From the NCBI GenBank assembly GCA_029939505.1, contig JAOZSV010000001.1:1-64000 (forward strand): a stretch of DNA of 64,000 bases, given 5' to 3'. The notes below the pieces were generated by a model. It did not search any database. It worked only from the letters and a program-made list of their open reading frames with translations, and was not told the origin of the DNA. This document shows, piece by piece, positions 1 through 64,000 of the stretch. How positions within the stretch are numbered: the first letter of the stretch is position 1; each line of letters starts with the position of its first letter. A program made the translations under genes and the position numbers. The DNA comes from Thiotrichaceae bacterium. Lineage in GTDB: Bacteria > Pseudomonadota > Gammaproteobacteria > Beggiatoales > Beggiatoaceae.

Positions 1-132
1 AGTTAACGAAATTAGAAAAACCTCTGAGGTTTCCAAAACCTCAGAGGTTTAGTTAGCGAAATTAGAAAAACCTCTGAGGTTTCCAAAACCTCAGAGGTTT
101 AGTTAACGAAATTAGAAAAACCTCAGAGGTTT
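1..132. repeat. 50-bp tandem repeat (2 full copies plus a partial) with internal CCTCTGAGGTTTCCAAAACCTCAGAGG palindrome
   Basis: AGTTARCGAAATTAGAAAAACCTCTGAGGTTTCCAAAACCTCAGAGGTTT at 1-50 and 51-100; shortened third unit 101-132. Confidence 0.95.
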
Positions 133-352
133 AGTTAGCGAAAAAGTTTAGCTCCAAATCATCATTATAGAATAACGACAATAATTGTATATAATATCTA
201 CAGGCCGATTGCATATAAACAGGGATAAGGCTTTGATGATCAAGTTTATGCAGATGTTGTTTGGGTTTATCCTTGCCTACATAAAATCCATGTAGATTTC
301 GTATCTGAACTTAATTCACATCAACAATGACATAAAACTTTCAAAAACCATT

Positions 353-3300
353 ATGAAACGTTTCCTAAAATACGCACTTTTTTTAATGTTATTACTGCTG
401 TTAATATTTCTTGGCTCCATTGGCGGGGCAATCACCACAGAAAGTGGCTTACGTTTTCTCGTTCAACAAGCTCAACTATGGGTGCCTGGGAAGCTAAAAG
501 TCGATAGCCTAGAAGGGCGGCTCAGGGATAAAGTGAGCATCACTGGTTTATCTTATCAATTTAAAGAGACGGCAGTCAAAGTCGGTTCATTCAAATTGGA
601 TTGGGATGCAGACTCCTTATTGAATGGGCAGGCACATGTGAAAAAACTGCATATTGATCGTATTGAAGTGCATTTGCCCAAAACGGAAGAGGATAAAGAA
701 TCAGAACCGTTCGTACTTCCTGACATCAAATTACCCCTAAAAATTGCCCTTGATGATGTGAAAATAGATCACCTCTCAATTAAAATAGCTGGGGCAGCAC
801 CCTTGATCATTGATAGCATTGAGTTGCAATCAACAACAACTGATGTGTTATCTTTGCAGCATTTACTGGTTAAATCGCCACAGTTTAATGCCAAACTGGT
901 TGGCGATGTCGGTTTAACAGCACCACATACGGTACAGCTTGATTTAGATTGGACAGCTAAATTGCCTGAATTTACTGTTGTTGGAGAGGGCAAGTTGAGC
1001 GGAAATATGCAAAAACTGACGTTAAATCATACAGTTAGCAAGCCGTTGAAAATAAACTTAAAAACGACAGTAAAGGATGTGTTTGGCGCGTTGGATATAG
1101 ATGCGCTGTTGACCTGGCAAGAAATTTATTGGCCCTTAAATCCAGCTGTGCCTAAAGATTATTTAGTCAACAGTCAACAAGGGCGTGTCACCCTTTTAGG
1201 CACATTGGAAAACTATGACTTTAATTTAAGCGCGAAAGTGGCTGGAAAACAGATTCCTGCTGGGCATTGGACTATCGCTGCGCAAGGTAATCAAGAAGAA
1301 ATCACTTTAAAAGAACTCCGCTCGAAGATTTTAAAGGGAGCCATTAGTGCGACGGGTAAAGTCAGTTGGGTACCCAAATTAGTCGCGCAGGTTAATCTCA
1401 ATACCGATAAAATCACGATCAAAGACTTTTGGAAAGAATGGCCTGATCAATTAAGAATCAACAGCCAATTAGTCGCTAACCTAGACGGCGATCATTTTAA
1501 AATCCATCAGTTCGATGTGAATTTACCTCAAACAGCTGCCAAATTATCTTTGAAAGGCGAAGGTATGTTAGCGGGTGAAAAAACGCGGGTAAAAACCGCC
1601 ACTTTGGCATGGCAAGGCGTGCAATGGCCCTTAGTGGGCAAAGAATCTCTTGTTAGCAGTAAAAAGGGAAAGGTGAGTATGATTGGTTCGCCGCAAAATT
1701 ATCGGGTTAATTTGGAGACGCAATTAGCAGGGGCGCAAATTCCACCAGGAGATTTGGCGATTAACGGACATGGTAATTTGCAACAGTTCACGCTGGAATC
1801 ACTCCGCACCGATATTTTAAAAGGGGTAATTAATACAACAGGTAAAATCAGTTGGCAACCTAAATTAGTCGCAGAAGTCAAACTCAATACGGATCAAATC
1901 ACCATAAAAGACTTTTGGAAAGAATGGCCAGATCAATTAAGAATCAATAGCCAATTGGTGGCGAACCTTAACGGTGATCATTTCAAAATCCATCAGTTCG
2001 ATGTGAATTTGCCTCAAACGGCTGCCAAATTATCTCTGAAAGGCGAAGGAATGCTGGCGGGAGAAAAAACCCGTTTAAAAACAGCAATTTTGACATGGCA
2101 AGGCGTACAATGGCCCTTAGTTGGTAATCAATCCATCGTCACCAGCAAAAATGGCTGGGTAAATGTAATTGGCACTCCGCAAAATTACTGTGTTGATTTA
2201 AAAACCCAATTAGCAGGGGCGCAAATTCCACCAGGAGATTTAACAGTCGCCGGGCGCGGTAACTTGCAACAGTTCACGTTAGAATCATTCCGCGCCGACA
2301 TTTTAGAAGGAGTAATCAATACAACGGGTAAAATCAGTTGGAAACCTGAATTAGTCGCAGAAGTCAACCTCAATACGGATCAAATCACCATAAAAGACTT
2401 CTGGAAAGATTGGCCTGATCAATTAAGAATCAATAGCCAATTGGTGGCGAACCTTAAGGGCGAACATTTCAAAATCCACAAGCTCGATGTGAATTTGCCT
2501 CAAACGGCAGCCAAATTATCTCTGAAAGGCGAAGGAATGCTGGCAGGTGAAAAAACACGTTTAAAAACAGCTACTTTAGCATGGACAGGCCTACAATGGC
2601 CCTTAGTCGGCAAAAATCCCCTTGTCACCAGCAAAAAAGGTCAAGTCAATGCTGTTGGCACACCAGAAGATTACCATGTCGATTTTGAGACGCAATTAGC
2701 GGGGGCGCAAATTCCACCGGGACATTTGGCGATTAATGGATACGGCAATTTGCAACAGTTCACGTTAGAATCACTCCGCGCCGATATTTTAGAAGGAGTA
2801 ATCAATACAACGGGCAAAGTCAGTTGGCAACCTGAATTAGTCGCAGAAGTCAACCTCAATACGGAACAAATTACCATAAAAGACTTTTGGAAAGATTGGC
2901 CTGATCAATTAAGAATCAATAGCCAATTGGTGGCGAACCTTAAGGGCGAACATTTCAAAATCCACAAGCTCGATGTGAATTTGCCTCAAACGGCAGCCAA
3001 ATTATCTCTGAAAGGCGAAGGAATGCTGGCAGGTGAAAAAACACGTTTAAAAACAGCTACTTTAGCATGGACAGGCCTACAATGGCCCTTAGTCGGCAAA
3101 AATCCCCTTGTCACCAGCAAAAAAGGTCAAGTCAATGCTGTTGGCACACCAGAAGATTACCATGTCGATTTTGAGACGCAATTAGCGGGGGCGCAAATTC
3201 CACCGGGACATTTGGCGATTAATGGATACGGCAATTTGCAACAGTTCACGTTAGAATCACTCCGCGCCGATATTTTAGAAGGAGTAATCAATACAACGGG

Positions 3301-6274
3301 CAAAGTCAGTTGGCAACCTGAATTAGTCGCAGAAGTCAACCTCAATACGGATCAAATTACCATAAAAGACTTCTGGAAAGAATGGCCTGATCAATTAAGA
3401 ATAAATAGCCAATTGGTGGCGAACCTTAAGGGCGATCATTTCAAAATCCACAAGCTCGATGTGAATTTGCCTCAAACGGCTGCTAAATTATCTCTTCAAG
3501 GAGAAGGATCGCTGGCAGGTAAAACACCTCGTTTTGATGCAACAGTCGCATGGCAAAATGTGCAATGGCCCTTAACAGGCTCACCCGCATTAGTCAACAC
3601 TCAAAAAGGCACTCTCCATGCTTTGGGAACGCCCAATGATTATCAATTAAATTTAAACGCTGATATTCAGGGCAAAGATATACCCGCCGGCTCTTGGAAA
3701 GCGACAGGTTCTGGCAATACCAGCCGTTTCCAATTCAAAAATTTACAGGCGAACATTTTAGAAGGTACGCTTGATTTAACAGGAAAAGTGCGTTGGCAGC
3801 CTGAAATTAATTGGCAAATTGCTTTAAATGGAAAGAATATCAATCCGGGGAGTCAATATTCAGAATGGCCAGGCAAAATCGCGCTAAAAGTTCATAGTAA
3901 AGGTCGCCTCAAAAACGGTCATTTAGAGACGCAAGTCAAATTGAAACATATCAAAGGGCAATTGCGTGAATATCCACTTCACCTGAAAACGGAAGTCGCT
4001 ATTAATAATAATAGCTATAAAATCAATTGGTTAGATTTTAAATTTGGAAAAATACACCTCATGGCTAATGGAAAACTGGGAGAACGCTCAAAATTAGAGT
4101 GGAGTCTTAATGCCCCCGATCTTGCTACCCTATTACCAGAAGCCCAAGGTAGCCTATCTGGAAAAGGCAATTTAACCGGCTCCCTTAACTCACCACATAT
4201 TACCGCCAAGTTAAATGGGAACTCATTGCTTTTTCAAGAGAACAGTTTAAATGCCATCGCTGCGAATATTAATGTCAATCTACACACACAAAAAGAACTC
4301 TTTTTAGAATTGATCGCCACAGATTTTAAACAAGGCGCAACTGAAATTGACACTTTAAGTTTACAAGTTCAAGGAAATTTCACAGCACATCACTTAATTG
4401 CGAGCCTGAAAATGCCCAGAGACGATTTCTCTCTCAAGCTACAAGGCGGTTTTAAAGAATCCCGTTGGCAGGGCAAATTACAAGAATTAACGGCATCAAC
4501 AGCAAAAGTGGGTGATTGGCAATTGCAAGCACCTGCTGATCTGACTCTATCCGCAGAAGAAGCGCGACTGGCTCAGGTTTGCTTACAACAGAGTCAACAT
4601 AAAATATGTACCCAACTCCATTGGCAAAAAACGGCAAAAAGCATGGTGAAAGCCACATTGGAAAACATCTCTTTAGCACTTTTTGATGCCTTTCTGCCCC
4701 CATATTCCAATTTAACCGGTATAATTAATGGAGACTTAGCAACGACTTTACACCCTGATGGGGCGATTAAATCAGACATGGTAATCAATCTCTCACAGGG
4801 CGCATTTAAAACATTTCTAAACAATGAATATAAGGCATTTCCTCATCAAGGCGGGAAATTCAATTTACAAATAACCCAAACGGGTTTAGCAGCTAAACTG
4901 AATTTCGATCTGCTTGAGAAAAGTGGAATACATAGCACATTTCACCTGCCAGGGTTCACTCATCTACCACTGAGCAATAAACAAATTCTCCAAGGAGAAA
5001 TGAAAGCCACTTTTGCTGATTTAGACATTTTACCCATATTCGTTTCCCAAGTTGAAAAAACCAAAGGTGAAATTAATATGGAGTTCAAACTGGGTGGAAT
5101 AATGGAAGCACCAGAAGTACAAGGGCAAATACGGATGAAAAATATTGCAACAGATTTACCAGAATTAGGTTTAGAAATCAAAGCGTTAGATGTAACGATT
5201 CTCGCTGAAAAAGAGAATATCACATTACAAGGCCACCTCAAATCTGGAGAAGGAAAACTCAACCTCAAGGGAACAGCTAAGTTAATCTCTGCGACAGACT
5301 GGAAAGCGAATTTGAACATTGCTGGTAAAAATTTTAAAGTCATTGATACAGCAGATGCTTGGGGAATCGTCTCGCCCAATATTGATGTGAAAGCCGTCCC
5401 TGATCGCGTTGACGTGCGCGGTAAAATCACGATTCCAGAATTAGCCATTACACCGTCTAAAGCAACAAGTGAAGCCGTGGCTACCTCTAAAGATGTCGTT
5501 ATTGTTAATCCAATTGAGTCAGAACCTGAAGAAAAAAAGGGTTCACCAGCCATAGCCATCTCCAGTCACGTCACCATCATTTTAGGCAATAAAGTCACTT
5601 TTGATGGCGCAGGTTTCACAAGCCGTTTTGGTGGGACAGTGATAGCCAGTAACAATCCGGGTAAAATAACCGTTGGCAATGGTGAACTCTATATTATTAA
5701 AGGCCGCTATAACGCTTATGGACAAAACTTAAAAATTGATCGAGGACGCGTATTTTTCAGCGGCGGGCCTATCGAAAATCCCGGTTTAGACATCAAAGCA
5801 TACCGCCGTATCAAACGTAAAGGTAATGATGATGTGATTGCGGGCATACATATACAAGGCACTGCACAATTACCAAAATTAGTTTTATATTCAAAACCCA
5901 CTTATGACGAAAGTAATACCCTGTCTTATATGATACTGGGCAAACCCGTGGCAGAGGTCGGCAAAGGAGAGAGTAATCTCTTATTAAATGCGGCGGCAGC
6001 CTTACCTTTAAAACATGGTGATAAATTAACACAAAAAATGGGGAAACAATTTGGTTTTGATGAAGCCGGTATTTCGACAGAAGACGGTATTGAACAAGCC
6101 GCGTTTGTATTGGGTAAATACCTCCGTCCAGGTTTATATGTCAGCTATGGAATTGGTCTCTTTGACGGTAACAATGTTTTACGAACGCGCTACGAACTCT
6201 CCAAGAGGCTTATGCTAGAAACAGAATTGGGAACAGAAAATGGCGTTGATTTACGCTATTCGCTAGAACGTTAA
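353..6274 (+). CDS. tamB: TamB-like translocation/assembly module protein (AsmA/DUF490 family) with internal tandem repeats
   Basis: N-terminal signal-anchor, very long beta-rich repetitive protein, C-terminal TamB-type region (GKITVGNGELYIIKGRYNAYGQNLKIDRGRVFFSGGPIENPGLDIKAYR ... GKYLRPGLYVSYGIGLFDGNNVLRTRYELSKRLMLETELG). Confidence 0.9.
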   Translation: MKRFLKYALFLMLLLLLIFLGSIGGAITTESGLRFLVQQAQLWVPGKLKVDSLEGRLRDKVSITGLSYQFKETAVKVGSFKLDWDADSLLNGQAHVKKLHIDRIEVHLPKTEEDKESEPFVLPDIKLPLKIALDDVKIDHLSIKIAGAAPLIIDSIELQSTTTDVLSLQHLLVKSPQFNAKLVGDVGLTAPHTVQLDLDWTAKLPEFTVVGEGKLSGNMQKLTLNHTVSKPLKINLKTTVKDVFGALDIDALLTWQEIYWPLNPAVPKDYLVNSQQGRVTLLGTLENYDFNLSAKVAGKQIPAGHWTIAAQGNQEEITLKELRSKILKGAISATGKVSWVPKLVAQVNLNTDKITIKDFWKEWPDQLRINSQLVANLDGDHFKIHQFDVNLPQTAAKLSLKGEGMLAGEKTRVKTATLAWQGVQWPLVGKESLVSSKKGKVSMIGSPQNYRVNLETQLAGAQIPPGDLAINGHGNLQQFTLESLRTDILKGVINTTGKISWQPKLVAEVKLNTDQITIKDFWKEWPDQLRINSQLVANLNGDHFKIHQFDVNLPQTAAKLSLKGEGMLAGEKTRLKTAILTWQGVQWPLVGNQSIVTSKNGWVNVIGTPQNYCVDLKTQLAGAQIPPGDLTVAGRGNLQQFTLESFRADILEGVINTTGKISWKPELVAEVNLNTDQITIKDFWKDWPDQLRINSQLVANLKGEHFKIHKLDVNLPQTAAKLSLKGEGMLAGEKTRLKTATLAWTGLQWPLVGKNPLVTSKKGQVNAVGTPEDYHVDFETQLAGAQIPPGHLAINGYGNLQQFTLESLRADILEGVINTTGKVSWQPELVAEVNLNTEQITIKDFWKDWPDQLRINSQLVANLKGEHFKIHKLDVNLPQTAAKLSLKGEGMLAGEKTRLKTATLAWTGLQWPLVGKNPLVTSKKGQVNAVGTPEDYHVDFETQLAGAQIPPGHLAINGYGNLQQFTLESLRADILEGVINTTGKVSWQPELVAEVNLNTDQITIKDFWKEWPDQLRINSQLVANLKGDHFKIHKLDVNLPQTAAKLSLQGEGSLAGKTPRFDATVAWQNVQWPLTGSPALVNTQKGTLHALGTPNDYQLNLNADIQGKDIPAGSWKATGSGNTSRFQFKNLQANILEGTLDLTGKVRWQPEINWQIALNGKNINPGSQYSEWPGKIALKVHSKGRLKNGHLETQVKLKHIKGQLREYPLHLKTEVAINNNSYKINWLDFKFGKIHLMANGKLGERSKLEWSLNAPDLATLLPEAQGSLSGKGNLTGSLNSPHITAKLNGNSLLFQENSLNAIAANINVNLHTQKELFLELIATDFKQGATEIDTLSLQVQGNFTAHHLIASLKMPRDDFSLKLQGGFKESRWQGKLQELTASTAKVGDWQLQAPADLTLSAEEARLAQVCLQQSQHKICTQLHWQKTAKSMVKATLENISLALFDAFLPPYSNLTGIINGDLATTLHPDGAIKSDMVINLSQGAFKTFLNNEYKAFPHQGGKFNLQITQTGLAAKLNFDLLEKSGIHSTFHLPGFTHLPLSNKQILQGEMKATFADLDILPIFVSQVEKTKGEINMEFKLGGIMEAPEVQGQIRMKNIATDLPELGLEIKALDVTILAEKENITLQGHLKSGEGKLNLKGTAKLISATDWKANLNIAGKNFKVIDTADAWGIVSPNIDVKAVPDRVDVRGKITIPELAITPSKATSEAVATSKDVVIVNPIESEPEEKKGSPAIAISSHVTIILGNKVTFDGAGFTSRFGGTVIASNNPGKITVGNGELYIIKGRYNAYGQNLKIDRGRVFFSGGPIENPGLDIKAYRRIKRKGNDDVIAGIHIQGTAQLPKLVLYSKPTYDESNTLSYMILGKPVAEVGKGESNLLLNAAAALPLKHGDKLTQKMGKQFGFDEAGISTEDGIEQAAFVLGKYLRPGLYVSYGIGLFDGNNVLRTRYELSKRLMLETELGTENGVDLRYSLER
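1421..3506 (+). repeat. 486-bp (162-aa) in-frame tandem repeats inside tamB-like gene
   Basis: AAAGACTT(T/C)TGGAAAGA motif recurs at 1421, 1907, 2393, 2879 and 3365, exactly 486 bp apart; units 2393-2878 and 2879-3364 nearly identical. Confidence 0.95.
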
Positions 6275-6283
6275 AGGGTTCCT

Positions 6284-6368
6284 AGACCTGACAGGTTTTT
6301 GAAACCTGTCAGGTCTGTCGTTTTATTGGTTTCTAGACCTGACAGGTTTTTGAAACTTGTCAGGTCTG
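6284..6368. repeat. Two consecutive palindromic repeats AGACCTGACAGGTTTTTGAAAC(C/T)TGTCAGGTCT
   Basis: Read directly; immediately downstream of the tamB stop, could act as terminator-like hairpins. Confidence 0.85.
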
Positions 6369-6502
6369 TCGTTTCTTTTAGTCTGTTTTAACAGACTTGA
6401 ACTGTCAGCCTTGCAATTTATTTCAAGGCGGAATCGTTACGAAAAAAACTTTGTTTCTAAAATGTGAAATTGACTCCAAAAACCCTGAAATACAACTAAA
6501 AC

Positions 6503-8482
6503 ATGCCTAAACCCAACTTAAATAACGCCATCGTTCGCATCCTAATAGAAGACAGCGAACCACGTCAACCATTAGGAGCCGGCTTTTTGGTGTCGTCCCG
6601 CCATATTTTGACGTGCGCTCACGTTATCATCGACGTACTTGATCTCCCAGAAAATACACGCGAAGCACCAGAAGGTCTCATTTATCTTGATTTTCCATTA
6701 CTAGATGATAAACAGACCCTATCCGCAACAGTATATAAATGGTCTCCTGTCAAAGAGAGTGCAAAGGGCGAGTTTGAAGAAGATATTTGTGTTCTTGAAC
6801 TCTCTCCAGAAACCGTTTTACCTAATAAAGCGCAACCAATTCCCATCATTGTTCTTGAGCAGGAGGCCCTTTTTAATGATCGCGCTGTGCGAATGTTCGG
6901 TTTTCCAGAAGACAAAGAAAATGGGGACTGGCTAAACGGAACTTTGCAAGGAACCATCGGGAATGGGAGGGTGCAACTGGAAAGTGAAGTGGGGCGACGG
7001 GGTGTTGCGCCTGGCTTTTCTGGCACAGCGATTTGGGATAAAGAGGAAAACGCCGTCATTGGTATGATGGTAAGTATTTATGCAGGTGAAGTGGATACTT
7101 CCGCTTACATGATACCTGCTTATAAATTTATTGAGGTTTCGCCAGAATTAAAGCAGGTTTGCACCATTATCAAAAAGCGAACCCTTTTGATAGATGGAGT
7201 GCGTCAGTTAGAAACGAAAATGGAAGAGATCACGAAGGAAATAGACGAAGCGCAGCTTTTGGAACGCAACCACGCTTATCCCCAAGCACTTCAACGATGG
7301 AAAAACATTCAATCACTTTTGCCTGATGATATTCGAGCATCAGAAGCGATTCAGGCGTTGGAGGAAAAAATCGCGCTTCAAAAACGGGTGATTGATTTTC
7401 AAACACGTTTGACTAAACATTTTAAGGCATTGGGAGCAACTTATCTCCAAATAGATGTCCGTTTAAGACGCATGAAAAAAGAAGGGGTGGATGACGAAGC
7501 AGAAACCTTGTTAAATTTTATCGAAGAATTTTTAAATCAAGACATTTCTGCCGACGATTTAACTGAATTTTGGTCAATTTTAAACTCACAGCCTTCAAAT
7601 ACAAGGGTTGACGCACTTAATTATCAGACTTTAGCGGAGCGTTTACGACGGGGTAATATTGTGATTTTTTTAGGCAGCGATTTATTGCCCAGTTTTTGTG
7701 ATCAAACCTTATCAAATACTGAAATTGTGAAAGGTTTAGCCGATTTTGTCAAATATCCGAGTTTTAATGGAGATTTTCCAGAAATTTGCGAATACTTTGA
7801 CATGGAACCTAATTTTGGGCGGCAATCATTATCTGATAAATTGCAAACGTTGGTTGAACCTAAAACGTTGGTTGAACCTAAAACGCCGTCTATCGCGCTT
7901 TATCAGTTATTTGCTTTGCTTGAAAAGCCCCTGTTATTGATTTCAGCAACCTATGATACATATCTTGAGCAGAGCTTTCAGGCGTGTAATAAAAAATTTG
8001 TGGTACTGTATCATCATTCTGATAAAAAAAATACAGAGTCCTTATTTCTTGATTATTCTGATAAAACGGAGACTCAACAGAGTTCGAGTGAAAACTTATC
8101 AGAATTGCTCTTATTAGAACAGGGTTATTCGGTTATTTACAAAATTTTAGGACGGGTGGATGGTTCTTCAAATCAGGGGTTAGTTATAGCAGAAAAGGAT
8201 TATTTCACTTTTAATCAGTATCAAGATAAATTGATTCCGAGTTATATTTCGGAATGCTTAAGAACTCAGGGTTTGTTGTTATTGGGTCATCATCCAAAAA
8301 GTTGGGATAAGCGATTGATTCTAAAAATAATTTTAAATAAACGTCCCTATAATGAACCTGCCCTCACCATTTTTCAACAAGCCGATAAATTTGCCAGTTT
8401 ATACTTAAAGAACAAACAGATTGAAAATTATCCGATTGATTTAAAAGTGTTTGTGGAAAATTTGCAGGCGCAATTGTCATAA
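6503..8482 (+). CDS. Trypsin-like serine protease fused via coiled coil to SIR2-like domain (copy 1)
   Basis: N-term GAGFLVSSRHILTCAHVI (His), EEDICVLEL (Asp), PGFSGTAIWD (Ser); C-term RGNIVIFLGSDLLPS, LLISATYDTYLEQ, VIYKILGRVDG, LLLLGHHPKSWDKRLI typical of SIR2-like families. Confidence 0.85.
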   Translation: MPKPNLNNAIVRILIEDSEPRQPLGAGFLVSSRHILTCAHVIIDVLDLPENTREAPEGLIYLDFPLLDDKQTLSATVYKWSPVKESAKGEFEEDICVLELSPETVLPNKAQPIPIIVLEQEALFNDRAVRMFGFPEDKENGDWLNGTLQGTIGNGRVQLESEVGRRGVAPGFSGTAIWDKEENAVIGMMVSIYAGEVDTSAYMIPAYKFIEVSPELKQVCTIIKKRTLLIDGVRQLETKMEEITKEIDEAQLLERNHAYPQALQRWKNIQSLLPDDIRASEAIQALEEKIALQKRVIDFQTRLTKHFKALGATYLQIDVRLRRMKKEGVDDEAETLLNFIEEFLNQDISADDLTEFWSILNSQPSNTRVDALNYQTLAERLRRGNIVIFLGSDLLPSFCDQTLSNTEIVKGLADFVKYPSFNGDFPEICEYFDMEPNFGRQSLSDKLQTLVEPKTLVEPKTPSIALYQLFALLEKPLLLISATYDTYLEQSFQACNKKFVVLYHHSDKKNTESLFLDYSDKTETQQSSSENLSELLLLEQGYSVIYKILGRVDGSSNQGLVIAEKDYFTFNQYQDKLIPSYISECLRTQGLLLLGHHPKSWDKRLILKIILNKRPYNEPALTIFQQADKFASLYLKNKQIENYPIDLKVFVENLQAQLS

Positions 8483-8518
8483 AAAGAAATCCGATTTTTT
8501 TCAAAAATCGGATTTCTA
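8481..8518. terminator. Hairpin AGAAATCCGATTTTTTTCAAAAATCGGATTTCT just after copy 1 stop
   Basis: Perfect inverted repeat directly 3' of stop codon; a member of a dispersed hairpin family. Confidence 0.5.
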
Positions 8519-8595
8519 TACATGCGAATTAAGAGTTAAAATAGGAGTCCAACTCCAAATCACAAAGTTAATGAGTTTGTAAGAGGAATTGAAAT

Positions 8596-9204
8596 ATGGC
8601 ATTTAGTGATTTTAAAAATATTGCAGAAGTGCAGAAAAAATATCATATCAAATACCATGAAGCCATTTTTCTGGTTACTGAAGAAATACAACCATCAGAA
8701 AACTTTTTAAGTGACTTGGAATTTTATAAAGAAAATATTGATGTTTTTAGTTCAGAAGCCTCACGCTGTGAAATTATCATTTCTCCCCTTTTGAGAGAAG
8801 TGTATAAAAAATATTATTTAAAGTGTTCCTTCTGGATCCAAAAAAGTCTGTCTTATGATGAAACGCTTTCTGGCACACCAGATTATATCTTTTCTGCTCG
8901 TTCTGAGTTAGGTAAGACGGTATTAGAGAAACCAATACTTATTGTCGTTGAAGCAAAAAAAAATGATTTTGAACAAGGTTGGGGGCAATGTTTAGCGGAA
9001 TTAGTTGCTTCGCAAAAAATCAATGATGATTTTGAGCATCCTGTTTATGGAATTGTTACTGATGGTAATTTATGGCAATTTGGAGAATTGAAAAGAGATG
9101 TTTTTGTTAAAGAACCAATCAATTTTACAATTGATAAGTTAAATCAATTGTATGGGGCATTAAATTATGTGGTTCAATTAAGTGGAGAGAGTCCAAACCT
9201 TTAG
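8596..9204 (+). CDS. Restriction-endonuclease-like (PD-(D/E)XK fold) hypothetical protein
   Basis: GTPDYIFSAR...PILIVVEAKKNDFEQGWGQCLAELVASQ...VYGIVTDGNLWQFGEL: D...EAK core followed by Q-rich helix. Confidence 0.6.
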   Translation: MAFSDFKNIAEVQKKYHIKYHEAIFLVTEEIQPSENFLSDLEFYKENIDVFSSEASRCEIIISPLLREVYKKYYLKCSFWIQKSLSYDETLSGTPDYIFSARSELGKTVLEKPILIVVEAKKNDFEQGWGQCLAELVASQKINDDFEHPVYGIVTDGNLWQFGELKRDVFVKEPINFTIDKLNQLYGALNYVVQLSGESPNL

Positions 9205-9300
9205 ATTTGGAAGTTGGAGTCCAAACCTTTAGATTTGGAAGTTGGAGTCCAAACCTTTAGATTTGGAAGTTGGAGTCCAAACCTTTAGATTTGGAAGTGA
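9189..9300. repeat. 28-bp tandem repeat x4 (GAGTCCAAACCTTTAGATTTGGAAGTTG)
   Basis: Units start at 9189, 9217, 9245, 9273; the first supplies the stop codon of the upstream CDS. Confidence 0.97.
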
Positions 9301-9364
9301 TTGATATTTAATCCAAATCTGAAGGTTTGGATTCCAATAAATTGAAATTCATTAACCATTCACC

Positions 9365-12300
9365 ATGAAAAAAATGGAACCATACAAAGGCTTACGCCCC
9401 TACGAAGAACAAGATCAAGAAAATTTTTTTGGTCGAGAGGCTGAAAAACAAATCTTAATTGACAAAATCTTAACCAATAAGTTGACGTTGTTATTTGCAG
9501 CAAGTGGGGTTGGTAAAAGCTCGTTGTTGCAAGCGGCGGTGATACCACAGTTGAAAGCACCGTTAGGTAAAAATCGGGATGTGATTTATCATCATAAATG
9601 GTTTGCTGATCCTGAAGCCGATTTAAAACAAACATTTCTTGATTATTTTCAAGAAAATCATAAAATCAGTGCGGAGTCTTTAGATACGTCATTACCTTTG
9701 CCGGCGTTTTTGCGTTTTTGTACGATTTTTGTTAATGAGCCGTTGGTGATTATTTTAGATCAATTTGAGGAATTCTTTAATTATCAACGCCATAGAAAAT
9801 ATTTTAAGCCTTTTGTTCAACAACTGGCGGAAGCGGTGCTGGATCGAGACACGCCGACGGTGTTTGTGTTTTCCATGCGTGAAGATTTTGCTTTGGAATT
9901 AGATGCTTTTAAGCCTGAGTTGCCAACATTATTGTTTAATAATTTTTATCGTTTAAAAAAGTTAACAAAGGAAAAAGCGAAACAGGCGATTGTTGCCCCA
10001 TTAAAATCTCTTGATTTTAGTTATGAATCTGGTTTGTTAGATATTTTGTTGGATGATTTAAGTAAGCGTGAACAGAAGGAACATTTTGATAAAGATACCA
10101 ATTTGTTGGATAACCCTTTTTTTGTTGAGCCTCCGAATTTACAGATTGTCTGTATGCAGTTGTGGAAAATCGATCAAGATAATCCGCATAAGCAAATAAC
10201 CATTGCGACTTACAAAAAGCAAGGACGGGCAACCAACATATTAAAGAATTATTTTGTGGAGCGGGTGCAGCAGTTATCTTCCAACGATAAAAAATTGGCT
10301 TCCGCAGCGTTTAATTATTTAGTCAACAAACACGGCACAAAAATGGCGTATCCGCTGGGCGATTTGGCGAAACAATTACGGGTGGATGAATCAACACTCG
10401 GTCAAACGCTGGATAAATTAGAGCAAGCCCGCATTTTACGCCGCCAAAAACGCCAAAATGTGTTGTGGTATGAACTCTACCATGACATTTTTTCCAAGAG
10501 TATTTATGACTGGAATGAACACTATAAAACTCGGCAGCGTATTAAAAAACTAGCGATAGGCACTGGTACGGTGTTTGCCAGTGTTTTTTTGTTGTTTCTG
10601 GGAAATGATTGGTGGGTGAACTATACGACTTACCATCTCCGTTTAAGTCTGAAAGCGGGCATCTCCGATACGATTGAAGTGTATCAGGGCAAACAAGGCA
10701 GTGCTGATATTTTTGGACAGCAAAAATTTCGATATGAAGTCAACTCTACTCGTGCCAATATTGAAGCAGATAAGTTGTTTCAGCAAAAGCCTATTGAAAA
10801 AATTGAACAATTAAATAAGGATTTGGTTAGGGCATTTCCGTTAGCAAAACGATTAGAAGCGGATTGGGAAAACGGTGATATTGATAAAGTCTTATGTTTT
10901 GCGAATCAGTATATTGGCGGGCATAATAGGGACTTATCTCTTCAAACCATAGAACAGTTAGCCGGCTTTCGTTCAATTGAAAGTATTAATCGCTTAAAAA
11001 AACTGTTACCAACGCAAAAAAAAGAGTTAAAAGTAAAAATAATTGAGGCATTGGGAAACAGTAAAGCACCCTATCAAGTTCAACTCACCACTTTTTTATT
11101 GCCTTTTATAAAAGACGATGATATTTATATTCGTAGAAGTGTCACCAATGTACTGGCTCAATTGGGTACACATGAAACGGTTCAGCTGTTAATCGAATTG
11201 CTCAAAGATACCGATTGGAGAGTCCGCCGCAGTGCAGCAGACGGGTTAGGACAATTGGAAGCGCGTGAGGCGGTTAAGCCGTTAATCGAATTGCTCAAAG
11301 ACACTGATTCTCGTGTTCGTCGCAGTGCAGCAGACGGGTTAGGGCAGTTGGGGGCGCGTGAGGCGGTTCAGCCTTTAAAGGCATTACTCAAAGAGGGTAA
11401 TAAGAATGTCCGTTGGAGCGCGTTTTCAGCTTTAAGTCAGTTAGGCGTTCACGAATTGCCACAATTGAACAAAGAATTGACCACCTTGGAGGAACAATCT
11501 CGCCACCAAAGTGCGGGGCAACGTCAACAAGCGGCGGAAAAACTAGGAGAACTCTTTGTAGAACAAAGTGTTCATTTGCTCACGCCTTTACTTAAAGATG
11601 AACATTTTGGAACAAAAAAACAAGCGATTATTTCACTGAAACAAATTGGTGAAGAGCGAGCAGAGTGGTTGCGCCCCGTCTTACCTCAAATGCGCCCCTT
11701 GTTGGAAGACGCTAATATCCATATTCGCCGAAAAACAGTTATCGCACTCGGAAAAATTGTTTCCCAACTTTCTGAGGAAAAAGCACAATGGATCGAGCCA
11801 TTTGCTAATATTGCTAAGAACCAAGAAGAAATACTGGGTATCCGTATGGTTGCCCTGAAAGCCTTAGCAAAGTTAGGCACAGCGGCGGAACTTATCCTTG
11901 CCATGTTACAACCAGAAATGCTTGAACAAGAGAGCGATTCTTTTATCTTAACCGCCTTTACCGCATTAGGCGATATTCGTCATCCAGTTGCTTTAGATTT
12001 TCTGCATAAACAATTAGAGGATTTAACAGAACGTAAACGAATGTGGCGCGAAAAACGTGATACAGATACTCCTAAATCAACGCAAGCCCAAGTCTGTAAT
12101 GTCGCTTCAATCGTGGGCGATGAAAAAAATAGGTGGTTACAAAGCCAATGGGAAACTGACTTAGGTTATGCGATTGCCCAAATCGATCCTAAAAGTTCAG
12201 GGATAGCATTACTGAAACACGAACTGGCTGAAGTGAGAAAAGGGGCATGGCTGGCAATCGGTAAAGTTGCAAATATGAATATTATCAATGAGTTAGTAAA

Positions 12301-12586
12301 GCAACGACGTGAAAGTGAACCAGAACAAGCCCATTTTCGCCATGCCGCTTATCGGGCAATAGACAATGCCCTGATTACCATTGAAATGCAGGGCAATGCA
12401 CAAGATTTACTGGACTTAAAAGCATTGTTTAAAACGGTGAAACATGCGGGGATTAAAGATCGAATGGACTGGACGATTCTCTCTTTAGAACAGCGCATCA
12501 ACGAATCAAGTTCCACCGATGAAATCGGTGGAACAGAAACCGAGTTGCCGAATTTCCTCGTTTTCAGAGGCTTAGGCGTATCTTAA
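9365..12586 (+). CDS. nSTAND-type NTPase with C-terminal HEAT repeats (short paralog)
   Basis: MEPYKGLRPYEEQDQENFFGRE, Walker A AASGVGKSSLLQ, Walker B PLVIILDQFEEFF, single TM segment then HEAT_2/PBS-lyase-like repeats (REAVKPLIELLKDTDSRVRRSAADGLGQLGA). Confidence 0.88.
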   Translation: MKKMEPYKGLRPYEEQDQENFFGREAEKQILIDKILTNKLTLLFAASGVGKSSLLQAAVIPQLKAPLGKNRDVIYHHKWFADPEADLKQTFLDYFQENHKISAESLDTSLPLPAFLRFCTIFVNEPLVIILDQFEEFFNYQRHRKYFKPFVQQLAEAVLDRDTPTVFVFSMREDFALELDAFKPELPTLLFNNFYRLKKLTKEKAKQAIVAPLKSLDFSYESGLLDILLDDLSKREQKEHFDKDTNLLDNPFFVEPPNLQIVCMQLWKIDQDNPHKQITIATYKKQGRATNILKNYFVERVQQLSSNDKKLASAAFNYLVNKHGTKMAYPLGDLAKQLRVDESTLGQTLDKLEQARILRRQKRQNVLWYELYHDIFSKSIYDWNEHYKTRQRIKKLAIGTGTVFASVFLLFLGNDWWVNYTTYHLRLSLKAGISDTIEVYQGKQGSADIFGQQKFRYEVNSTRANIEADKLFQQKPIEKIEQLNKDLVRAFPLAKRLEADWENGDIDKVLCFANQYIGGHNRDLSLQTIEQLAGFRSIESINRLKKLLPTQKKELKVKIIEALGNSKAPYQVQLTTFLLPFIKDDDIYIRRSVTNVLAQLGTHETVQLLIELLKDTDWRVRRSAADGLGQLEAREAVKPLIELLKDTDSRVRRSAADGLGQLGAREAVQPLKALLKEGNKNVRWSAFSALSQLGVHELPQLNKELTTLEEQSRHQSAGQRQQAAEKLGELFVEQSVHLLTPLLKDEHFGTKKQAIISLKQIGEERAEWLRPVLPQMRPLLEDANIHIRRKTVIALGKIVSQLSEEKAQWIEPFANIAKNQEEILGIRMVALKALAKLGTAAELILAMLQPEMLEQESDSFILTAFTALGDIRHPVALDFLHKQLEDLTERKRMWREKRDTDTPKSTQAQVCNVASIVGDEKNRWLQSQWETDLGYAIAQIDPKSSGIALLKHELAEVRKGAWLAIGKVANMNIINELVKQRRESEPEQAHFRHAAYRAIDNALITIEMQGNAQDLLDLKALFKTVKHAGIKDRMDWTILSLEQRINESSSTDEIGGTETELPNFLVFRGLGVS
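12510..12534. repeat. Perfect 11-bp-stem hairpin GTTCCACCGATGAAATCGGTGGAAC at the 3' end of the nSTAND CDS
   Basis: Read directly; coincides with the point where the paralog at 20398-24750 terminates. Confidence 0.9.
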
Positions 12587-12705
12587 AAATGAACAAAAAA
12601 AAATCGGTTTTAAGACATTAAAATGCAAATAATCGTTTTCAACTATTGACCGATTTCCAACGAAGAGGTATAATCAATTTCTTTTCAATTAACCGGTATG
12701 AATAA

Positions 12706-13419
12706 ATGACTCACAGCATTTTTTGTTTTTTGAACCCAACAGAGAACACTTTGAAACGTTTTAAAGTGTTACGTGATGTCTTAGCAGAAGAGAACAAACG
12801 GCTCGAGCTAGGAATATGTACTCTCCAGAAAAACGAGCCGATTCAATTTCAGTACGCTTATGATCTGTCTTCGTTGTTAAACGACTGGCAATTCAACGGT
12901 GGTTTGGGAATCGCTTTTTTTCGCCCAACCCCAATTGGTTCATCCCAAAACTGCGTGATGCCCTTCTATTCAATCGGGCAGATTGCAGTGGCGTACCTCG
13001 GCGTTATCGACAATCTCCCTGAAATACAGGAAAAATTGATTTCTGATGGAGTTCAGTTTTATTCCAAAAACAATGGGGCGGAAACGCTCTCTTATTTGTT
13101 TCAGCATTATTTGGAAATCGATCATCTTTCACCGATTGAAGCGATGAAAGCGATGATGAAAAAATTGAAGGGGCATTTTACCCTCATGGCATTAATAACA
13201 GAAGGAAAATGGTTGATGGTCGGATGTCATGATTATTCATTATCTGTGGGCAATAATAACGAGACCGTCTATTTCTGTACTGAACCAGAAATATTGGCTC
13301 AATTTTCCCCCTCAATGATTTCAGTCTTCGGGGAGAAAAAACCGACGATATTTTCTGCCACATCATCTCAATCCGATATTCTCTCGCTAGATTCTCTCCA
13401 GATTCTCTTTAGCGTGTAG
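12706..13419 (+). CDS. Class II glutamine amidotransferase (PurF N-terminal/Ntn) -like protein, predicted catalytically altered
   Basis: GLGIAFFRPTPIGSSQNCVMPFYSIGQIAVAYLGVIDNLPEIQEKLISDG...GAETLSYLF...HFTLMALITEGKWLMVGCHDYSLSV aligns by eye with PurF GIGHVRYPTAGSSS..AQPFYV..GITLAHNGNLTN...SDSEILLNIF. Confidence 0.6.
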   Translation: MTHSIFCFLNPTENTLKRFKVLRDVLAEENKRLELGICTLQKNEPIQFQYAYDLSSLLNDWQFNGGLGIAFFRPTPIGSSQNCVMPFYSIGQIAVAYLGVIDNLPEIQEKLISDGVQFYSKNNGAETLSYLFQHYLEIDHLSPIEAMKAMMKKLKGHFTLMALITEGKWLMVGCHDYSLSVGNNNETVYFCTEPEILAQFSPSMISVFGEKKPTIFSATSSQSDILSLDSLQILFSV

Positions 13420-13514
13420 GTTGGAGTTTGTCCTGAACACCAACTTATTGGTTCCTAGACCTGACAGGTTTTTGAAACCTGTACTAGATATGTTATGATT
13501 GGTTATCGTATGAC

Positions 13515-13668
13515 TAGATAGTGTCCATCCGAAAACACCTCCAAAGCTAAAGCGTTGGACTCCAAGAGGCCCGTTGTTTGGAGCGTTGGACTCCAAGAGG
13601 CCCGTTGTTTGGAGTTCAACGCTTCAGCTTTGGGATTTTTAAAGCCGTTTCCGGATGGACACTAGATA
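13515..13668. mobile_element. MITE-like element copy 1: TIR GTGTCCATCCGRAAAC, 6-bp TSD TAGATA
   Basis: Element 13521-13662 (142 bp); TAGATA at 13515-13520 and 13663-13668; contains a 31-bp internal tandem duplication. Confidence 0.9.
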
Positions 13669-13748
13669 TGTACTGAATCATAAATTATCGAATATTTTGG
13701 AGTCCAAAGCTTCAGCTTTGGGAAATTGATTGAAAAAAGGAGAAACCA

Positions 13749-14126
13749 TTGGTGAAAAAGAAGCCTAAAAAACCCGATAAAACAGTACGTGATGTACTTT
13801 ATGATTGGGCAAGTAAAGAAATTTTACTGACCCATCAAGTTTATTCTCGACATATTGCAGAAGCTGCCCATGATGAAGCTTATGAATATTATGAAACACT
13901 CAAAGCTAATATCTCAAAACCAGAATCTGTTGTCATCAGTAAAACCGATAAACATACGAGAATTGTGAATATTAAACTGGTTAAGAGAAAACATAAATAT
14001 TTCAGGGTGGTGATTAGATATGGCGATATTTGGAATCGATTACTGGGAGCTAAAAATTATATTCTGACTTTTTATGGCGCAAACTCACCGATTACTGGAG
14101 AAACCGTTTATGTTTCAAATCATTAA
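13749..14126 (+). CDS. Hypothetical protein
   Basis: 125-aa ORF, lysine-rich, GAGAAACC-like upstream; overlaps next ORF. Confidence 0.5.
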   Translation: MVKKKPKKPDKTVRDVLYDWASKEILLTHQVYSRHIAEAAHDEAYEYYETLKANISKPESVVISKTDKHTRIVNIKLVKRKHKYFRVVIRYGDIWNRLLGAKNYILTFYGANSPITGETVYVSNH

Positions 14127-14439
14127 TGACAATGAACTTCAAATCAGAAAGATTGAACGCGATAAACAACTAGATGTATTTATAGCACATCTAAGAGAAA
14201 TCACCCATCCCTTAGAAACGGAAGTGGCCCCTTTGTTTGATGGTAATATTCTGTTCAAAGTGGATTCTGTTACTGGTGAACTGGTACAAATTTTTATTTA
14301 TGATTTCTCCATTGTACGTCGTAAGCTCTTAATGAATTTAATTTTTGTTTATACGACAGCAACTATTAAAAATTGGCTTAAAATGCTCATTGCCAGTTTC
14401 AATCTGGGAAAAAATACCAAAATTTTGGCGCATTCTTAG
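14110..14439 (+). CDS. Hypothetical protein overlapping the previous ORF (start refined to internal ATG)
   Basis: MFQIINDNELQIRKIERDKQLDVF...; ORF track start 14074, ATG at 14110 gives a short translational-coupling-type overlap. Confidence 0.45.
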   Translation: MFQIINDNELQIRKIERDKQLDVFIAHLREITHPLETEVAPLFDGNILFKVDSVTGELVQIFIYDFSIVRRKLLMNLIFVYTTATIKNWLKMLIASFNLGKNTKILAHS

Positions 14440-14649
14440 CAATTTCATTCAAAATGAATATACTCAGCCATTAGCCTTGAAATCAATTTCAAGGCTAAAA
14501 GCTAAAGCAGGCTCAGCTAAACTTTCTTTTAGTCTGTTTTAACAGACTTGAACTGTCAGCCTTGCAATTGATTTCAAGGCTGAGTCGTTACGAAAAAACG
14601 GCCCGTTTCTAAAATGTTAAATTGATTCCAAAAAACCTAAAATACAACA

Positions 14650-16695
14650 ATGCCTAAACCTAACTTAAATAACGCCATCGTCCGCATCCTAATAGAAGAC
14701 AGCGAACCACGTCAACCATTAGGAGCCGGCTTTTTGGTGTCGTCCCGCCATATTTTGACGTGCGCTCACGTTATCATCGACGTACTTGATCTCCCAGAAA
14801 ATACACGCGAAGCACCAGAAGGTCTCATTTATCTTGATTTTCCATTACTAGATGATAAACAGACCCTATCCGCAACAGTATATAAATGGTCTCCTGTCAA
14901 AGAGAGTGCAAAGGGCGAGTTTGAAGAAGATATTTGTGTTCTTGAACTCTCTCCAGAAACCGTTTTACCTGATAAAGCGGAGCCAATTCCCATCATTGTT
15001 CTTGAGCAGGAAGCCCATTTTAATGATCGCGCTGTGCGAATGTTCGGTTTTCCAGAAGATAAAGAGAATGGGGATTGGTTAAACGGCACATTGCAAGGAA
15101 CCATCGGGAATGGGTGGGTGCAACTGGAAAGTGAAGTAGGGCGGCGGGGCGTTTTGCCAGGCTTTTCTGGCACAGCGATCTGGGATAAAGAGGGAAACGC
15201 CGTCATTGGTATGATGGTCAGTATCTATGCAGGTGAAGTAGATACTTCCGCTTACATGATACCTGCTTATAAATTTATTGAAGTTTCACCCGAATTAGAG
15301 CAGCTTTGCACCATCAAAAGAAGACTTATCAATAGACAAAAACCATCGTCTGTATTTGAAAAACTCAAAGATAAACTGCCGAGTGGAAAATCAACCAGTT
15401 TGACAAATAAAGTGCATCAGTTAGAAACGGAAATCAAAGAGACCGAACATAAAATGATCACGAAGGAAATAGACGAAGCGCGGCGTTTGGAACGCAACCA
15501 CGCTTATTCCCAGGCACTTGAACAATGGCAAAACATACAATCACTTTTGCCTGATGATATTCGAGCATCAGAAGCGATTCAAGCGTTGGAGGAAAAAATT
15601 GCTCTTAAAAAACGGGTGATTGATGTTCAAAAACGTTTGATCAAACATTTTAAAGCGTTGGGAGCAACCTATCTCCAAATAGATGTGCGTTTAAGACGCA
15701 TGAAAAAAGAAGGAGTGGATGACGAAGCAGAAACCCTGTTAAATATTATCGAACAATTTTTAAATCAAGACATTTCTACCGATGATTTGACTGAATTTTG
15801 GTCAAGTTTAGACTCACAGCCTTCAAAGACAAAGGTTGACGCGCTCAACTATCAAGCATTAGCAGCGCGTTTAGAACGGGGTGATATTGTGATTTTTTTA
15901 GGCAGCGATTTATTGCCCAGTCTTTGTGATCAAAACTTATCAAATGCTGAAATTGTGAAAGGTTTAGCCAACTATGTCAATTATCCAAATTTTAATGGGG
16001 ATTTTCCAGAGATTTGCGAATACATTGACATGAATAATCAATTTGGGCGGCAATTATTATCTGATAAATTGCAAACATTGGTTGAACCTAAAAAGCCATC
16101 TATCGCGCTTTATCAGTTATTTGCTTCGCTTAGAAAGCCCCTGTTATTGATTTCAGCAACCTATGATACACGTCTTGAGCAAACCTTTCAGGCGCGTAAG
16201 AAAAAATTTGTGGTACTGTATCATCATTCTGATAAAAAGAATACCGATACCTTATTTCTTGATTATTCTGATAAAACGGAAATTCAACAATGCTCAAATG
16301 AAACCTTATCAGGATTGCCCTTATTAGAACAAGGTTATTCTGTGATTTACAGAATGTTAGGGCGTATGGGTGCTGATGATTCGTCTAAAGCATTAGTTGT
16401 CTCTGAAAAGGATTATTTCACTTTTACGCAATATCAAGATAAATTGATTCCAAATTATGTGGTGAAACAATTAAGGAATCGGGGATTTTGGTTATTAGGG
16501 CATCACCCAAAAAATTGGGATAAACGTTTGATTATTAACATAATATTGAGTAAACGCACCAATGAAGAACCCGCCCTCACAATCTTTCAAGAAACGGAAG
16601 AGTTTTGTCGCCTTTACCTGAAAAACAAACAAATTGAAAATTATCCGATTGATTTGAAAGTGTTTGTGGAAAATTTGCAGGCGCAATTGCCATAA
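14650..16695 (+). CDS. Trypsin-like serine protease fused to SIR2-like domain (copy 2)
   Basis: Near-identical N-terminal protease to 6503-8482; C-term RGDIVIFLGSDLLPS, LLISATYDTRLEQTF, VIYRMLGRMG, FWLLGHHPKNWDKRLI. Confidence 0.85.
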   Translation: MPKPNLNNAIVRILIEDSEPRQPLGAGFLVSSRHILTCAHVIIDVLDLPENTREAPEGLIYLDFPLLDDKQTLSATVYKWSPVKESAKGEFEEDICVLELSPETVLPDKAEPIPIIVLEQEAHFNDRAVRMFGFPEDKENGDWLNGTLQGTIGNGWVQLESEVGRRGVLPGFSGTAIWDKEGNAVIGMMVSIYAGEVDTSAYMIPAYKFIEVSPELEQLCTIKRRLINRQKPSSVFEKLKDKLPSGKSTSLTNKVHQLETEIKETEHKMITKEIDEARRLERNHAYSQALEQWQNIQSLLPDDIRASEAIQALEEKIALKKRVIDVQKRLIKHFKALGATYLQIDVRLRRMKKEGVDDEAETLLNIIEQFLNQDISTDDLTEFWSSLDSQPSKTKVDALNYQALAARLERGDIVIFLGSDLLPSLCDQNLSNAEIVKGLANYVNYPNFNGDFPEICEYIDMNNQFGRQLLSDKLQTLVEPKKPSIALYQLFASLRKPLLLISATYDTRLEQTFQARKKKFVVLYHHSDKKNTDTLFLDYSDKTEIQQCSNETLSGLPLLEQGYSVIYRMLGRMGADDSSKALVVSEKDYFTFTQYQDKLIPNYVVKQLRNRGFWLLGHHPKNWDKRLIINIILSKRTNEEPALTIFQETEEFCRLYLKNKQIENYPIDLKVFVENLQAQLP

Positions 16696-16866
16696 GTCCT
16701 GAAGCACATCGAATCTGATGGAGTCCAAACCTTCAGATTTGGCAGGGAGTCCAAACCTTCAGATTTGGCAGTCGGTCATTTCGAGTTTTTTCAAAAAACG
16801 GATCGTTTCTTTCCGCAAATTGTAAAAATCATTTCGCCATTTTCTTAATTATGGAGTTTAATACCA

Positions 16867-18591
16867 ATGAAACAAATACCTTATGGCATATCAAGCTACA
16901 AGACGATTCGCCAAAAAAATGCCTATTATGTGGATAAAACTCATTATATTCCACAAATTGAATCAGCCGGTGATTTTCTCTTTCTGATTCGTCCCCGCCG
17001 GTTTGGTAAATCGTCGCTATTGAGCATGTTAGAATGCTATTATGACATTGCACGAGCCGAAGAATTTGAGGCGTTGTTTGCCAAAACCTATATTCATGCA
17101 CATCCAACACCAGAAAAAAATGCCCATCTCATTTTGAAATTTGACTTTTCCCAAGTCAACCCTGAAATTGACAAAGTTGAATCTTCATTTAGTGCTCATA
17201 TTCGCAGTTGCTTATTCTTTTTTGGAAAAAAGTATCGTTCACTGTTAGATGATGATTATTTTGAAATGATCGAAACCTATCAAGAGGTTCATAGCAAACT
17301 CGAATTTGCTTTAAACTACATCGGCTATAAAGGGCATAAAGTTTATGTCCTGATTGATGAGTACGATAATTTCACTAACACGATTCTGACGACAGCAGGG
17401 CAAAGCCACTATCAAAAATTAACCCACGGCACGGGTTTTTTTCGCTTTTTCTTTAGCGTGTTAAAGGGGGGGACAAGTCAAGTTGACGCTGGTATAGCTC
17501 GTCTATTGATCACTGGCGTTTCACCCGTCACGATGGATGATGTCACCAGTGGTTTTAATATTGGCTTAAACATCAGTTTATACCCAAACTTTAACGAGAT
17601 TTTGGGGCTTAATGAACAGGATGTGATGACAATATTGAAGTATTATCAAGAACAGGGCTGCACATTACCCTATTTGAATGAGACACTTGCCCTGATGAAA
17701 ATGTGGTATGGCAATTACCTTTTTGCAAGAACAGCTTCAAATCATCTCTTTAATACCGATATGGTACTTTACTTTTTAAAAAACGTCATGGCTTATGAAG
17801 CCATTCCTGATGAGATGGTTGATCCCAATATCAAAGTCGATTACAGCAAACTACGCCATTTAGTGGTTCTTGATAGACGGCTCAACGGCAACTTTAGTCG
17901 TTTAAAGGCGATTATCGAAACAGGGCAAATTAATGCTGAAATTGCTATTAGCTTTCCAGTTGAAGATTTAATCAAACCGAATAACTTTATCTCGTTGTTA
18001 TACTATTTTGGTTTATTAACTTACCGAAGTGAAGAAGAACTGATTATTCCCAATCGTACCGTCAAAAAATTGATGTATAGTTATCTGCGTGATGGCTATG
18101 AAGAGGTCGATGTATTTAGCATTGATTTATGGCAGTTTGCTAACTTTGTTCGCAACATGGCGTACATCGGTGAATGGAAACCGGTTTTTGAATTTTTGGC
18201 TCAAGAAGTGGAGAAGCAAACTTCTATTCGGGATTATTTAAGCGGAGAAAAAGTGATCCAAACCTTTTTGTTAGCTTACTTGAACGTGACGGATTATTAT
18301 ATCACACGCACTGAAGAAGAAATGGGGAAAGGGTTTGTTGATTTATATCTTGAACCCTTTTTTGCGAAGTATGAAAAAGTCAAATATGGTTATTTGATTG
18401 AACTGAAATACATCAAGCGAGGCGATTTCACCCAGGAATTGCTCCAAGAAAAGATTGAGGATGCCAAAAATCAACTACAACAATATGCCACCGATTCACG
18501 AGTCATTGAGGGCAATCGGGGGGTCAATTTGCGATTAATTATGTTGATTTTTAATGGCTGGGAACTGGTTCATTTGGAAGAAGTGACTTAA
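16867..18591 (+). CDS. AAA-ATPase_like (PF09820-type) with C-terminal PD-(D/E)XK nuclease domain, paralog 1
   Basis: IPYGISSYKTIRQKNAYYVDKTHYI..LIRPRRFGKSSLLSML (Walker A), VYVLIDEYDNF (Walker B), C-term YGYLIELKYIKRGD. Confidence 0.88.
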   Translation: MKQIPYGISSYKTIRQKNAYYVDKTHYIPQIESAGDFLFLIRPRRFGKSSLLSMLECYYDIARAEEFEALFAKTYIHAHPTPEKNAHLILKFDFSQVNPEIDKVESSFSAHIRSCLFFFGKKYRSLLDDDYFEMIETYQEVHSKLEFALNYIGYKGHKVYVLIDEYDNFTNTILTTAGQSHYQKLTHGTGFFRFFFSVLKGGTSQVDAGIARLLITGVSPVTMDDVTSGFNIGLNISLYPNFNEILGLNEQDVMTILKYYQEQGCTLPYLNETLALMKMWYGNYLFARTASNHLFNTDMVLYFLKNVMAYEAIPDEMVDPNIKVDYSKLRHLVVLDRRLNGNFSRLKAIIETGQINAEIAISFPVEDLIKPNNFISLLYYFGLLTYRSEEELIIPNRTVKKLMYSYLRDGYEEVDVFSIDLWQFANFVRNMAYIGEWKPVFEFLAQEVEKQTSIRDYLSGEKVIQTFLLAYLNVTDYYITRTEEEMGKGFVDLYLEPFFAKYEKVKYGYLIELKYIKRGDFTQELLQEKIEDAKNQLQQYATDSRVIEGNRGVNLRLIMLIFNGWELVHLEEVT

Positions 18592-18603
18592 ATTTCAAGT
18601 TAA

Positions 18604-18713
18604 GTAGGTCGGGTTAGATGGCGCAGCAAAAAACGTAACCCGACACAGGCCATTTCTTAGGTAAATGTCGGGTTACGTTATCACGCGACGCTTGATAAGC
18701 TAACCCGACCTAC
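18604..18713. repeat. Palindromic element GTAGGTCGGGTTAG...CTAACCCGACCTAC (uninterrupted copy; related empty site for the MITE at 20105-20227)
   Basis: Outer TIR GTAGGTCGGGTTAG, inner inverted repeat ACGTAACCCGACA/TGTCGGGTTACGT; single TAGGTA at 18658-18663. Confidence 0.9.
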
Positions 18714-18746
18714 CATACTTGCCCACCATTTCGAACTTTAAAACCA

Positions 18747-18947
18747 GACCTGCCAGGTTAAAAAAAACCTGGCAGGTCAAGGCAGCGACCAAACTTGATT
18801 TTGACTTTGGTTTCGAGGTTCAAGTTTTTTGAAAAAAAACTTGAACCTCGAAGACTTTGACCTGGCAGGTTTTCTTTTGAACCTGCCAGGTCTGGTTTTG
18901 ACTTTGACCTGGCAGGTTTTCTTTTGAACCTGCCAGGTCTGGTTTCG
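18747..18947. repeat. Cluster of palindromes incl. GACCTGCCAGGTT...AACCTGGCAGGTC and a 47-bp tandem repeat (units from 18853 and 18900)
   Basis: GACTTTGACCTGGCAGGTTTTCTTTTGAACCTGCCAGGTCTGGTTT repeated with 47-bp period; plus hairpin at 18812-18852. Confidence 0.9.
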
Positions 18948-18969
18948 ACTTTGACTTGAAAGTTATTTC

Positions 18970-19209
18970 ATGAGCATTCCTAAAGACATTTCCATGATAA
19001 AGCACATAAAAGTTTCTCAATATCGCTGTTTTCATTCTTTGGATATTGAATTAACCCAGCATCAAGTTTTGGCAGGCGCAAATGGTTCAGGTAAAACGAC
19101 ATTGTTGGATATTCCTACATGATTCGGGGAACTTCTGGCCAGCAATGATATTAACTCCGTTTTCTTTGAACCCACCCCAAGCCAATTCGTTACCATTCGT
19201 TATCAAAGG
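18970..19209 (+). pseudogene. Truncated AAA/SMC-like ATPase relic with in-frame TGA
   Basis: MSIPKDISMIKHIKVSQYRCFHSLDIELTQHQVLAGANGSGKTTLLDIPT* (stop 19120-19122) followed in the same frame by FGELLASNDINSVFFEPTPSQFVTIRYQ. Confidence 0.75.
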
Positions 19210-19215
19210 AGAAAT

Positions 19216-19839
19216 ATGAACGACGCACAGAAAATCATTCAGAATGAACTGGATTTAGAAGAAAAACTTCTTTGGGCAGGCAAGCCAAAGCAAGGAATTG
19301 TGTTTCAAAAAGGTGATATTTTTATGATTCCGTTTAGTCTCTTATGGGGTGGCATGATCTTACTCATTGAAATTTTACTATCTTTTTTACTATTTTTTGG
19401 AGGAAAAGGAATAGAAGGAATTATCTTCGCTCACCTTTTTTTACTTCCATTTGTGATTATTGGGCTGCATATGATCTTTGGTCGTTTTATCACTGATTTA
19501 AAAAGACGTGCTAATACGTTCTATGGTTTAACCGATCAGCGAGCAATAATTATTTCTGGTATTTTTAGCAAAACGGTAAAAAGTTTAAATCTTATCTCAT
19601 TCAATGTGTCACTCTCTGAGAAATCCAATAAAAGTGGAACGATCACATTCGGGCAAGAAATGTCATTTTATTCGGCTTATGTTTGGAATTCTAATCATTG
19701 GCTTGGAATGGCTTCTAGCGTGCCGAAATTTGAATTCATTGAAAATGCCAAGGAGGTATATGATCAGATCAGCAAGCAGCAAAACATAAGTAAATGGTGT
19801 GGTAGTGCAGAAAAGCAGAAATTTCCGTATAACTTTTAG
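19216..19839 (+). CDS. Membrane protein with bacterial PH-like domain
   Basis: Two hydrophobic helices then FYGLTDQRAIIISGIFSKTVKSLNL (bPH-type); RBS AAAGGAGAAAT upstream. Confidence 0.55.
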   Translation: MNDAQKIIQNELDLEEKLLWAGKPKQGIVFQKGDIFMIPFSLLWGGMILLIEILLSFLLFFGGKGIEGIIFAHLFLLPFVIIGLHMIFGRFITDLKRRANTFYGLTDQRAIIISGIFSKTVKSLNLISFNVSLSEKSNKSGTITFGQEMSFYSAYVWNSNHWLGMASSVPKFEFIENAKEVYDQISKQQNISKWCGSAEKQKFPYNF

Positions 19840-20045
19840 GTGCAATGAGGGCGACCTATCTTTTCTGGTTCACACGCTAGCGATTTTTCTGGTTCCCATG
19901 CGCCAGTATCACTGCCATTAAGTTAAGCCTTGGAATCCATTCGAGGTTTTAGTTTTTTTTTCAAAAAAACTAAAACCTCGAATCCTTTAGATTTGGAGTC
20001 CAAACCTTTAGATTTGGAGTCCAAACCTTTAGATTTGGAAGTTAA

Positions 20046-20277
20046 GTAGGTCGGGTTAGATTTTTTTGCGCCAAAACGTAACCCGACACAGGCAACTTAT
20101 TAATTAGGTAGTGTCCATCCGGAAACACTTCAAAAGCGAAAGCGTTGGACTCCAAGAGGCGCATTGTTTGGACTTCAACGCTTCAGCTTTGGGATTTTAA
20201 AAGCCGTTTCCGGATGGACACTAGGTAAATGTCGGGTTACGTTATCACGCGACGCTTGATAAGCTAACCCGACCTAC
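20046..20277. repeat. Second copy of the GTAGGTCGGGTTAG palindromic element, interrupted by MITE copy 2
   Basis: Same ends and flanks as 18604-18713 but split at TAGGTA. Confidence 0.9.
20105..20227. mobile_element. MITE-like element copy 2: TIR GTGTCCATCCGGAAAC, 6-bp TSD TAGGTA
   Basis: Element 20111-20221 (111 bp); TAGGTA at 20105-20110 and 20222-20227; empty site at 18658-18663. Confidence 0.95.
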
Positions 20278-20397
20278 CATACTCCATTTTAAGTAGAGTA
20301 GGGTGGGCAACGTCTTTTTGTTGCCCACCATTTCGATCTACCAAAAATCCATTAAAGTTCATTCACCATTCACCATTAACCATTGCGATAAAAAAAA

Positions 20398-23300
20398 ATG
20401 GAACCCTACAAAGGCTTACGCCCCTACGAAGAACAAGATAAAGACAACTTCTTTGGTCGAAATGCCGAAAAGCAAATCTTAATTGACAAGATATTGACCA
20501 ATAAGTTGACATTGTTATTTGCAGCGAGTGGAGTCGGTAAAAGCTCGCTATTGCAAGCGGCGGTGATGCCGCAATTAAAAGAACCGGCTGATGAAAATCT
20601 GGATGTGATCTACCATAACCAATGGTTTGCTAATCCATGCGCAGATTTAAAACAAACGCTGGTTGATTACCTCCAAAAGCACAATAAAGTCACTGATCAG
20701 AAAACCTTAGATCAGTCATTACCTTTAGCCACCTTTTTTCACTTCAGCACGATTTTTACCAGTGATCCATTGGTGATTATCTTAGATCAGTTTGAAGAAT
20801 TTTTTAATTATCAATGCCATAGCAAATATTTCAAGCCTTTTATTCAACAACTGGCAGAAGCGGTGCTGGATCGAGACACCCCAACCGTGTTTGTTTTTTC
20901 CATGCGCGAAGATTTTGCATTGGAGTTAAACGCTTTTAAACCCGAATTGCCGATATTACTCTTTAATAATTTCTATCGCTTAGAAAAACTGAATCAAAAA
21001 AAAGCCCGCCAAGCGATTACCGCCCCGATAGAACCCCTCGGTTTTAATTATGAACCCGGTTTAGTCGATATTCTGTTGGATGATTTAAGTCTGCGCGAAC
21101 AACGGGATCGTTTTGGAACAGCGACGGATTTATTAGATGCCCCCTCTTTTGTCGAGCCACCGCATTTACAGATTGTCTGTATGCAGTTGTGGAAACTTAA
21201 TCAACATAATCTGAGTCAACGAATCACAATCGCCACCTACCAAAAGCAAGGGCGGGCCACCAACATATTAAAGGATTATTTTGTTAAGCAGGTGCAACAG
21301 TTATCTCCACAGGATAAAAAATTGGCTTCCGCCGCGTTTAACTATTTAGTCAACAAACACGGCACAAAAATGGCGTATCCGCTAGGCGATTTGGCGAAAC
21401 AAATCCGGGTGAATGAAACCACCCTCGATCAAACGCTGAATAAATTGGAGCAAGCCCGCATTTTACGCCGCCAAAAACGCCAAAATGTGTTGTGGTATGA
21501 ATTGTACCATGATATTTTTTCCAAAAGTATTTATGACTGGAATGAAGACTATAAAACTCGGCAGCGTATTAAAAAAGTCGTGATCGGTACGGGTGCGGTC
21601 TTTTCCAGTGCGGCTTTATTATTTATGGGAAATGATTTGTGGGTGAATTATACGACTTACCATCTCCGTTTAAGTCTAAAAACCGGCATCTCCGATACCA
21701 TTGAAGTGTATCAAGGCAAACAAGGCAGTGCTGATATTTTTAGACAGCAACAATTCCGATATGAAGTCAACTCGACTCGCGCCAATATTGAAACGGATAA
21801 ATTGTTTCAGCAAAAGCCGATTAAAAAAGTAGCCCAATTAAATCAGGAATTGATTAGGGAATTTCCGTTGGCAGAACGATTAGAAGCGGATTGGGAAAAT
21901 GGTGAGATTGATAAAGTCTTATCTTTTGCGAATCAGTATATTGGCAAACATAATAAGGACTTATCTCTTCAAGCCATAGAACAGTTAGCCGGCTTTCGTT
22001 CAATTAAAAGTATTGTTCGCTTAAAGCAACTATTACCAACGCAAAATAAAAAGGTCAAAGTAAAGATTATTGAAGCGTTGGGAAGCAGTCATGCACCCCG
22101 TCAACTTCAAATCGCCCATTTTTTGTTGCCTTTTACGAAAGATGATGAACCTTATATCCGTAAAAGTGCTGCCGATGCACTGGCTAAATTGGGTACAGTT
22201 GAAATAATTCCATCGTTAATTGAATTGCTCAAAGACACCGATTTGACAGTTTACCTCAGTGCCGAAAACGGATTAACGCAATTGGGAGCAAGTGAGGCGA
22301 TTCCGCCGTTAATCGAATTGCTCAAAAACACAGAGACAGGAATCCGCAGCCGAGCAGCCCACCAGTTAGCGCAATTGGGAGCGCATGAGGCGATTCCGCC
22401 GTTAATCGAATTGCTCAAAGAGATCGATATTGATGTTCGTAGCCGTGCCATAAACGGGTTAGCGCAATTAAAAGCGCATGAGGCGGTTCAGCCGTTAATC
22501 GAATTGCTCAAAGACACAGATGACGATGTTCGTCGCAGTGCCGTTGACGGCTTAGGGCAATTGGAAGCACGTGAGGCGGTTCAGCCGTTAATTCAATTGC
22601 TCAAAGACACCAATTGGGAAGTCCGCCGCAGTGCCGCTGACGGGTTAATACAATTAGGGGCGCGTGAAGCAATTCAGCCGTTAATGGCATTACTCAAAGA
22701 CAAACACATCGATTGGAAAGTTCGCAGACGGGTCGCAGACGTGCTAACGCAATTGGGAGCGCATGAGGCGGTTAAGCCATTAATCGAATGGCTCAAAGAC
22801 AATGATTCTAATATCCGCCGCCATGCAGCCGCCGGATTAGGAAAATTGGGAATGCTTGAAGCGGTTCAGCCGTTAATCAAATCGCTCAAAGACACCGATT
22901 TACAAGTCCGTAGCAGTGCAGCAGTTAGCTTAGGGCAATTAGGAGAACGTGAGGCGGTTCCGCCTTTAATGGCATTACTTAAAGATAAAAATGGGCCAGT
23001 CAGCAAAAGTGCCGTCAAAGGGTTAGCGCAATTAGGGGCGCGTGAGGCGATTCCGCCTTTAATCGCATTATTCAAAAACAAAAACCTCAATTGGAGAGTT
23101 CGCAGACGGGCCGCAGACGTGTTAGCACAATTGGGAGCGCGTGAGGCGGTTCAGCCGTTAATCGAATTATTCCAAAACACGGATTCTGATGTCCGCCGCC
23201 GTGCTGTCGCTGTTTGGTTAGGACAATTCGGATCGCGTGAGGCGGTTAAGCCATTAATCAAATTGCTCAAAAACACGAATTGGAAAATCCGCACCAGTGC

Positions 23301-24750
23301 CGCTGACGGGTTAGGGCAGTTGGGAGTGCGTGAGGCGGTTAAGCCGTTAATTCAATTGCTCAAAGACACTAATTGGAAAGTCCGCAGCAGTGCCGCTGAC
23401 GGGTTAGGGAAGTTGGGGGCGCGTGAAGCGGTTAAGCCATTAATTCAATTGCTCAAAGACGACGATGAAGATCTCCGCCTCAGTGCCGCAGATGGGTTAG
23501 TGCGATTGGGAACGTGTGAAGCGGTTAAGCCGTTAATCCAACTGCTCAAAGATACGGATGAAGATGTCCGCAGCAGTGCTGCCGACCTGTTAGGGAAGTT
23601 GGGGGCGCGTGAGGCGATTCAGCCTTTAAAGGTATTACTCAAAGAGGGTAATAAGGATGTCCGTTGGAGCGCGATTTCCGCTTTAACTCAATTAGGCGTT
23701 CACGAATTATCACAATTGAACAAAGAATTGACTACCTTGGAGAAACAATCTCACCACCAAAGTGCTTATCAACGTCAAAAATTGGCAGAAAAGATTGGAC
23801 AACTCTTTATAAAACAAAGTGTTAAATTACTCACGCCTTTACTTAAAGATAAACATTTGGGAGTAAAAAAACAAGCGATTATTTCATTGGGACAAATTGG
23901 TGAGCAGCAAGCGAAGTGGTTACGCCCCGTTTTACCTCAAATGCGCCCCTTGTTAGAAGACACTAATATCCACATTCGCCGAGAAACGATTATCGCACTG
24001 GGAAAAATGGTTTCCCAACTTTCTGAGGAAAAAACGCAATGGCTCGAAACCTTTGCTAATATGGCTAAAAATCAAGAAGAAATTCTGGGTATTCGTCTGG
24101 TTGCCCTAAAAGCCTTAGCAAAGTTAGGCACTGCGGCGGAACTTATCCTTGAACTGCTGCAACCAGAAATGCTTGAACAAGAGAGCGATTCTTTTATCTT
24201 AACCGCCTTTACTGCATTAGGCGATATTCGTAATCCAGTTGCTTTAGATTTTCTGCATGAACAACTAGCGGCTTTAACAGAACGTAAACGAGTGTGGCGC
24301 GAACAACGGGATGCAGATAAATTAACGCGAACCCAAGACGATGTCGCTTCAAACGTGGACGATGAAGAAAATAGGTGGTTACAAAGCCAATGGGAAACTG
24401 ACTTAGGTTATGCGATAGCCCAAATCGATCCTGAAAGTTCAGGAATAGCATTACTGAAACACGAACTGGCTCAAGTGAGAAAAGGGGCATGGCTGGCAAT
24501 CGCTAAAGTTGGAAAGGTGAATATTATCAATGAGTTAATAACACAACTCCGTGAAAGTGAACCCGAACAAGCCCATTTTCGCCATGCCGCTTATCAGGCA
24601 ATAGATAATGCCCTGATGACCATTGAAATGCAAGGCAATGCACAAGATTTACTGTACTTAAAAAAATTGTTTAAAACGGTGAAACAGGCGGGGATTAAAG
24701 ATCGGATGAACTGGACGATTCTCTCTTTAAAACAGCGCATCAACGAATAA
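20398..24750 (+). CDS. nSTAND-type NTPase with expanded HEAT repeat array (long paralog)
   Basis: Strong similarity to 9365-12586 across NTPase, TM and C-terminus, with about a dozen extra ~31-aa HEAT units. Confidence 0.88.
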   Translation: MEPYKGLRPYEEQDKDNFFGRNAEKQILIDKILTNKLTLLFAASGVGKSSLLQAAVMPQLKEPADENLDVIYHNQWFANPCADLKQTLVDYLQKHNKVTDQKTLDQSLPLATFFHFSTIFTSDPLVIILDQFEEFFNYQCHSKYFKPFIQQLAEAVLDRDTPTVFVFSMREDFALELNAFKPELPILLFNNFYRLEKLNQKKARQAITAPIEPLGFNYEPGLVDILLDDLSLREQRDRFGTATDLLDAPSFVEPPHLQIVCMQLWKLNQHNLSQRITIATYQKQGRATNILKDYFVKQVQQLSPQDKKLASAAFNYLVNKHGTKMAYPLGDLAKQIRVNETTLDQTLNKLEQARILRRQKRQNVLWYELYHDIFSKSIYDWNEDYKTRQRIKKVVIGTGAVFSSAALLFMGNDLWVNYTTYHLRLSLKTGISDTIEVYQGKQGSADIFRQQQFRYEVNSTRANIETDKLFQQKPIKKVAQLNQELIREFPLAERLEADWENGEIDKVLSFANQYIGKHNKDLSLQAIEQLAGFRSIKSIVRLKQLLPTQNKKVKVKIIEALGSSHAPRQLQIAHFLLPFTKDDEPYIRKSAADALAKLGTVEIIPSLIELLKDTDLTVYLSAENGLTQLGASEAIPPLIELLKNTETGIRSRAAHQLAQLGAHEAIPPLIELLKEIDIDVRSRAINGLAQLKAHEAVQPLIELLKDTDDDVRRSAVDGLGQLEAREAVQPLIQLLKDTNWEVRRSAADGLIQLGAREAIQPLMALLKDKHIDWKVRRRVADVLTQLGAHEAVKPLIEWLKDNDSNIRRHAAAGLGKLGMLEAVQPLIKSLKDTDLQVRSSAAVSLGQLGEREAVPPLMALLKDKNGPVSKSAVKGLAQLGAREAIPPLIALFKNKNLNWRVRRRAADVLAQLGAREAVQPLIELFQNTDSDVRRRAVAVWLGQFGSREAVKPLIKLLKNTNWKIRTSAADGLGQLGVREAVKPLIQLLKDTNWKVRSSAADGLGKLGAREAVKPLIQLLKDDDEDLRLSAADGLVRLGTCEAVKPLIQLLKDTDEDVRSSAADLLGKLGAREAIQPLKVLLKEGNKDVRWSAISALTQLGVHELSQLNKELTTLEKQSHHQSAYQRQKLAEKIGQLFIKQSVKLLTPLLKDKHLGVKKQAIISLGQIGEQQAKWLRPVLPQMRPLLEDTNIHIRRETIIALGKMVSQLSEEKTQWLETFANMAKNQEEILGIRLVALKALAKLGTAAELILELLQPEMLEQESDSFILTAFTALGDIRNPVALDFLHEQLAALTERKRVWREQRDADKLTRTQDDVASNVDDEENRWLQSQWETDLGYAIAQIDPESSGIALLKHELAQVRKGAWLAIAKVGKVNIINELITQLRESEPEQAHFRHAAYQAIDNALMTIEMQGNAQDLLYLKKLFKTVKQAGIKDRMNWTILSLKQRINE
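22190..23660 (+). repeat. ~93-bp (31-aa) tandem HEAT repeat array inside CDS
   Basis: Recurring GCGCGTGAGGCGGTTAAGCCGTTAATYSAATTGCTCAAAGACAC...CCGC...AGTGCCGCTGACGGGTTAGG. Confidence 0.9.
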
Positions 24751-24980
24751 TTTATTGGACTTTTTAGAAACCTTTTCAAAAAACGGGGTTTCTTGCATCC
24801 ATCTACTTTCTGATGTAGGGGCAATCCCTTGTGGTTGCCCTGAGCCCTGAGTAGTGACTTGATTTTTAATTCTGAAAATTCTCAAATTCTGAAAATTCTG
24901 ATTCTAACATTAAAGTAAATAAAATCAATAGTTTATAAAAAACTTTGTACAATTTTATAAGGGATTAAAGGAGAAATAAC

Positions 24981-26651
24981 ATGCGTGAATTTAACACAAC
25001 AGGACCATGTAACCCAGCCCTGCATTACACCGTCATGCGTGAAGCATTAATAGCCGTTTGCCAAGAAAAGGTCAAAAAAGGCCGCTATATTACCCTCTTT
25101 GCGCCCCGGCAAGCGGGAAAAACCACCTTTTTCAAACTGTTACTGAACACGCTTGAGAAAGACTTTACAACGGTTTGGCTCAGTTTTGAAAATCTGAAAA
25201 CGGCATCAAAAGAGGAATTTTATCAAGAGTTAAACCATAAACTTCACCGCGGACTTTCCAAATATAAGACTCAATCTGAACTCATCATCCATAGCTCAAT
25301 TAGCTTGGACCATTTTTTTGAAAACACTTCAGTTCAGTCTAAACCCCTTGTTCTAGTAATTGATGAATTTGAAGGTATCCCAGACTGTGTATTAAGAGAA
25401 GTCATGCACACTTTTCGGCAAATCTATCATCAAAAAGAATATTACAATCTCCATTCACTGATCTTAGTCGGTGTGAGTACCATTGCAGAATTAGTCGTTT
25501 CCTCCGCTTCACCATTTAACATTGCCGAAGAACTACAAATTCCCTACTTTACCTTTGCAGAAGTCACCTTGCTGATTGAACAATACGTCATCGAATCGGG
25601 GCATAAGGTTGAAAAATCGGTTATAAAAGCAATCTATGATAACACCAAAGGACAACCTGGCTTAGTTTGCGCGTTATGCTCACATCTTATGACAGAAATA
25701 GCCACCGACAAAAGCCAGTCTGTGACGAAGGCTGATTTTTACACCACACTTGGCTTTTTTCTCACCAAGAAATTTGATAAAAATATTTTGAATATTGTTC
25801 AAAAAGCCCAAGAAAAAAGGGAGTTTATGATAAAACTCCTTTTCAGGGATGAACCCGTGGCATTTACAATTGATGATCCAGATATTGCTTGGTTATATGC
25901 AAATGGTGTTATTGATGAAACAGACGGTTATGTGGATATTCCTGTACTGTTATATGCCAAACGCTTGATAAACGCATTCCGCCCATCAATAAATGGAGAA
26001 ACCCGACATTATATCAACTCGCCTTATGAGACGATTAACCAATATCTGACATCTGATGGGGAGTTAAATGTCAATGAATTGCTGAAAGAATACCGGGCAT
26101 ACATTCGTCGGCGAGGTTTTCGGGCTTTTGATACTGAACATTTGAAAGAAGCCGCATGGCATTATTCTCTAGACGGATTTATCAATTTCTTTATTCAGTG
26201 TCTTGGAGGGCAGACATTTGTCGAAGTGCCAACGGGTCGAGGGCGAACAGATATACTCATTCTCTATCAAAACCAGAAATACGTCATTGAAACAAAACGG
26301 TTTGTTAATCATTACTATTTTCAGCAGGGCAAAGGACAACTGGCAGAATATCTGAAATCAGAAGGCATTTCTGAAGGATACTATGTGGTTTTCAGCAACA
26401 TACATACTGAGAAAGATGAACTGTTTTCAGAAGAACTGATTCAGGGAAAACGGATATATACCCATATTATTCTGACAAAATTTGAACAACCAAGCCGTCT
26501 TCCAGTGCGAGAGGAACTGAAGCTGACCGAATCAGAAAAGATTGCCAACAACATGCTCAAAATGGAGACGTTTTCAATCGAACAGATTAGTCAAGCAACC
26601 AATGTGAGTCTTGATAGAATTAAAGCCTTGTCTGTTCACTTTGTATTGTAA
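24981..26651 (+). CDS. AAA ATPase with C-terminal PD-(D/E)XK nuclease-like domain, paralog A
   Basis: Walker A APRQAGKTTFFKLL, Walker B LVLVIDEFEGIPD, nuclease GRGRTDILILYQNQKYVIETKRF. Confidence 0.82.
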   Translation: MREFNTTGPCNPALHYTVMREALIAVCQEKVKKGRYITLFAPRQAGKTTFFKLLLNTLEKDFTTVWLSFENLKTASKEEFYQELNHKLHRGLSKYKTQSELIIHSSISLDHFFENTSVQSKPLVLVIDEFEGIPDCVLREVMHTFRQIYHQKEYYNLHSLILVGVSTIAELVVSSASPFNIAEELQIPYFTFAEVTLLIEQYVIESGHKVEKSVIKAIYDNTKGQPGLVCALCSHLMTEIATDKSQSVTKADFYTTLGFFLTKKFDKNILNIVQKAQEKREFMIKLLFRDEPVAFTIDDPDIAWLYANGVIDETDGYVDIPVLLYAKRLINAFRPSINGETRHYINSPYETINQYLTSDGELNVNELLKEYRAYIRRRGFRAFDTEHLKEAAWHYSLDGFINFFIQCLGGQTFVEVPTGRGRTDILILYQNQKYVIETKRFVNHYYFQQGKGQLAEYLKSEGISEGYYVVFSNIHTEKDELFSEELIQGKRIYTHIILTKFEQPSRLPVREELKLTESEKIANNMLKMETFSIEQISQATNVSLDRIKALSVHFVL

Positions 26652-26728
26652 CGACAGGGATTGCTTAAAAGGAGAATAAAACGAGGCATTACCACGAATC
26701 CCTTATAAAATACAATCCATGTCGTTAA
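26649..26728. repeat. MITE-like palindromic element, TIR TAACGACARGGATTG/CAATCCATGTCGTTA
   Basis: Related to 29541-29657 and 43548-43630. Confidence 0.75.
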
Positions 26729-26855
26729 TTCTGTTTCCAACCTTGTCGTTTGTGTTATTATAATTACGGTTGGAAAACCAAAAAATGAAATCACGTTATT
26801 AGCACACCTTGTTATTTAAGCAAACGGGCAGCGTACCGTATTATGGAGTTTAATA

Positions 26856-28580
26856 ATGAAACAAATACCTTATGGCATCTCCAGCTATAAGACGATTCGC
26901 CAAAAAAAGGCTTATTATGTGGATAAAACTCATTATATTCCACAAATTGAATCAGCCGGTGATTATCTCTTTCTAATTCGTCCTCGCCGATTTGGTAAAT
27001 CGTCGCTATTGAGCATGTTAGAATGCTATTATGACATTGCACGAACAGAAGAATTTGAGGCTTTGTTTGCCGATACCTATATTCATGCACATCCAACACC
27101 AGAGAAAAATGCCCATCTCATTTTGAAGTTTGACTTTTCCCAAGTCAATTCGGAGATTGATGAAGTGGAAACCTCGTTCCAAGAATATATAGATTCTTGT
27201 ATATTCCTTTTTTGTGAAAAATACCCTAATCTTTTTGAAAAGAGGTATCTTTCAATGATGGAAACGAAGAAAACCCCTTATGCGAAATTGAAACTGTTAC
27301 TCAGTTATATTGGCTCAAAAGGCTTAAAAACTTATATTCTAATTGATGAATATGATAACTTCACTAACACGATTCTGACGACAGCTGGGCAAAGCCACTA
27401 TCAGAAATTAACCCATGGCACGGGTTTCTTTCGCTTTTTCTTTAGTGTGTTAAAAGGGGCGACTGGCGAAGTAGATAGTGGTATTAGTCGTCTGTTTATC
27501 ACTGGCGTTTCACCCGTCACGATGGATGATGTCACCAGTGGTTTTAATATTGGCTTAAATATCAGTTTATACCCAAACTTTAACGAGATTTTGGGGCTGA
27601 ACGAACAGAATGTGACGACAATATTGAAGTATTATCAAGAACAGGGCTGCACATTACCAGATTTGAATGAAACACTTGCCCTGATGAAAGTGTGGTATGG
27701 CAATTACCTTTTTTCAAGAACGGCTTCAAATCATCTCTTTAATACCGATATGGTACTTTACTTCTTGAAAAACTTCATGGCTTATGAAACAATTCCTGAT
27801 GAGATGGTTGATCCCAATATCAAAGTCGATTACAGCAAACTACGCCATTTAGTGGTTCTTGATAGACGGCTCAACGGCAACTTTAGTCGTTTAAAGGCGA
27901 TTATCGAAACAGGGCAAATTAATGCTGAAATTGCTATTAGCTTTCCAGTTGAAGATTTAATCAAACCGAATAACTTTATCTCGTTGTTATACTATTTTGG
28001 TTTATTAAGCTACCGAGATGAAGAAGAATTGATTATTCCCAATCGCACTGTCAAAAAATTGATGTATAGTTATCTGCGCGATGGCTATGAAGAAGTCGAT
28101 GTGTTTAGCATTGATTTATGGCAATTTGCTAACTTTGTTCGCAACATGGCGTACATTGGTGAATGGAAACCCGTTTTTGAATTTTTGGCTCAAGAAGTGG
28201 AGAAGCAAACTTCCATTCGGGATTATTTGAGCGGAGAAAAAGTGATCCAAACCTTTTTGTTAGCTTACCTGAATGTGACGGATTATTATATCACACGCAC
28301 TGAAGAAGAAATGGGAAAAGGCTTTGTCGATTTATACCTTGAACCCTTTTTGGCAAAATATGTGAAAGTCAAATATGGTTATTTGATTGAACTGAAATAC
28401 ATCACGCGAGGCGATTTCACCCAGGAATTGCTTCAAGAAAAGATTGAAGCTGCCAAAAATCAACTACAACAATATGCCACCGATTCACGAGTCATTGAGG
28501 GCAATCGGGGGATCAATTTGCGATTGATTATGTTGATTTTTAGTGGCTGGGAACTGGTTCATTTGGAAGAAGTGACTTAA
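26856..28580 (+). CDS. AAA-ATPase_like with C-terminal PD-(D/E)XK nuclease domain, paralog 2
   Basis: Near-identical to 16867-18591 except a block between Walker A and Walker B. Confidence 0.88.
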   Translation: MKQIPYGISSYKTIRQKKAYYVDKTHYIPQIESAGDYLFLIRPRRFGKSSLLSMLECYYDIARTEEFEALFADTYIHAHPTPEKNAHLILKFDFSQVNSEIDEVETSFQEYIDSCIFLFCEKYPNLFEKRYLSMMETKKTPYAKLKLLLSYIGSKGLKTYILIDEYDNFTNTILTTAGQSHYQKLTHGTGFFRFFFSVLKGATGEVDSGISRLFITGVSPVTMDDVTSGFNIGLNISLYPNFNEILGLNEQNVTTILKYYQEQGCTLPDLNETLALMKVWYGNYLFSRTASNHLFNTDMVLYFLKNFMAYETIPDEMVDPNIKVDYSKLRHLVVLDRRLNGNFSRLKAIIETGQINAEIAISFPVEDLIKPNNFISLLYYFGLLSYRDEEELIIPNRTVKKLMYSYLRDGYEEVDVFSIDLWQFANFVRNMAYIGEWKPVFEFLAQEVEKQTSIRDYLSGEKVIQTFLLAYLNVTDYYITRTEEEMGKGFVDLYLEPFLAKYVKVKYGYLIELKYITRGDFTQELLQEKIEAAKNQLQQYATDSRVIEGNRGINLRLIMLIFSGWELVHLEEVT

Positions 28581-28717
28581 ATTTTAAGAATAACTCGCTG
28601 TCATTAAGTAATTAAACATGGGCGAACACGCAGGTTCGCCCCTACAGTTCTTAAATACGCGGAATTTTGGCTGTGTGCCCTTATAGCCCTGTGCCAACTC
28701 AAATAAGGAGATAATCC

Positions 28718-29536
28718 ATGCAAATCGCACCTTTAAACAATCAAGTGGTTTTTAAAAAACTACTGTCAGATGAAGAAATACTCAAAACTTTTATCAAAGA
28801 CTTTTTGGATATTGATATCACTCCCCAATCTATTGAAGTTGAAAAGAAGTTTGTTCCCCCCATCGGCGGTGTTGATTTTGAAATTGATATTTTTGTTGAT
28901 GATCCAATCCACCGTTTAGTCATTGAAATCCAAAGAGAACGCTATGATTACGATTTTGATCGCTTTTGGCATTATCATATCGCCTCGCAGTTAGAATTAG
29001 TCAAAAGCCACAAAGAGTACAAGTTAGATCGTACTGTCTATACCATCGTTTGGTTTACCCGTAAAGTGCGTGAGAAACAATACCAACGGAGTTTAATGAC
29101 GACTAACCAAGTCACGACAACGGAACAGGATGAATCCATGATACTGTATCCCCATCAGTTGTTTTTTCTTAATCCGTTTTATCTCAATGAGAAAACGCCT
29201 CAAGGGCTAGAAGATTGGATGACTTTGGTGGTGGAAAGTGTCAATAATCCTACCCATCCGAACATCAATTTGAAAAGACCGATTATACAAAAAGCGGCTA
29301 AGTTGATTGATGATGATGGATTAACGCCCAAAGAACGCATGGCGATTATAGACGAGCGGGATTACAATAATATGCGGCACAAGGAATGGGAAGATGGATT
29401 GCAACAAGGATTGCAAAAGGGATTACAAGCCGGACAAATAAAAATTGCCCGCAATTTGTTAGCAAAAGGACTTGACTATGCCTTCATTGCAGAAACCACC
29501 GGCTTGTCTATTGATGAGCTAGAATCTTTAACTTAA
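28718..29536 (+). CDS. Rpn-family / PD-(D/E)XK nuclease family transposase-like protein
   Basis: LNNQVVFKKLLSDEEILKTFIKDFL...VDFEIDIFVDDPIHRLVIEIQRERYDYDFDRFWHYHIASQL; C-terminal GLQQGLQKGLQAGQIKIARNLLAKGLDYAFIAETTGLSIDEL. Confidence 0.82.
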   Translation: MQIAPLNNQVVFKKLLSDEEILKTFIKDFLDIDITPQSIEVEKKFVPPIGGVDFEIDIFVDDPIHRLVIEIQRERYDYDFDRFWHYHIASQLELVKSHKEYKLDRTVYTIVWFTRKVREKQYQRSLMTTNQVTTTEQDESMILYPHQLFFLNPFYLNEKTPQGLEDWMTLVVESVNNPTHPNINLKRPIIQKAAKLIDDDGLTPKERMAIIDERDYNNMRHKEWEDGLQQGLQKGLQAGQIKIARNLLAKGLDYAFIAETTGLSIDELESLT

Positions 29537-29540
29537 CCTA

Positions 29541-29657
29541 AACGACAAGGATTGTATATAATAAAGGATAAGAAAACGAAGCATGACCACGAATCCCTTA
29601 TAAAAAACAATCCCTATAGTTGTTTTTAATCCTTTTTTATATACAATCCTTGTAGTT
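29541..29657. repeat. MITE-like element, TIR AACGACAAGGATTGTAT/ATACAATCCTTGTAGTT
   Basis: Inverted ends read directly; immediately downstream of the Rpn-like CDS. Confidence 0.8.
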
Positions 29658-29672
29658 GGTATTACTATAATT

Positions 29673-32108
29673 ATGTTGAAAAAATCACGTTATTTATTAG
29701 CAATTCCTATATTAATCAGTAGTTTATCCACAAACGCCGAAATCACTCTCGACGGCACACTCGGACGTAGTGGCGCATTGCCTGGCCCTGACTATCAAAT
29801 TGGGGCAGACTTGGGCAAGCAACATGGTGGCAATCTTTTCCACAGCTTTCAAGACTTTAACTTGAATCGTGCAGAAAGTGCCACGTTTTCTGGTCCCAAT
29901 AGTGTCAACAACGTTATCAGTCGCGTCACTGGCGGAAATCCCTCACAGATTGACGGGTTAATTCGTTCAACCATTCCCAACGCTGATATGTATTTTCTCA
30001 ATCCGCATGGGATTATGTTTGGAAAAAACGCAAGATTGGATGTGCAAGGGGGGTTTCATGCCAGCACCGCAGATTATATCGGCTTAAAAAATGAAGGACG
30101 GTTCGATGCGACAAATCCTAGACATAGCTTATTGACCGTATCCCCGGTAGAATCATTTGGATTTTTAGATAACAAAATAGCGGGTATTTCCATTGAGGGA
30201 ATTGGCGAAATGGCTAAAGTGGATGGAGAAGGTAGCATGACAGGATTAGTTGTACCAAACAGGAAAACTTTGTCACTGATTGGGGGAAATATTGAAATAA
30301 CCGGAAGCTATTATCATAATGACGAATATATCCGTGAATATCAAGGTTATATTAGACATCTCGGTAATCTGACTGCGGCAAGCGGCAGAATTAATCTGGC
30401 CAGCGTCGCTTCAAAGGGGGAAGTGATACCAACCCATTCTACCCTAGACGTATCCACATTCAATGAATTAGGAAAAATAATTCTTTCTAAAAAATCACTG
30501 CTAGAAGTGAGTGGTCCAACGACAGGTAGTGTATTTATCCGAGCAGACGAATTAATGGTCAGTGACGCAAGTCGGATTTTTAGTAACATACATTATAGAG
30601 AAGGTAATGTCGTATTTTCTAATGAGAATCATCATGATCATGATCATGCTCGTATTGATATAGAAGTTCGGAATCTTTCTGTTACTGAGCAAAGCTGGAT
30701 TGCTGGTTATTCGTTTACGGCTGGAAATCTGGGTCATATCTTAATTCTGGCTGATCATATTTTTTTAAATAACGGAAGTTGGATAAATAGTCAATCTTAC
30801 ACCAGTGGAAACACGGGCAATATTTCAATTAAAACTCATTCTATCTGTATAAAGGATAGTGGTATTGCTGTCATTGCTCGTAATACCGGTAATGCGGGTA
30901 ATATTTATATTCAAGCCACAGAAAAAATTCGCGTGAGCGGTGCTGATAAAACAGCCGGTTGGTCTAGTAGCATTCTATCAATTGCTACTCCTAATGATAA
31001 GAATATTGTAGGTGGAACAGGAGGAGATATTTTGCTAGAAACGGGAGAACTTATCCTTAAAAAGGGTGCACAAATTAGTAGTAGTACGATTGCTGGTGAA
31101 GGAAAACAAAGCAGCAAAGCCGGTGATATTACAATTCAGGCAACCGGTACAATTCAACTTTCTGGTGTTAATCCGTATGGTGAAAATGAAAATGGCCTTG
31201 GTTCAGGTATTTATGTTCGTTCTAAAGGTAACAATGCGGGTGATGCAGGTTCCCTCTCCTTAACGGCCAGTGCATTATCTATCACAGAAGGTGCTGAGAT
31301 GAGTGCGAGTACATCAGGGCGCGGGCAAGGAGGACATATTAATCTCAATATCAATGGTCCAACCTCTATTTCTGGAAATTCAGCACATATTATATTAGAA
31401 GAACCAAAAAAGAGTCAATTAGATTTTCAGAGAGAGTTCCCCAATTATCAAAAGAATAGAATTGCTATAAGTGGTATTTACGGCAATTCATTTAGTCATG
31501 CCAACGATGCGGGTGAAGCGGGTACGATTAAAATAAAAACTCATCATCTTAACCTGACAGAGGGTGCTTTAATTAACACTTCTACAAAACAAGCCAGTGG
31601 GGGTCATATCACGATAACAACACCAAATTTGCTCTATTTACAAGATAGTGAAATCACAACAAGCGTACACGGTGGCAAGGATGATGGGGGTAATATTACC
31701 ATTAAAAATCCCACTTTTGTGGTATTGAATCAAGGCAAAATAATCGCTCAAGCTGATGAAGGGCATGGTGGCGATATTTATATTAAATCTGAGCAATTTG
31801 TCACTTCTCCAAATAGCTTGGTGAGCGCCTCCTCAAGATTAGGAATAGATGGTGAAGTCAAGATTGATTCCCCTGAGATGGATATGGAAGGATTTTTAGT
31901 GGTATTACCAGGTGGGTTTATAGAGGCAAGTCATCCAATGGAAACACTCTGTGATCAAACTAAAAAAATGAATCATTTTTTCATCAAACAAAGTGAAGGA
32001 GTTCCTAATTCACCAGAAGATTTATTACCGAGTGGACCATTTTTGTCGGATAAAGCAAATACCAAGACTTACCAATCCAGCGTGATTCCAGAAGAGCAGT
32101 TGTTTTAA
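29673..32108 (+). CDS. Two-partner secretion exoprotein (filamentous hemagglutinin N-terminal / TPS domain)
   Basis: Signal peptide, ITLDGTLG...FHSFQDFNLNRAESATFSGPNSVNNVISRVTGGNPSQIDGLIRSTIPNADMYFLNPHGIMFGKNARLDVQGGFHASTADYI. Confidence 0.9.
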   Translation: MLKKSRYLLAIPILISSLSTNAEITLDGTLGRSGALPGPDYQIGADLGKQHGGNLFHSFQDFNLNRAESATFSGPNSVNNVISRVTGGNPSQIDGLIRSTIPNADMYFLNPHGIMFGKNARLDVQGGFHASTADYIGLKNEGRFDATNPRHSLLTVSPVESFGFLDNKIAGISIEGIGEMAKVDGEGSMTGLVVPNRKTLSLIGGNIEITGSYYHNDEYIREYQGYIRHLGNLTAASGRINLASVASKGEVIPTHSTLDVSTFNELGKIILSKKSLLEVSGPTTGSVFIRADELMVSDASRIFSNIHYREGNVVFSNENHHDHDHARIDIEVRNLSVTEQSWIAGYSFTAGNLGHILILADHIFLNNGSWINSQSYTSGNTGNISIKTHSICIKDSGIAVIARNTGNAGNIYIQATEKIRVSGADKTAGWSSSILSIATPNDKNIVGGTGGDILLETGELILKKGAQISSSTIAGEGKQSSKAGDITIQATGTIQLSGVNPYGENENGLGSGIYVRSKGNNAGDAGSLSLTASALSITEGAEMSASTSGRGQGGHINLNINGPTSISGNSAHIILEEPKKSQLDFQREFPNYQKNRIAISGIYGNSFSHANDAGEAGTIKIKTHHLNLTEGALINTSTKQASGGHITITTPNLLYLQDSEITTSVHGGKDDGGNITIKNPTFVVLNQGKIIAQADEGHGGDIYIKSEQFVTSPNSLVSASSRLGIDGEVKIDSPEMDMEGFLVVLPGGFIEASHPMETLCDQTKKMNHFFIKQSEGVPNSPEDLLPSGPFLSDKANTKTYQSSVIPEEQLF

Positions 32109-32221
32109 AAGGTAATAGTACAACGGATTGATGAACAGGATTTTTAATATCCGCTTTAATCCTGTTCATCTTTTAATCCCCACCTTAAATGTATTTTATC
32201 ATGGATTAAAGGAAAAAAAAC

Positions 32222-33880
32222 ATGCGTGAATTTAACACAACAGGCCCTTGTGATCCGGCAAAACATTACACCGTCATGCGTGAAGCATTCATGGCAACCA
32301 GTTTGGAAAAAGTCAAAAAAGGACGCTATTTTACTCTCTTCGCGCCCAGACAAGCAGGAAAAACGACTTTCTTTCAATTAATGATAGAAAGGCTAAAAGA
32401 ATCTTATACACCCGTTTGGATCACTTTTGAAAACCTAACCACGGTAAATAAAGAAACATTCTATCAGGATTTTGATGAACAGCTTAAAGAGGAATTACTA
32501 CAATACGGTTTTCAAACGGATTATTCCATCACAGAACCACGTAGTCTGGGGAATTTTTTTAAAAAGCCTCATCAAATCAAACCCATAGTCTTGGTGATTG
32601 ACGAATTTGAAGGTATCCCAGATAGTGTGTTAAGCGAAGTCATGCACAGTTTCCGGAAAATCTATCACAAAAGAGAATACCATCGCCTACATTCTCTGCT
32701 CTTGGTGGGTGTGAGTACGATTGCAGAGTTGGTGATTTCCTCAGCATCGCCCTTTAACATTACAGAGGAATTACAAATTCCTTATTTCACTCAAGAAGAA
32801 GTAAATGAACTCATAAAGCAATATGTGACTGAATCAAAACAGGTTTTTGAAGAAAATGTCATCAAAACAATCTATGACAATACTCAGGGGCAACCGGGGC
32901 TAGTCTGTGCATTATGTTCTTATCTCGTTGAAAAATTAGCAACGAATCGGCACAAACCGGTGACGATAGAACATTATTATAAAGCCCAACATCATTTCCT
33001 CACGGAACGGTTTGACAAAAACATCATCAATATCGTTCAAAAAGCCCGGGGGAAAAGAAATTTCATGCTGAAACTGCTTTTCGACGAAGAGCCATTGCCC
33101 TTTTCAATTCACGAACCCGATATCGCATGGCTATATGCGAACGGTGTGATTGATAAGGATAACGGGGAGACAAACATACTGGTTCCGCTGTACAAAAAGG
33201 TCTTGATTACCGCGTTTCGCCCGTCGATAAACGGAGAAAGCAGACATTATCTCAACTCGCCTGATGAGACGATTAACCAATATCTGACACCTGATGGGGA
33301 ATTAAATGTCAATGCGTTGCTGGAAGAATACCGGGCCTACATTCGTCGGCGAGGTTTTCGGGCTTTTGATACGGAACATTTGAAAGAAGCCGCTTGGCAT
33401 TACTCCCTTGACGGTTTTATCAATTTCTTTATTCAGTGTCTCGGCGGGCAGACGTTTGTCGAAGTGCCAACGGGTCGAGGAAGAACAGATATACTCATTC
33501 TCTATCAAAACCAGAAATACGTCATTGAAACCAAACGGTTTGTTAATCATTACTATTTTAAGCAGGGCAAAGGACAACTCGTCAAATATCTGAAATCAGA
33601 AGGCATTTCTGAAGGGTACTATGTGGTTTTCAGCAACAGACATACCGAAAAAGACGAACTGTTTTCAGAGGAACTGATTCAGGGGAAACGGATAACTACC
33701 CATCTCATTCCGACAAAGTTTGAACAACCAAGCCGTCTTCCCGTGCTAGACGAACTGAAGTTGACCGAATCAGAAAAGATTGCCAACAACATGCTCAAAA
33801 TGGAAACGTTTTCAATCGAACAAATTCGTCAAGCAACCAATGTGAGTCTTGACAGAATTAAACAGCTATCTGTTCAGTAA
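32222..33880 (+). CDS. AAA ATPase with C-terminal PD-(D/E)XK nuclease-like domain, paralog B
   Basis: APRQAGKTTFFQL, IVLVIDEFEGIPD, GRGRTDILILYQNQKYVIETKRF. Confidence 0.82.
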   Translation: MREFNTTGPCDPAKHYTVMREAFMATSLEKVKKGRYFTLFAPRQAGKTTFFQLMIERLKESYTPVWITFENLTTVNKETFYQDFDEQLKEELLQYGFQTDYSITEPRSLGNFFKKPHQIKPIVLVIDEFEGIPDSVLSEVMHSFRKIYHKREYHRLHSLLLVGVSTIAELVISSASPFNITEELQIPYFTQEEVNELIKQYVTESKQVFEENVIKTIYDNTQGQPGLVCALCSYLVEKLATNRHKPVTIEHYYKAQHHFLTERFDKNIINIVQKARGKRNFMLKLLFDEEPLPFSIHEPDIAWLYANGVIDKDNGETNILVPLYKKVLITAFRPSINGESRHYLNSPDETINQYLTPDGELNVNALLEEYRAYIRRRGFRAFDTEHLKEAAWHYSLDGFINFFIQCLGGQTFVEVPTGRGRTDILILYQNQKYVIETKRFVNHYYFKQGKGQLVKYLKSEGISEGYYVVFSNRHTEKDELFSEELIQGKRITTHLIPTKFEQPSRLPVLDELKLTESEKIANNMLKMETFSIEQIRQATNVSLDRIKQLSVQ

Positions 33881-33978
33881 TACAGCTTGTCACTATAGAC
33901 TTTCAGAACATTCAAAAAAACCTGACAGGTTTATCGTGTCAAATAATTTTTCTGAACATCTAGTTAAGGAAAAAGAAC

Positions 33979-35649
33979 ATGCGTGAATTTAACACAACAG
34001 GCCCTTGTGATCCGGCAAAACATTACACCGTCATGCGTGAAGCATTCATGGCAACCAGTTTGGAAAAAGTCAAAAAAGGACGCTATTTTACTCTCTTCGC
34101 GCCCAGACAAGCAGGAAAAACCACCTTTTTCAAACTGTTGTTGAATTTGATTGAGAAAGAGGGAAATTTAACAACTGTTTGGATCAGTTTTGAAAATCTG
34201 AAAACCGCCTCAAAAGAGGAATTTTATCAAGAGTTAAACCACGAACTTCACCGTGGACTTCCAAAAAAGGAAATTCCGTCTGAACTAACAATCCATAACT
34301 CAATTAGCTTGAGCCATTTTTTTGAAAACGCTCACAATCTGTCTAAACCCATAGTCTTGGTGATTGACGAATTTGAAGGCATCCCGGATAGTGTGTTAAG
34401 CGAAGTCATGCACACTTTCCGAAAAATATATCATAAAAGAGAATACCATCGCCTACATTCTCTACTCTTGGTGGGTGTGAGTACGATTGCGGAATTGGTG
34501 ATTTCCTCAGCATCGCCCTTTAACATTACAGAGGAATTACAGATTCCTTATTTCACTCAAGAAGAAGTGAATGAACTCATAAAGCAATATGTGACTGAAT
34601 CCAATCAGGTTTTTGAAGAAAATGTCATAAAAACAATCTATGAAAATACTCAGGGGCAACCGGGGCTAGTCTGTGCATTATGCTCACATTTGCTAACAAA
34701 AGTCGTCCCCGACAAAAGCCAGTCCGTGACGATGGCAAATTTTTACACCACACTTGGTTTTTTTCTCACCAAGAAATTTGATAAAAATATTCTGAATATT
34801 GTTCAGAAAGCCCAAGAAAAACGGGATTTTATGATAAAATTCCTTTTCAGGGATGAACCGGTGGCATTTACAATTGATGATCCAGATATTGCTTGGTTAT
34901 ATGCAAATGGTGTTGTTGATGAGACAGACGGTTATGTGAATATTCTGGTGCCGTTATATGCCAAACGCTTGATAAACGCATTTCGTCCGTTGATAAATGG
35001 AGAAACCCGACATTATATCAACTCGCCAGATGAGACGATTAATCAATATCTGACACCTAATGGGGAGTTAAATGTCAATGAATTGCTGAAAGAATACCGG
35101 GCATACATTCGTCGGCGAGGTTTTCGGGCTTTTGATACCGAACATCTGAAAGAAGCCGCTTGGCATTATTCCCTAGACGGTTTTATCAATTTCTTTATTC
35201 AGCGTCTTGGTGGACAAACTTATGTGGAAGTGCCGTCTGGAAGAGGGAGAACCGATATTTTGATCCGTTACAAAGGCGGCTCATATATCATCGAAACGAA
35301 GGTTTATTCCGATAACACCTATTTCAAAAGAGGCAAAGGACAACTGGTAGAATACCTGAAATCAGAAGGCATTTCTGAAGGGTACTATGTGGTTTTCAGC
35401 AACAGACATACCGAAAAAGACGAACTGTTTTCAGAGGAACTGATTCAGGGGAAACGGATAACTACCCATCTCATTCCGACAAAGTTTGAACAACCAAGCC
35501 GTCTTCCCGTGCTAGACGAACTGAAGTTGACCGAATCAGAAAAGATTGCCAACAACATGCTCAAAATGGAAACGTTTTCAATCGAACAAATCAGTCAAGC
35601 AACCAATGTGAGTCTTGACAGAATTAAAGCCTTGTCTGTTCTTCAATGA
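33979..35649 (+). CDS. AAA ATPase with C-terminal PD-(D/E)XK nuclease-like domain, paralog C
   Basis: APRQAGKTTFFKLL, IVLVIDEFEGIPD, GRGRTDILIRYKGGSYIIETKVYS. Confidence 0.82.
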   Translation: MREFNTTGPCDPAKHYTVMREAFMATSLEKVKKGRYFTLFAPRQAGKTTFFKLLLNLIEKEGNLTTVWISFENLKTASKEEFYQELNHELHRGLPKKEIPSELTIHNSISLSHFFENAHNLSKPIVLVIDEFEGIPDSVLSEVMHTFRKIYHKREYHRLHSLLLVGVSTIAELVISSASPFNITEELQIPYFTQEEVNELIKQYVTESNQVFEENVIKTIYENTQGQPGLVCALCSHLLTKVVPDKSQSVTMANFYTTLGFFLTKKFDKNILNIVQKAQEKRDFMIKFLFRDEPVAFTIDDPDIAWLYANGVVDETDGYVNILVPLYAKRLINAFRPLINGETRHYINSPDETINQYLTPNGELNVNELLKEYRAYIRRRGFRAFDTEHLKEAAWHYSLDGFINFFIQRLGGQTYVEVPSGRGRTDILIRYKGGSYIIETKVYSDNTYFKRGKGQLVEYLKSEGISEGYYVVFSNRHTEKDELFSEELIQGKRITTHLIPTKFEQPSRLPVLDELKLTESEKIANNMLKMETFSIEQISQATNVSLDRIKALSVLQ

Positions 35650-35752
35650 GTTTTTTGTAACTCATTGATTTAACAAGAAACCTCTTATTGAATCAAGAAA
35701 AATTAGGTCACTATGTACTGAAGCACAACGTTCCCTTTGACTCTTTTTATTC

Positions 35753-36082
35753 TCACGCTGCTTGACTCAATGTTTCAGTCGCCCACTGATTGAGATTCTT
35801 TCCACTTATTTTAGCGGCGTTGGCAATGGCAGCGTGAACTTTAGGTGATATTCGCAAGATTATATCGCCTGAATAAGGTTGCTGTGGTGCTTTACCCATT
35901 TTTTCACAAGTTTTGAGGTAATCATTGACCGCTTCTTCAAAACTCTGGCGCAATTGATTAACCGAATCGCCGTGAAAACCAACAATATCACGAATATCAG
36001 CAAGATGCCCAACAAAGCACTCGTCTTCAGAACTATATTCAATATGGGCGGTATAACCTTTATAATTCATTGTATTATTCAT
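35753..36082 (-). CDS. hicB: HicB-family antitoxin
   Basis: YKGYTAHIEYSSEDECFVGHLADIRDIVGFHGDSVNQLRQSFEEAVNDYL...ILRISPKVHAAIANAAKISGKNLNQWATETL. Confidence 0.9.
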   Translation of the reverse strand: MNNTMNYKGYTAHIEYSSEDECFVGHLADIRDIVGFHGDSVNQLRQSFEEAVNDYLKTCEKMGKAPQQPYSGDIILRISPKVHAAIANAAKISGKNLNQWATETLSQAA

Positions 36083-36334
36083 GGTGTGACTCCAGCTTGT
36101 TCCAAAAAATAACGCGCATCACGTATTTGATACGGTTTAGCTTCCTTGTGGGGATGCGGGCGATGGAAACTACCAACCACTTCATTTAATACAAAACGCA
36201 CCCTAGAACCATCGCCTTCAATAATTTCAGCACCCAATGCCACAAACAACGATTCAATACGTGACCACTGCATTGATTTTGGAACAGGTTCTGAAAAATA
36301 TTGCTTCTAATGTTTTGTAGTGTTTACTGTTCAT
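36079..36334 (-). pseudogene. hicA: HicA-family toxin with apparent +1 frameshift in an A/T homopolymer near its 5' end
   Basis: Downstream frame MQWSRIESLFVALGAEIIEGDGSRVRFVLNEVVGSFHRPHPHKEAKPYQIRDARYFLEQAGVTP; upstream frame ATG 36334 gives MNSKHYKTLEAIF, joined to SEPVPKS only if one base of the run 36294-36298 is removed. Confidence 0.75.
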
Positions 36335-36417
36335 AAAGATTGAAAATAACGGGTCAATTTAATTTTTTCATCACTCATTGATTTCACCTGATATTTAGAA
36401 TTCCAGCTGAGAAATCG

Positions 36418-36718
36418 TTTCGAGCTTAGAAATCCGATTTTAGAACAAAAAAATCGGATTTCTTAAACCTCAGTTTCGAGCTTAGAAATCCGATTTTTGA
36501 AAAAAATCGCTTGAGCATACTTGGTTTATTGGAGTACAACTCCAATTTTAACTCATTGATATTAAGCGTTGAAGTCGAAATCCGATTTTTGAAAAAAATC
36601 GGATTTCTTAAACCTCAGTTTCGAGCTGAAAAATCATTTCGAGCTTATAAATCCGATTTTTTTTCAAAAATCGGATTTATTGAGCATACTTTGTTTATTG
36701 GAATACAACTCCAATTTT
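36418..36718. repeat. Cluster of GAGCTTAGAAATCCGATTTTT...AAAAATCGGATTTCTTAAACCTCAG hairpin repeats and GGAGTACAACTCCAATTTTAACTCATTG repeats
   Basis: Several near-identical units read directly. Confidence 0.85.
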
Positions 36719-36721
36719 AAC

Positions 36722-39700
36722 TCATTGTTCAGGCAAGCTCAATGCAACAGGAAATTCAATCTTAAAAGTCACGCCTTTGTTGGGGCGACTTTCACAAGTC
36801 ATTGTACCATGTAACTGGCTAGTCACCAGATTATAACAAATATACAACCCCAATCCGGTTCCACCATGAGCGCGGTGGGTGGTAAAAAAGGGTTCAAACA
36901 CTTTTTCTAAGGCATCAGGGCTAATGCCTTTACCCGTGTCGGAATAGTTTATCAGCAAACGCTCGTCTTCTAAACGAATTGCGATTATAATACGCCCATT
37001 CTTCTTACCTTCTTCAAAACCATGTATCAAACTATTCATGATTAAGTTTGTCATAATCTGTTCTAACGTGCCCGGTACACTATAAATGTTCAAGTGTTCA
37101 AGACAATCCAGTTGAATTGAAATGGCAGTCTGTTTAAACTTATTATGTAGCGTGTTAATGACATCCTCAATGATGCTTTTAACATCAAAGCGCCTGATTT
37201 CTTCAGAAGTTTGATCAACGGCAGTTCGTTTAAAACGACTGATTAAGTCTGCCGCCCGTTTTAAGTTGGAGAGTGTCAATTTAGCTGCTTCATCAATCTT
37301 TTCCAGTGCCGAAACCAATTCTTCTTCATCGACTTCTTCGTTATCAAGCAATTTATTGACAAAGTTGGATTTTCTTTGTAAGACTGAAGCACTTCCCACT
37401 GCAACACCAATCGGCGTATTCACTTCATGGGCAAAACCGGCAACTAACCGCCCAAGTGAAGCCATTTTTTCGCTTTGTACTAATTCATTGCGCGTTTGGG
37501 TTAATTCTTCGACTTTATTATTCAATTGGGCAGTGCGCTCTCGTACCTTTTGTTCCTGAGTCTGATATAATAGCGCGTTTTCAATGGAAATCGCCGCTTG
37601 AGAGGAAAGTATTTCAAGTGTCTTGAGTCGCGCTTGCGTAAACGCGCCTTGAGTCACATTATTTTCTAAGTAAAGTATGCTAACCAGTTCACCTTGATGA
37701 ATAATAGGATGACATAGTACTGATTTGAGTTGATGTTGTTGAATGTAGCGATCTTCGGTATAAATGCCCTCTTGCATGGCATTGGCTAATACCACAAATT
37801 GATGGGTTCTCGCCACATAATTGACAATGGCGGTGGGCAAAGTTCCCTCGATAGAAAGTGAATGCAACAGGGTAACTTCATCAACGTTAAACGCGCCTTC
37901 AGCTTCAATGATCCATTCCCCATTCCCCTCTTCCTTTTTCAGAAGCAAACCCCGTTCTGCCCCAGCGTTTTCAATGAGGATGTGCATCATTCTTTTTAAA
38001 AGTTTGTTTAATACAATTTCACCAGACAGGGTTTGAGCGGCTTTTATCACGCTGTCTAAATCCAATAACGTGGAGGTGCTTTGACGATGTGAAGAAGTCA
38101 AAACGGTGGATTGCGCTATTGTGTGGGAAATAGGGATAAACTCTTCTGGTATGACTAGCCATTGCGGATATCTTTCCTCTAAATCCTTAACCTTAACGAT
38201 TGCGCCCCATTGTTGATAGGCATAATGAGCGTCACGCATATAGGTTTGGGCAATTTTCTCCATGCCTTCTCCCAAATAAAACTCTGCCGCTAATTCATAA
38301 GCTAAAGCTTCTTCTTGAAGGTATTCTTGTTTCTTTGCACCAGCAATGGCTTTTTCGTACAATTCAGCCGCACGCCATTTTTCACCAGAAATTCGCGCCC
38401 TTTCTGCTTCGACTAAATCATACTTATGTTGATAATTGCTCGGCGCGTGAGAAGCCCAAAATTGTAGTTGTTCTTGGTTGGCAGCGACTTTTTCGAGATA
38501 TTCTGCCGCCTGTTCTGCTGTTTCTGCTGTAGGATAGTTCGCCAAAAGGGCGAGAGAATAATAAAAAGATCCTTGCCCAAAGGGTAGCTCCGTGGCGATG
38601 TGTGGCTTACAATCAGCGGCTAAAGTGGCGTTAGCAAGTGCTTGTTCCTTGTCTTTCAGCAAGTAACTGAGAATCGTTTTTGCGAGATAAACCATTGCCA
38701 GCAAAAGTGTATTGTTGTCTTTTTGCAAAACAGGTAATATTTTTGTTTCATCAAAAACGTCGCCTACTAATTGCCGCTCCGTCGATTCTCCGCTTAAATT
38801 CAAAGCCAGTTGCGTCCATATACTGGCGTAGATGAGCTGAAACTCTTGTTTGAGATTCCGAATGAAACCAATATAAGGCATTTGTACCTTTATCACGTCT
38901 TCTAAAGGTTGTCCAATCAGGAAATAATTGGCGCAATAGTGCATTGCATTATAGCAAGCAAACTCGATATCCCCAATTTCCAAGGCGAATTGGATATTTT
39001 CGTGTAGTGGCGCGATAATTTCTTTGGCATGTTCTTTCCAATGTCTGATATGTACATTAAACATTGTGACAACGCGCACTTTGATTTTGGCATCAGGATA
39101 GCGTTCCAACAGTTGTAAAGCCAGTAAACCAAATTGATTACCCTTTTCTATATTCTTTTGAATTCCACATAAAATAGTACCATAAAAGGCATATCCGAAA
39201 GCAGACAGGTATGAGTTACCATAGTTGATAGAAAGTTCCATCATCGTAAAAACGACTTGCGGTAACCGTTTAGGGTTAACGATGAAAGTTGGTGCAAATA
39301 GATGCATTAATATCCGTTGCGCTGCCAATTTATCGGTAGCCGTCATGGCGGGTAAATGAATGAAGGCTGAAAGTTCACGGTTTTCAGGGGGCATTTTTAA
39401 TAGAGAAATATCAAGCATTTCAATAACTTGCAATCCTATATCCAGGGCAGCTTGTTGTTGGTTTTGAGCAGAATGAAACTGGATTCTGAACTCATAAACC
39501 TTGATTTTGTCTCGCACCGTTTTGGCTTGTTGCAACACAATATCAGAAAACGTCTCAGCTTCCTCGTAATTAATGTTTAAATAAAAGCTTTCAACGGATT
39601 CTACATAGAGATTAAGTGTCAAATCATATTCCGTTTCCCAACTGTCTTCCGACAAGAGTTTGCGCCCAACATTCAAATAGTTCACCGCAGCCTGATATGC

Positions 39701-41950
39701 TGTTGTCGCTTTCGCTTTTTTAGCCGCTTGTAAATTCAATTGGGCGATTTCGTTTTTCTCCTCTTGGCGACTCACCAATTCAATACTGAGGTTGAAATGA
39801 TCAACTATCTCGAAAAGGCTTTCTTCCCCGTCTTTTGAATTTGATAACAAATAACGCGCAATTTGCTGATGAATGGCAGGTTTCTCAGTCTCAGCCATCA
39901 AAGAATAAGCCGCTTGTTGGATGCGATCATGTTGGAATTTAAAACGAGCTGTTGCCTCCTTTAACTTATAGTTCTCATCCAATGGTAATAATAAGCCTTC
40001 TTCCACCGCATTCAAAAGGGGTGTCAAAATTTCAACAGGATGTTGATAGATTGTGGATAATAAAGCTAAATCAAATTCGTTGCCGATACAAGCGGCGAGC
40101 TTTAAAACAGTTTGCGTGTCGGCGGGAAACTGCTTTATTTTGTTTGCCATCAATTCAATCACATTGTCTGTCAAGTCAAGGGCGGCGATTTTTTTAATAT
40201 CCCATTGCCATTTTTGTTCTTTGAACTCAAAAACCAATAATTCCTTTTTATACAAGGACTTCAAAAACTCGTGAGTAAAAAAGGCATTGCCCTGTGTCTT
40301 TTCATAGACTAAATTTGTCAAAGGAAGAGCCTGATCTGAATGACAAATTAACGCTTCTGCAATTAATGTATTCACATCAGCAAGCGACAAGTTTTGTAAT
40401 TGAACAGTATTGACGATGGCTTTTTTTTGCAATTTTTCCAGCAGCATCATCAAAGGGTGAGTGGCATCAACTTCATTATCTCGATAAGCGCCGATGATGA
40501 AAAAATAGTGATGATTTGATTCAGCCATTAAGGTGAAAAGCAAATTTAAAGACGCTAAATCTGCCCATTGTAAATCATCTATAAACAGTATCAACGGATA
40601 ATCTTTTTGGCATAACACACGAAAAAAGTTTTGAAAAACCAGATTAAAACGGTTTTGCGCTTCTGAGGGCGCAATTTGTGCAACTGGCTGTTGTTTGCCA
40701 ATAATCAATTCTAATTGAGGAATCACATCAATTAAGACTTGCCCATTATTTCCCACCGCATTTAGGATTTTTTCCTGCCATTGGTTTAATTGGCTAACTG
40801 ATTCCGTTAATAAATAATTGCAAAATGCGTTAAAGGCTTGAGTTATGGCGAAATAGGGCAGATTGCGTTGATATTGATCAAATTTACCTGCTGCAAAATA
40901 GCCTCGTTTTTCAGTCATGGGTTTATGAACTTCATGCACCAAAGCCGTTTTGCCCACGCCAGAATAGCCAGCGATGAGCATCATTTCAGCCGCGCCCTGG
41001 CTGACGCGCTCAAAGGATTGCAATAAGATATTCACCTCATTTTCACGCCCATAAAGTTTTTGAGGGATTTTAAATTGATCTGAAAAATCGTTTTGGGCAA
41101 GTTGAAAGGAAAAATCAACGCTGTTTTCAAAATGTTGTTGGTTTTCTAAGCATTTCTCCAAATCTGCCTTAACACCAAAAGCCGATTGATAACGATCCTC
41201 CGCATTTTTCGCCATTAATTTCATCACGAGTTCAGAGATAATCTGTGGCACTTGAGTATTGACTTTATTAACAGGAACAGGTGTTTTGGCAATATGAGCA
41301 TGTACCAACTCTATTGCGTCTGTGGATTTAAAGGGCAATTCCCCTGTCAACATTTCATAGAAAGTGACTCCTAATGAATACAAATCTGTGCGATAATCTA
41401 TACAACGATTAATACGCCCAGTTTGTTCAGGGGATAAATAAGCTAATGTGCCTTCTAACTGTTCTGGATTTTTGAGGATGGGATTTTCACGCGATAGACG
41501 GCTTGCAATTCCAAAATCAATGATTTTTAATTGCTGGGTTGTTGAATTAGCCACAATATTGCTAGGGTTAATATCTTTGTGAATGATATTCGCCGCGTGA
41601 ATATTGCCCAAACTGTCAGCAATTTTGATGGCAAAGGGCAAAAATTCTTTGACTAAGGGGCGTTGTTCCATTAATTGTTTTAAGGAGTCGCCACCAAAAT
41701 CTTCTAAAACAATGAAGAGCGTATTTTGATATTTTTCAATATCATACGCCTTGATTACCCCAGCCAAATCAAAATTGCGAATGATTTCATACTCTTGCCG
41801 ATAACGGGTTAATTCTGCTGGCGTGGGATAGTCTTCTTTGAGCATTTTAAGGATAATGGGTTGATTATCCTCATTTCTGCGCCCACGATAGACGACAGAG
41901 TTGGCACTTTCATAAATGGGTTTTATAATATTGTAGTTAGAAATATTCAT
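36722..41950 (-). CDS. Ser/Thr protein kinase - AAA (predicted ATPase) - GAF - histidine kinase multidomain sensor
   Basis: N-term kinase IIHKDINPSNIV, IIDFGIASRL; AAA_16 IAGYSGVGKTALVHEV, LILFIDDLQWAD; GAF; HisKA FAHEVNTPIGVAVGSASVL; HATPase GTGLGLYICYNLV. Confidence 0.93.
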   Translation of the reverse strand: MNISNYNIIKPIYESANSVVYRGRRNEDNQPIILKMLKEDYPTPAELTRYRQEYEIIRNFDLAGVIKAYDIEKYQNTLFIVLEDFGGDSLKQLMEQRPLVKEFLPFAIKIADSLGNIHAANIIHKDINPSNIVANSTTQQLKIIDFGIASRLSRENPILKNPEQLEGTLAYLSPEQTGRINRCIDYRTDLYSLGVTFYEMLTGELPFKSTDAIELVHAHIAKTPVPVNKVNTQVPQIISELVMKLMAKNAEDRYQSAFGVKADLEKCLENQQHFENSVDFSFQLAQNDFSDQFKIPQKLYGRENEVNILLQSFERVSQGAAEMMLIAGYSGVGKTALVHEVHKPMTEKRGYFAAGKFDQYQRNLPYFAITQAFNAFCNYLLTESVSQLNQWQEKILNAVGNNGQVLIDVIPQLELIIGKQQPVAQIAPSEAQNRFNLVFQNFFRVLCQKDYPLILFIDDLQWADLASLNLLFTLMAESNHHYFFIIGAYRDNEVDATHPLMMLLEKLQKKAIVNTVQLQNLSLADVNTLIAEALICHSDQALPLTNLVYEKTQGNAFFTHEFLKSLYKKELLVFEFKEQKWQWDIKKIAALDLTDNVIELMANKIKQFPADTQTVLKLAACIGNEFDLALLSTIYQHPVEILTPLLNAVEEGLLLPLDENYKLKEATARFKFQHDRIQQAAYSLMAETEKPAIHQQIARYLLSNSKDGEESLFEIVDHFNLSIELVSRQEEKNEIAQLNLQAAKKAKATTAYQAAVNYLNVGRKLLSEDSWETEYDLTLNLYVESVESFYLNINYEEAETFSDIVLQQAKTVRDKIKVYEFRIQFHSAQNQQQAALDIGLQVIEMLDISLLKMPPENRELSAFIHLPAMTATDKLAAQRILMHLFAPTFIVNPKRLPQVVFTMMELSINYGNSYLSAFGYAFYGTILCGIQKNIEKGNQFGLLALQLLERYPDAKIKVRVVTMFNVHIRHWKEHAKEIIAPLHENIQFALEIGDIEFACYNAMHYCANYFLIGQPLEDVIKVQMPYIGFIRNLKQEFQLIYASIWTQLALNLSGESTERQLVGDVFDETKILPVLQKDNNTLLLAMVYLAKTILSYLLKDKEQALANATLAADCKPHIATELPFGQGSFYYSLALLANYPTAETAEQAAEYLEKVAANQEQLQFWASHAPSNYQHKYDLVEAERARISGEKWRAAELYEKAIAGAKKQEYLQEEALAYELAAEFYLGEGMEKIAQTYMRDAHYAYQQWGAIVKVKDLEERYPQWLVIPEEFIPISHTIAQSTVLTSSHRQSTSTLLDLDSVIKAAQTLSGEIVLNKLLKRMMHILIENAGAERGLLLKKEEGNGEWIIEAEGAFNVDEVTLLHSLSIEGTLPTAIVNYVARTHQFVVLANAMQEGIYTEDRYIQQHQLKSVLCHPIIHQGELVSILYLENNVTQGAFTQARLKTLEILSSQAAISIENALLYQTQEQKVRERTAQLNNKVEELTQTRNELVQSEKMASLGRLVAGFAHEVNTPIGVAVGSASVLQRKSNFVNKLLDNEEVDEEELVSALEKIDEAAKLTLSNLKRAADLISRFKRTAVDQTSEEIRRFDVKSIIEDVINTLHNKFKQTAISIQLDCLEHLNIYSVPGTLEQIMTNLIMNSLIHGFEEGKKNGRIIIAIRLEDERLLINYSDTGKGISPDALEKVFEPFFTTHRAHGGTGLGLYICYNLVTSQLHGTMTCESRPNKGVTFKIEFPVALSLPEQ

Positions 41951-42209
41951 TGATTTTTATTTTAGTACAACGGGTATGAGTACAGCGGATATATGAGTAC
42001 AGCGGATTTTAGAAAAAAACGGATTAAATATAATAAATTCATAGCATTAAGCGTTTTTTAAATTCGTTTATTTCGTAAATTCGTTGTACTCCGATCCGTT
42101 GTACTCTAGTTGTACTCTTTATACTTGATCATCAAGTTATAAGAAGTTAAAAAAATCCGTTTATTTCATAAATCCGTTGTACTATCATTATATTATAAGG
42201 AGATAAAAA

Positions 42210-42530
42210 ATGGAAGACACCCTAAAGCGTTTGCTTAGAGCAGAAACTGATGCAGAGCAATTAGTGACTAAAGCGCAGACGGAACGTGAAGACATTATTC
42301 AACAAGCCTTACAAGAGGTGCGTCAAGCGGAGGAGCAATTTAAAGCGAAAATCCCTGAATTACATGCCCGCTTTTTAGAAAAGGCTAAAGTACGTGCTAC
42401 CCAAACAATCGCCGAATTAAATAAGCGTTACGATGAGCGAAAAGAGCGTTTACATCATCTCGCTGAGGAAAATCACCAAAGGGCGTTAGAGGCCGCTGTC
42501 CATTTACTCATGTCTTCAGGTAAACCATGA
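42210..42530 (+). CDS. V/A-type ATPase peripheral-stalk (G/H-like) subunit
   Basis: Short coiled-coil MEDTLKRLLRAETDAEQLVTKAQTEREDIIQQAL...; overlaps the subunit C gene by 4 bp. Confidence 0.6.
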   Translation: MEDTLKRLLRAETDAEQLVTKAQTEREDIIQQALQEVRQAEEQFKAKIPELHARFLEKAKVRATQTIAELNKRYDERKERLHHLAEENHQRALEAAVHLLMSSGKP

Positions 42531-43513
42531 TGATGAATTATGCTTATCTTAATGCCCGTGTATCAATACTCGCAGGGCGTTTGCTTTCAGAAAAACGCTT
42601 CACTGAATTATCAAATCAACCGCTGGATGCTTTAGCAGCAAAGGGCGGTAGTGAATGGGAAGATTTAGGGCTTGGTGATAGTAGCGTTGATCAGACTTTA
42701 ATAGAACAAGCCTGGTTAATCCGACTATTAACAGATTTTAAAACGTTAGTACGCCCATTATCGGGGGCAGAACGAGAATTGCTCATGTATTGGTTTCATA
42801 AACACGATATTGCCAATCTCAAAACCATTGTGCGCGGCAAAATTGCAGGGCTAGATGCAGAGGCGATTTCTACCCAATTATTAGAATTAGGAACACTGAC
42901 TGCTTTGCCAATTAAACAATTACTACGCACAGAAGAAGTCGGTGAACTACTACGACATTTGGAAAACAGCCCTTATGGTAATATTGCACATCAAGCGCGG
43001 CGCGTATTTGAAAAGGAACATCAACTTTATTCATTAGACGCTGCAATTGATCGGCATTACCTATTAGGATTTGTACAAAGAGTTCGCGTCCTTGACAATA
43101 AGCAACGCCAAAGTTTATCGCCGCTTATTAGTATTTTCATGGATCGCTTTAATTTATTATGGTTACTACGCTATCGGTTTGCCTATCACTTATCGGCAGC
43201 AGAAACCTATTACTTATTAGTTCCCGCAACTTACAGGCTTAATCGCAGTCGTTTGCAGAGCTTGGTGGAATTAAATTCTTTAGAAGAAGTGCTTGACAAC
43301 TTGCAGGAACCCTTCTATAGTTTATTATCAGAAGCAGAAAATACTTTTATCGTTGATCAGCGGCTTATAAAAGAAATGCGACGAATTGCTGAACTGACTT
43401 TGAAATTGCGAAGTTTTACTTTAGCAAAAGTGTTTGCTTATGTCTTATTGCGGGAAATGGAAATGCAGCGAGTGATGGCGATTATTAAAGGCAAACGGTT
43501 AAATTTAATGTAA
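42527..43513 (+). CDS. V/A-type ATPase subunit C (AC39-like)
   Basis: YLNARVSILAGRLLSEKRF...ERELLMYWFHKHDIANLKTIVRGK...; ATGA overlap with upstream gene. Confidence 0.75.
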   Translation: MMMNYAYLNARVSILAGRLLSEKRFTELSNQPLDALAAKGGSEWEDLGLGDSSVDQTLIEQAWLIRLLTDFKTLVRPLSGAERELLMYWFHKHDIANLKTIVRGKIAGLDAEAISTQLLELGTLTALPIKQLLRTEEVGELLRHLENSPYGNIAHQARRVFEKEHQLYSLDAAIDRHYLLGFVQRVRVLDNKQRQSLSPLISIFMDRFNLLWLLRYRFAYHLSAAETYYLLVPATYRLNRSRLQSLVELNSLEEVLDNLQEPFYSLLSEAENTFIVDQRLIKEMRRIAELTLKLRSFTLAKVFAYVLLREMEMQRVMAIIKGKRLNLM

Positions 43514-43547
43514 CTTGATGATCACGTTTTTTCTAAAGCCAAAACCT

Positions 43548-43630
43548 AACGACAAGGATTGTATCAGCGAAAGGATTTCAAGCAAGTACAACCACGATCT
43601 AACCCCTTATTACATACAATCCTTGTAGTT
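43548..43630. repeat. MITE-like element, TIR AACGACAAGGATTGTAT/ATACAATCCTTGTAGTT
   Basis: Same ends as 29541-29657, different interior length. Confidence 0.8.
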
Positions 43631-43678
43631 ATTGTCTTTGGTAAAAAACTTGAACATCAAGTAAATTGAAGATGATTT

Positions 43679-43811
43679 GTAACTACTCCGCCTTGAAATC
43701 AATTTCAAGGCTAATAGCTCAAGCAGGCTCAGCTAAACTACTCAGTCTTCTTTTAGTCTGCTTTAGCAGACTTTAGCTTTCAGCCTTGCAATTTCAAGGC
43801 GGAGTAGTTAC
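43679..43811. repeat. Inverted-repeat element with long TIR GTAACTACTCCGCCTTGAAAT/ATTTCAAGGCGGAGTAGTTAC
   Basis: Perfect terminal inverted repeat; partially related copies upstream of both trypsin-SIR2 genes (about 6372 and 14470). Confidence 0.85.
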
Positions 43812-43876
43812 ACCCGTCCAGCAAAGGAAACATTTTGGACAGGGTTGCAAAACCCCATCCAGCACAACGAATTATT

Positions 43877-46255
43877 CTAATAAACATTAAAGAATATAAA
43901 AATGACCGTGATGAGGACTATAGCCGGATAGCTAATCCTGCCAATGCGATTAATCAGTTTCATGCGTTTATCGTCCTTTTCATGAATGTGCATGATAACC
44001 ACTAATGCCAGCGAATACACGGCTAAGAAATAAATTAAGTAAAACACATATTCCAGCATGGTAAAATAGGGCAATGTAGGCAATTCTGAAGATAATCGGA
44101 TATGCAAGATAGAAGTGGGTAAGATTAGATTAGCCCCCAACGCAACTTTAGTGTTAAAGGTATTAATATAAAATATGCCATATCCCATTAGAATTAACAA
44201 AATGGTGGGAAAGAGATTTTTCCAAAAAAAACTCACAACATACCGTTTAATTTCAATCACCACATTTAAGCGCGAATATTTTAGCTTATGTTGTGAATGA
44301 AAAAATTTGGTCATACCAAACGTAGAATCCGTTTCTTTAATATTTTCAAAAAACGAAAGGTTATTAATCTGCCAGCCATGAATATAAAAGACATTGTTTC
44401 TTTTGAGTTTTTCTATGTGGGTACCGATTCGCATTCCTTGACTATCTACGGCAAAAATCAAGCTATCGCGGGTTTTGTTTTTGTGCCGCAATTGGAGAGG
44501 TAACACTTGATTATCCAACGGATAATGATGAAAATCAAAGTTACCTTTGAAAAGTGCTTTGACGCGATAAATTTCGGTGATGGTGCGTTCGTCAAACTTG
44601 ACCGAAAAATTTTCCTCAATATCCGGTTTTTCCAGTGTGCCATCCGTCGGATTCACTATATTGACAAACTCAATGAGTTGCCCCCCAAAACGACCTGAAG
44701 GATTATCTACCTTATCGTTATCGGGTTTGAAACGAAACCAAATATAAAAATCAAGCATATAAATGGCTTCCTTGGTATCAAGTTGACTGATATCATTGAA
44801 TTCAAAACCGACATAAACAACCTCGGCTTTCCGCCGGAATTGACCATTGATTTTGAGCAAACGTTCCTCAAAAACGTCAGCTAGCGTTTCTTTTAGTATC
44901 TTTGGGGTCATTTTGGGCACGGTCCAAGTTCGGGGCCAGTATTGATACCAAGCTACTGTTGGTTTGCCGTTTTCAAAAACGCCTATGGGTATTTGTTTAT
45001 CAGTATCTCCATTTTTATCAAAAAATATTGGGCCAGTTACACCATCCACGGCGTAATTGTGGTCGGAAAAACGCCATAAATTTTCTTTTAGCCGTTCTCG
45101 TTTTTCGCTTAAATTCCCCTTTGGCGTTTGTGCTAATAGTGCCTGAAGAACAACTCGCGCGGCATCATAATAAATAACAGCGGTTGTTGAAGGATCATTA
45201 TTATAGGTTTTAATGAATGCCCGTTTGAAATGGCTAGCCGTTGTCGAAGGCGTATTCTCATTACCGTATTGTTCAATAAAAGCTTGTTTGAAATCAACGG
45301 CACGTTTACCGGCTAAATCAGAGAGAAATGGTGTTGTCAGATAAACACCATCCGTATAATAGCCCGGTTGATATGTTTCTTTTATTTCTCCTTTTATTTT
45401 GTCGGCAAATGTTTTGCTGGAAAGCGCATCTGCGCCAATGATTGGAATATCAACAACCCGCTTGTGTTTCAGATGGATGAGCGTTTGTGCCGCTTCGTTT
45501 GAATGGGTCGCCAAAAATAGAATAGAATTTTCCGCTTTGTCTTTCAAAACTTGAGTCATTTTTGCGCGGCTTTGGTTGAAACTGTTTGGATTGTTTGAGG
45601 TAAAACCCCATTGTTCTTGAATCTTTAAACCAATCGTTCTGGCACTAAAAACAAAAGCGTCTTTGAGGCTTGAACCGTAAGCATCCTCGTCAAATAAAAT
45701 ATAGGCTTTGTCATAACCAAGAACGTTATGTACATAATTAGCCACCAACGCTCCTTGGCTAGTGTTATTGAAAATAACGCGGAAATACCAGTCGTTTCCC
45801 ACGGTCAATTTATCAGCAGTAGCTGAACCGGTCACTGCCGGTATGCCATGTTGTTTGTAAACGTCAGCCGCTGCTAAAGAAGCATCGCTGGCATAATGGC
45901 CAATCACCGCAACGGCTTTCCCGTTGACAATTTCCGCCGCTTTTTCTTTTGCCAGATTTGGATCGTTGTTATCATCAAATTTGAGCAATTCTATCCGCTG
46001 GCCATGAATGTGACTCTCACGGTTGATTTTTTTTAGTGCCAATTGAACCCCTTGGACCATCGCTTCACCATTAGGAGTACTCATTGGTCCTACCACAGCA
46101 ACATAAAGCGTTTCTTTGGGAAATAAATAGGTTTTCCACAGAAAAATACCTGATGAACTGACTAATAAAATAATTGCAGCAAGTATCAGGTAAAACTGTT
46201 TTTTACCCCGTTTTTGAGGCGATGAAATAGCTGTTTTTTCAGGTTGTTCAGACAT
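43877..46255 (-). CDS. Periplasmic binding protein (LivK/Peripla_BP_6 type) fused to a pentameric ligand-gated ion channel
   Basis: N-term TM then YVAVVGPMSTPNGEAMVQGVQLALKKIN...AVIGHYASDASLAAADVYKQHGIPAVTGSAT; C-term FDFHHYPLDNQVLPLQL (Pro/Cys-loop) and four TM helices with KVALGANLILPTSILHIRLSSELPTLPYFTMLEYVFYLIYFLAVYSLALVV and RIGRISYPAIVLITVIFIFF, GLIC-like. Confidence 0.88.
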   Translation of the reverse strand: MSEQPEKTAISSPQKRGKKQFYLILAAIILLVSSSGIFLWKTYLFPKETLYVAVVGPMSTPNGEAMVQGVQLALKKINRESHIHGQRIELLKFDDNNDPNLAKEKAAEIVNGKAVAVIGHYASDASLAAADVYKQHGIPAVTGSATADKLTVGNDWYFRVIFNNTSQGALVANYVHNVLGYDKAYILFDEDAYGSSLKDAFVFSARTIGLKIQEQWGFTSNNPNSFNQSRAKMTQVLKDKAENSILFLATHSNEAAQTLIHLKHKRVVDIPIIGADALSSKTFADKIKGEIKETYQPGYYTDGVYLTTPFLSDLAGKRAVDFKQAFIEQYGNENTPSTTASHFKRAFIKTYNNDPSTTAVIYYDAARVVLQALLAQTPKGNLSEKRERLKENLWRFSDHNYAVDGVTGPIFFDKNGDTDKQIPIGVFENGKPTVAWYQYWPRTWTVPKMTPKILKETLADVFEERLLKINGQFRRKAEVVYVGFEFNDISQLDTKEAIYMLDFYIWFRFKPDNDKVDNPSGRFGGQLIEFVNIVNPTDGTLEKPDIEENFSVKFDERTITEIYRVKALFKGNFDFHHYPLDNQVLPLQLRHKNKTRDSLIFAVDSQGMRIGTHIEKLKRNNVFYIHGWQINNLSFFENIKETDSTFGMTKFFHSQHKLKYSRLNVVIEIKRYVVSFFWKNLFPTILLILMGYGIFYINTFNTKVALGANLILPTSILHIRLSSELPTLPYFTMLEYVFYLIYFLAVYSLALVVIMHIHEKDDKRMKLINRIGRISYPAIVLITVIFIFFNVY

Positions 46256-46375
46256 GATAGTTTTTTTCCTTTAGTTTATCCAGAAAAATCCCAAAGCTTC
46301 AGCTTTGGACTCCCAAAAAAAACGGTTTTATTGGAGTCCACGGTTTTATTGGAGTCCAAAACTTTAGCTTTGGGT

Positions 46376-48049
46376 TTAATTTTCTAGGTACCAATGACGA
46401 ATATGTTGTCCACCAAAGGCCATGCTATACCAGCCTTTGACCCAAGGTTTGACTAAAAGGCGCGTTGTCGCAAAATAAACTGGGACAATTGCCGTTTCTT
46501 CTTCAGTAAGAATTTGTTCCGCTCGGTGGTAAAATTGTTTGCGTTCTTCGGGATTAGCACCTTGTTGGGCTTTTTCTACCGCTTCAGCAAATTCAGGATT
46601 ATCCCAAATCCAGTGAAAGAAACCTTTATTGGGATGGAATACGTCGTAGAGCCAGTTATTGGCATCGGGATAGTCTGCCGTCCAAGCCATCCTGAAAATA
46701 TGGGTGGTATCTTGTTCAATCGCTTTTAGGTAGTCACCTGGCCAATCTTGATTCACGATTTCTATCTCAATTCCCAAATGATGTTTCAGCATTTCTTGGG
46801 TGGCTAGGGCAATATTCTGAAAATCTTCCGAAGTACTATATAGGAGACGCACTTTAGGAAAATTTTTACCTTCTGGATAACCCGCTTCTGCTAACCAAGC
46901 CCGCGCTTGTTTAGGATTAAATGGAATTCCCATGAATTCCTCTTTTGGATCAATGGCACCAAAAATCGGGGGACGAGTAAAAGTAGTCGCAGGTGAATTA
47001 ACCCCCCAAATAATAAAATCATTCAAGGCTTGTTTATCAATAGCCGCTGCAATAGCTTTGCGAACGAATGGATTATCCATCGGGGGATTTTTAGTGTTAA
47101 AGCTGAAAAACTCAGTCATAAAATTTGCACTCGTCTGGACTTCCTTACGCAAAATGATGTCAGAAAGAATGCGGGGAATTTCCATCTGGGGCAAAGGCAG
47201 ATATTGTCCGCCTAACATATCAAGGTCACCTTTTTCATACATAGCAAGGGCCAATACGCTGTCAGGAATTATCTGATATTCCACTTTTGGAAGTTTGACT
47301 TTATCCGCATCATAGTAATACGGATTTTTGGTCAATATGAGTTTATCACCTTTGTTCCATTCGGTTAATTGATAAGAACCGCTAGTTTGAATATGTTCAG
47401 GTTCGGTCCACTTGTCACCATATTGTTCAATCACCTTACGCGGCAAAGGGCGATAAGTCCACAGACTGGCTAAAGCCGGAAAATAACCAATTGGATATTC
47501 AAGCGTAAATTCTACTCTATAGTCATCTAGCGCACGAACCCCAAGGGGAGGTAAGGTTTCAGGTTGTTTCTCTTTCTTTTTACTATGAGGTTCGGCATTT
47601 TTAAGAGCCAGAAGCGTAGCGAATGAAGGTGCGCCAGTCTCATATTTCAGATTACGTTGAATGGCCCATACCACATCATGAGCGGTAACCGGTTCTCCAT
47701 GAGACCATTTCGCATCCTGCCTGAGATGGAAAGTATAAATAGTGCCTTCTTGGTTCACTTCCCAATGGGTTGCCAATTCTGGGACAACTTCATAAGTTTT
47801 GGGATCAAAATCGGTTAAGCCTAAAAACAACTGCTCAACAATTTCAATACTATGATTTTCAATAGTTAACCCCGGATCAATCGTTGCAACCGGGTCTTGA
47901 AATGGTATCCGTAAATAGCCGGCGTGTGATTTCTGCGCCACTGGCGAATCAGTGTCAGCCTCTTGTAATTCACAACCGCTTAGTAGCAAAAATATCCAAA
48001 CCAAACTGATGAAAATAAGAGAGTTGAATCGTAGCATGTTTTTATTCAT
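46376..48049 (-). CDS. Extracellular solute-binding lipoprotein, family 5 (OppA/DppA-like)
   Basis: Lipobox LLSGC; GYLRIPFQDPVATIDPGLTIENHSIEIVEQLFLGLTDFDPKTYEVVPELATHWEVNQEGTIYTFHLRQDAKWSHGEPVTAHDVVWAIQR; start refined from 48100 to 48049. Confidence 0.9.
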   Translation of the reverse strand: MNKNMLRFNSLIFISLVWIFLLLSGCELQEADTDSPVAQKSHAGYLRIPFQDPVATIDPGLTIENHSIEIVEQLFLGLTDFDPKTYEVVPELATHWEVNQEGTIYTFHLRQDAKWSHGEPVTAHDVVWAIQRNLKYETGAPSFATLLALKNAEPHSKKKEKQPETLPPLGVRALDDYRVEFTLEYPIGYFPALASLWTYRPLPRKVIEQYGDKWTEPEHIQTSGSYQLTEWNKGDKLILTKNPYYYDADKVKLPKVEYQIIPDSVLALAMYEKGDLDMLGGQYLPLPQMEIPRILSDIILRKEVQTSANFMTEFFSFNTKNPPMDNPFVRKAIAAAIDKQALNDFIIWGVNSPATTFTRPPIFGAIDPKEEFMGIPFNPKQARAWLAEAGYPEGKNFPKVRLLYSTSEDFQNIALATQEMLKHHLGIEIEIVNQDWPGDYLKAIEQDTTHIFRMAWTADYPDANNWLYDVFHPNKGFFHWIWDNPEFAEAVEKAQQGANPEERKQFYHRAEQILTEEETAIVPVYFATTRLLVKPWVKGWYSMAFGGQHIRHWYLEN

Positions 48050-48180
48050 ATAAATTTCTCTGAAGTTCCAACAAAGATTATAGACGTTCAGATAATTCAC
48101 AGGGCGAACAGTTCGCCCCTATATGACAATCGTATATGTCATAAATTGTATGGGCATATATAAGTGTCTGCCCTTGTGTT

Positions 48181-48219
48181 CGAGGCTTACAGTTTGTTGA
48201 AGAAAACTGTAAGCCTCGA
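48181..48219. repeat. Hairpin CGAGGCTTACAG...CTGTAAGCCTCG
   Basis: Member of the covarying CGAGG hairpin family. Confidence 0.85.
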
Positions 48220-48291
48220 TCATTATTGACCTGAAAATCTATAACTGACTATTTCTTGAAGAAATAGTATTTGTTGATCAAATGTCAGCAA

Positions 48292-51200
48292 TTAAGGTAT
48301 TGAAATAAGCGGAAAATTTCTAACCGCCCGTGGAATAGCCACCGTTGGCGTTTGTTGGCCTTCTGTCAGTTCTTCTACGCCATCCGACAAATACAAATCG
48401 ATTTCCTTAAAAGAAATCTCCTTATCACCTTTATAGTCCGCTTCCCCTCTGAAGCCTTCCAATAATATTTTGGTAAATGCACCATTGCCCCAATCAGGAC
48501 TCTCAAGGGCCAATTGTTCACCCGTTGTGGCCGTTAAAACGACAATGGCCTCTCTTTCTGCACTCCCTAAATCATTAGTGACCTCATCTACGTCAATGAG
48601 TCCATCGCCCATGACATTACCTGAATGACAAGTATCCAGAAAGAATAAAACTTTACCTGGTAAATTCATCACCGTCTTTTTAATATCGCGGAAAAAAACA
48701 CTTGAACCCTTAATTTCGGTTTCCGTTTTCACTTTAGCATCACGCGGCAAGAAAAAATATTGCTGTTTACTATCGCTTCCATGTCCACCTATATTAACGC
48801 CGTGCCCTGCTATAAATAACATAGCCACATCGCCTAATTGGACTTGACTTTGTAACCAAGCAAGGCCATCAAGTACTTCTTTTTTGCTGGCATCTAGCAA
48901 CTTTTTGATGGTCACCTCCTTATATAACTTGCCTTTTTGATTTTGGAGGGCGTTAGCAAAATCATTGGCATCTTTGGCCGCAAAATTTAGGGTGAGTTCT
49001 TTGTTATCATATTTACTCACACCAACTGCCAGCACATAAAGATTTGGTTGCGGTTTTTCGGTCACTTTCCCCGTCCACTGTAACTCAATCGCAAGGGGTT
49101 GAGAAGTGACAAAACTATTTTCAACCACCAAACCAAATTTTACATCTCGCGGCGGTAACGATACTCGCAGATGATATTCCTTTTCATCTTTAGGCAATTG
49201 ACAAAAAGAGGTACTTACATCACGACTAGCAACGTTACTAATGCCACGACTGGCAACATTACTAATTCCGCGACTGGCGACGTTACTAATTCCGCGTGTT
49301 TGTTGCGATAAATCACAAATTTCAATTGGTTTACTCGCATCGTCAGAATTCTTATTTTTGATACTTCCTATTTTCTGCCCATCAACCAGTACTTGGAGGC
49401 CTGTGATAGGTTCCCCGGAAGGTAAACGGAGACTATAACGTAATTCTACCACTGACGTAGCGAAAGAGGCCTTTTTGCTACCGCTACTAACTACCCCACT
49501 GACACCACGACTAACCACCCCACTGATGCCACGGCTGGCTACATTACTAATCCCACGAGTTTCAGTTTTGGCATGTGGATCTGGTTCGACTAATGCTAAC
49601 ATCTCAATTTCTGGCGGTAATGATTCTTGCAGCGTTGGTTTAGGAGATTGGGCTGAAGATTTTTCCCTAGGAGACGGTGATGAAGATTTTTTGTTCAGCA
49701 GTCGCCTAGAAGATTGGGATGATGTTTTTTGAGATTGTCCTTTTTTAACCGGTTGTTTGGCCTGCAATTTTTTAATTTTCGGCAGAATTGAAGAGCGCGT
49801 GGCTTCCGCTAATTTTAAATTGTCCACTAATTTATCCACCACTTCAGGTGAATAATGGCGCTTCAGGGATTGTTTAAAAGTTTGCTTCAGGCGATTTATT
49901 TCATCTGCCAATAAGATCGCTTCATCAATATCATAGAGCATTAATGTGTTTTTTACTATCTGCGGACTATAAAGGTTTCTAAATTTACTGAGGGGAAAAA
50001 ATTGTGCCGCTTCAGTCTGCCCACGATTGACATACCAACCCATTATGTTTTCACCACCTGCCGAGGCCATATAATGGGATCGCGGTGTCCATATAATCCA
50101 GCGTTCGTCATAAGGAAAATAGGCTAATAATTCGGCACCATCAGAGATTCGGTACCAACGTAAAATTCCATCGCTAAATGCAGCGACGGCAACTTTCCCA
50201 TTCCCCGCAATCTTGACATCCCAAGGAATAGCGGGTGCGGTTTGTTGCCATTTGAGTTGGCCTTTTCTATCTAATAATCGTAACGACCAATCGGTTCCCA
50301 CCAAAATATGTTGTTCATTTTTGGTAATGGCAAAGCTGCGAACCATTTCGTCTGGCTGAAGCTGTAACAGTTTACCATTGATTTTAAAATCGGTGGTGTT
50401 TATCTCACCAGTAATATCGAAATAGGACGAATTAATAATTGGGATCGTCATAGATGGCTGTCGTTTGTCCAGAGGTTTAACAGCAACAAGGCTCCGATCA
50501 CGCACGGAAAAACGTCTGGGGCGTTTTTGGTCCCCTTGGTTATAATTAAATTCAATCTGACTTCCATCCATAGAAATTTGTAAACCTTTATCATAACGGA
50601 AATCAGCAATACGGAAATCAGCAGTTCCGGCATCACGTTCTAATATTTTGTCCCCATTAGCATTAAAACGTCCAAAAGTCGGTTCAAAGGTACCAAACAC
50701 AAGTCCCCCATCTCGCAAAGCCCGAATATCCATGATCGTATTTGAGGCCGCGGGCCATTTGTCGTAGCGACTTTGGTCTGCTTGATTCCAACGTAAAATA
50801 AACGTTTGATTGTTTTCCAAATGTGTGCCACCTGCATAGAGCCACTGTCCATCTTTAGACCACGCAACCGTGTTCAAATTACCATTCACACCCAATGTCT
50901 GTGGTTCAGATAAAAGAGTCAAGTCCATACCGAACAAAACATTGATGGTATTAGAATCCGCAAACCCCACCACAATTTTATTACCTGTGGGGGAAAAATC
51001 GACAGAAAATGGTTTATTGCCACCGGGTGCTTTGCGTTTCGCCAATAATTTGAAATTTTGATCATAGAGACGCAGATAACCATCCCAACAACTTGTCACT
51101 AAACGTCCTTGCTGATCAAAATTGGCCCAATAAGTCGCATCACCATAGTCAGTATCCAGCGCATGCAAATGATAATCAGAAGTGCGATAGACTCGGATGC

Positions 51201-51717
51201 CTTGTTGGCCTAAATTAGCCACCAAATAATGCCCATCCGGAGAATAAGCCAAATGAAAAATCAAATTGGGATGTCCAGGAAGACGTTGATTCATTTCACC
51301 CGTTTTGCGATTAAACAAGTAAATTGAATAGGTGCCTTCCAAAGTTTGTCCCGTCCATCCACCGGCAGCCACCGTTTCACCATCTGGTGAAATAGCCACC
51401 GCGTGAATTTTACCTTCATTACCTTTATCAATGGGTGGACGTAAAATTTGGATGAGTTTACCATTATCTAAAGACCAAACCCGCACCGTCTTATCCAACG
51501 AACCCGTGACTAAATAACGTTCATTGGAATCTACATCAATGCGTTTGATCACTTCAGTATGCATTCCCGTTTCTGGACGAAAAAAAGCCTTATTTAGGTT
51601 GTTAACCTCCGCAAAAGCGGATAAGGCAGGAAAGCCAAATAAGCACAAACTTATAAACACTTGGCCAAATCTTAATATGGCAATTTGGCGTTTAAAATGG
51701 CGCATTAGAAATAACAT
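48292..51717 (-). CDS. WD40-repeat protein with C-terminal caspase-like (peptidase C14) domain
   Basis: VRVWSLDNGKLIQILRPP WD-like repeats; PNLYVLAVGVSKYD...LFIAGHGVN (His) ... VLFFLDTCHSGNVMG (Cys); embedded RGISNVAS octapeptide repeats. Confidence 0.9.
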   Translation of the reverse strand: MLFLMRHFKRQIAILRFGQVFISLCLFGFPALSAFAEVNNLNKAFFRPETGMHTEVIKRIDVDSNERYLVTGSLDKTVRVWSLDNGKLIQILRPPIDKGNEGKIHAVAISPDGETVAAGGWTGQTLEGTYSIYLFNRKTGEMNQRLPGHPNLIFHLAYSPDGHYLVANLGQQGIRVYRTSDYHLHALDTDYGDATYWANFDQQGRLVTSCWDGYLRLYDQNFKLLAKRKAPGGNKPFSVDFSPTGNKIVVGFADSNTINVLFGMDLTLLSEPQTLGVNGNLNTVAWSKDGQWLYAGGTHLENNQTFILRWNQADQSRYDKWPAASNTIMDIRALRDGGLVFGTFEPTFGRFNANGDKILERDAGTADFRIADFRYDKGLQISMDGSQIEFNYNQGDQKRPRRFSVRDRSLVAVKPLDKRQPSMTIPIINSSYFDITGEINTTDFKINGKLLQLQPDEMVRSFAITKNEQHILVGTDWSLRLLDRKGQLKWQQTAPAIPWDVKIAGNGKVAVAAFSDGILRWYRISDGAELLAYFPYDERWIIWTPRSHYMASAGGENIMGWYVNRGQTEAAQFFPLSKFRNLYSPQIVKNTLMLYDIDEAILLADEINRLKQTFKQSLKRHYSPEVVDKLVDNLKLAEATRSSILPKIKKLQAKQPVKKGQSQKTSSQSSRRLLNKKSSSPSPREKSSAQSPKPTLQESLPPEIEMLALVEPDPHAKTETRGISNVASRGISGVVSRGVSGVVSSGSKKASFATSVVELRYSLRLPSGEPITGLQVLVDGQKIGSIKNKNSDDASKPIEICDLSQQTRGISNVASRGISNVASRGISNVASRDVSTSFCQLPKDEKEYHLRVSLPPRDVKFGLVVENSFVTSQPLAIELQWTGKVTEKPQPNLYVLAVGVSKYDNKELTLNFAAKDANDFANALQNQKGKLYKEVTIKKLLDASKKEVLDGLAWLQSQVQLGDVAMLFIAGHGVNIGGHGSDSKQQYFFLPRDAKVKTETEIKGSSVFFRDIKKTVMNLPGKVLFFLDTCHSGNVMGDGLIDVDEVTNDLGSAEREAIVVLTATTGEQLALESPDWGNGAFTKILLEGFRGEADYKGDKEISFKEIDLYLSDGVEELTEGQQTPTVAIPRAVRNFPLISIP
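49220..49300 (-). repeat. 24-bp repeats encoding (RGISNVAS)n, block 1
   Basis: RGISNVASRGISNVASRGISNVASRDVS in the WD40-caspase CDS. Confidence 0.9.
49488..49562 (-). repeat. 24-bp repeats encoding RGISNVAS/RGISGVVS/RGVSGVVS, block 2
   Basis: Second block of the same octapeptide motif about 65 aa upstream in the protein. Confidence 0.9.
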
Positions 51718-51923
51718 AAATTCATTTTCTCCTGTTAGTAGATTAGATAGATAATGGTGGGTGGAGCGTTCGCTCTACCCCAGCCTATTTTAATTTAAAT
51801 TTAGAATGTTGAGTTAATGTTGCTAATAATTTAATTGACAATAATTATATCGCCATTTTCGTTAGAGTGTTAGGCTTTTAGTGTCATTTTACCATAAAAT
51901 GGACATTTAAAGGACAAATAACA

Positions 51924-52213
51924 ATGATCGAGGCTAAAGTTTTTTGAAGAAAAACCTTTGTACAGGACATTTTTTATTGTTTTCGAGGCTAACGTTTTTT
52001 TAACGAAAAAACGTTAGCCTCGAAATCAGAATGATCAGAATTTTCAAATTTTCAGAATTAAAAATCAAGTGAGTTTTCATTAACTTATCAGGTTTTAAAT
52101 TTTGTAAATTCTTAAATTCTTAAATTCTGATTCTAACAATGGAAAGTGATTTAAATCAATGAATTATAAAAAAATGTCCTGTACAAAGAAGAAAAACTTT
52201 AGCCTCGATCACA
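51924..52213. mobile_element. Putative non-coding element with ~45-bp imperfect TIR TGATCGAGGCTAAAGTTTTT...TTTGTACAGGACATTTTTT
   Basis: Left end 51924-51975 and inverted right end about 52165-52213; contains a perfect CGAGGCTAACG hairpin at 51983-52023. Confidence 0.75.
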
Positions 52214-52335
52214 TACATTGCTCACCATTTCAGCCTTCATATTATCATAAAAAGTTCTTAAAAAAACTTGTTCTCCAATTAAAAGTCAGTTAAGTCTTTA
52301 TATATAGTTGGGTCGTCTGACAGCGTCAACGACCT

Positions 52336-52475
52336 AAACTATACGCCTCAATGCCATTAAGTTAAGCCAGGGCGAACACGCAGGATTCGAGGCTACAGCC
52401 CCTGAATATGTGGAGATTGGTAGGGGCAGAACTGTGTGTCTGCCCTTAACTTAATGGCAGTGAAACTATACGCCT
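52336..52475. mobile_element. TIR element N1 (CAATGCCATTAAGTTAAG/CTTAACTTAATGGCAGTG) flanked by 13-bp direct repeat AAACTATACGCCT
   Basis: Element 52349-52462; direct repeats 52336-52348 and 52463-52475. Confidence 0.85.
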
Positions 52476-53107
52476 AGCCCTCATAACGATGAAAAATAGA
52501 GAGTATAGTGTATATTACACTTGGGGACCAATTATTTTATTTCAAGTTTGAAAAAAAAATCAATCAGGTAGATAATGTGACTTGAGCAATGATGATTGAC
52601 GTGACCGATTTTTTATCTCTGCCCTAATATTATCAATTCGAGGCTAAGAGTTTTTATCATCAGTAAAAACTAAAACTCGCATGAATAGTGGATGTCTTAA
52701 TAGACCGTTTTTTAGTGTGGCTATTATGTTGATATTGTCGGTGATGAATAAAAAATATCAGTTTAAACAATCACTTGAAAATTATTTTCGGTGATTTAAA
52801 AGAGAATTTCATGAACTTCAAGAACGGATTGATGTAAAGTGTCTTTTGGAGGTGGTGGAAAAACGTCATGAGCGGGGCAACTTGGGCAACTTAAACTGGT
52901 TGATTCCATGCAACGGGTACTCGCCGCGTTTTTCTTCAAAAAACTCTTAGCCTCGAATGTTAAATCATAATTCGATTTAGTTTGTTAACATATCGGAATT
53001 ACTGATGGGCAGATATTAAGCAACAGTCACAAATTGCGATGCTCGCATTTAGAAAACCCGTTTTTTGAAGAAACTGGATTTATCACCTCGAAAAATTTTC
53101 TTAAGCA

Positions 53108-53350
53108 TAGCGAAAATACTCACCCAGGATTTTCCAGAATTGCTTCAATTTATTTTGACAAAATATCAAGTTGAGGCTGAAAAAACCTGGGCATTAGTTG
53201 GTTTCGAGGTTTCAAAAAACTGAAACCTCGAAAAGAATTTGTTTTCATCAAACGCATTGCGGATGTGATTTTTGAAGCGAAAGATAAGCAAGGCAATGAA
53301 GTGATTATTCATTTGGAATTTGAGCGCGAATATCAATCAGTCTTTGGTAA
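53108..53350 (+). pseudogene. Rpn/PD-(D/E)XK nuclease-like gene relic interrupted by a hairpin repeat
   Basis: ILTQDFPELLQFILTKYQVEAEKTWALVG, then hairpin 53204-53231, then (other frame) EFVFIKRIADVIFEAKDKQGNEVIIHLEFEREYQSVFG. Confidence 0.65.
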
Positions 53351-53487
53351 AAAAAACTTGAATCTCAAGTGAATTGAGGATGATTTTATGATATAATATC
53401 AATTTTCAAATTGGCTTTCTGAAATCAGAAATGTTCAAAATTTCTGAAATCTGATCGCTTGAATTTTTCACATTGGAAGTTAAAATT

Positions 53488-53928
53488 ATGCCAACTATCA
53501 AAAAAATTGAAGTCAGCGCTGCGCTGGTTGACAATTTTAAATTTGAAAGCAAAATCCGCGGTCATCGCGTTATCATTGATCAACCCCCTCAAGGAGGTGG
53601 TAAAGATGAAGGGCCTAGCCCTCTTGAATTTGCTTGTCTTTCACTCTCAGCCTGTGTGCTTACTGTTGGGCAAATTGTCGCCAAACAAAAAAGAATCCGG
53701 TTGAAAAATTTTGAAGTTCGGGTTGAAAGCGAGATAGACAGCGATGGCTTTATGGGAAAAAGCAAGGAAAACCGGGTTGGTTTTTTTGGTTACAAAGTCA
53801 TCGCCAAAATTGATGCGGACATCTCTTTAGAAGAGAAAAAAGCATTTTTGGAAGAAGTTGATCATCGTTGCCCGATATCAGAAAACCTTCAGAACAATAC
53901 GCCAGTTACTGTTGAGTTAGAAGAATAG
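53488..53928 (+). CDS. OsmC-family protein
   Basis: GGGKDEGPSPLEFACLSLSACVLTVGQIVAKQKRIRLKNFEVRVES...HRCPISENLQNNTPVTVEL; start refined to MPTIKK. Confidence 0.82.
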   Translation: MPTIKKIEVSAALVDNFKFESKIRGHRVIIDQPPQGGGKDEGPSPLEFACLSLSACVLTVGQIVAKQKRIRLKNFEVRVESEIDSDGFMGKSKENRVGFFGYKVIAKIDADISLEEKKAFLEEVDHRCPISENLQNNTPVTVELEE

Positions 53929-54176
53929 TTCAGTGCTGAAGCATAAGTTTTAATATTGGAGTCCAACGCTTTAGCTTTGGCGGTGCCAAAATGACTAGCG
54001 ATCAAAGCTAAAGCGTTGAACTCCATTATATTCAAACATTTATGCTTCAGTACTTAATAAAATCGACCACATTCGAGGCTTCAGCTTTGGACGTATTTTG
54101 GAGTCCAAACCTTTAGATTTGGACGTATTTTGGAGTCCAAACCTTTAGATTTGGACGTATTTTGGAGTACAACGCT

Positions 54177-57100
54177 TCAGCTTTGGACACCCTTTTTCGC
54201 CATCATGTCTTCATAAATAGATAACAATGCCGGTACCGCCAGTAACACCAAAATGGTAGAAAACATTAAACCAAAAGCAATAGAAGTCGCCATCGGAATT
54301 AAAAATTGTGCCTGTAACGAAGTTTCAAAAAGGAGCGGAGTCAAACCAAAAATGGTTGTCAATGAGGTGAGCAAAACTGCCCGTAATCGTTGACAAGCCG
54401 CCTCAATCAACGCTTCTTTGACTAGCATTCCTTCTTCGCGGAGTTGTTTATAAAAAGTGATCAAGACAATGGAATCATTTATCACGATGCCCGATAATCC
54501 AAAGAAACCAAATAGCGATAAAATGGTCAAATCAATCTCCATCATCCAATGTCCGAAAATGGCACCGACTAAACCAAATGGAATTATACTCATCACAACG
54601 AAAGGCCAACCATAAGAAGCAAATTGCCAAGCGAGTATAATATAAATCATGGCAATCGCAAATATCAGTCCTCGTTTCATATCGCCCAACGTTTGAGCTT
54701 GATCAGCCATACGTCCTTCAAAAGAATATTCCACCCCATAACGGACACTCAAGTCTGGTAGAACGTTTTCAACCAGGTTCGCTACAATTTTATTCGCATT
54801 ATTAACCGCTTTATCCACATCGGCTGACAGTTGGGCAGCCAAACGTCCTTGAGCATGGCGTATCGTTTCAAAGCCGCGCCGTGTTGTCACATTCACAGCC
54901 GTAGAAAATGGAATACGCGCACCATTGGGTAATTGCAACATGAAATTTTCTAAACTGGCTAAACTGTAACGTTCCTGATCGGGCAATACCACCCGCACTT
55001 CCACTTCATCTTCATTATCTTGAAAAATCTGCACTAAATGTCCATCAAAAGCCGCGCGTAATTGTTTTCCAACCGATTCTATCGTTAAACCCAAAGCATT
55101 CCCATAATGGCTCAACGAATAAATCCATTGTTCCCTTCCATAAGGCATATCATCTTCAATCCCATTCACTCCTGGAAATGTTTTTAACACGTCTGCCAAT
55201 TCCAATACAGCCGCTTTCACCTTATCCGCATCCGTGCCGTTGAGACGAATTTCAATATCTCTACCCGGAGGTCCACCGCGACTTTCCATGATAGTAAGAC
55301 TTTCTAAACCGGGCGGGTTAATAATTTTCGCTTCCCAAGCCTGAATAAATTGTTTATTACGCACAGTACGACTATCTGGCGAACTCAGTTCAATCATAAA
55401 AGAGCCAAATTGATCACCCTTTCTACCGGCACCACGCGCTGATGTTCCACTACCATGCCGAACAACCATCACTTTAACAATATTCCCACCCAATTCCTTA
55501 TCAGTGGCATATAAAGTCTTTTCTAAATGTGCTAAAAAAGTATCAACCCGCGTTGATGAACTCCCTGCGACAAAATTGGCATTTGCGAGGAGAATGGTAT
55601 TATCAGGTGAGGGAAAAAAGGTAAAGTTCAAACGCCCACCGGCTAATAAACCAACCGCAAACATCATGGCAGCCAGCATCAATGCCAATACGCTCCAACG
55701 AAAAGCAATCGTCACCGTGACAAGGGCGCGAAAGTACTTATCACGCATGGCATCAAAAGCCCTTTCCAATTTCTGTCGTACTTTGCTGGTTTTTTGACGA
55801 TGAAGTTTATGGAAAGTATGCCGTAAATGACCGGGTAAAACGAAAAAGCATTCGATCAATGAAGCAATTAACACGCAAATCATCACGGTTGGAATGTCAA
55901 AAAGGATATTGCCCATAATCCCCCCAATCAGCATGAGCGGTAAAAAAGCCGCAATCGTTGTTAATGAGGCGGCAGTGACGGGGGCTAACATGCGTTGTGC
56001 GCCCCCCTCAGCAGCCAACAAAGATTGTTCACCCGTTTGAAAATGGGTAAAAGCGTCTTCACCAACAACAATCGCATCATCAACAATAACGCCTAATGCC
56101 ATAATCATAGCAAATAAACTCACCATATTGATGCTGCCCCCTATCATATAGAGTACCGCGAGCATACCCATCAATGAAATAGGAATACCCGCTGCAACCC
56201 AAAAAGCCACCCGCCCATTGAGAAAGATAAATAAAGTCGCCACCACCAATATTAAGCCACTCAAGCCATTTCTGAGTAGCAAAGAAATACGTTCATCAAT
56301 CAATTCCCAAGATTGGGCATAAACATGCAATTCAATTCCCGGCGGAAGTAAAGGGCGTGCTTCCTCTAACCAAACTTGTAATATTTTTGCCGATTTTAAC
56401 GCATCATTTTCTTCAGTACGTAATAATCGCAATTCAATGACGGGTTTATCTTGATAAGTTATACGCACTTCGCCATCTCGCGGGCGGCGTTCAATCGTCG
56501 CAATATCTCCAAGTTTAACATAACGTCCTGATTTTTCAGTAATTATTGGCAAATCGGCAAAAGCGAATTCATCACGGCGTTGTTCCAAACTACGCAATTG
56601 TCGTGCAACTTCACCGCGCCCGATAGCACCCGCCGGTATATCTTGACTAAAACGTGTAATTTGCTCACCCACTTGGGGCAATGTCAGCCCTAACTCTTCC
56701 AATTGAACAGTGGAAACTTGTATCGCGATTTCTTCTTTAGGTAAACCCTCAATCTCAATTTTGCTAATGCCACGCTCAAGTAATTCACGTTCTATGCGCC
56801 TTGTTAAATGGCGTAATTCATTCGTATCATCGACTCCCATTAAGAGCAAACGGGCAATGCCATCATAATGAGCCGCGCGACTGATTTCTGGCTTTTCTGA
56901 GGTGCTGGGTAGATTACGCAATAATGCGACTTTTTCCTTAACCTGATCAAGTGCCCAGCCCATGTCAGTTCCTTCCTCATACTCTATGACAATTGTTGAG
57001 AAGTTTTGAGTAGAAGTTGAGTTCATTTTATGCACATGATCAAGGGTGCGTAATTCCTGCTCAATAGGGCGAGTAATAGACATTTCGACATCCTCAGCCG

Positions 57101-57284
57101 TTGCACCTGTCCATAAGACTGTTACTGATATAATATCCAGTGCAAAATTAGGCAAAAACTGAGTATTGAGTTTACTCAAAGCCAAAAAGCCCGCCAATAG
57201 CAGTATCAACATTAATAAGTTCGCCGCAACTTTATGTTGGGCAAAAATACCGATAAGATTTTTTTGATGTTTAAATGTTTGCAC
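54177..57284 (-). CDS. RND efflux transporter permease (AcrB/HAE-type)
   Basis: FLALSKLNTQFLPNFALDIISVTVLWTGATAEDVEMSITRPIEQEL; MIMALGVIVDDAIVVGEDAFTH; FGLVGAIFGHWMMEIDLTILSLFGFFGLSGIVINDSIVLITF. Confidence 0.95.
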   Translation of the reverse strand: MQTFKHQKNLIGIFAQHKVAANLLMLILLLAGFLALSKLNTQFLPNFALDIISVTVLWTGATAEDVEMSITRPIEQELRTLDHVHKMNSTSTQNFSTIVIEYEEGTDMGWALDQVKEKVALLRNLPSTSEKPEISRAAHYDGIARLLLMGVDDTNELRHLTRRIERELLERGISKIEIEGLPKEEIAIQVSTVQLEELGLTLPQVGEQITRFSQDIPAGAIGRGEVARQLRSLEQRRDEFAFADLPIITEKSGRYVKLGDIATIERRPRDGEVRITYQDKPVIELRLLRTEENDALKSAKILQVWLEEARPLLPPGIELHVYAQSWELIDERISLLLRNGLSGLILVVATLFIFLNGRVAFWVAAGIPISLMGMLAVLYMIGGSINMVSLFAMIMALGVIVDDAIVVGEDAFTHFQTGEQSLLAAEGGAQRMLAPVTAASLTTIAAFLPLMLIGGIMGNILFDIPTVMICVLIASLIECFFVLPGHLRHTFHKLHRQKTSKVRQKLERAFDAMRDKYFRALVTVTIAFRWSVLALMLAAMMFAVGLLAGGRLNFTFFPSPDNTILLANANFVAGSSSTRVDTFLAHLEKTLYATDKELGGNIVKVMVVRHGSGTSARGAGRKGDQFGSFMIELSSPDSRTVRNKQFIQAWEAKIINPPGLESLTIMESRGGPPGRDIEIRLNGTDADKVKAAVLELADVLKTFPGVNGIEDDMPYGREQWIYSLSHYGNALGLTIESVGKQLRAAFDGHLVQIFQDNEDEVEVRVVLPDQERYSLASLENFMLQLPNGARIPFSTAVNVTTRRGFETIRHAQGRLAAQLSADVDKAVNNANKIVANLVENVLPDLSVRYGVEYSFEGRMADQAQTLGDMKRGLIFAIAMIYIILAWQFASYGWPFVVMSIIPFGLVGAIFGHWMMEIDLTILSLFGFFGLSGIVINDSIVLITFYKQLREEGMLVKEALIEAACQRLRAVLLTSLTTIFGLTPLLFETSLQAQFLIPMATSIAFGLMFSTILVLLAVPALLSIYEDMMAKKGVQS

Positions 57285-57307
57285 GAGAGTTTTTTTTCTT
57301 AATTGGG

Positions 57308-57350
57308 GATCGAGGTTTTAGTTTTTTGAAAAAAAACTAAAACCTCGATC
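57308..57350. repeat. Hairpin GATCGAGGTTTTAG...CTAAAACCTCGATC
   Basis: Covarying CGAGG hairpin family. Confidence 0.85.
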
Positions 57351-57460
57351 AGAGAATGCCTAAATCTTTCTTACCTTAAACTGTTTCTGGCTTAAAATAA
57401 AATACCTGAAAATTTATGCTTTTGTAACTTAGCTTTGGTTTGGAGTTCATTCGAGAGTCG

Positions 57461-57571
57461 ATTCTAGGTTCAAGTTTTTTCGGTAAAAAAAACTTGAACC
57501 TAGAATTGAGTTTTTCGTAAAAAAACTCAAACCTCGACTAAAGTTTTTTGAAGAAAAACTTTAGCCTCGAA
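57461..57571. repeat. Three consecutive hairpins (ATTCTAGGTTCAAG..., GAGTTTTT..., CTAAAGTTTTTT...)
   Basis: Same family, adjacent copies. Confidence 0.8.
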
Positions 57572-57594
57572 TGCTTTAGCTTTGGGCGTTTTTC

Positions 57595-57684
57595 CGTTCA
57601 ACGCTTTTCCGTTCAACGCTTTAGCTTTGGACGTTTTTCCGTTCAACGCTTTTCCGTTCAACGCTTTAGCTTTGGACGTTTTTC
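57595..57684. repeat. 45-bp tandem repeat x2 (CGTTCAACGCTTTTCCGTTCAACGCTTTAGCTTTGGACGTTTTTC)
   Basis: Identical units 57595-57639 and 57640-57684. Confidence 0.92.
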
Positions 57685-57971
57685 CTCGTTCAAAAATTCT
57701 ACTTGGAAATGCCTTATTGCCCACCTACCAAAAACAGGGTAAATAATTTATTATTTAATTAATAATTAATAATTAACAATTAATAAAAATGGCCCTTTAA
57801 ATTTGTTATCAATGAGCCTTTAAATTTGTTATATCGGTATGAGCCTTTAAAATCGCTTCAGTCCATTTTTATGAACAAAAAAAGGTCAAAAAATGCTTAA
57901 TCTTTTCTTTGTAAAATGTTTTAAAATTGGATCAAGGTTTTAATTGAGTTATCAAATGGCACCGTTTTCGA

Positions 57972-58046
57972 TTCGAGGTTAAAGTTTTTTTATTGAAAAA
58001 ACTTTAACCTCGAATTTAGTTTTTTGACGAAAAACTAAAACCTCGA
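57972..58046. repeat. Two consecutive hairpins CGAGGTTAAAG...CTTTAACCTCG and TTTAGTTTTTTGACGAAAAACTAAAACCTCG
   Basis: Covarying CGAGG hairpin family. Confidence 0.85.
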
Positions 58047-58366
58047 AATTGAACCTCCCCAAGTTTCAAACGATGTTGGGTGGCTGCTTTTAGGGCTTGT
58101 TTCAGAAAGCCTGACAAGTTTAACCGACAATTTGTTTTATAGGGATGTGCCGAGATAACCCGTTTTGGTAATTTCGGTAGGGCATAAATTTGTAACTATT
58201 TGATTTAATTATGGAATTAACAATTTCCATTATTTTTATTACTGACTGGAAAATATAATAAATTTGACATTGACGACACTGCCTGTGGTTATGGGCTGCG
58301 AGTTTCCTGAAACCGATAGAATTTAAATCATATCACCTTAAAATCCAATAGTAAACAACATAAATC

Positions 58367-58792
58367 GTGACTCAGCATACTTGGCAATGTTACATAGATA
58401 CAGAAAAACAAGCTAAAGATAACCTGTTTATAGTGCAAAATGGTAAAATCTTTGCTGGTAAGCATCTGATTATTGATCTATGGAGTTGCCAACAACTGGA
58501 TAATCTCACTTTTATCGAACAAACCCTACGTGATGCCACTGATATTGCGGGAGCTACCCTGCTCCACCTCCATCTACATCATTTTACGCCTAATGGTGGT
58601 GTATCAGGTATTGCAGTGCTGGCAGAATCACATATCAGCATTCATACATGGCCTGAACGTGGCTATGCAGCACTGGATGTTTTTATGTGTGGTGATACAC
58701 AGCCTGAAAAAGCAGTTGAATTGCTCACAAAAAGATTTCAACCTGAGCATACTGAAATCAGAACCCATTTACGAGGAGTGATTAAGAATTAA
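58367..58792 (+). CDS. speD: S-adenosylmethionine decarboxylase proenzyme (GTG start)
   Basis: HLHHFTPNGGVSGIAVLAESHISIHTWPERGYAALDVFMCGDTQPEKAV, with ESH processing site. Confidence 0.95.
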   Translation: MTQHTWQCYIDTEKQAKDNLFIVQNGKIFAGKHLIIDLWSCQQLDNLTFIEQTLRDATDIAGATLLHLHLHHFTPNGGVSGIAVLAESHISIHTWPERGYAALDVFMCGDTQPEKAVELLTKRFQPEHTEIRTHLRGVIKN

Positions 58793-58794
58793 CA

Positions 58795-59676
58795 ATGAAA
58801 GATTTACACAAAATACAAGAGTCAGATGTTAAGAACATCTTTGCTAATATTGAATCGCATGATGAAAATGATGCCAAGGAAGCTGACTTGCGAATGAAAA
58901 ATTTACGCAAAATGCAAGAGCCAGATATTGAGAAAATCGTTGCCATTATTGAATCACATGACGAAGATGATGCTGAGGAAGCAGAATATGGCTATCGCAA
59001 AATGAGTGGAATTGACAATAATTATGTCTACGAAGTTAATGGCGAAATCATAGGAATAACAGGTTTTTCAATACCAGCTGGTTGCGAGCAGACTTATTGG
59101 CTATCATGGACTTATATTGATGATAAACATACAAATAAAGGACATGGTCGAAGCATGCTGGGTGAAATTATTGCTTATATAAAACGTTCTGGAGGTAGAA
59201 AATTATTTGTTAAAGTCAGTGATTATGTTGACCCAGAAGATGGTGCTATCTACGCTGCTGCACTACATTTATATCAATCTTTAGGCTTTGAAATAGAAGT
59301 TACCCATAAAGATTTTTATGATAAAGATGAGTCACAAATTATCTTGGGAATGCGCCTAAAAGATAAGGAAGTAGTAGATGTTGAAGATGATAACTGCAAT
59401 GTGCAGTTTGATGGCATATTTGAAATCGCCGAAACTGAAAATGCCTATAGTTTTAATTGGCATGACAAAGGTAAATATCCCTTAAAAGCCAAGGAGGTTC
59501 AAATAGGTATTAATGCGGTTCGTGATGACGATGCACGTGCAATATTCCTTTCATTTCCTAGTAATTTAACTAAAATTGAAGCTCCTTTGCTACAATCTGG
59601 TTTTATCAATACTGGGATACTTGAAGATTATTATGATGATGGAATTGATGAGAATCATTATTCCCTTTATCGATAG
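58795..59676 (+). CDS. GNAT-family N-acetyltransferase-like protein with duplicated N-terminus
   Basis: YVYEVNGEIIGITGFSIP...YIDDKHTNKGHGRSMLGEIIAYIKRSGGRKLFVKV...AALHLYQSLGFEIE. Confidence 0.75.
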   Translation: MKDLHKIQESDVKNIFANIESHDENDAKEADLRMKNLRKMQEPDIEKIVAIIESHDEDDAEEAEYGYRKMSGIDNNYVYEVNGEIIGITGFSIPAGCEQTYWLSWTYIDDKHTNKGHGRSMLGEIIAYIKRSGGRKLFVKVSDYVDPEDGAIYAAALHLYQSLGFEIEVTHKDFYDKDESQIILGMRLKDKEVVDVEDDNCNVQFDGIFEIAETENAYSFNWHDKGKYPLKAKEVQIGINAVRDDDARAIFLSFPSNLTKIEAPLLQSGFINTGILEDYYDDGIDENHYSLYR

Positions 59677-59691
59677 AAAACTATTTAGTGT

Positions 59692-59815
59692 CCATCCGGA
59701 AACGCCAGTTTATGTCATTTCGACGTGAGGAGAAATCTGGTTTGATCAGTCTGTTAAGATTTCTCGCTCCGCTCGAAATGACACAGAATTTGAGTTTCCG
59801 GATGGACACTATTTA
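59692..59815. mobile_element. MITE-like element copy 3: same TIR, unrelated interior, 6-bp TSD TATTTA
   Basis: Element 59698-59809 (112 bp); TATTTA at 59692-59697 and 59810-59815. Confidence 0.92.
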
Positions 59816-59844
59816 AACAACTACCAAATATGGAGTACTAAACA

Positions 59845-60444
59845 ATGAAATTAGCAAAACAGCTTCTAATTACTTCTAGCCTAAGCGTTCTATTACTTAC
59901 AGCCTGTGGTGGTGAAAGTAGAGTTCCAGGTTCTAAAGCTAATCTGGAACGCATTCTGGAAATTACAGCAAGTGAGCTCAAGGGGTTTGAAGAGAAGCAT
60001 AAAGACACTACCAAAGAAAAAGCGGTAGATGATTTTTCACTATCTTTGGCAGAATCCTTAAATTCAGCAGTGCCTAAAGTTTATCCTAAAACATTGGGTG
60101 TTATTGCAGAAAATGATGGTTCATTTATAGGTTTTGAAGACAAAAATGTTAATAAACTAAAAGATAAAGGTGAACCCATTGCTTTTAAAATCGAAATTGA
60201 TGGAGAAAAACAACAACTGATCGCATATAATACTGAACGTTCAGCAGAAAGTGGCATTGGCAGTATGATGATGGGTATGGCAGGTGGCATGATGATGGGT
60301 ATGCTTATTGGCAACATCATGAATCGCCAAAGTACGACAGGTACACGACCTGGTGCTAACACTCCTCCAAGAAGACCAGCTAATTTAACATCTTCTAGTG
60401 CAAGATCACGTTCAGGTTCAGGAAGTTTTTCTTCAGGCAAGTAA
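59845..60444 (+). CDS. Putative lipoprotein with Met/Gly-rich segment
   Basis: LLLTACGG lipobox; GSMMMGMAGGMMMGMLIGNIM. Confidence 0.7.
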   Translation: MKLAKQLLITSSLSVLLLTACGGESRVPGSKANLERILEITASELKGFEEKHKDTTKEKAVDDFSLSLAESLNSAVPKVYPKTLGVIAENDGSFIGFEDKNVNKLKDKGEPIAFKIEIDGEKQQLIAYNTERSAESGIGSMMMGMAGGMMMGMLIGNIMNRQSTTGTRPGANTPPRRPANLTSSSARSRSGSGSFSSGK

Positions 60445-60549
60445 GTTCTGAAGATGTAAAACGCAAGAAAGAACATATTTACCATAAACTACATGAAGAG
60501 AATGAGGTTTCTTTTTCTTCATGTCCTTTATGCTCTTCGTGGTAAAATA

Positions 60550-62097
60550 ATGGCAAGTCCCATCAAAACCAACTACAGCAAACTCAGCAATAAACAAACA
60601 GGCATCCTGCTAATTTCCATTCTCATAGTTGCTTTATGTGGCATTGCCTATGAGTTGATTATCAGTACCGTTTCTAGCTATCTGCTTGGCAATAGTGTCC
60701 ATCAATTCTCTCTTACCATTGGCTTTTTTATGTTTGCCATGGGTATTGGGTCTTATCTATCTAAATTGCTTAATGATAATCATATAGAAAATTTCATTAG
60801 CGTAGAAATCGCTATTTCTCTAATTGGCGGTATCTGTAGCTTACTATTATTTATTGCCTTCCCAATGGTGAGAGCTTTATACGATGCCACCATGTATAGC
60901 TTGATCCTGATAATTGGCGCCTTAGTTGGAATGGAAATTCCTATCTTAACTGCAATTCTGTCACAAAAACAAAGCACCCGTGACTCAATTGCGAATGTCA
61001 TGTCACTCGATTACATTGGAGCATTAATTGGCTCAGTTGCCTTTCCGCTGTTTTTATTACCACAATTAGGTTTAGTACGCTCATCCTTTGCCATTGGTTT
61101 GATAAATATTCTTACTGCATTAAGCAATATCTACTTTTTTCGCACCTATCTCAAGCATGCCAAGTTACTTATTATTATCAGTCTTAGCATTCTTATCCTG
61201 CTAATTGGTTTTACCATCTATGGCACCGTACTGACAAGTTATGCAGAAAAACATTTGTATTTTGATCAGGTTATCTATCAGAAACAAACTGCCTACCAAA
61301 AAATAGTGGTTACAAAATCTGTAACAACCAGTGAGCAACGCCTTTATATTGATGGACATATCCAATTCTCATCACGCGATGAATACCGCTATCACGAATC
61401 ACTAGTACATCCCCTGCTCTCTATTTCTGGCAAAAAAGAAAATGTATTAATACTTGGTGGAGGTGATGGTTTAGCCATAAGAGAAGTGTTAAAACATGAG
61501 GATGTAAAGCGTATTGATCTGGTTGATATCGATCCAGAAATGACTCATTTGGGAAAGAACCTATACCAACTCGCCAAACTCAATCAGCATAGTTTAGACA
61601 ACGATAAAGTACATATTTATAATCAAGATGCCTTCACTTTTATTAATCAAAACGGTATTCTCTATGATCGCATAATTATTGATATGCCTGACCCACATAA
61701 TGAAGCTATTAATAAGCTCTATTCAAAAGAATTTTATACCATGATCATCAAGCGTATGACTGCTAATGGCTATCTGGTATCACAAAGTTCCTCTCCTTTT
61801 TTTACTCATAAAACTTACTGGAGCATCGAAGCAACACTGAATGCCGTGTTTAATGACACCCTCAGCTACAATGTCAATATTCCCTCCTTTGGAGTATGGG
61901 GATTTCATCTTGCCAGAAAGACTGCTGCATTTCCTAAACAATTTAATTTTGATATAGAAACTAGATTTATCAACACCGCCACCATGTTAGCAGCAACTGT
62001 ATTTTCTAAAGACATACAGAAAGTAGACTCACCAGTCAATACCATAATGGAGCCTACGCTGTATCAGCTTTATATTAAAGATTTACAGACACCGTAG
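60550..62097 (+). CDS. speE: Membrane-anchored polyamine aminopropyltransferase (spermidine synthase-like)
   Basis: N-terminal MFS-like TM region plus DQVIYQKQTAYQKIVVTKS...LYIDGHIQFSSRDEYRYHESLVHP...VLILGGGDGLAIREVLKHEDVKRIDLVDIDPEMT; start refined to 60550. Confidence 0.9.
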   Translation: MASPIKTNYSKLSNKQTGILLISILIVALCGIAYELIISTVSSYLLGNSVHQFSLTIGFFMFAMGIGSYLSKLLNDNHIENFISVEIAISLIGGICSLLLFIAFPMVRALYDATMYSLILIIGALVGMEIPILTAILSQKQSTRDSIANVMSLDYIGALIGSVAFPLFLLPQLGLVRSSFAIGLINILTALSNIYFFRTYLKHAKLLIIISLSILILLIGFTIYGTVLTSYAEKHLYFDQVIYQKQTAYQKIVVTKSVTTSEQRLYIDGHIQFSSRDEYRYHESLVHPLLSISGKKENVLILGGGDGLAIREVLKHEDVKRIDLVDIDPEMTHLGKNLYQLAKLNQHSLDNDKVHIYNQDAFTFINQNGILYDRIIIDMPDPHNEAINKLYSKEFYTMIIKRMTANGYLVSQSSSPFFTHKTYWSIEATLNAVFNDTLSYNVNIPSFGVWGFHLARKTAAFPKQFNFDIETRFINTATMLAATVFSKDIQKVDSPVNTIMEPTLYQLYIKDLQTP

Positions 62098-62275
62098 ATT
62101 GGGTTAGCGAAGCGTCGTTCCCAACGTCTTTGTTGGGAATGCCTTCAGCAATGCTCCGCATTGCGGGACGCAGAGCGTCCCAACATGAATTCCCAACGAA
62201 GAGGGAACTAGAAAAACTTTATCTTGGAGCGGACTTTCAGCCGCTCAAGAATGGTGTTAGCTGTAAAAGGACAAA

Positions 62276-62485
62276 ATGCAAAAAATAATAAAATGGAACC
62301 CTTTCAGTAGCAAAAAAACTGAAAGCATATATTGCGAGGGTCTTCACGATGATTACGAAGGTTTCCGTATTCTTTTAACAGCGGAAGAAAAAGCATCAGA
62401 CATGTTGCGGCTATCTTTTGAAAATGCTCTTTATTATCAAAACAGAGATGAAAGCTATTTATTAAATCACCCAAAAACGCAGTAA
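62276..62485 (+). CDS. Small hypothetical protein, possibly a truncated gene
   Basis: 69-aa ORF, GGACAA upstream; no recognised domain. Confidence 0.3.
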   Translation: MQKIIKWNPFSSKKTESIYCEGLHDDYEGFRILLTAEEKASDMLRLSFENALYYQNRDESYLLNHPKTQ

Positions 62486-62715
62486 AAAATTGGTCAGGCT
62501 CGTTTTTTTTTACGTTTTGTAAAATAATCTGAACCTGGCCCCTTTTCCCAACAAGTTTAACCGACAATTTGTTTTATCGGGGTGCCGAGATGACCAGTTT
62601 TGGTCATTTTTGTAGGACAAATGGGTAATTTTTTATTTAATTTGCGAACGTAGGGTGGGTAGGAGTTTCGCTGCAACCCACATTTTTATGAATGGTGGGT
62701 TTCGTACCTCTACCC

Positions 62716-62860
62716 ACCCTACGCTTCAATGCCATTAAGTTAAGGAAAATTTATTTGAATCCAAACCTTCAGATTTTGATTATATCGTTTATAATCAAAC
62801 ACTTCCAAATCTAAATGTTTGGACTCCAAGGCTTAACTTAATGGCATTGACCCTACGCTT
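62716..62860. mobile_element. TIR element N2 (CAATGCCATTAAGTTAAG/CTTAACTTAATGGCATTG) flanked by 11-bp direct repeat ACCCTACGCTT
   Basis: Element 62727-62849; direct repeats 62716-62726 and 62850-62860. Confidence 0.85.
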
Positions 62861-62875
62861 GCTACCGCGAAACTC

Positions 62876-63004
62876 ACCCTACGCTTCAATGCCATTAAGT
62901 TAAGGGGCTTCACACCGTTCAGTCCTTCCAATCTCCACGTATTCAGGGGCTGTAGGTGCGAACATGCGTGTTCGCTCTGGCTTAATGGCATTGACCCTAC
63001 GCTT
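62876..63004. mobile_element. TIR element N3, same ends and same 11-bp flanking repeat ACCCTACGCTT
   Basis: Element 62887-62993; direct repeats 62876-62886 and 62994-63004. Confidence 0.82.
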
Positions 63005-63066
63005 GCTAAATTTAATTAATGTTTGTTAAATAATTTATTTAACAAATTCAATAGGAGTTTTATAGA

Positions 63067-64000
63067 ATGAGTAACTTAAAGAGGACAGCCTTTGCATCTG
63101 CAATAGTGTCCGTATTAGTAATGGGTGTAGCCACAACGGCTTATTCCGAAACCTCTACTAAAAGCGGTGCGTTTATCGCTGATACCACGACTGTGGCGGC
63201 TGGCAGTAGGGTGAACATCTCTATCATGGGGCTAAACGCTCAAGGTCAGGTGGACACGGACACCCAAGGCGAGCAATTGGGCTCAACTATCGTAGCGATG
63301 GTCACTTCTAGTAAAGGTGAAGTTGAGTGTGCTGGAGAATCTGGCACGTCACCAACAGTATGCTTCTTTGAAGCAGATGTGACTGGAGGTACGACTCGCT
63401 ACGTTAAACTGGTTGCTGGTATTGGCAAAGTTAATATCAGTTATCCGGTTGAAGCCGGCGGTACGACAGACACGATTAACATCACGCTTCAGGAAGTCTT
63501 TCCTAACAAAGCAGGTGGTACAACGGTCAATGTGATTGACAGTACCCAAAAGATCATCAATATTTATGCTGATCTTGATGTTGCTTTACTTGACATTACT
63601 GAATTTACTGGTGGTGATACGGATGATACAGATACCGTTGGTGGTATTGATGGTATAACCACAGCCGGTAAAGAAGGTGCCCAAGTGAAGATGGTTGCCT
63701 ATAAAGATATTAAGATTGACTATGCAATGGGAACGCCTGATACGCCAGAAGTATCTGGTCAAAACATAAACAGTGCCGTAAATGGTATTTTGACGCTAGT
63801 GTTACGTCCGATGTTACCTCCGATGTTACCTCCGAAAACGAGCGAGTCTGTCGGAGGAAATACTGCTACCGAGTCTATTACCTTAACTGGTCACATGCTC
63901 AAAGGTGAAGCAACTATTTCTATTCCTACAGAGGTCACCGAGGCAGCTAAATACTACATGGAAGCAACCTTGAAAGGGTATGAAGGCTTGTCTTCTGTGG
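63067..64000 (+). CDS. Secreted protein, N-terminal part (continues beyond window)
   Basis: ATG at 63067 MSNLKRTAFASAIVSVLVMGVATTAYSETSTKSGAFIADTTTVAAGSRVNISIMGLNAQG... signal peptide; open to the window end, so absent from the ORF track. Confidence 0.75.
   Translation, partial: MSNLKRTAFASAIVSVLVMGVATTAYSETSTKSGAFIADTTTVAAGSRVNISIMGLNAQGQVDTDTQGEQLGSTIVAMVTSSKGEVECAGESGTSPTVCFFEADVTGGTTRYVKLVAGIGKVNISYPVEAGGTTDTINITLQEVFPNKAGGTTVNVIDSTQKIINIYADLDVALLDITEFTGGDTDDTDTVGGIDGITTAGKEGAQVKMVAYKDIKIDYAMGTPDTPEVSGQNINSAVNGILTLVLRPMLPPMLPPKTSESVGGNTATESITLTGHMLKGEATISIPTEVTEAAKYYMEATLKGYEGLSSV

Follow-up and report, generated by a model that had tools for sequence, protein, structure and literature searches.

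Two related palindromic elements in the window, the whole stretch of 64,000 nucleotides analyzed here, raise the question of whether the longer one records the arrival of a mobile element. Both the single TAGGTA of the copy at 18604-18713 and the 111-bp insert of the copy at 20046-20277, with TAGGTA on either side, lie where the original prediction had placed them (Table 1). We consider it highly probable (about 0.92) that a non-autonomous, ISNCY-mobilized MITE inserted into the spacer of a REPIN and duplicated TAGGTA. The event is an ordinary insertion of a MITE into a REPIN, and both elements are of known kinds.

Table 1. Coordinates of the REPINs and MITEs in the window.
Feature	Position	Strand	Description
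MITE copy 1, TIR GTGTCCATCCGGAAAC family	13521..13662	.	142 bp, duplication TAGATA
REPIN A (empty)	18604..18713	+	two inverted GTAG-tagged REPs, 110 bp; fold z = -9.0
REP of REPIN A	18604..18644	+	GTAG followed by GTCGGGTTA..TAACCCGAC hairpin
Single TAGGTA target, REPIN A spacer (empty site)	18658..18663	.	
Inverted REP of REPIN A	18667..18713	-	
REPIN B (filled), spacer interrupted by MITE	20046..20277	+	
REP of REPIN B	20046..20087	+	loop TTTTTTGCGCC, unlike REPIN A
Target duplication TAGGTA, left copy	20105..20110	.	
MITE, 111 bp	20111..20221	.	16-bp perfect terminal inverted repeats GTGTCCATCCGGAAAC
Target duplication TAGGTA, right copy	20222..20227	.	
Inverted REP of REPIN B	20231..20277	-	identical to that of REPIN A
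MITE copy 3, TIR GTGTCCATCCGGAAAC family	59688..59809	.	122 bp, different interior, duplication TATTTA

The window contains four exact copies of the element end GTAGGTCGGGTTAG, each of them an end of REPIN A or B; the chance expectation is 0.11 matches with up to two mismatches allowed. Comparison of the two copies revealed a direct repeat of 62 bp with 100% identity (18658-18719 and 20222-20283). The right boundary of the MITE is precise, since this repeat starts exactly at TAGGTA. The left boundary is supported by the other TAGGTA copy, without long identity. The left halves are unlike in both the REP loop (GGCGCAGCAAAA in REPIN A, TTTTTTGCGCCA in REPIN B) and the spacer (CATTTCT versus AACTTATTAAT), which is why the lengths of 110 and 232 bp do not sum exactly (232 = 110 + 111 + 6 + 5). 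Beyond the extended ends AGTTAA...CATACT the flanks share almost no similarity, and REPINs A and B are therefore independent copies. As their left sides differ by indels, the copy at 18604 is a paralogous empty site and not the ancestor of the filled copy. The claim that the window holds pre- and post-insertion states is thus borne out insofar as one REPIN is empty and one filled, but these are paralogous copies and not one locus. Similarly, the predicted alignment holds exactly at the right-hand TAGGTA, but not across the left halves with their indels.

The outer element, which like the inner one was left unidentified in the original prediction, is a REPIN/BIME of the GTAG-tagged REP class. 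Each REP unit consists of GTAG followed by the GTCGGGTTA..TAACCCGAC hairpin, and the units form inverted pairs separated by a short linker, often in clusters. The pair folds far better than its shuffles (z = -9.0). There are 136 exact copies of the REP head in the host genome (G000; 5.58 Mb, 497 contigs). GTAG, the hairpin and the inverted REP pair with its linker are all features of the REPINs and BIMEs associated with RAYT (TnpA-REP) (PMC3116915, PMC3733652, PMC8266576), as are the many intergenic copies and the RAYT-like Y1 genes with the same REP downstream. Neither the sequence of the stem and loop nor the AGYNNN that is conserved ahead of GTAG was matched to a published family in this analysis. 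The six bases 5' of GTAG are non-random genome-wide and read AG[TC]NNN-GTAG (A in 48 and G in 44 of 58 heads); they may be a cleavage or recognition site of RAYT. The REP loops exist in several variants that interchange (ATGGCGC.., ATTTTTTTGCGC.., CTTATCAAGCG.., besides mixed forms), seen at 18604-18713, 20046-20277 and three further loci (L056, L064, L074), as if arms or loops had been swapped between copies.

Three Y1 transposase genes were found in G000. Two are RAYT-like, one of 229 aa on contig C393 and one of 138 aa on C143 that is apparently frameshifted. The cognate REP lies 60-130 nt downstream of the former and about 120 nt downstream of the latter; none was present upstream of either gene in the loci read. 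Both pass the Pfam Y1_Tnp cut-off. Their NF047646 scores of 68.5 and 69.1 bits fall below the curated cut-off of 80, which qualifies the RAYT label and not the REP structure. The third gene is IS200-like, with REP absent nearby.

The insert itself has the properties of a MITE: it is short (111 bp) and non-coding, has a 16-bp perfect terminal inverted repeat (TIR), and belongs to a dispersed family. Copies in G000 were gathered by pattern and by place. The TIR GTGTCCATCCGGAAAC occurs 59 times exactly and 71 times with at most one mismatch, and further copies are present in the genus's two other genomes (G001 and G002). MITE lengths in G000 range from 49 to 224 bp with interiors of several unrelated types, and the window's 111-bp MITE is 91-93% identical to other copies of that length. 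Exact duplications of at least 6 bp, all of them TANNTA or TANNNTA, flank 17 of the 28 TIR pairs in G000, and TANNTA adjoins 58 of 70 half-sites. Ten of the 28 pairs are without a matching full 6-bp duplication and have unlike flanks. Differing flanks, most of them TANNTA, were recorded at L009, L017, L038, L040, L047, L053, L054, L055 and L060; such pairs could be products of recombination between copies, or assembly joins or chimeras. Many contigs of G000 end within MITEs. An interior of the GTCATTTCGA type is framed by the same TIR at 59688-59809 and at L031, L043 and L079, as though the MITE TIRs enclosed various palindromes of the genome. A recognizable transposase ORF was absent from three single loci with unusual interiors (L030, L048, L084). 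Within the Beggiatoaceae, to which G000 may be related, the repeat-rich genome of Thiomargarita nelsonii likewise has many short elements with inverted repeats, including the hupL and dsrA MITEs, and such elements nest in other mobile elements (PMC4853749). The hupL MITE differs in having a 10-bp duplication, a 19-bp TIR and no known parent, whereas the family described here has duplications of 6-7 bp and an identified parent family.

Judged from the ends and the target, the MITE at 20111-20221 would have been moved by a DDE-type transposase, with an element of the ISNCY family (NF033593) as its putative source. About 220 bp inward of a one-mismatch TIR at C277:15000 in G000 lies the end of a transposase gene on the opposite strand, and the C-terminus of this transposase matches ISNCY NF033593 with E = 1.8e-19. 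The layout is the same on C433, where a second ISNCY remnant and a decayed TIR are about 200 bp apart. When G000 was searched with PF01609 for an intact autonomous partner, the C277 remnant was the only match near a TIR, and an ISNCY protein search of 40 genomes, G000 and 39 relatives, added the C433 remnant but returned no intact ISNCY transposase. What mobilized the MITE is therefore deduced from the decayed remnants and from elements that are only distantly related.

When 85,462 species genomes were searched with the C277 fragment, the relatives found were mostly in genomes of the Desulfobacterota type, together with one Chromatiales genome. Three complete ISNCY copies of 1683, 1678 and 1680 bp (L108, L111 and L112) are flanked by the duplications TAGCTA, TAACTA and TAATTA, respectively, the same kind of target as that of the MITE. 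Their ends read GTTTCCATCC.. or GTG[TC]CCATCC.., and at its right end L112 matches all 16 bp of the MITE TIR. The full-length ISNCY transposases reach 397-480 bits, where the cut-off is 325. Rhizobial plasmids carry further ISNCY copies, one of them annotated as ISMlo5-like, with duplications of TAGTCTA or TAAGCTA. Since such duplications flank the three complete copies as well as the rhizobial ones, TA(N2-3)TA is apparently the target rule of the ISNCY family in general. The MITE thus resembles the family (NF033593 transpos_ISNCY_1, including the ISMlo5-like copies) in the TIR motif GT..CCATCC.GAAAC, in the 6-7 bp TA(N2-3)TA duplications, and in the decayed transposase that adjoins a MITE-type TIR in G000. 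It differs from autonomous ISNCY elements (about 1.66-1.68 kb) in its family's lengths of 49-224 bp, in being geneless, and in interiors unrelated to the IS ends past the TIR. The autonomous ISNCY copies of G000 have decayed, and the MITE family there is probably orphaned. We take these NF033593 elements to be, probably, the ISDol1 group of ISfinder. A literature search found no paper joining any two of ISDol1, MITE and TANNTA, and the link between ISNCY and MITEs may so far be undescribed.

The position of the MITE within a REPIN could reflect active targeting, through a preference for the hairpin or the sequence, as some IS show for REPs. Three insertions fall within REPINs of this family or at their edges (20111 in the window, C121:14154 and C232:5981), one MITE borders a GTAGGGTGGGC palindrome (C431), and another lies at a REPIN edge in G002. 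Insertion of IS into REP sequences is known (Tobes and Pareja 2006, as cited in PMC3733652). However, intergenic TANNTA sites are abundant in REPINs and most MITE copies are located elsewhere. With about 1.2 TANNTA per REPIN head and roughly 950 intergenic TANNTA per Mb, 1.4 of about 45 insertions would be expected against the three observed (P about 0.17, or 0.05 counting four), a rough estimate in which coding sequence was defined by ORFs of 100 aa or more, and from the window alone. Insertion into REPINs is therefore not clearly above chance by this count, the insertion in the window is best regarded as fortuitous, and we consider active targeting unlikely. We give similarly little credence to the broader proposal that ISNCY-derived MITEs prefer REPINs as targets (TAGGTA in the spacer, TAAGTA at the REP head), such that two unrelated mobile systems share a safe intergenic niche and build compound elements. 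The likeness to the IS in REPs described in PMC3733652 and PMC8450116 (ISPpu9) lies in a mobile element inside a REP unit, and the difference in the MITE having no demonstrable specificity for a REP target.

To look for unoccupied sites, we joined the flanks of 14 MITE copies by script and searched the joined sequences against G001 and G002. Four of the joined sequences align without interruption to an orthologous context that has a single copy of the target. The site of the MITE at C220:5114 is empty in G002 (C446), upstream of a response-regulator-like gene; that of C20:894 is empty in G001 (C63); and those of C203 and C395 are empty in G002 (C90 and C300, respectively), a neighboring hairpin also being missing at C300. 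A seamlessly empty REPIN spacer on C167 of G002 has a left half nearer to REPIN B than that of the copy at 18604. Since several landing sites of the family are still empty in the sister species, the movement of the MITE is real. The suggested hunt for further empty sites has thus yielded at least three other MITE sites that are seamlessly empty at orthologous places, and MITE transposition with duplication of TAGGTA is backed family-wide by duplications, sister-species empty sites and autonomous relatives. The MITE at C93:58635 is common to G000 and G002 (C330), with the same flanks TAACTC and TAACTA. Activity of the family therefore predates the separation of these species, and it probably continued afterwards, given the sites empty in the sisters. 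At the place matching 20046, C886 of G002 has neither REPIN nor MITE, and the upstream sequence differs, which weakens the orthology. An orthologous flank of MITE copy 3 was not found in G001 or G002.

Precise excision of a MITE from the copy at 18604 would leave an identical single TAGGTA, and the site could then have been occupied once. This is very improbable: among the sampled loci, twelve different REPIN spacers contain one AGGTAAAT and are MITE-free, as are REPINs in G001 and G002, and the empty spacer is the ancestral state of the REPIN. A reading of the duplication as a tandem repeat with a 4-bp period (AGGTAGGT), and of the element as an IS630/mariner type with a TA duplication, fits the TA found immediately next to both TIRs in almost every copy, but it is scarcely credible given that the two sides of other copies show exact repeats of TAGATA, TATTTA, TAACTA, TAATTA and further sequences, that empty sites have one TANNTA, and that the linked transposase is ISNCY and not IS630.

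Insertion of an ISNCY-mobilized MITE into a REPIN spacer therefore remains our preferred reading. The ends, the duplication, the family copies, the empty sites and the autonomous relatives that share these ends and this target were all observed directly, and a plausible series of steps can be proposed. The REPIN, formed by two inverted GTAG-class REPs, was presumably spread by a RAYT Y1 transposase. An ISNCY transposase would recognize the TIR GTGTCCATCCGGAAAC and move the MITE in trans, probably cutting it at GTGTCC/GGACAC. The MITE would then be joined to TANNTA with a 6-bp stagger, here the TAGGTA of the REPIN linker, which would be duplicated as a result. The target begins and ends with TA, and a shorter stagger, with TA counted in the element, is thus possible; the sequence would allow a 2-, 4- or 6-bp reading of the cut positions.

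For one MITE family, these data amount to a clean demonstration of transposition from sequence alone. They also tie the family to ISNCY, a poorly characterized IS group, through shared ends and the TA(N2-3)TA target, and the orthologous filled and empty sites could serve to date its activity in the genus.

Several other repeats were seen in the course of the analysis. At C232:15214 (L037) half a MITE is directly followed by a REPIN cluster, possibly a reverse nesting in which a REPIN inserted into or truncated a MITE. In a palindromic repeat GGCACTTACTTAAGCGAATTTGG.. (L049), a MITE occupies TACTTA in G000, and at least six empty copies of the repeat are present in G002 (C592, C685, C122 and others). 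A dispersed hairpin family of the form TTCGAGG..AAGTTTTTT..CCTCGAA occurs at 18812-18852 and 19939-19983; a hairpin of this type at C395 (L050) is present in G000 and absent from the orthologous place in G002 (C300), which suggests mobility. Between the two REPINs, 18970-19122 holds the truncated start of an ATPase-like gene (ISIPKDISMIKHIKVSQYRCFHS..) that ends in a stop, and a stretch 95% identical to it is found in G002 (C738).
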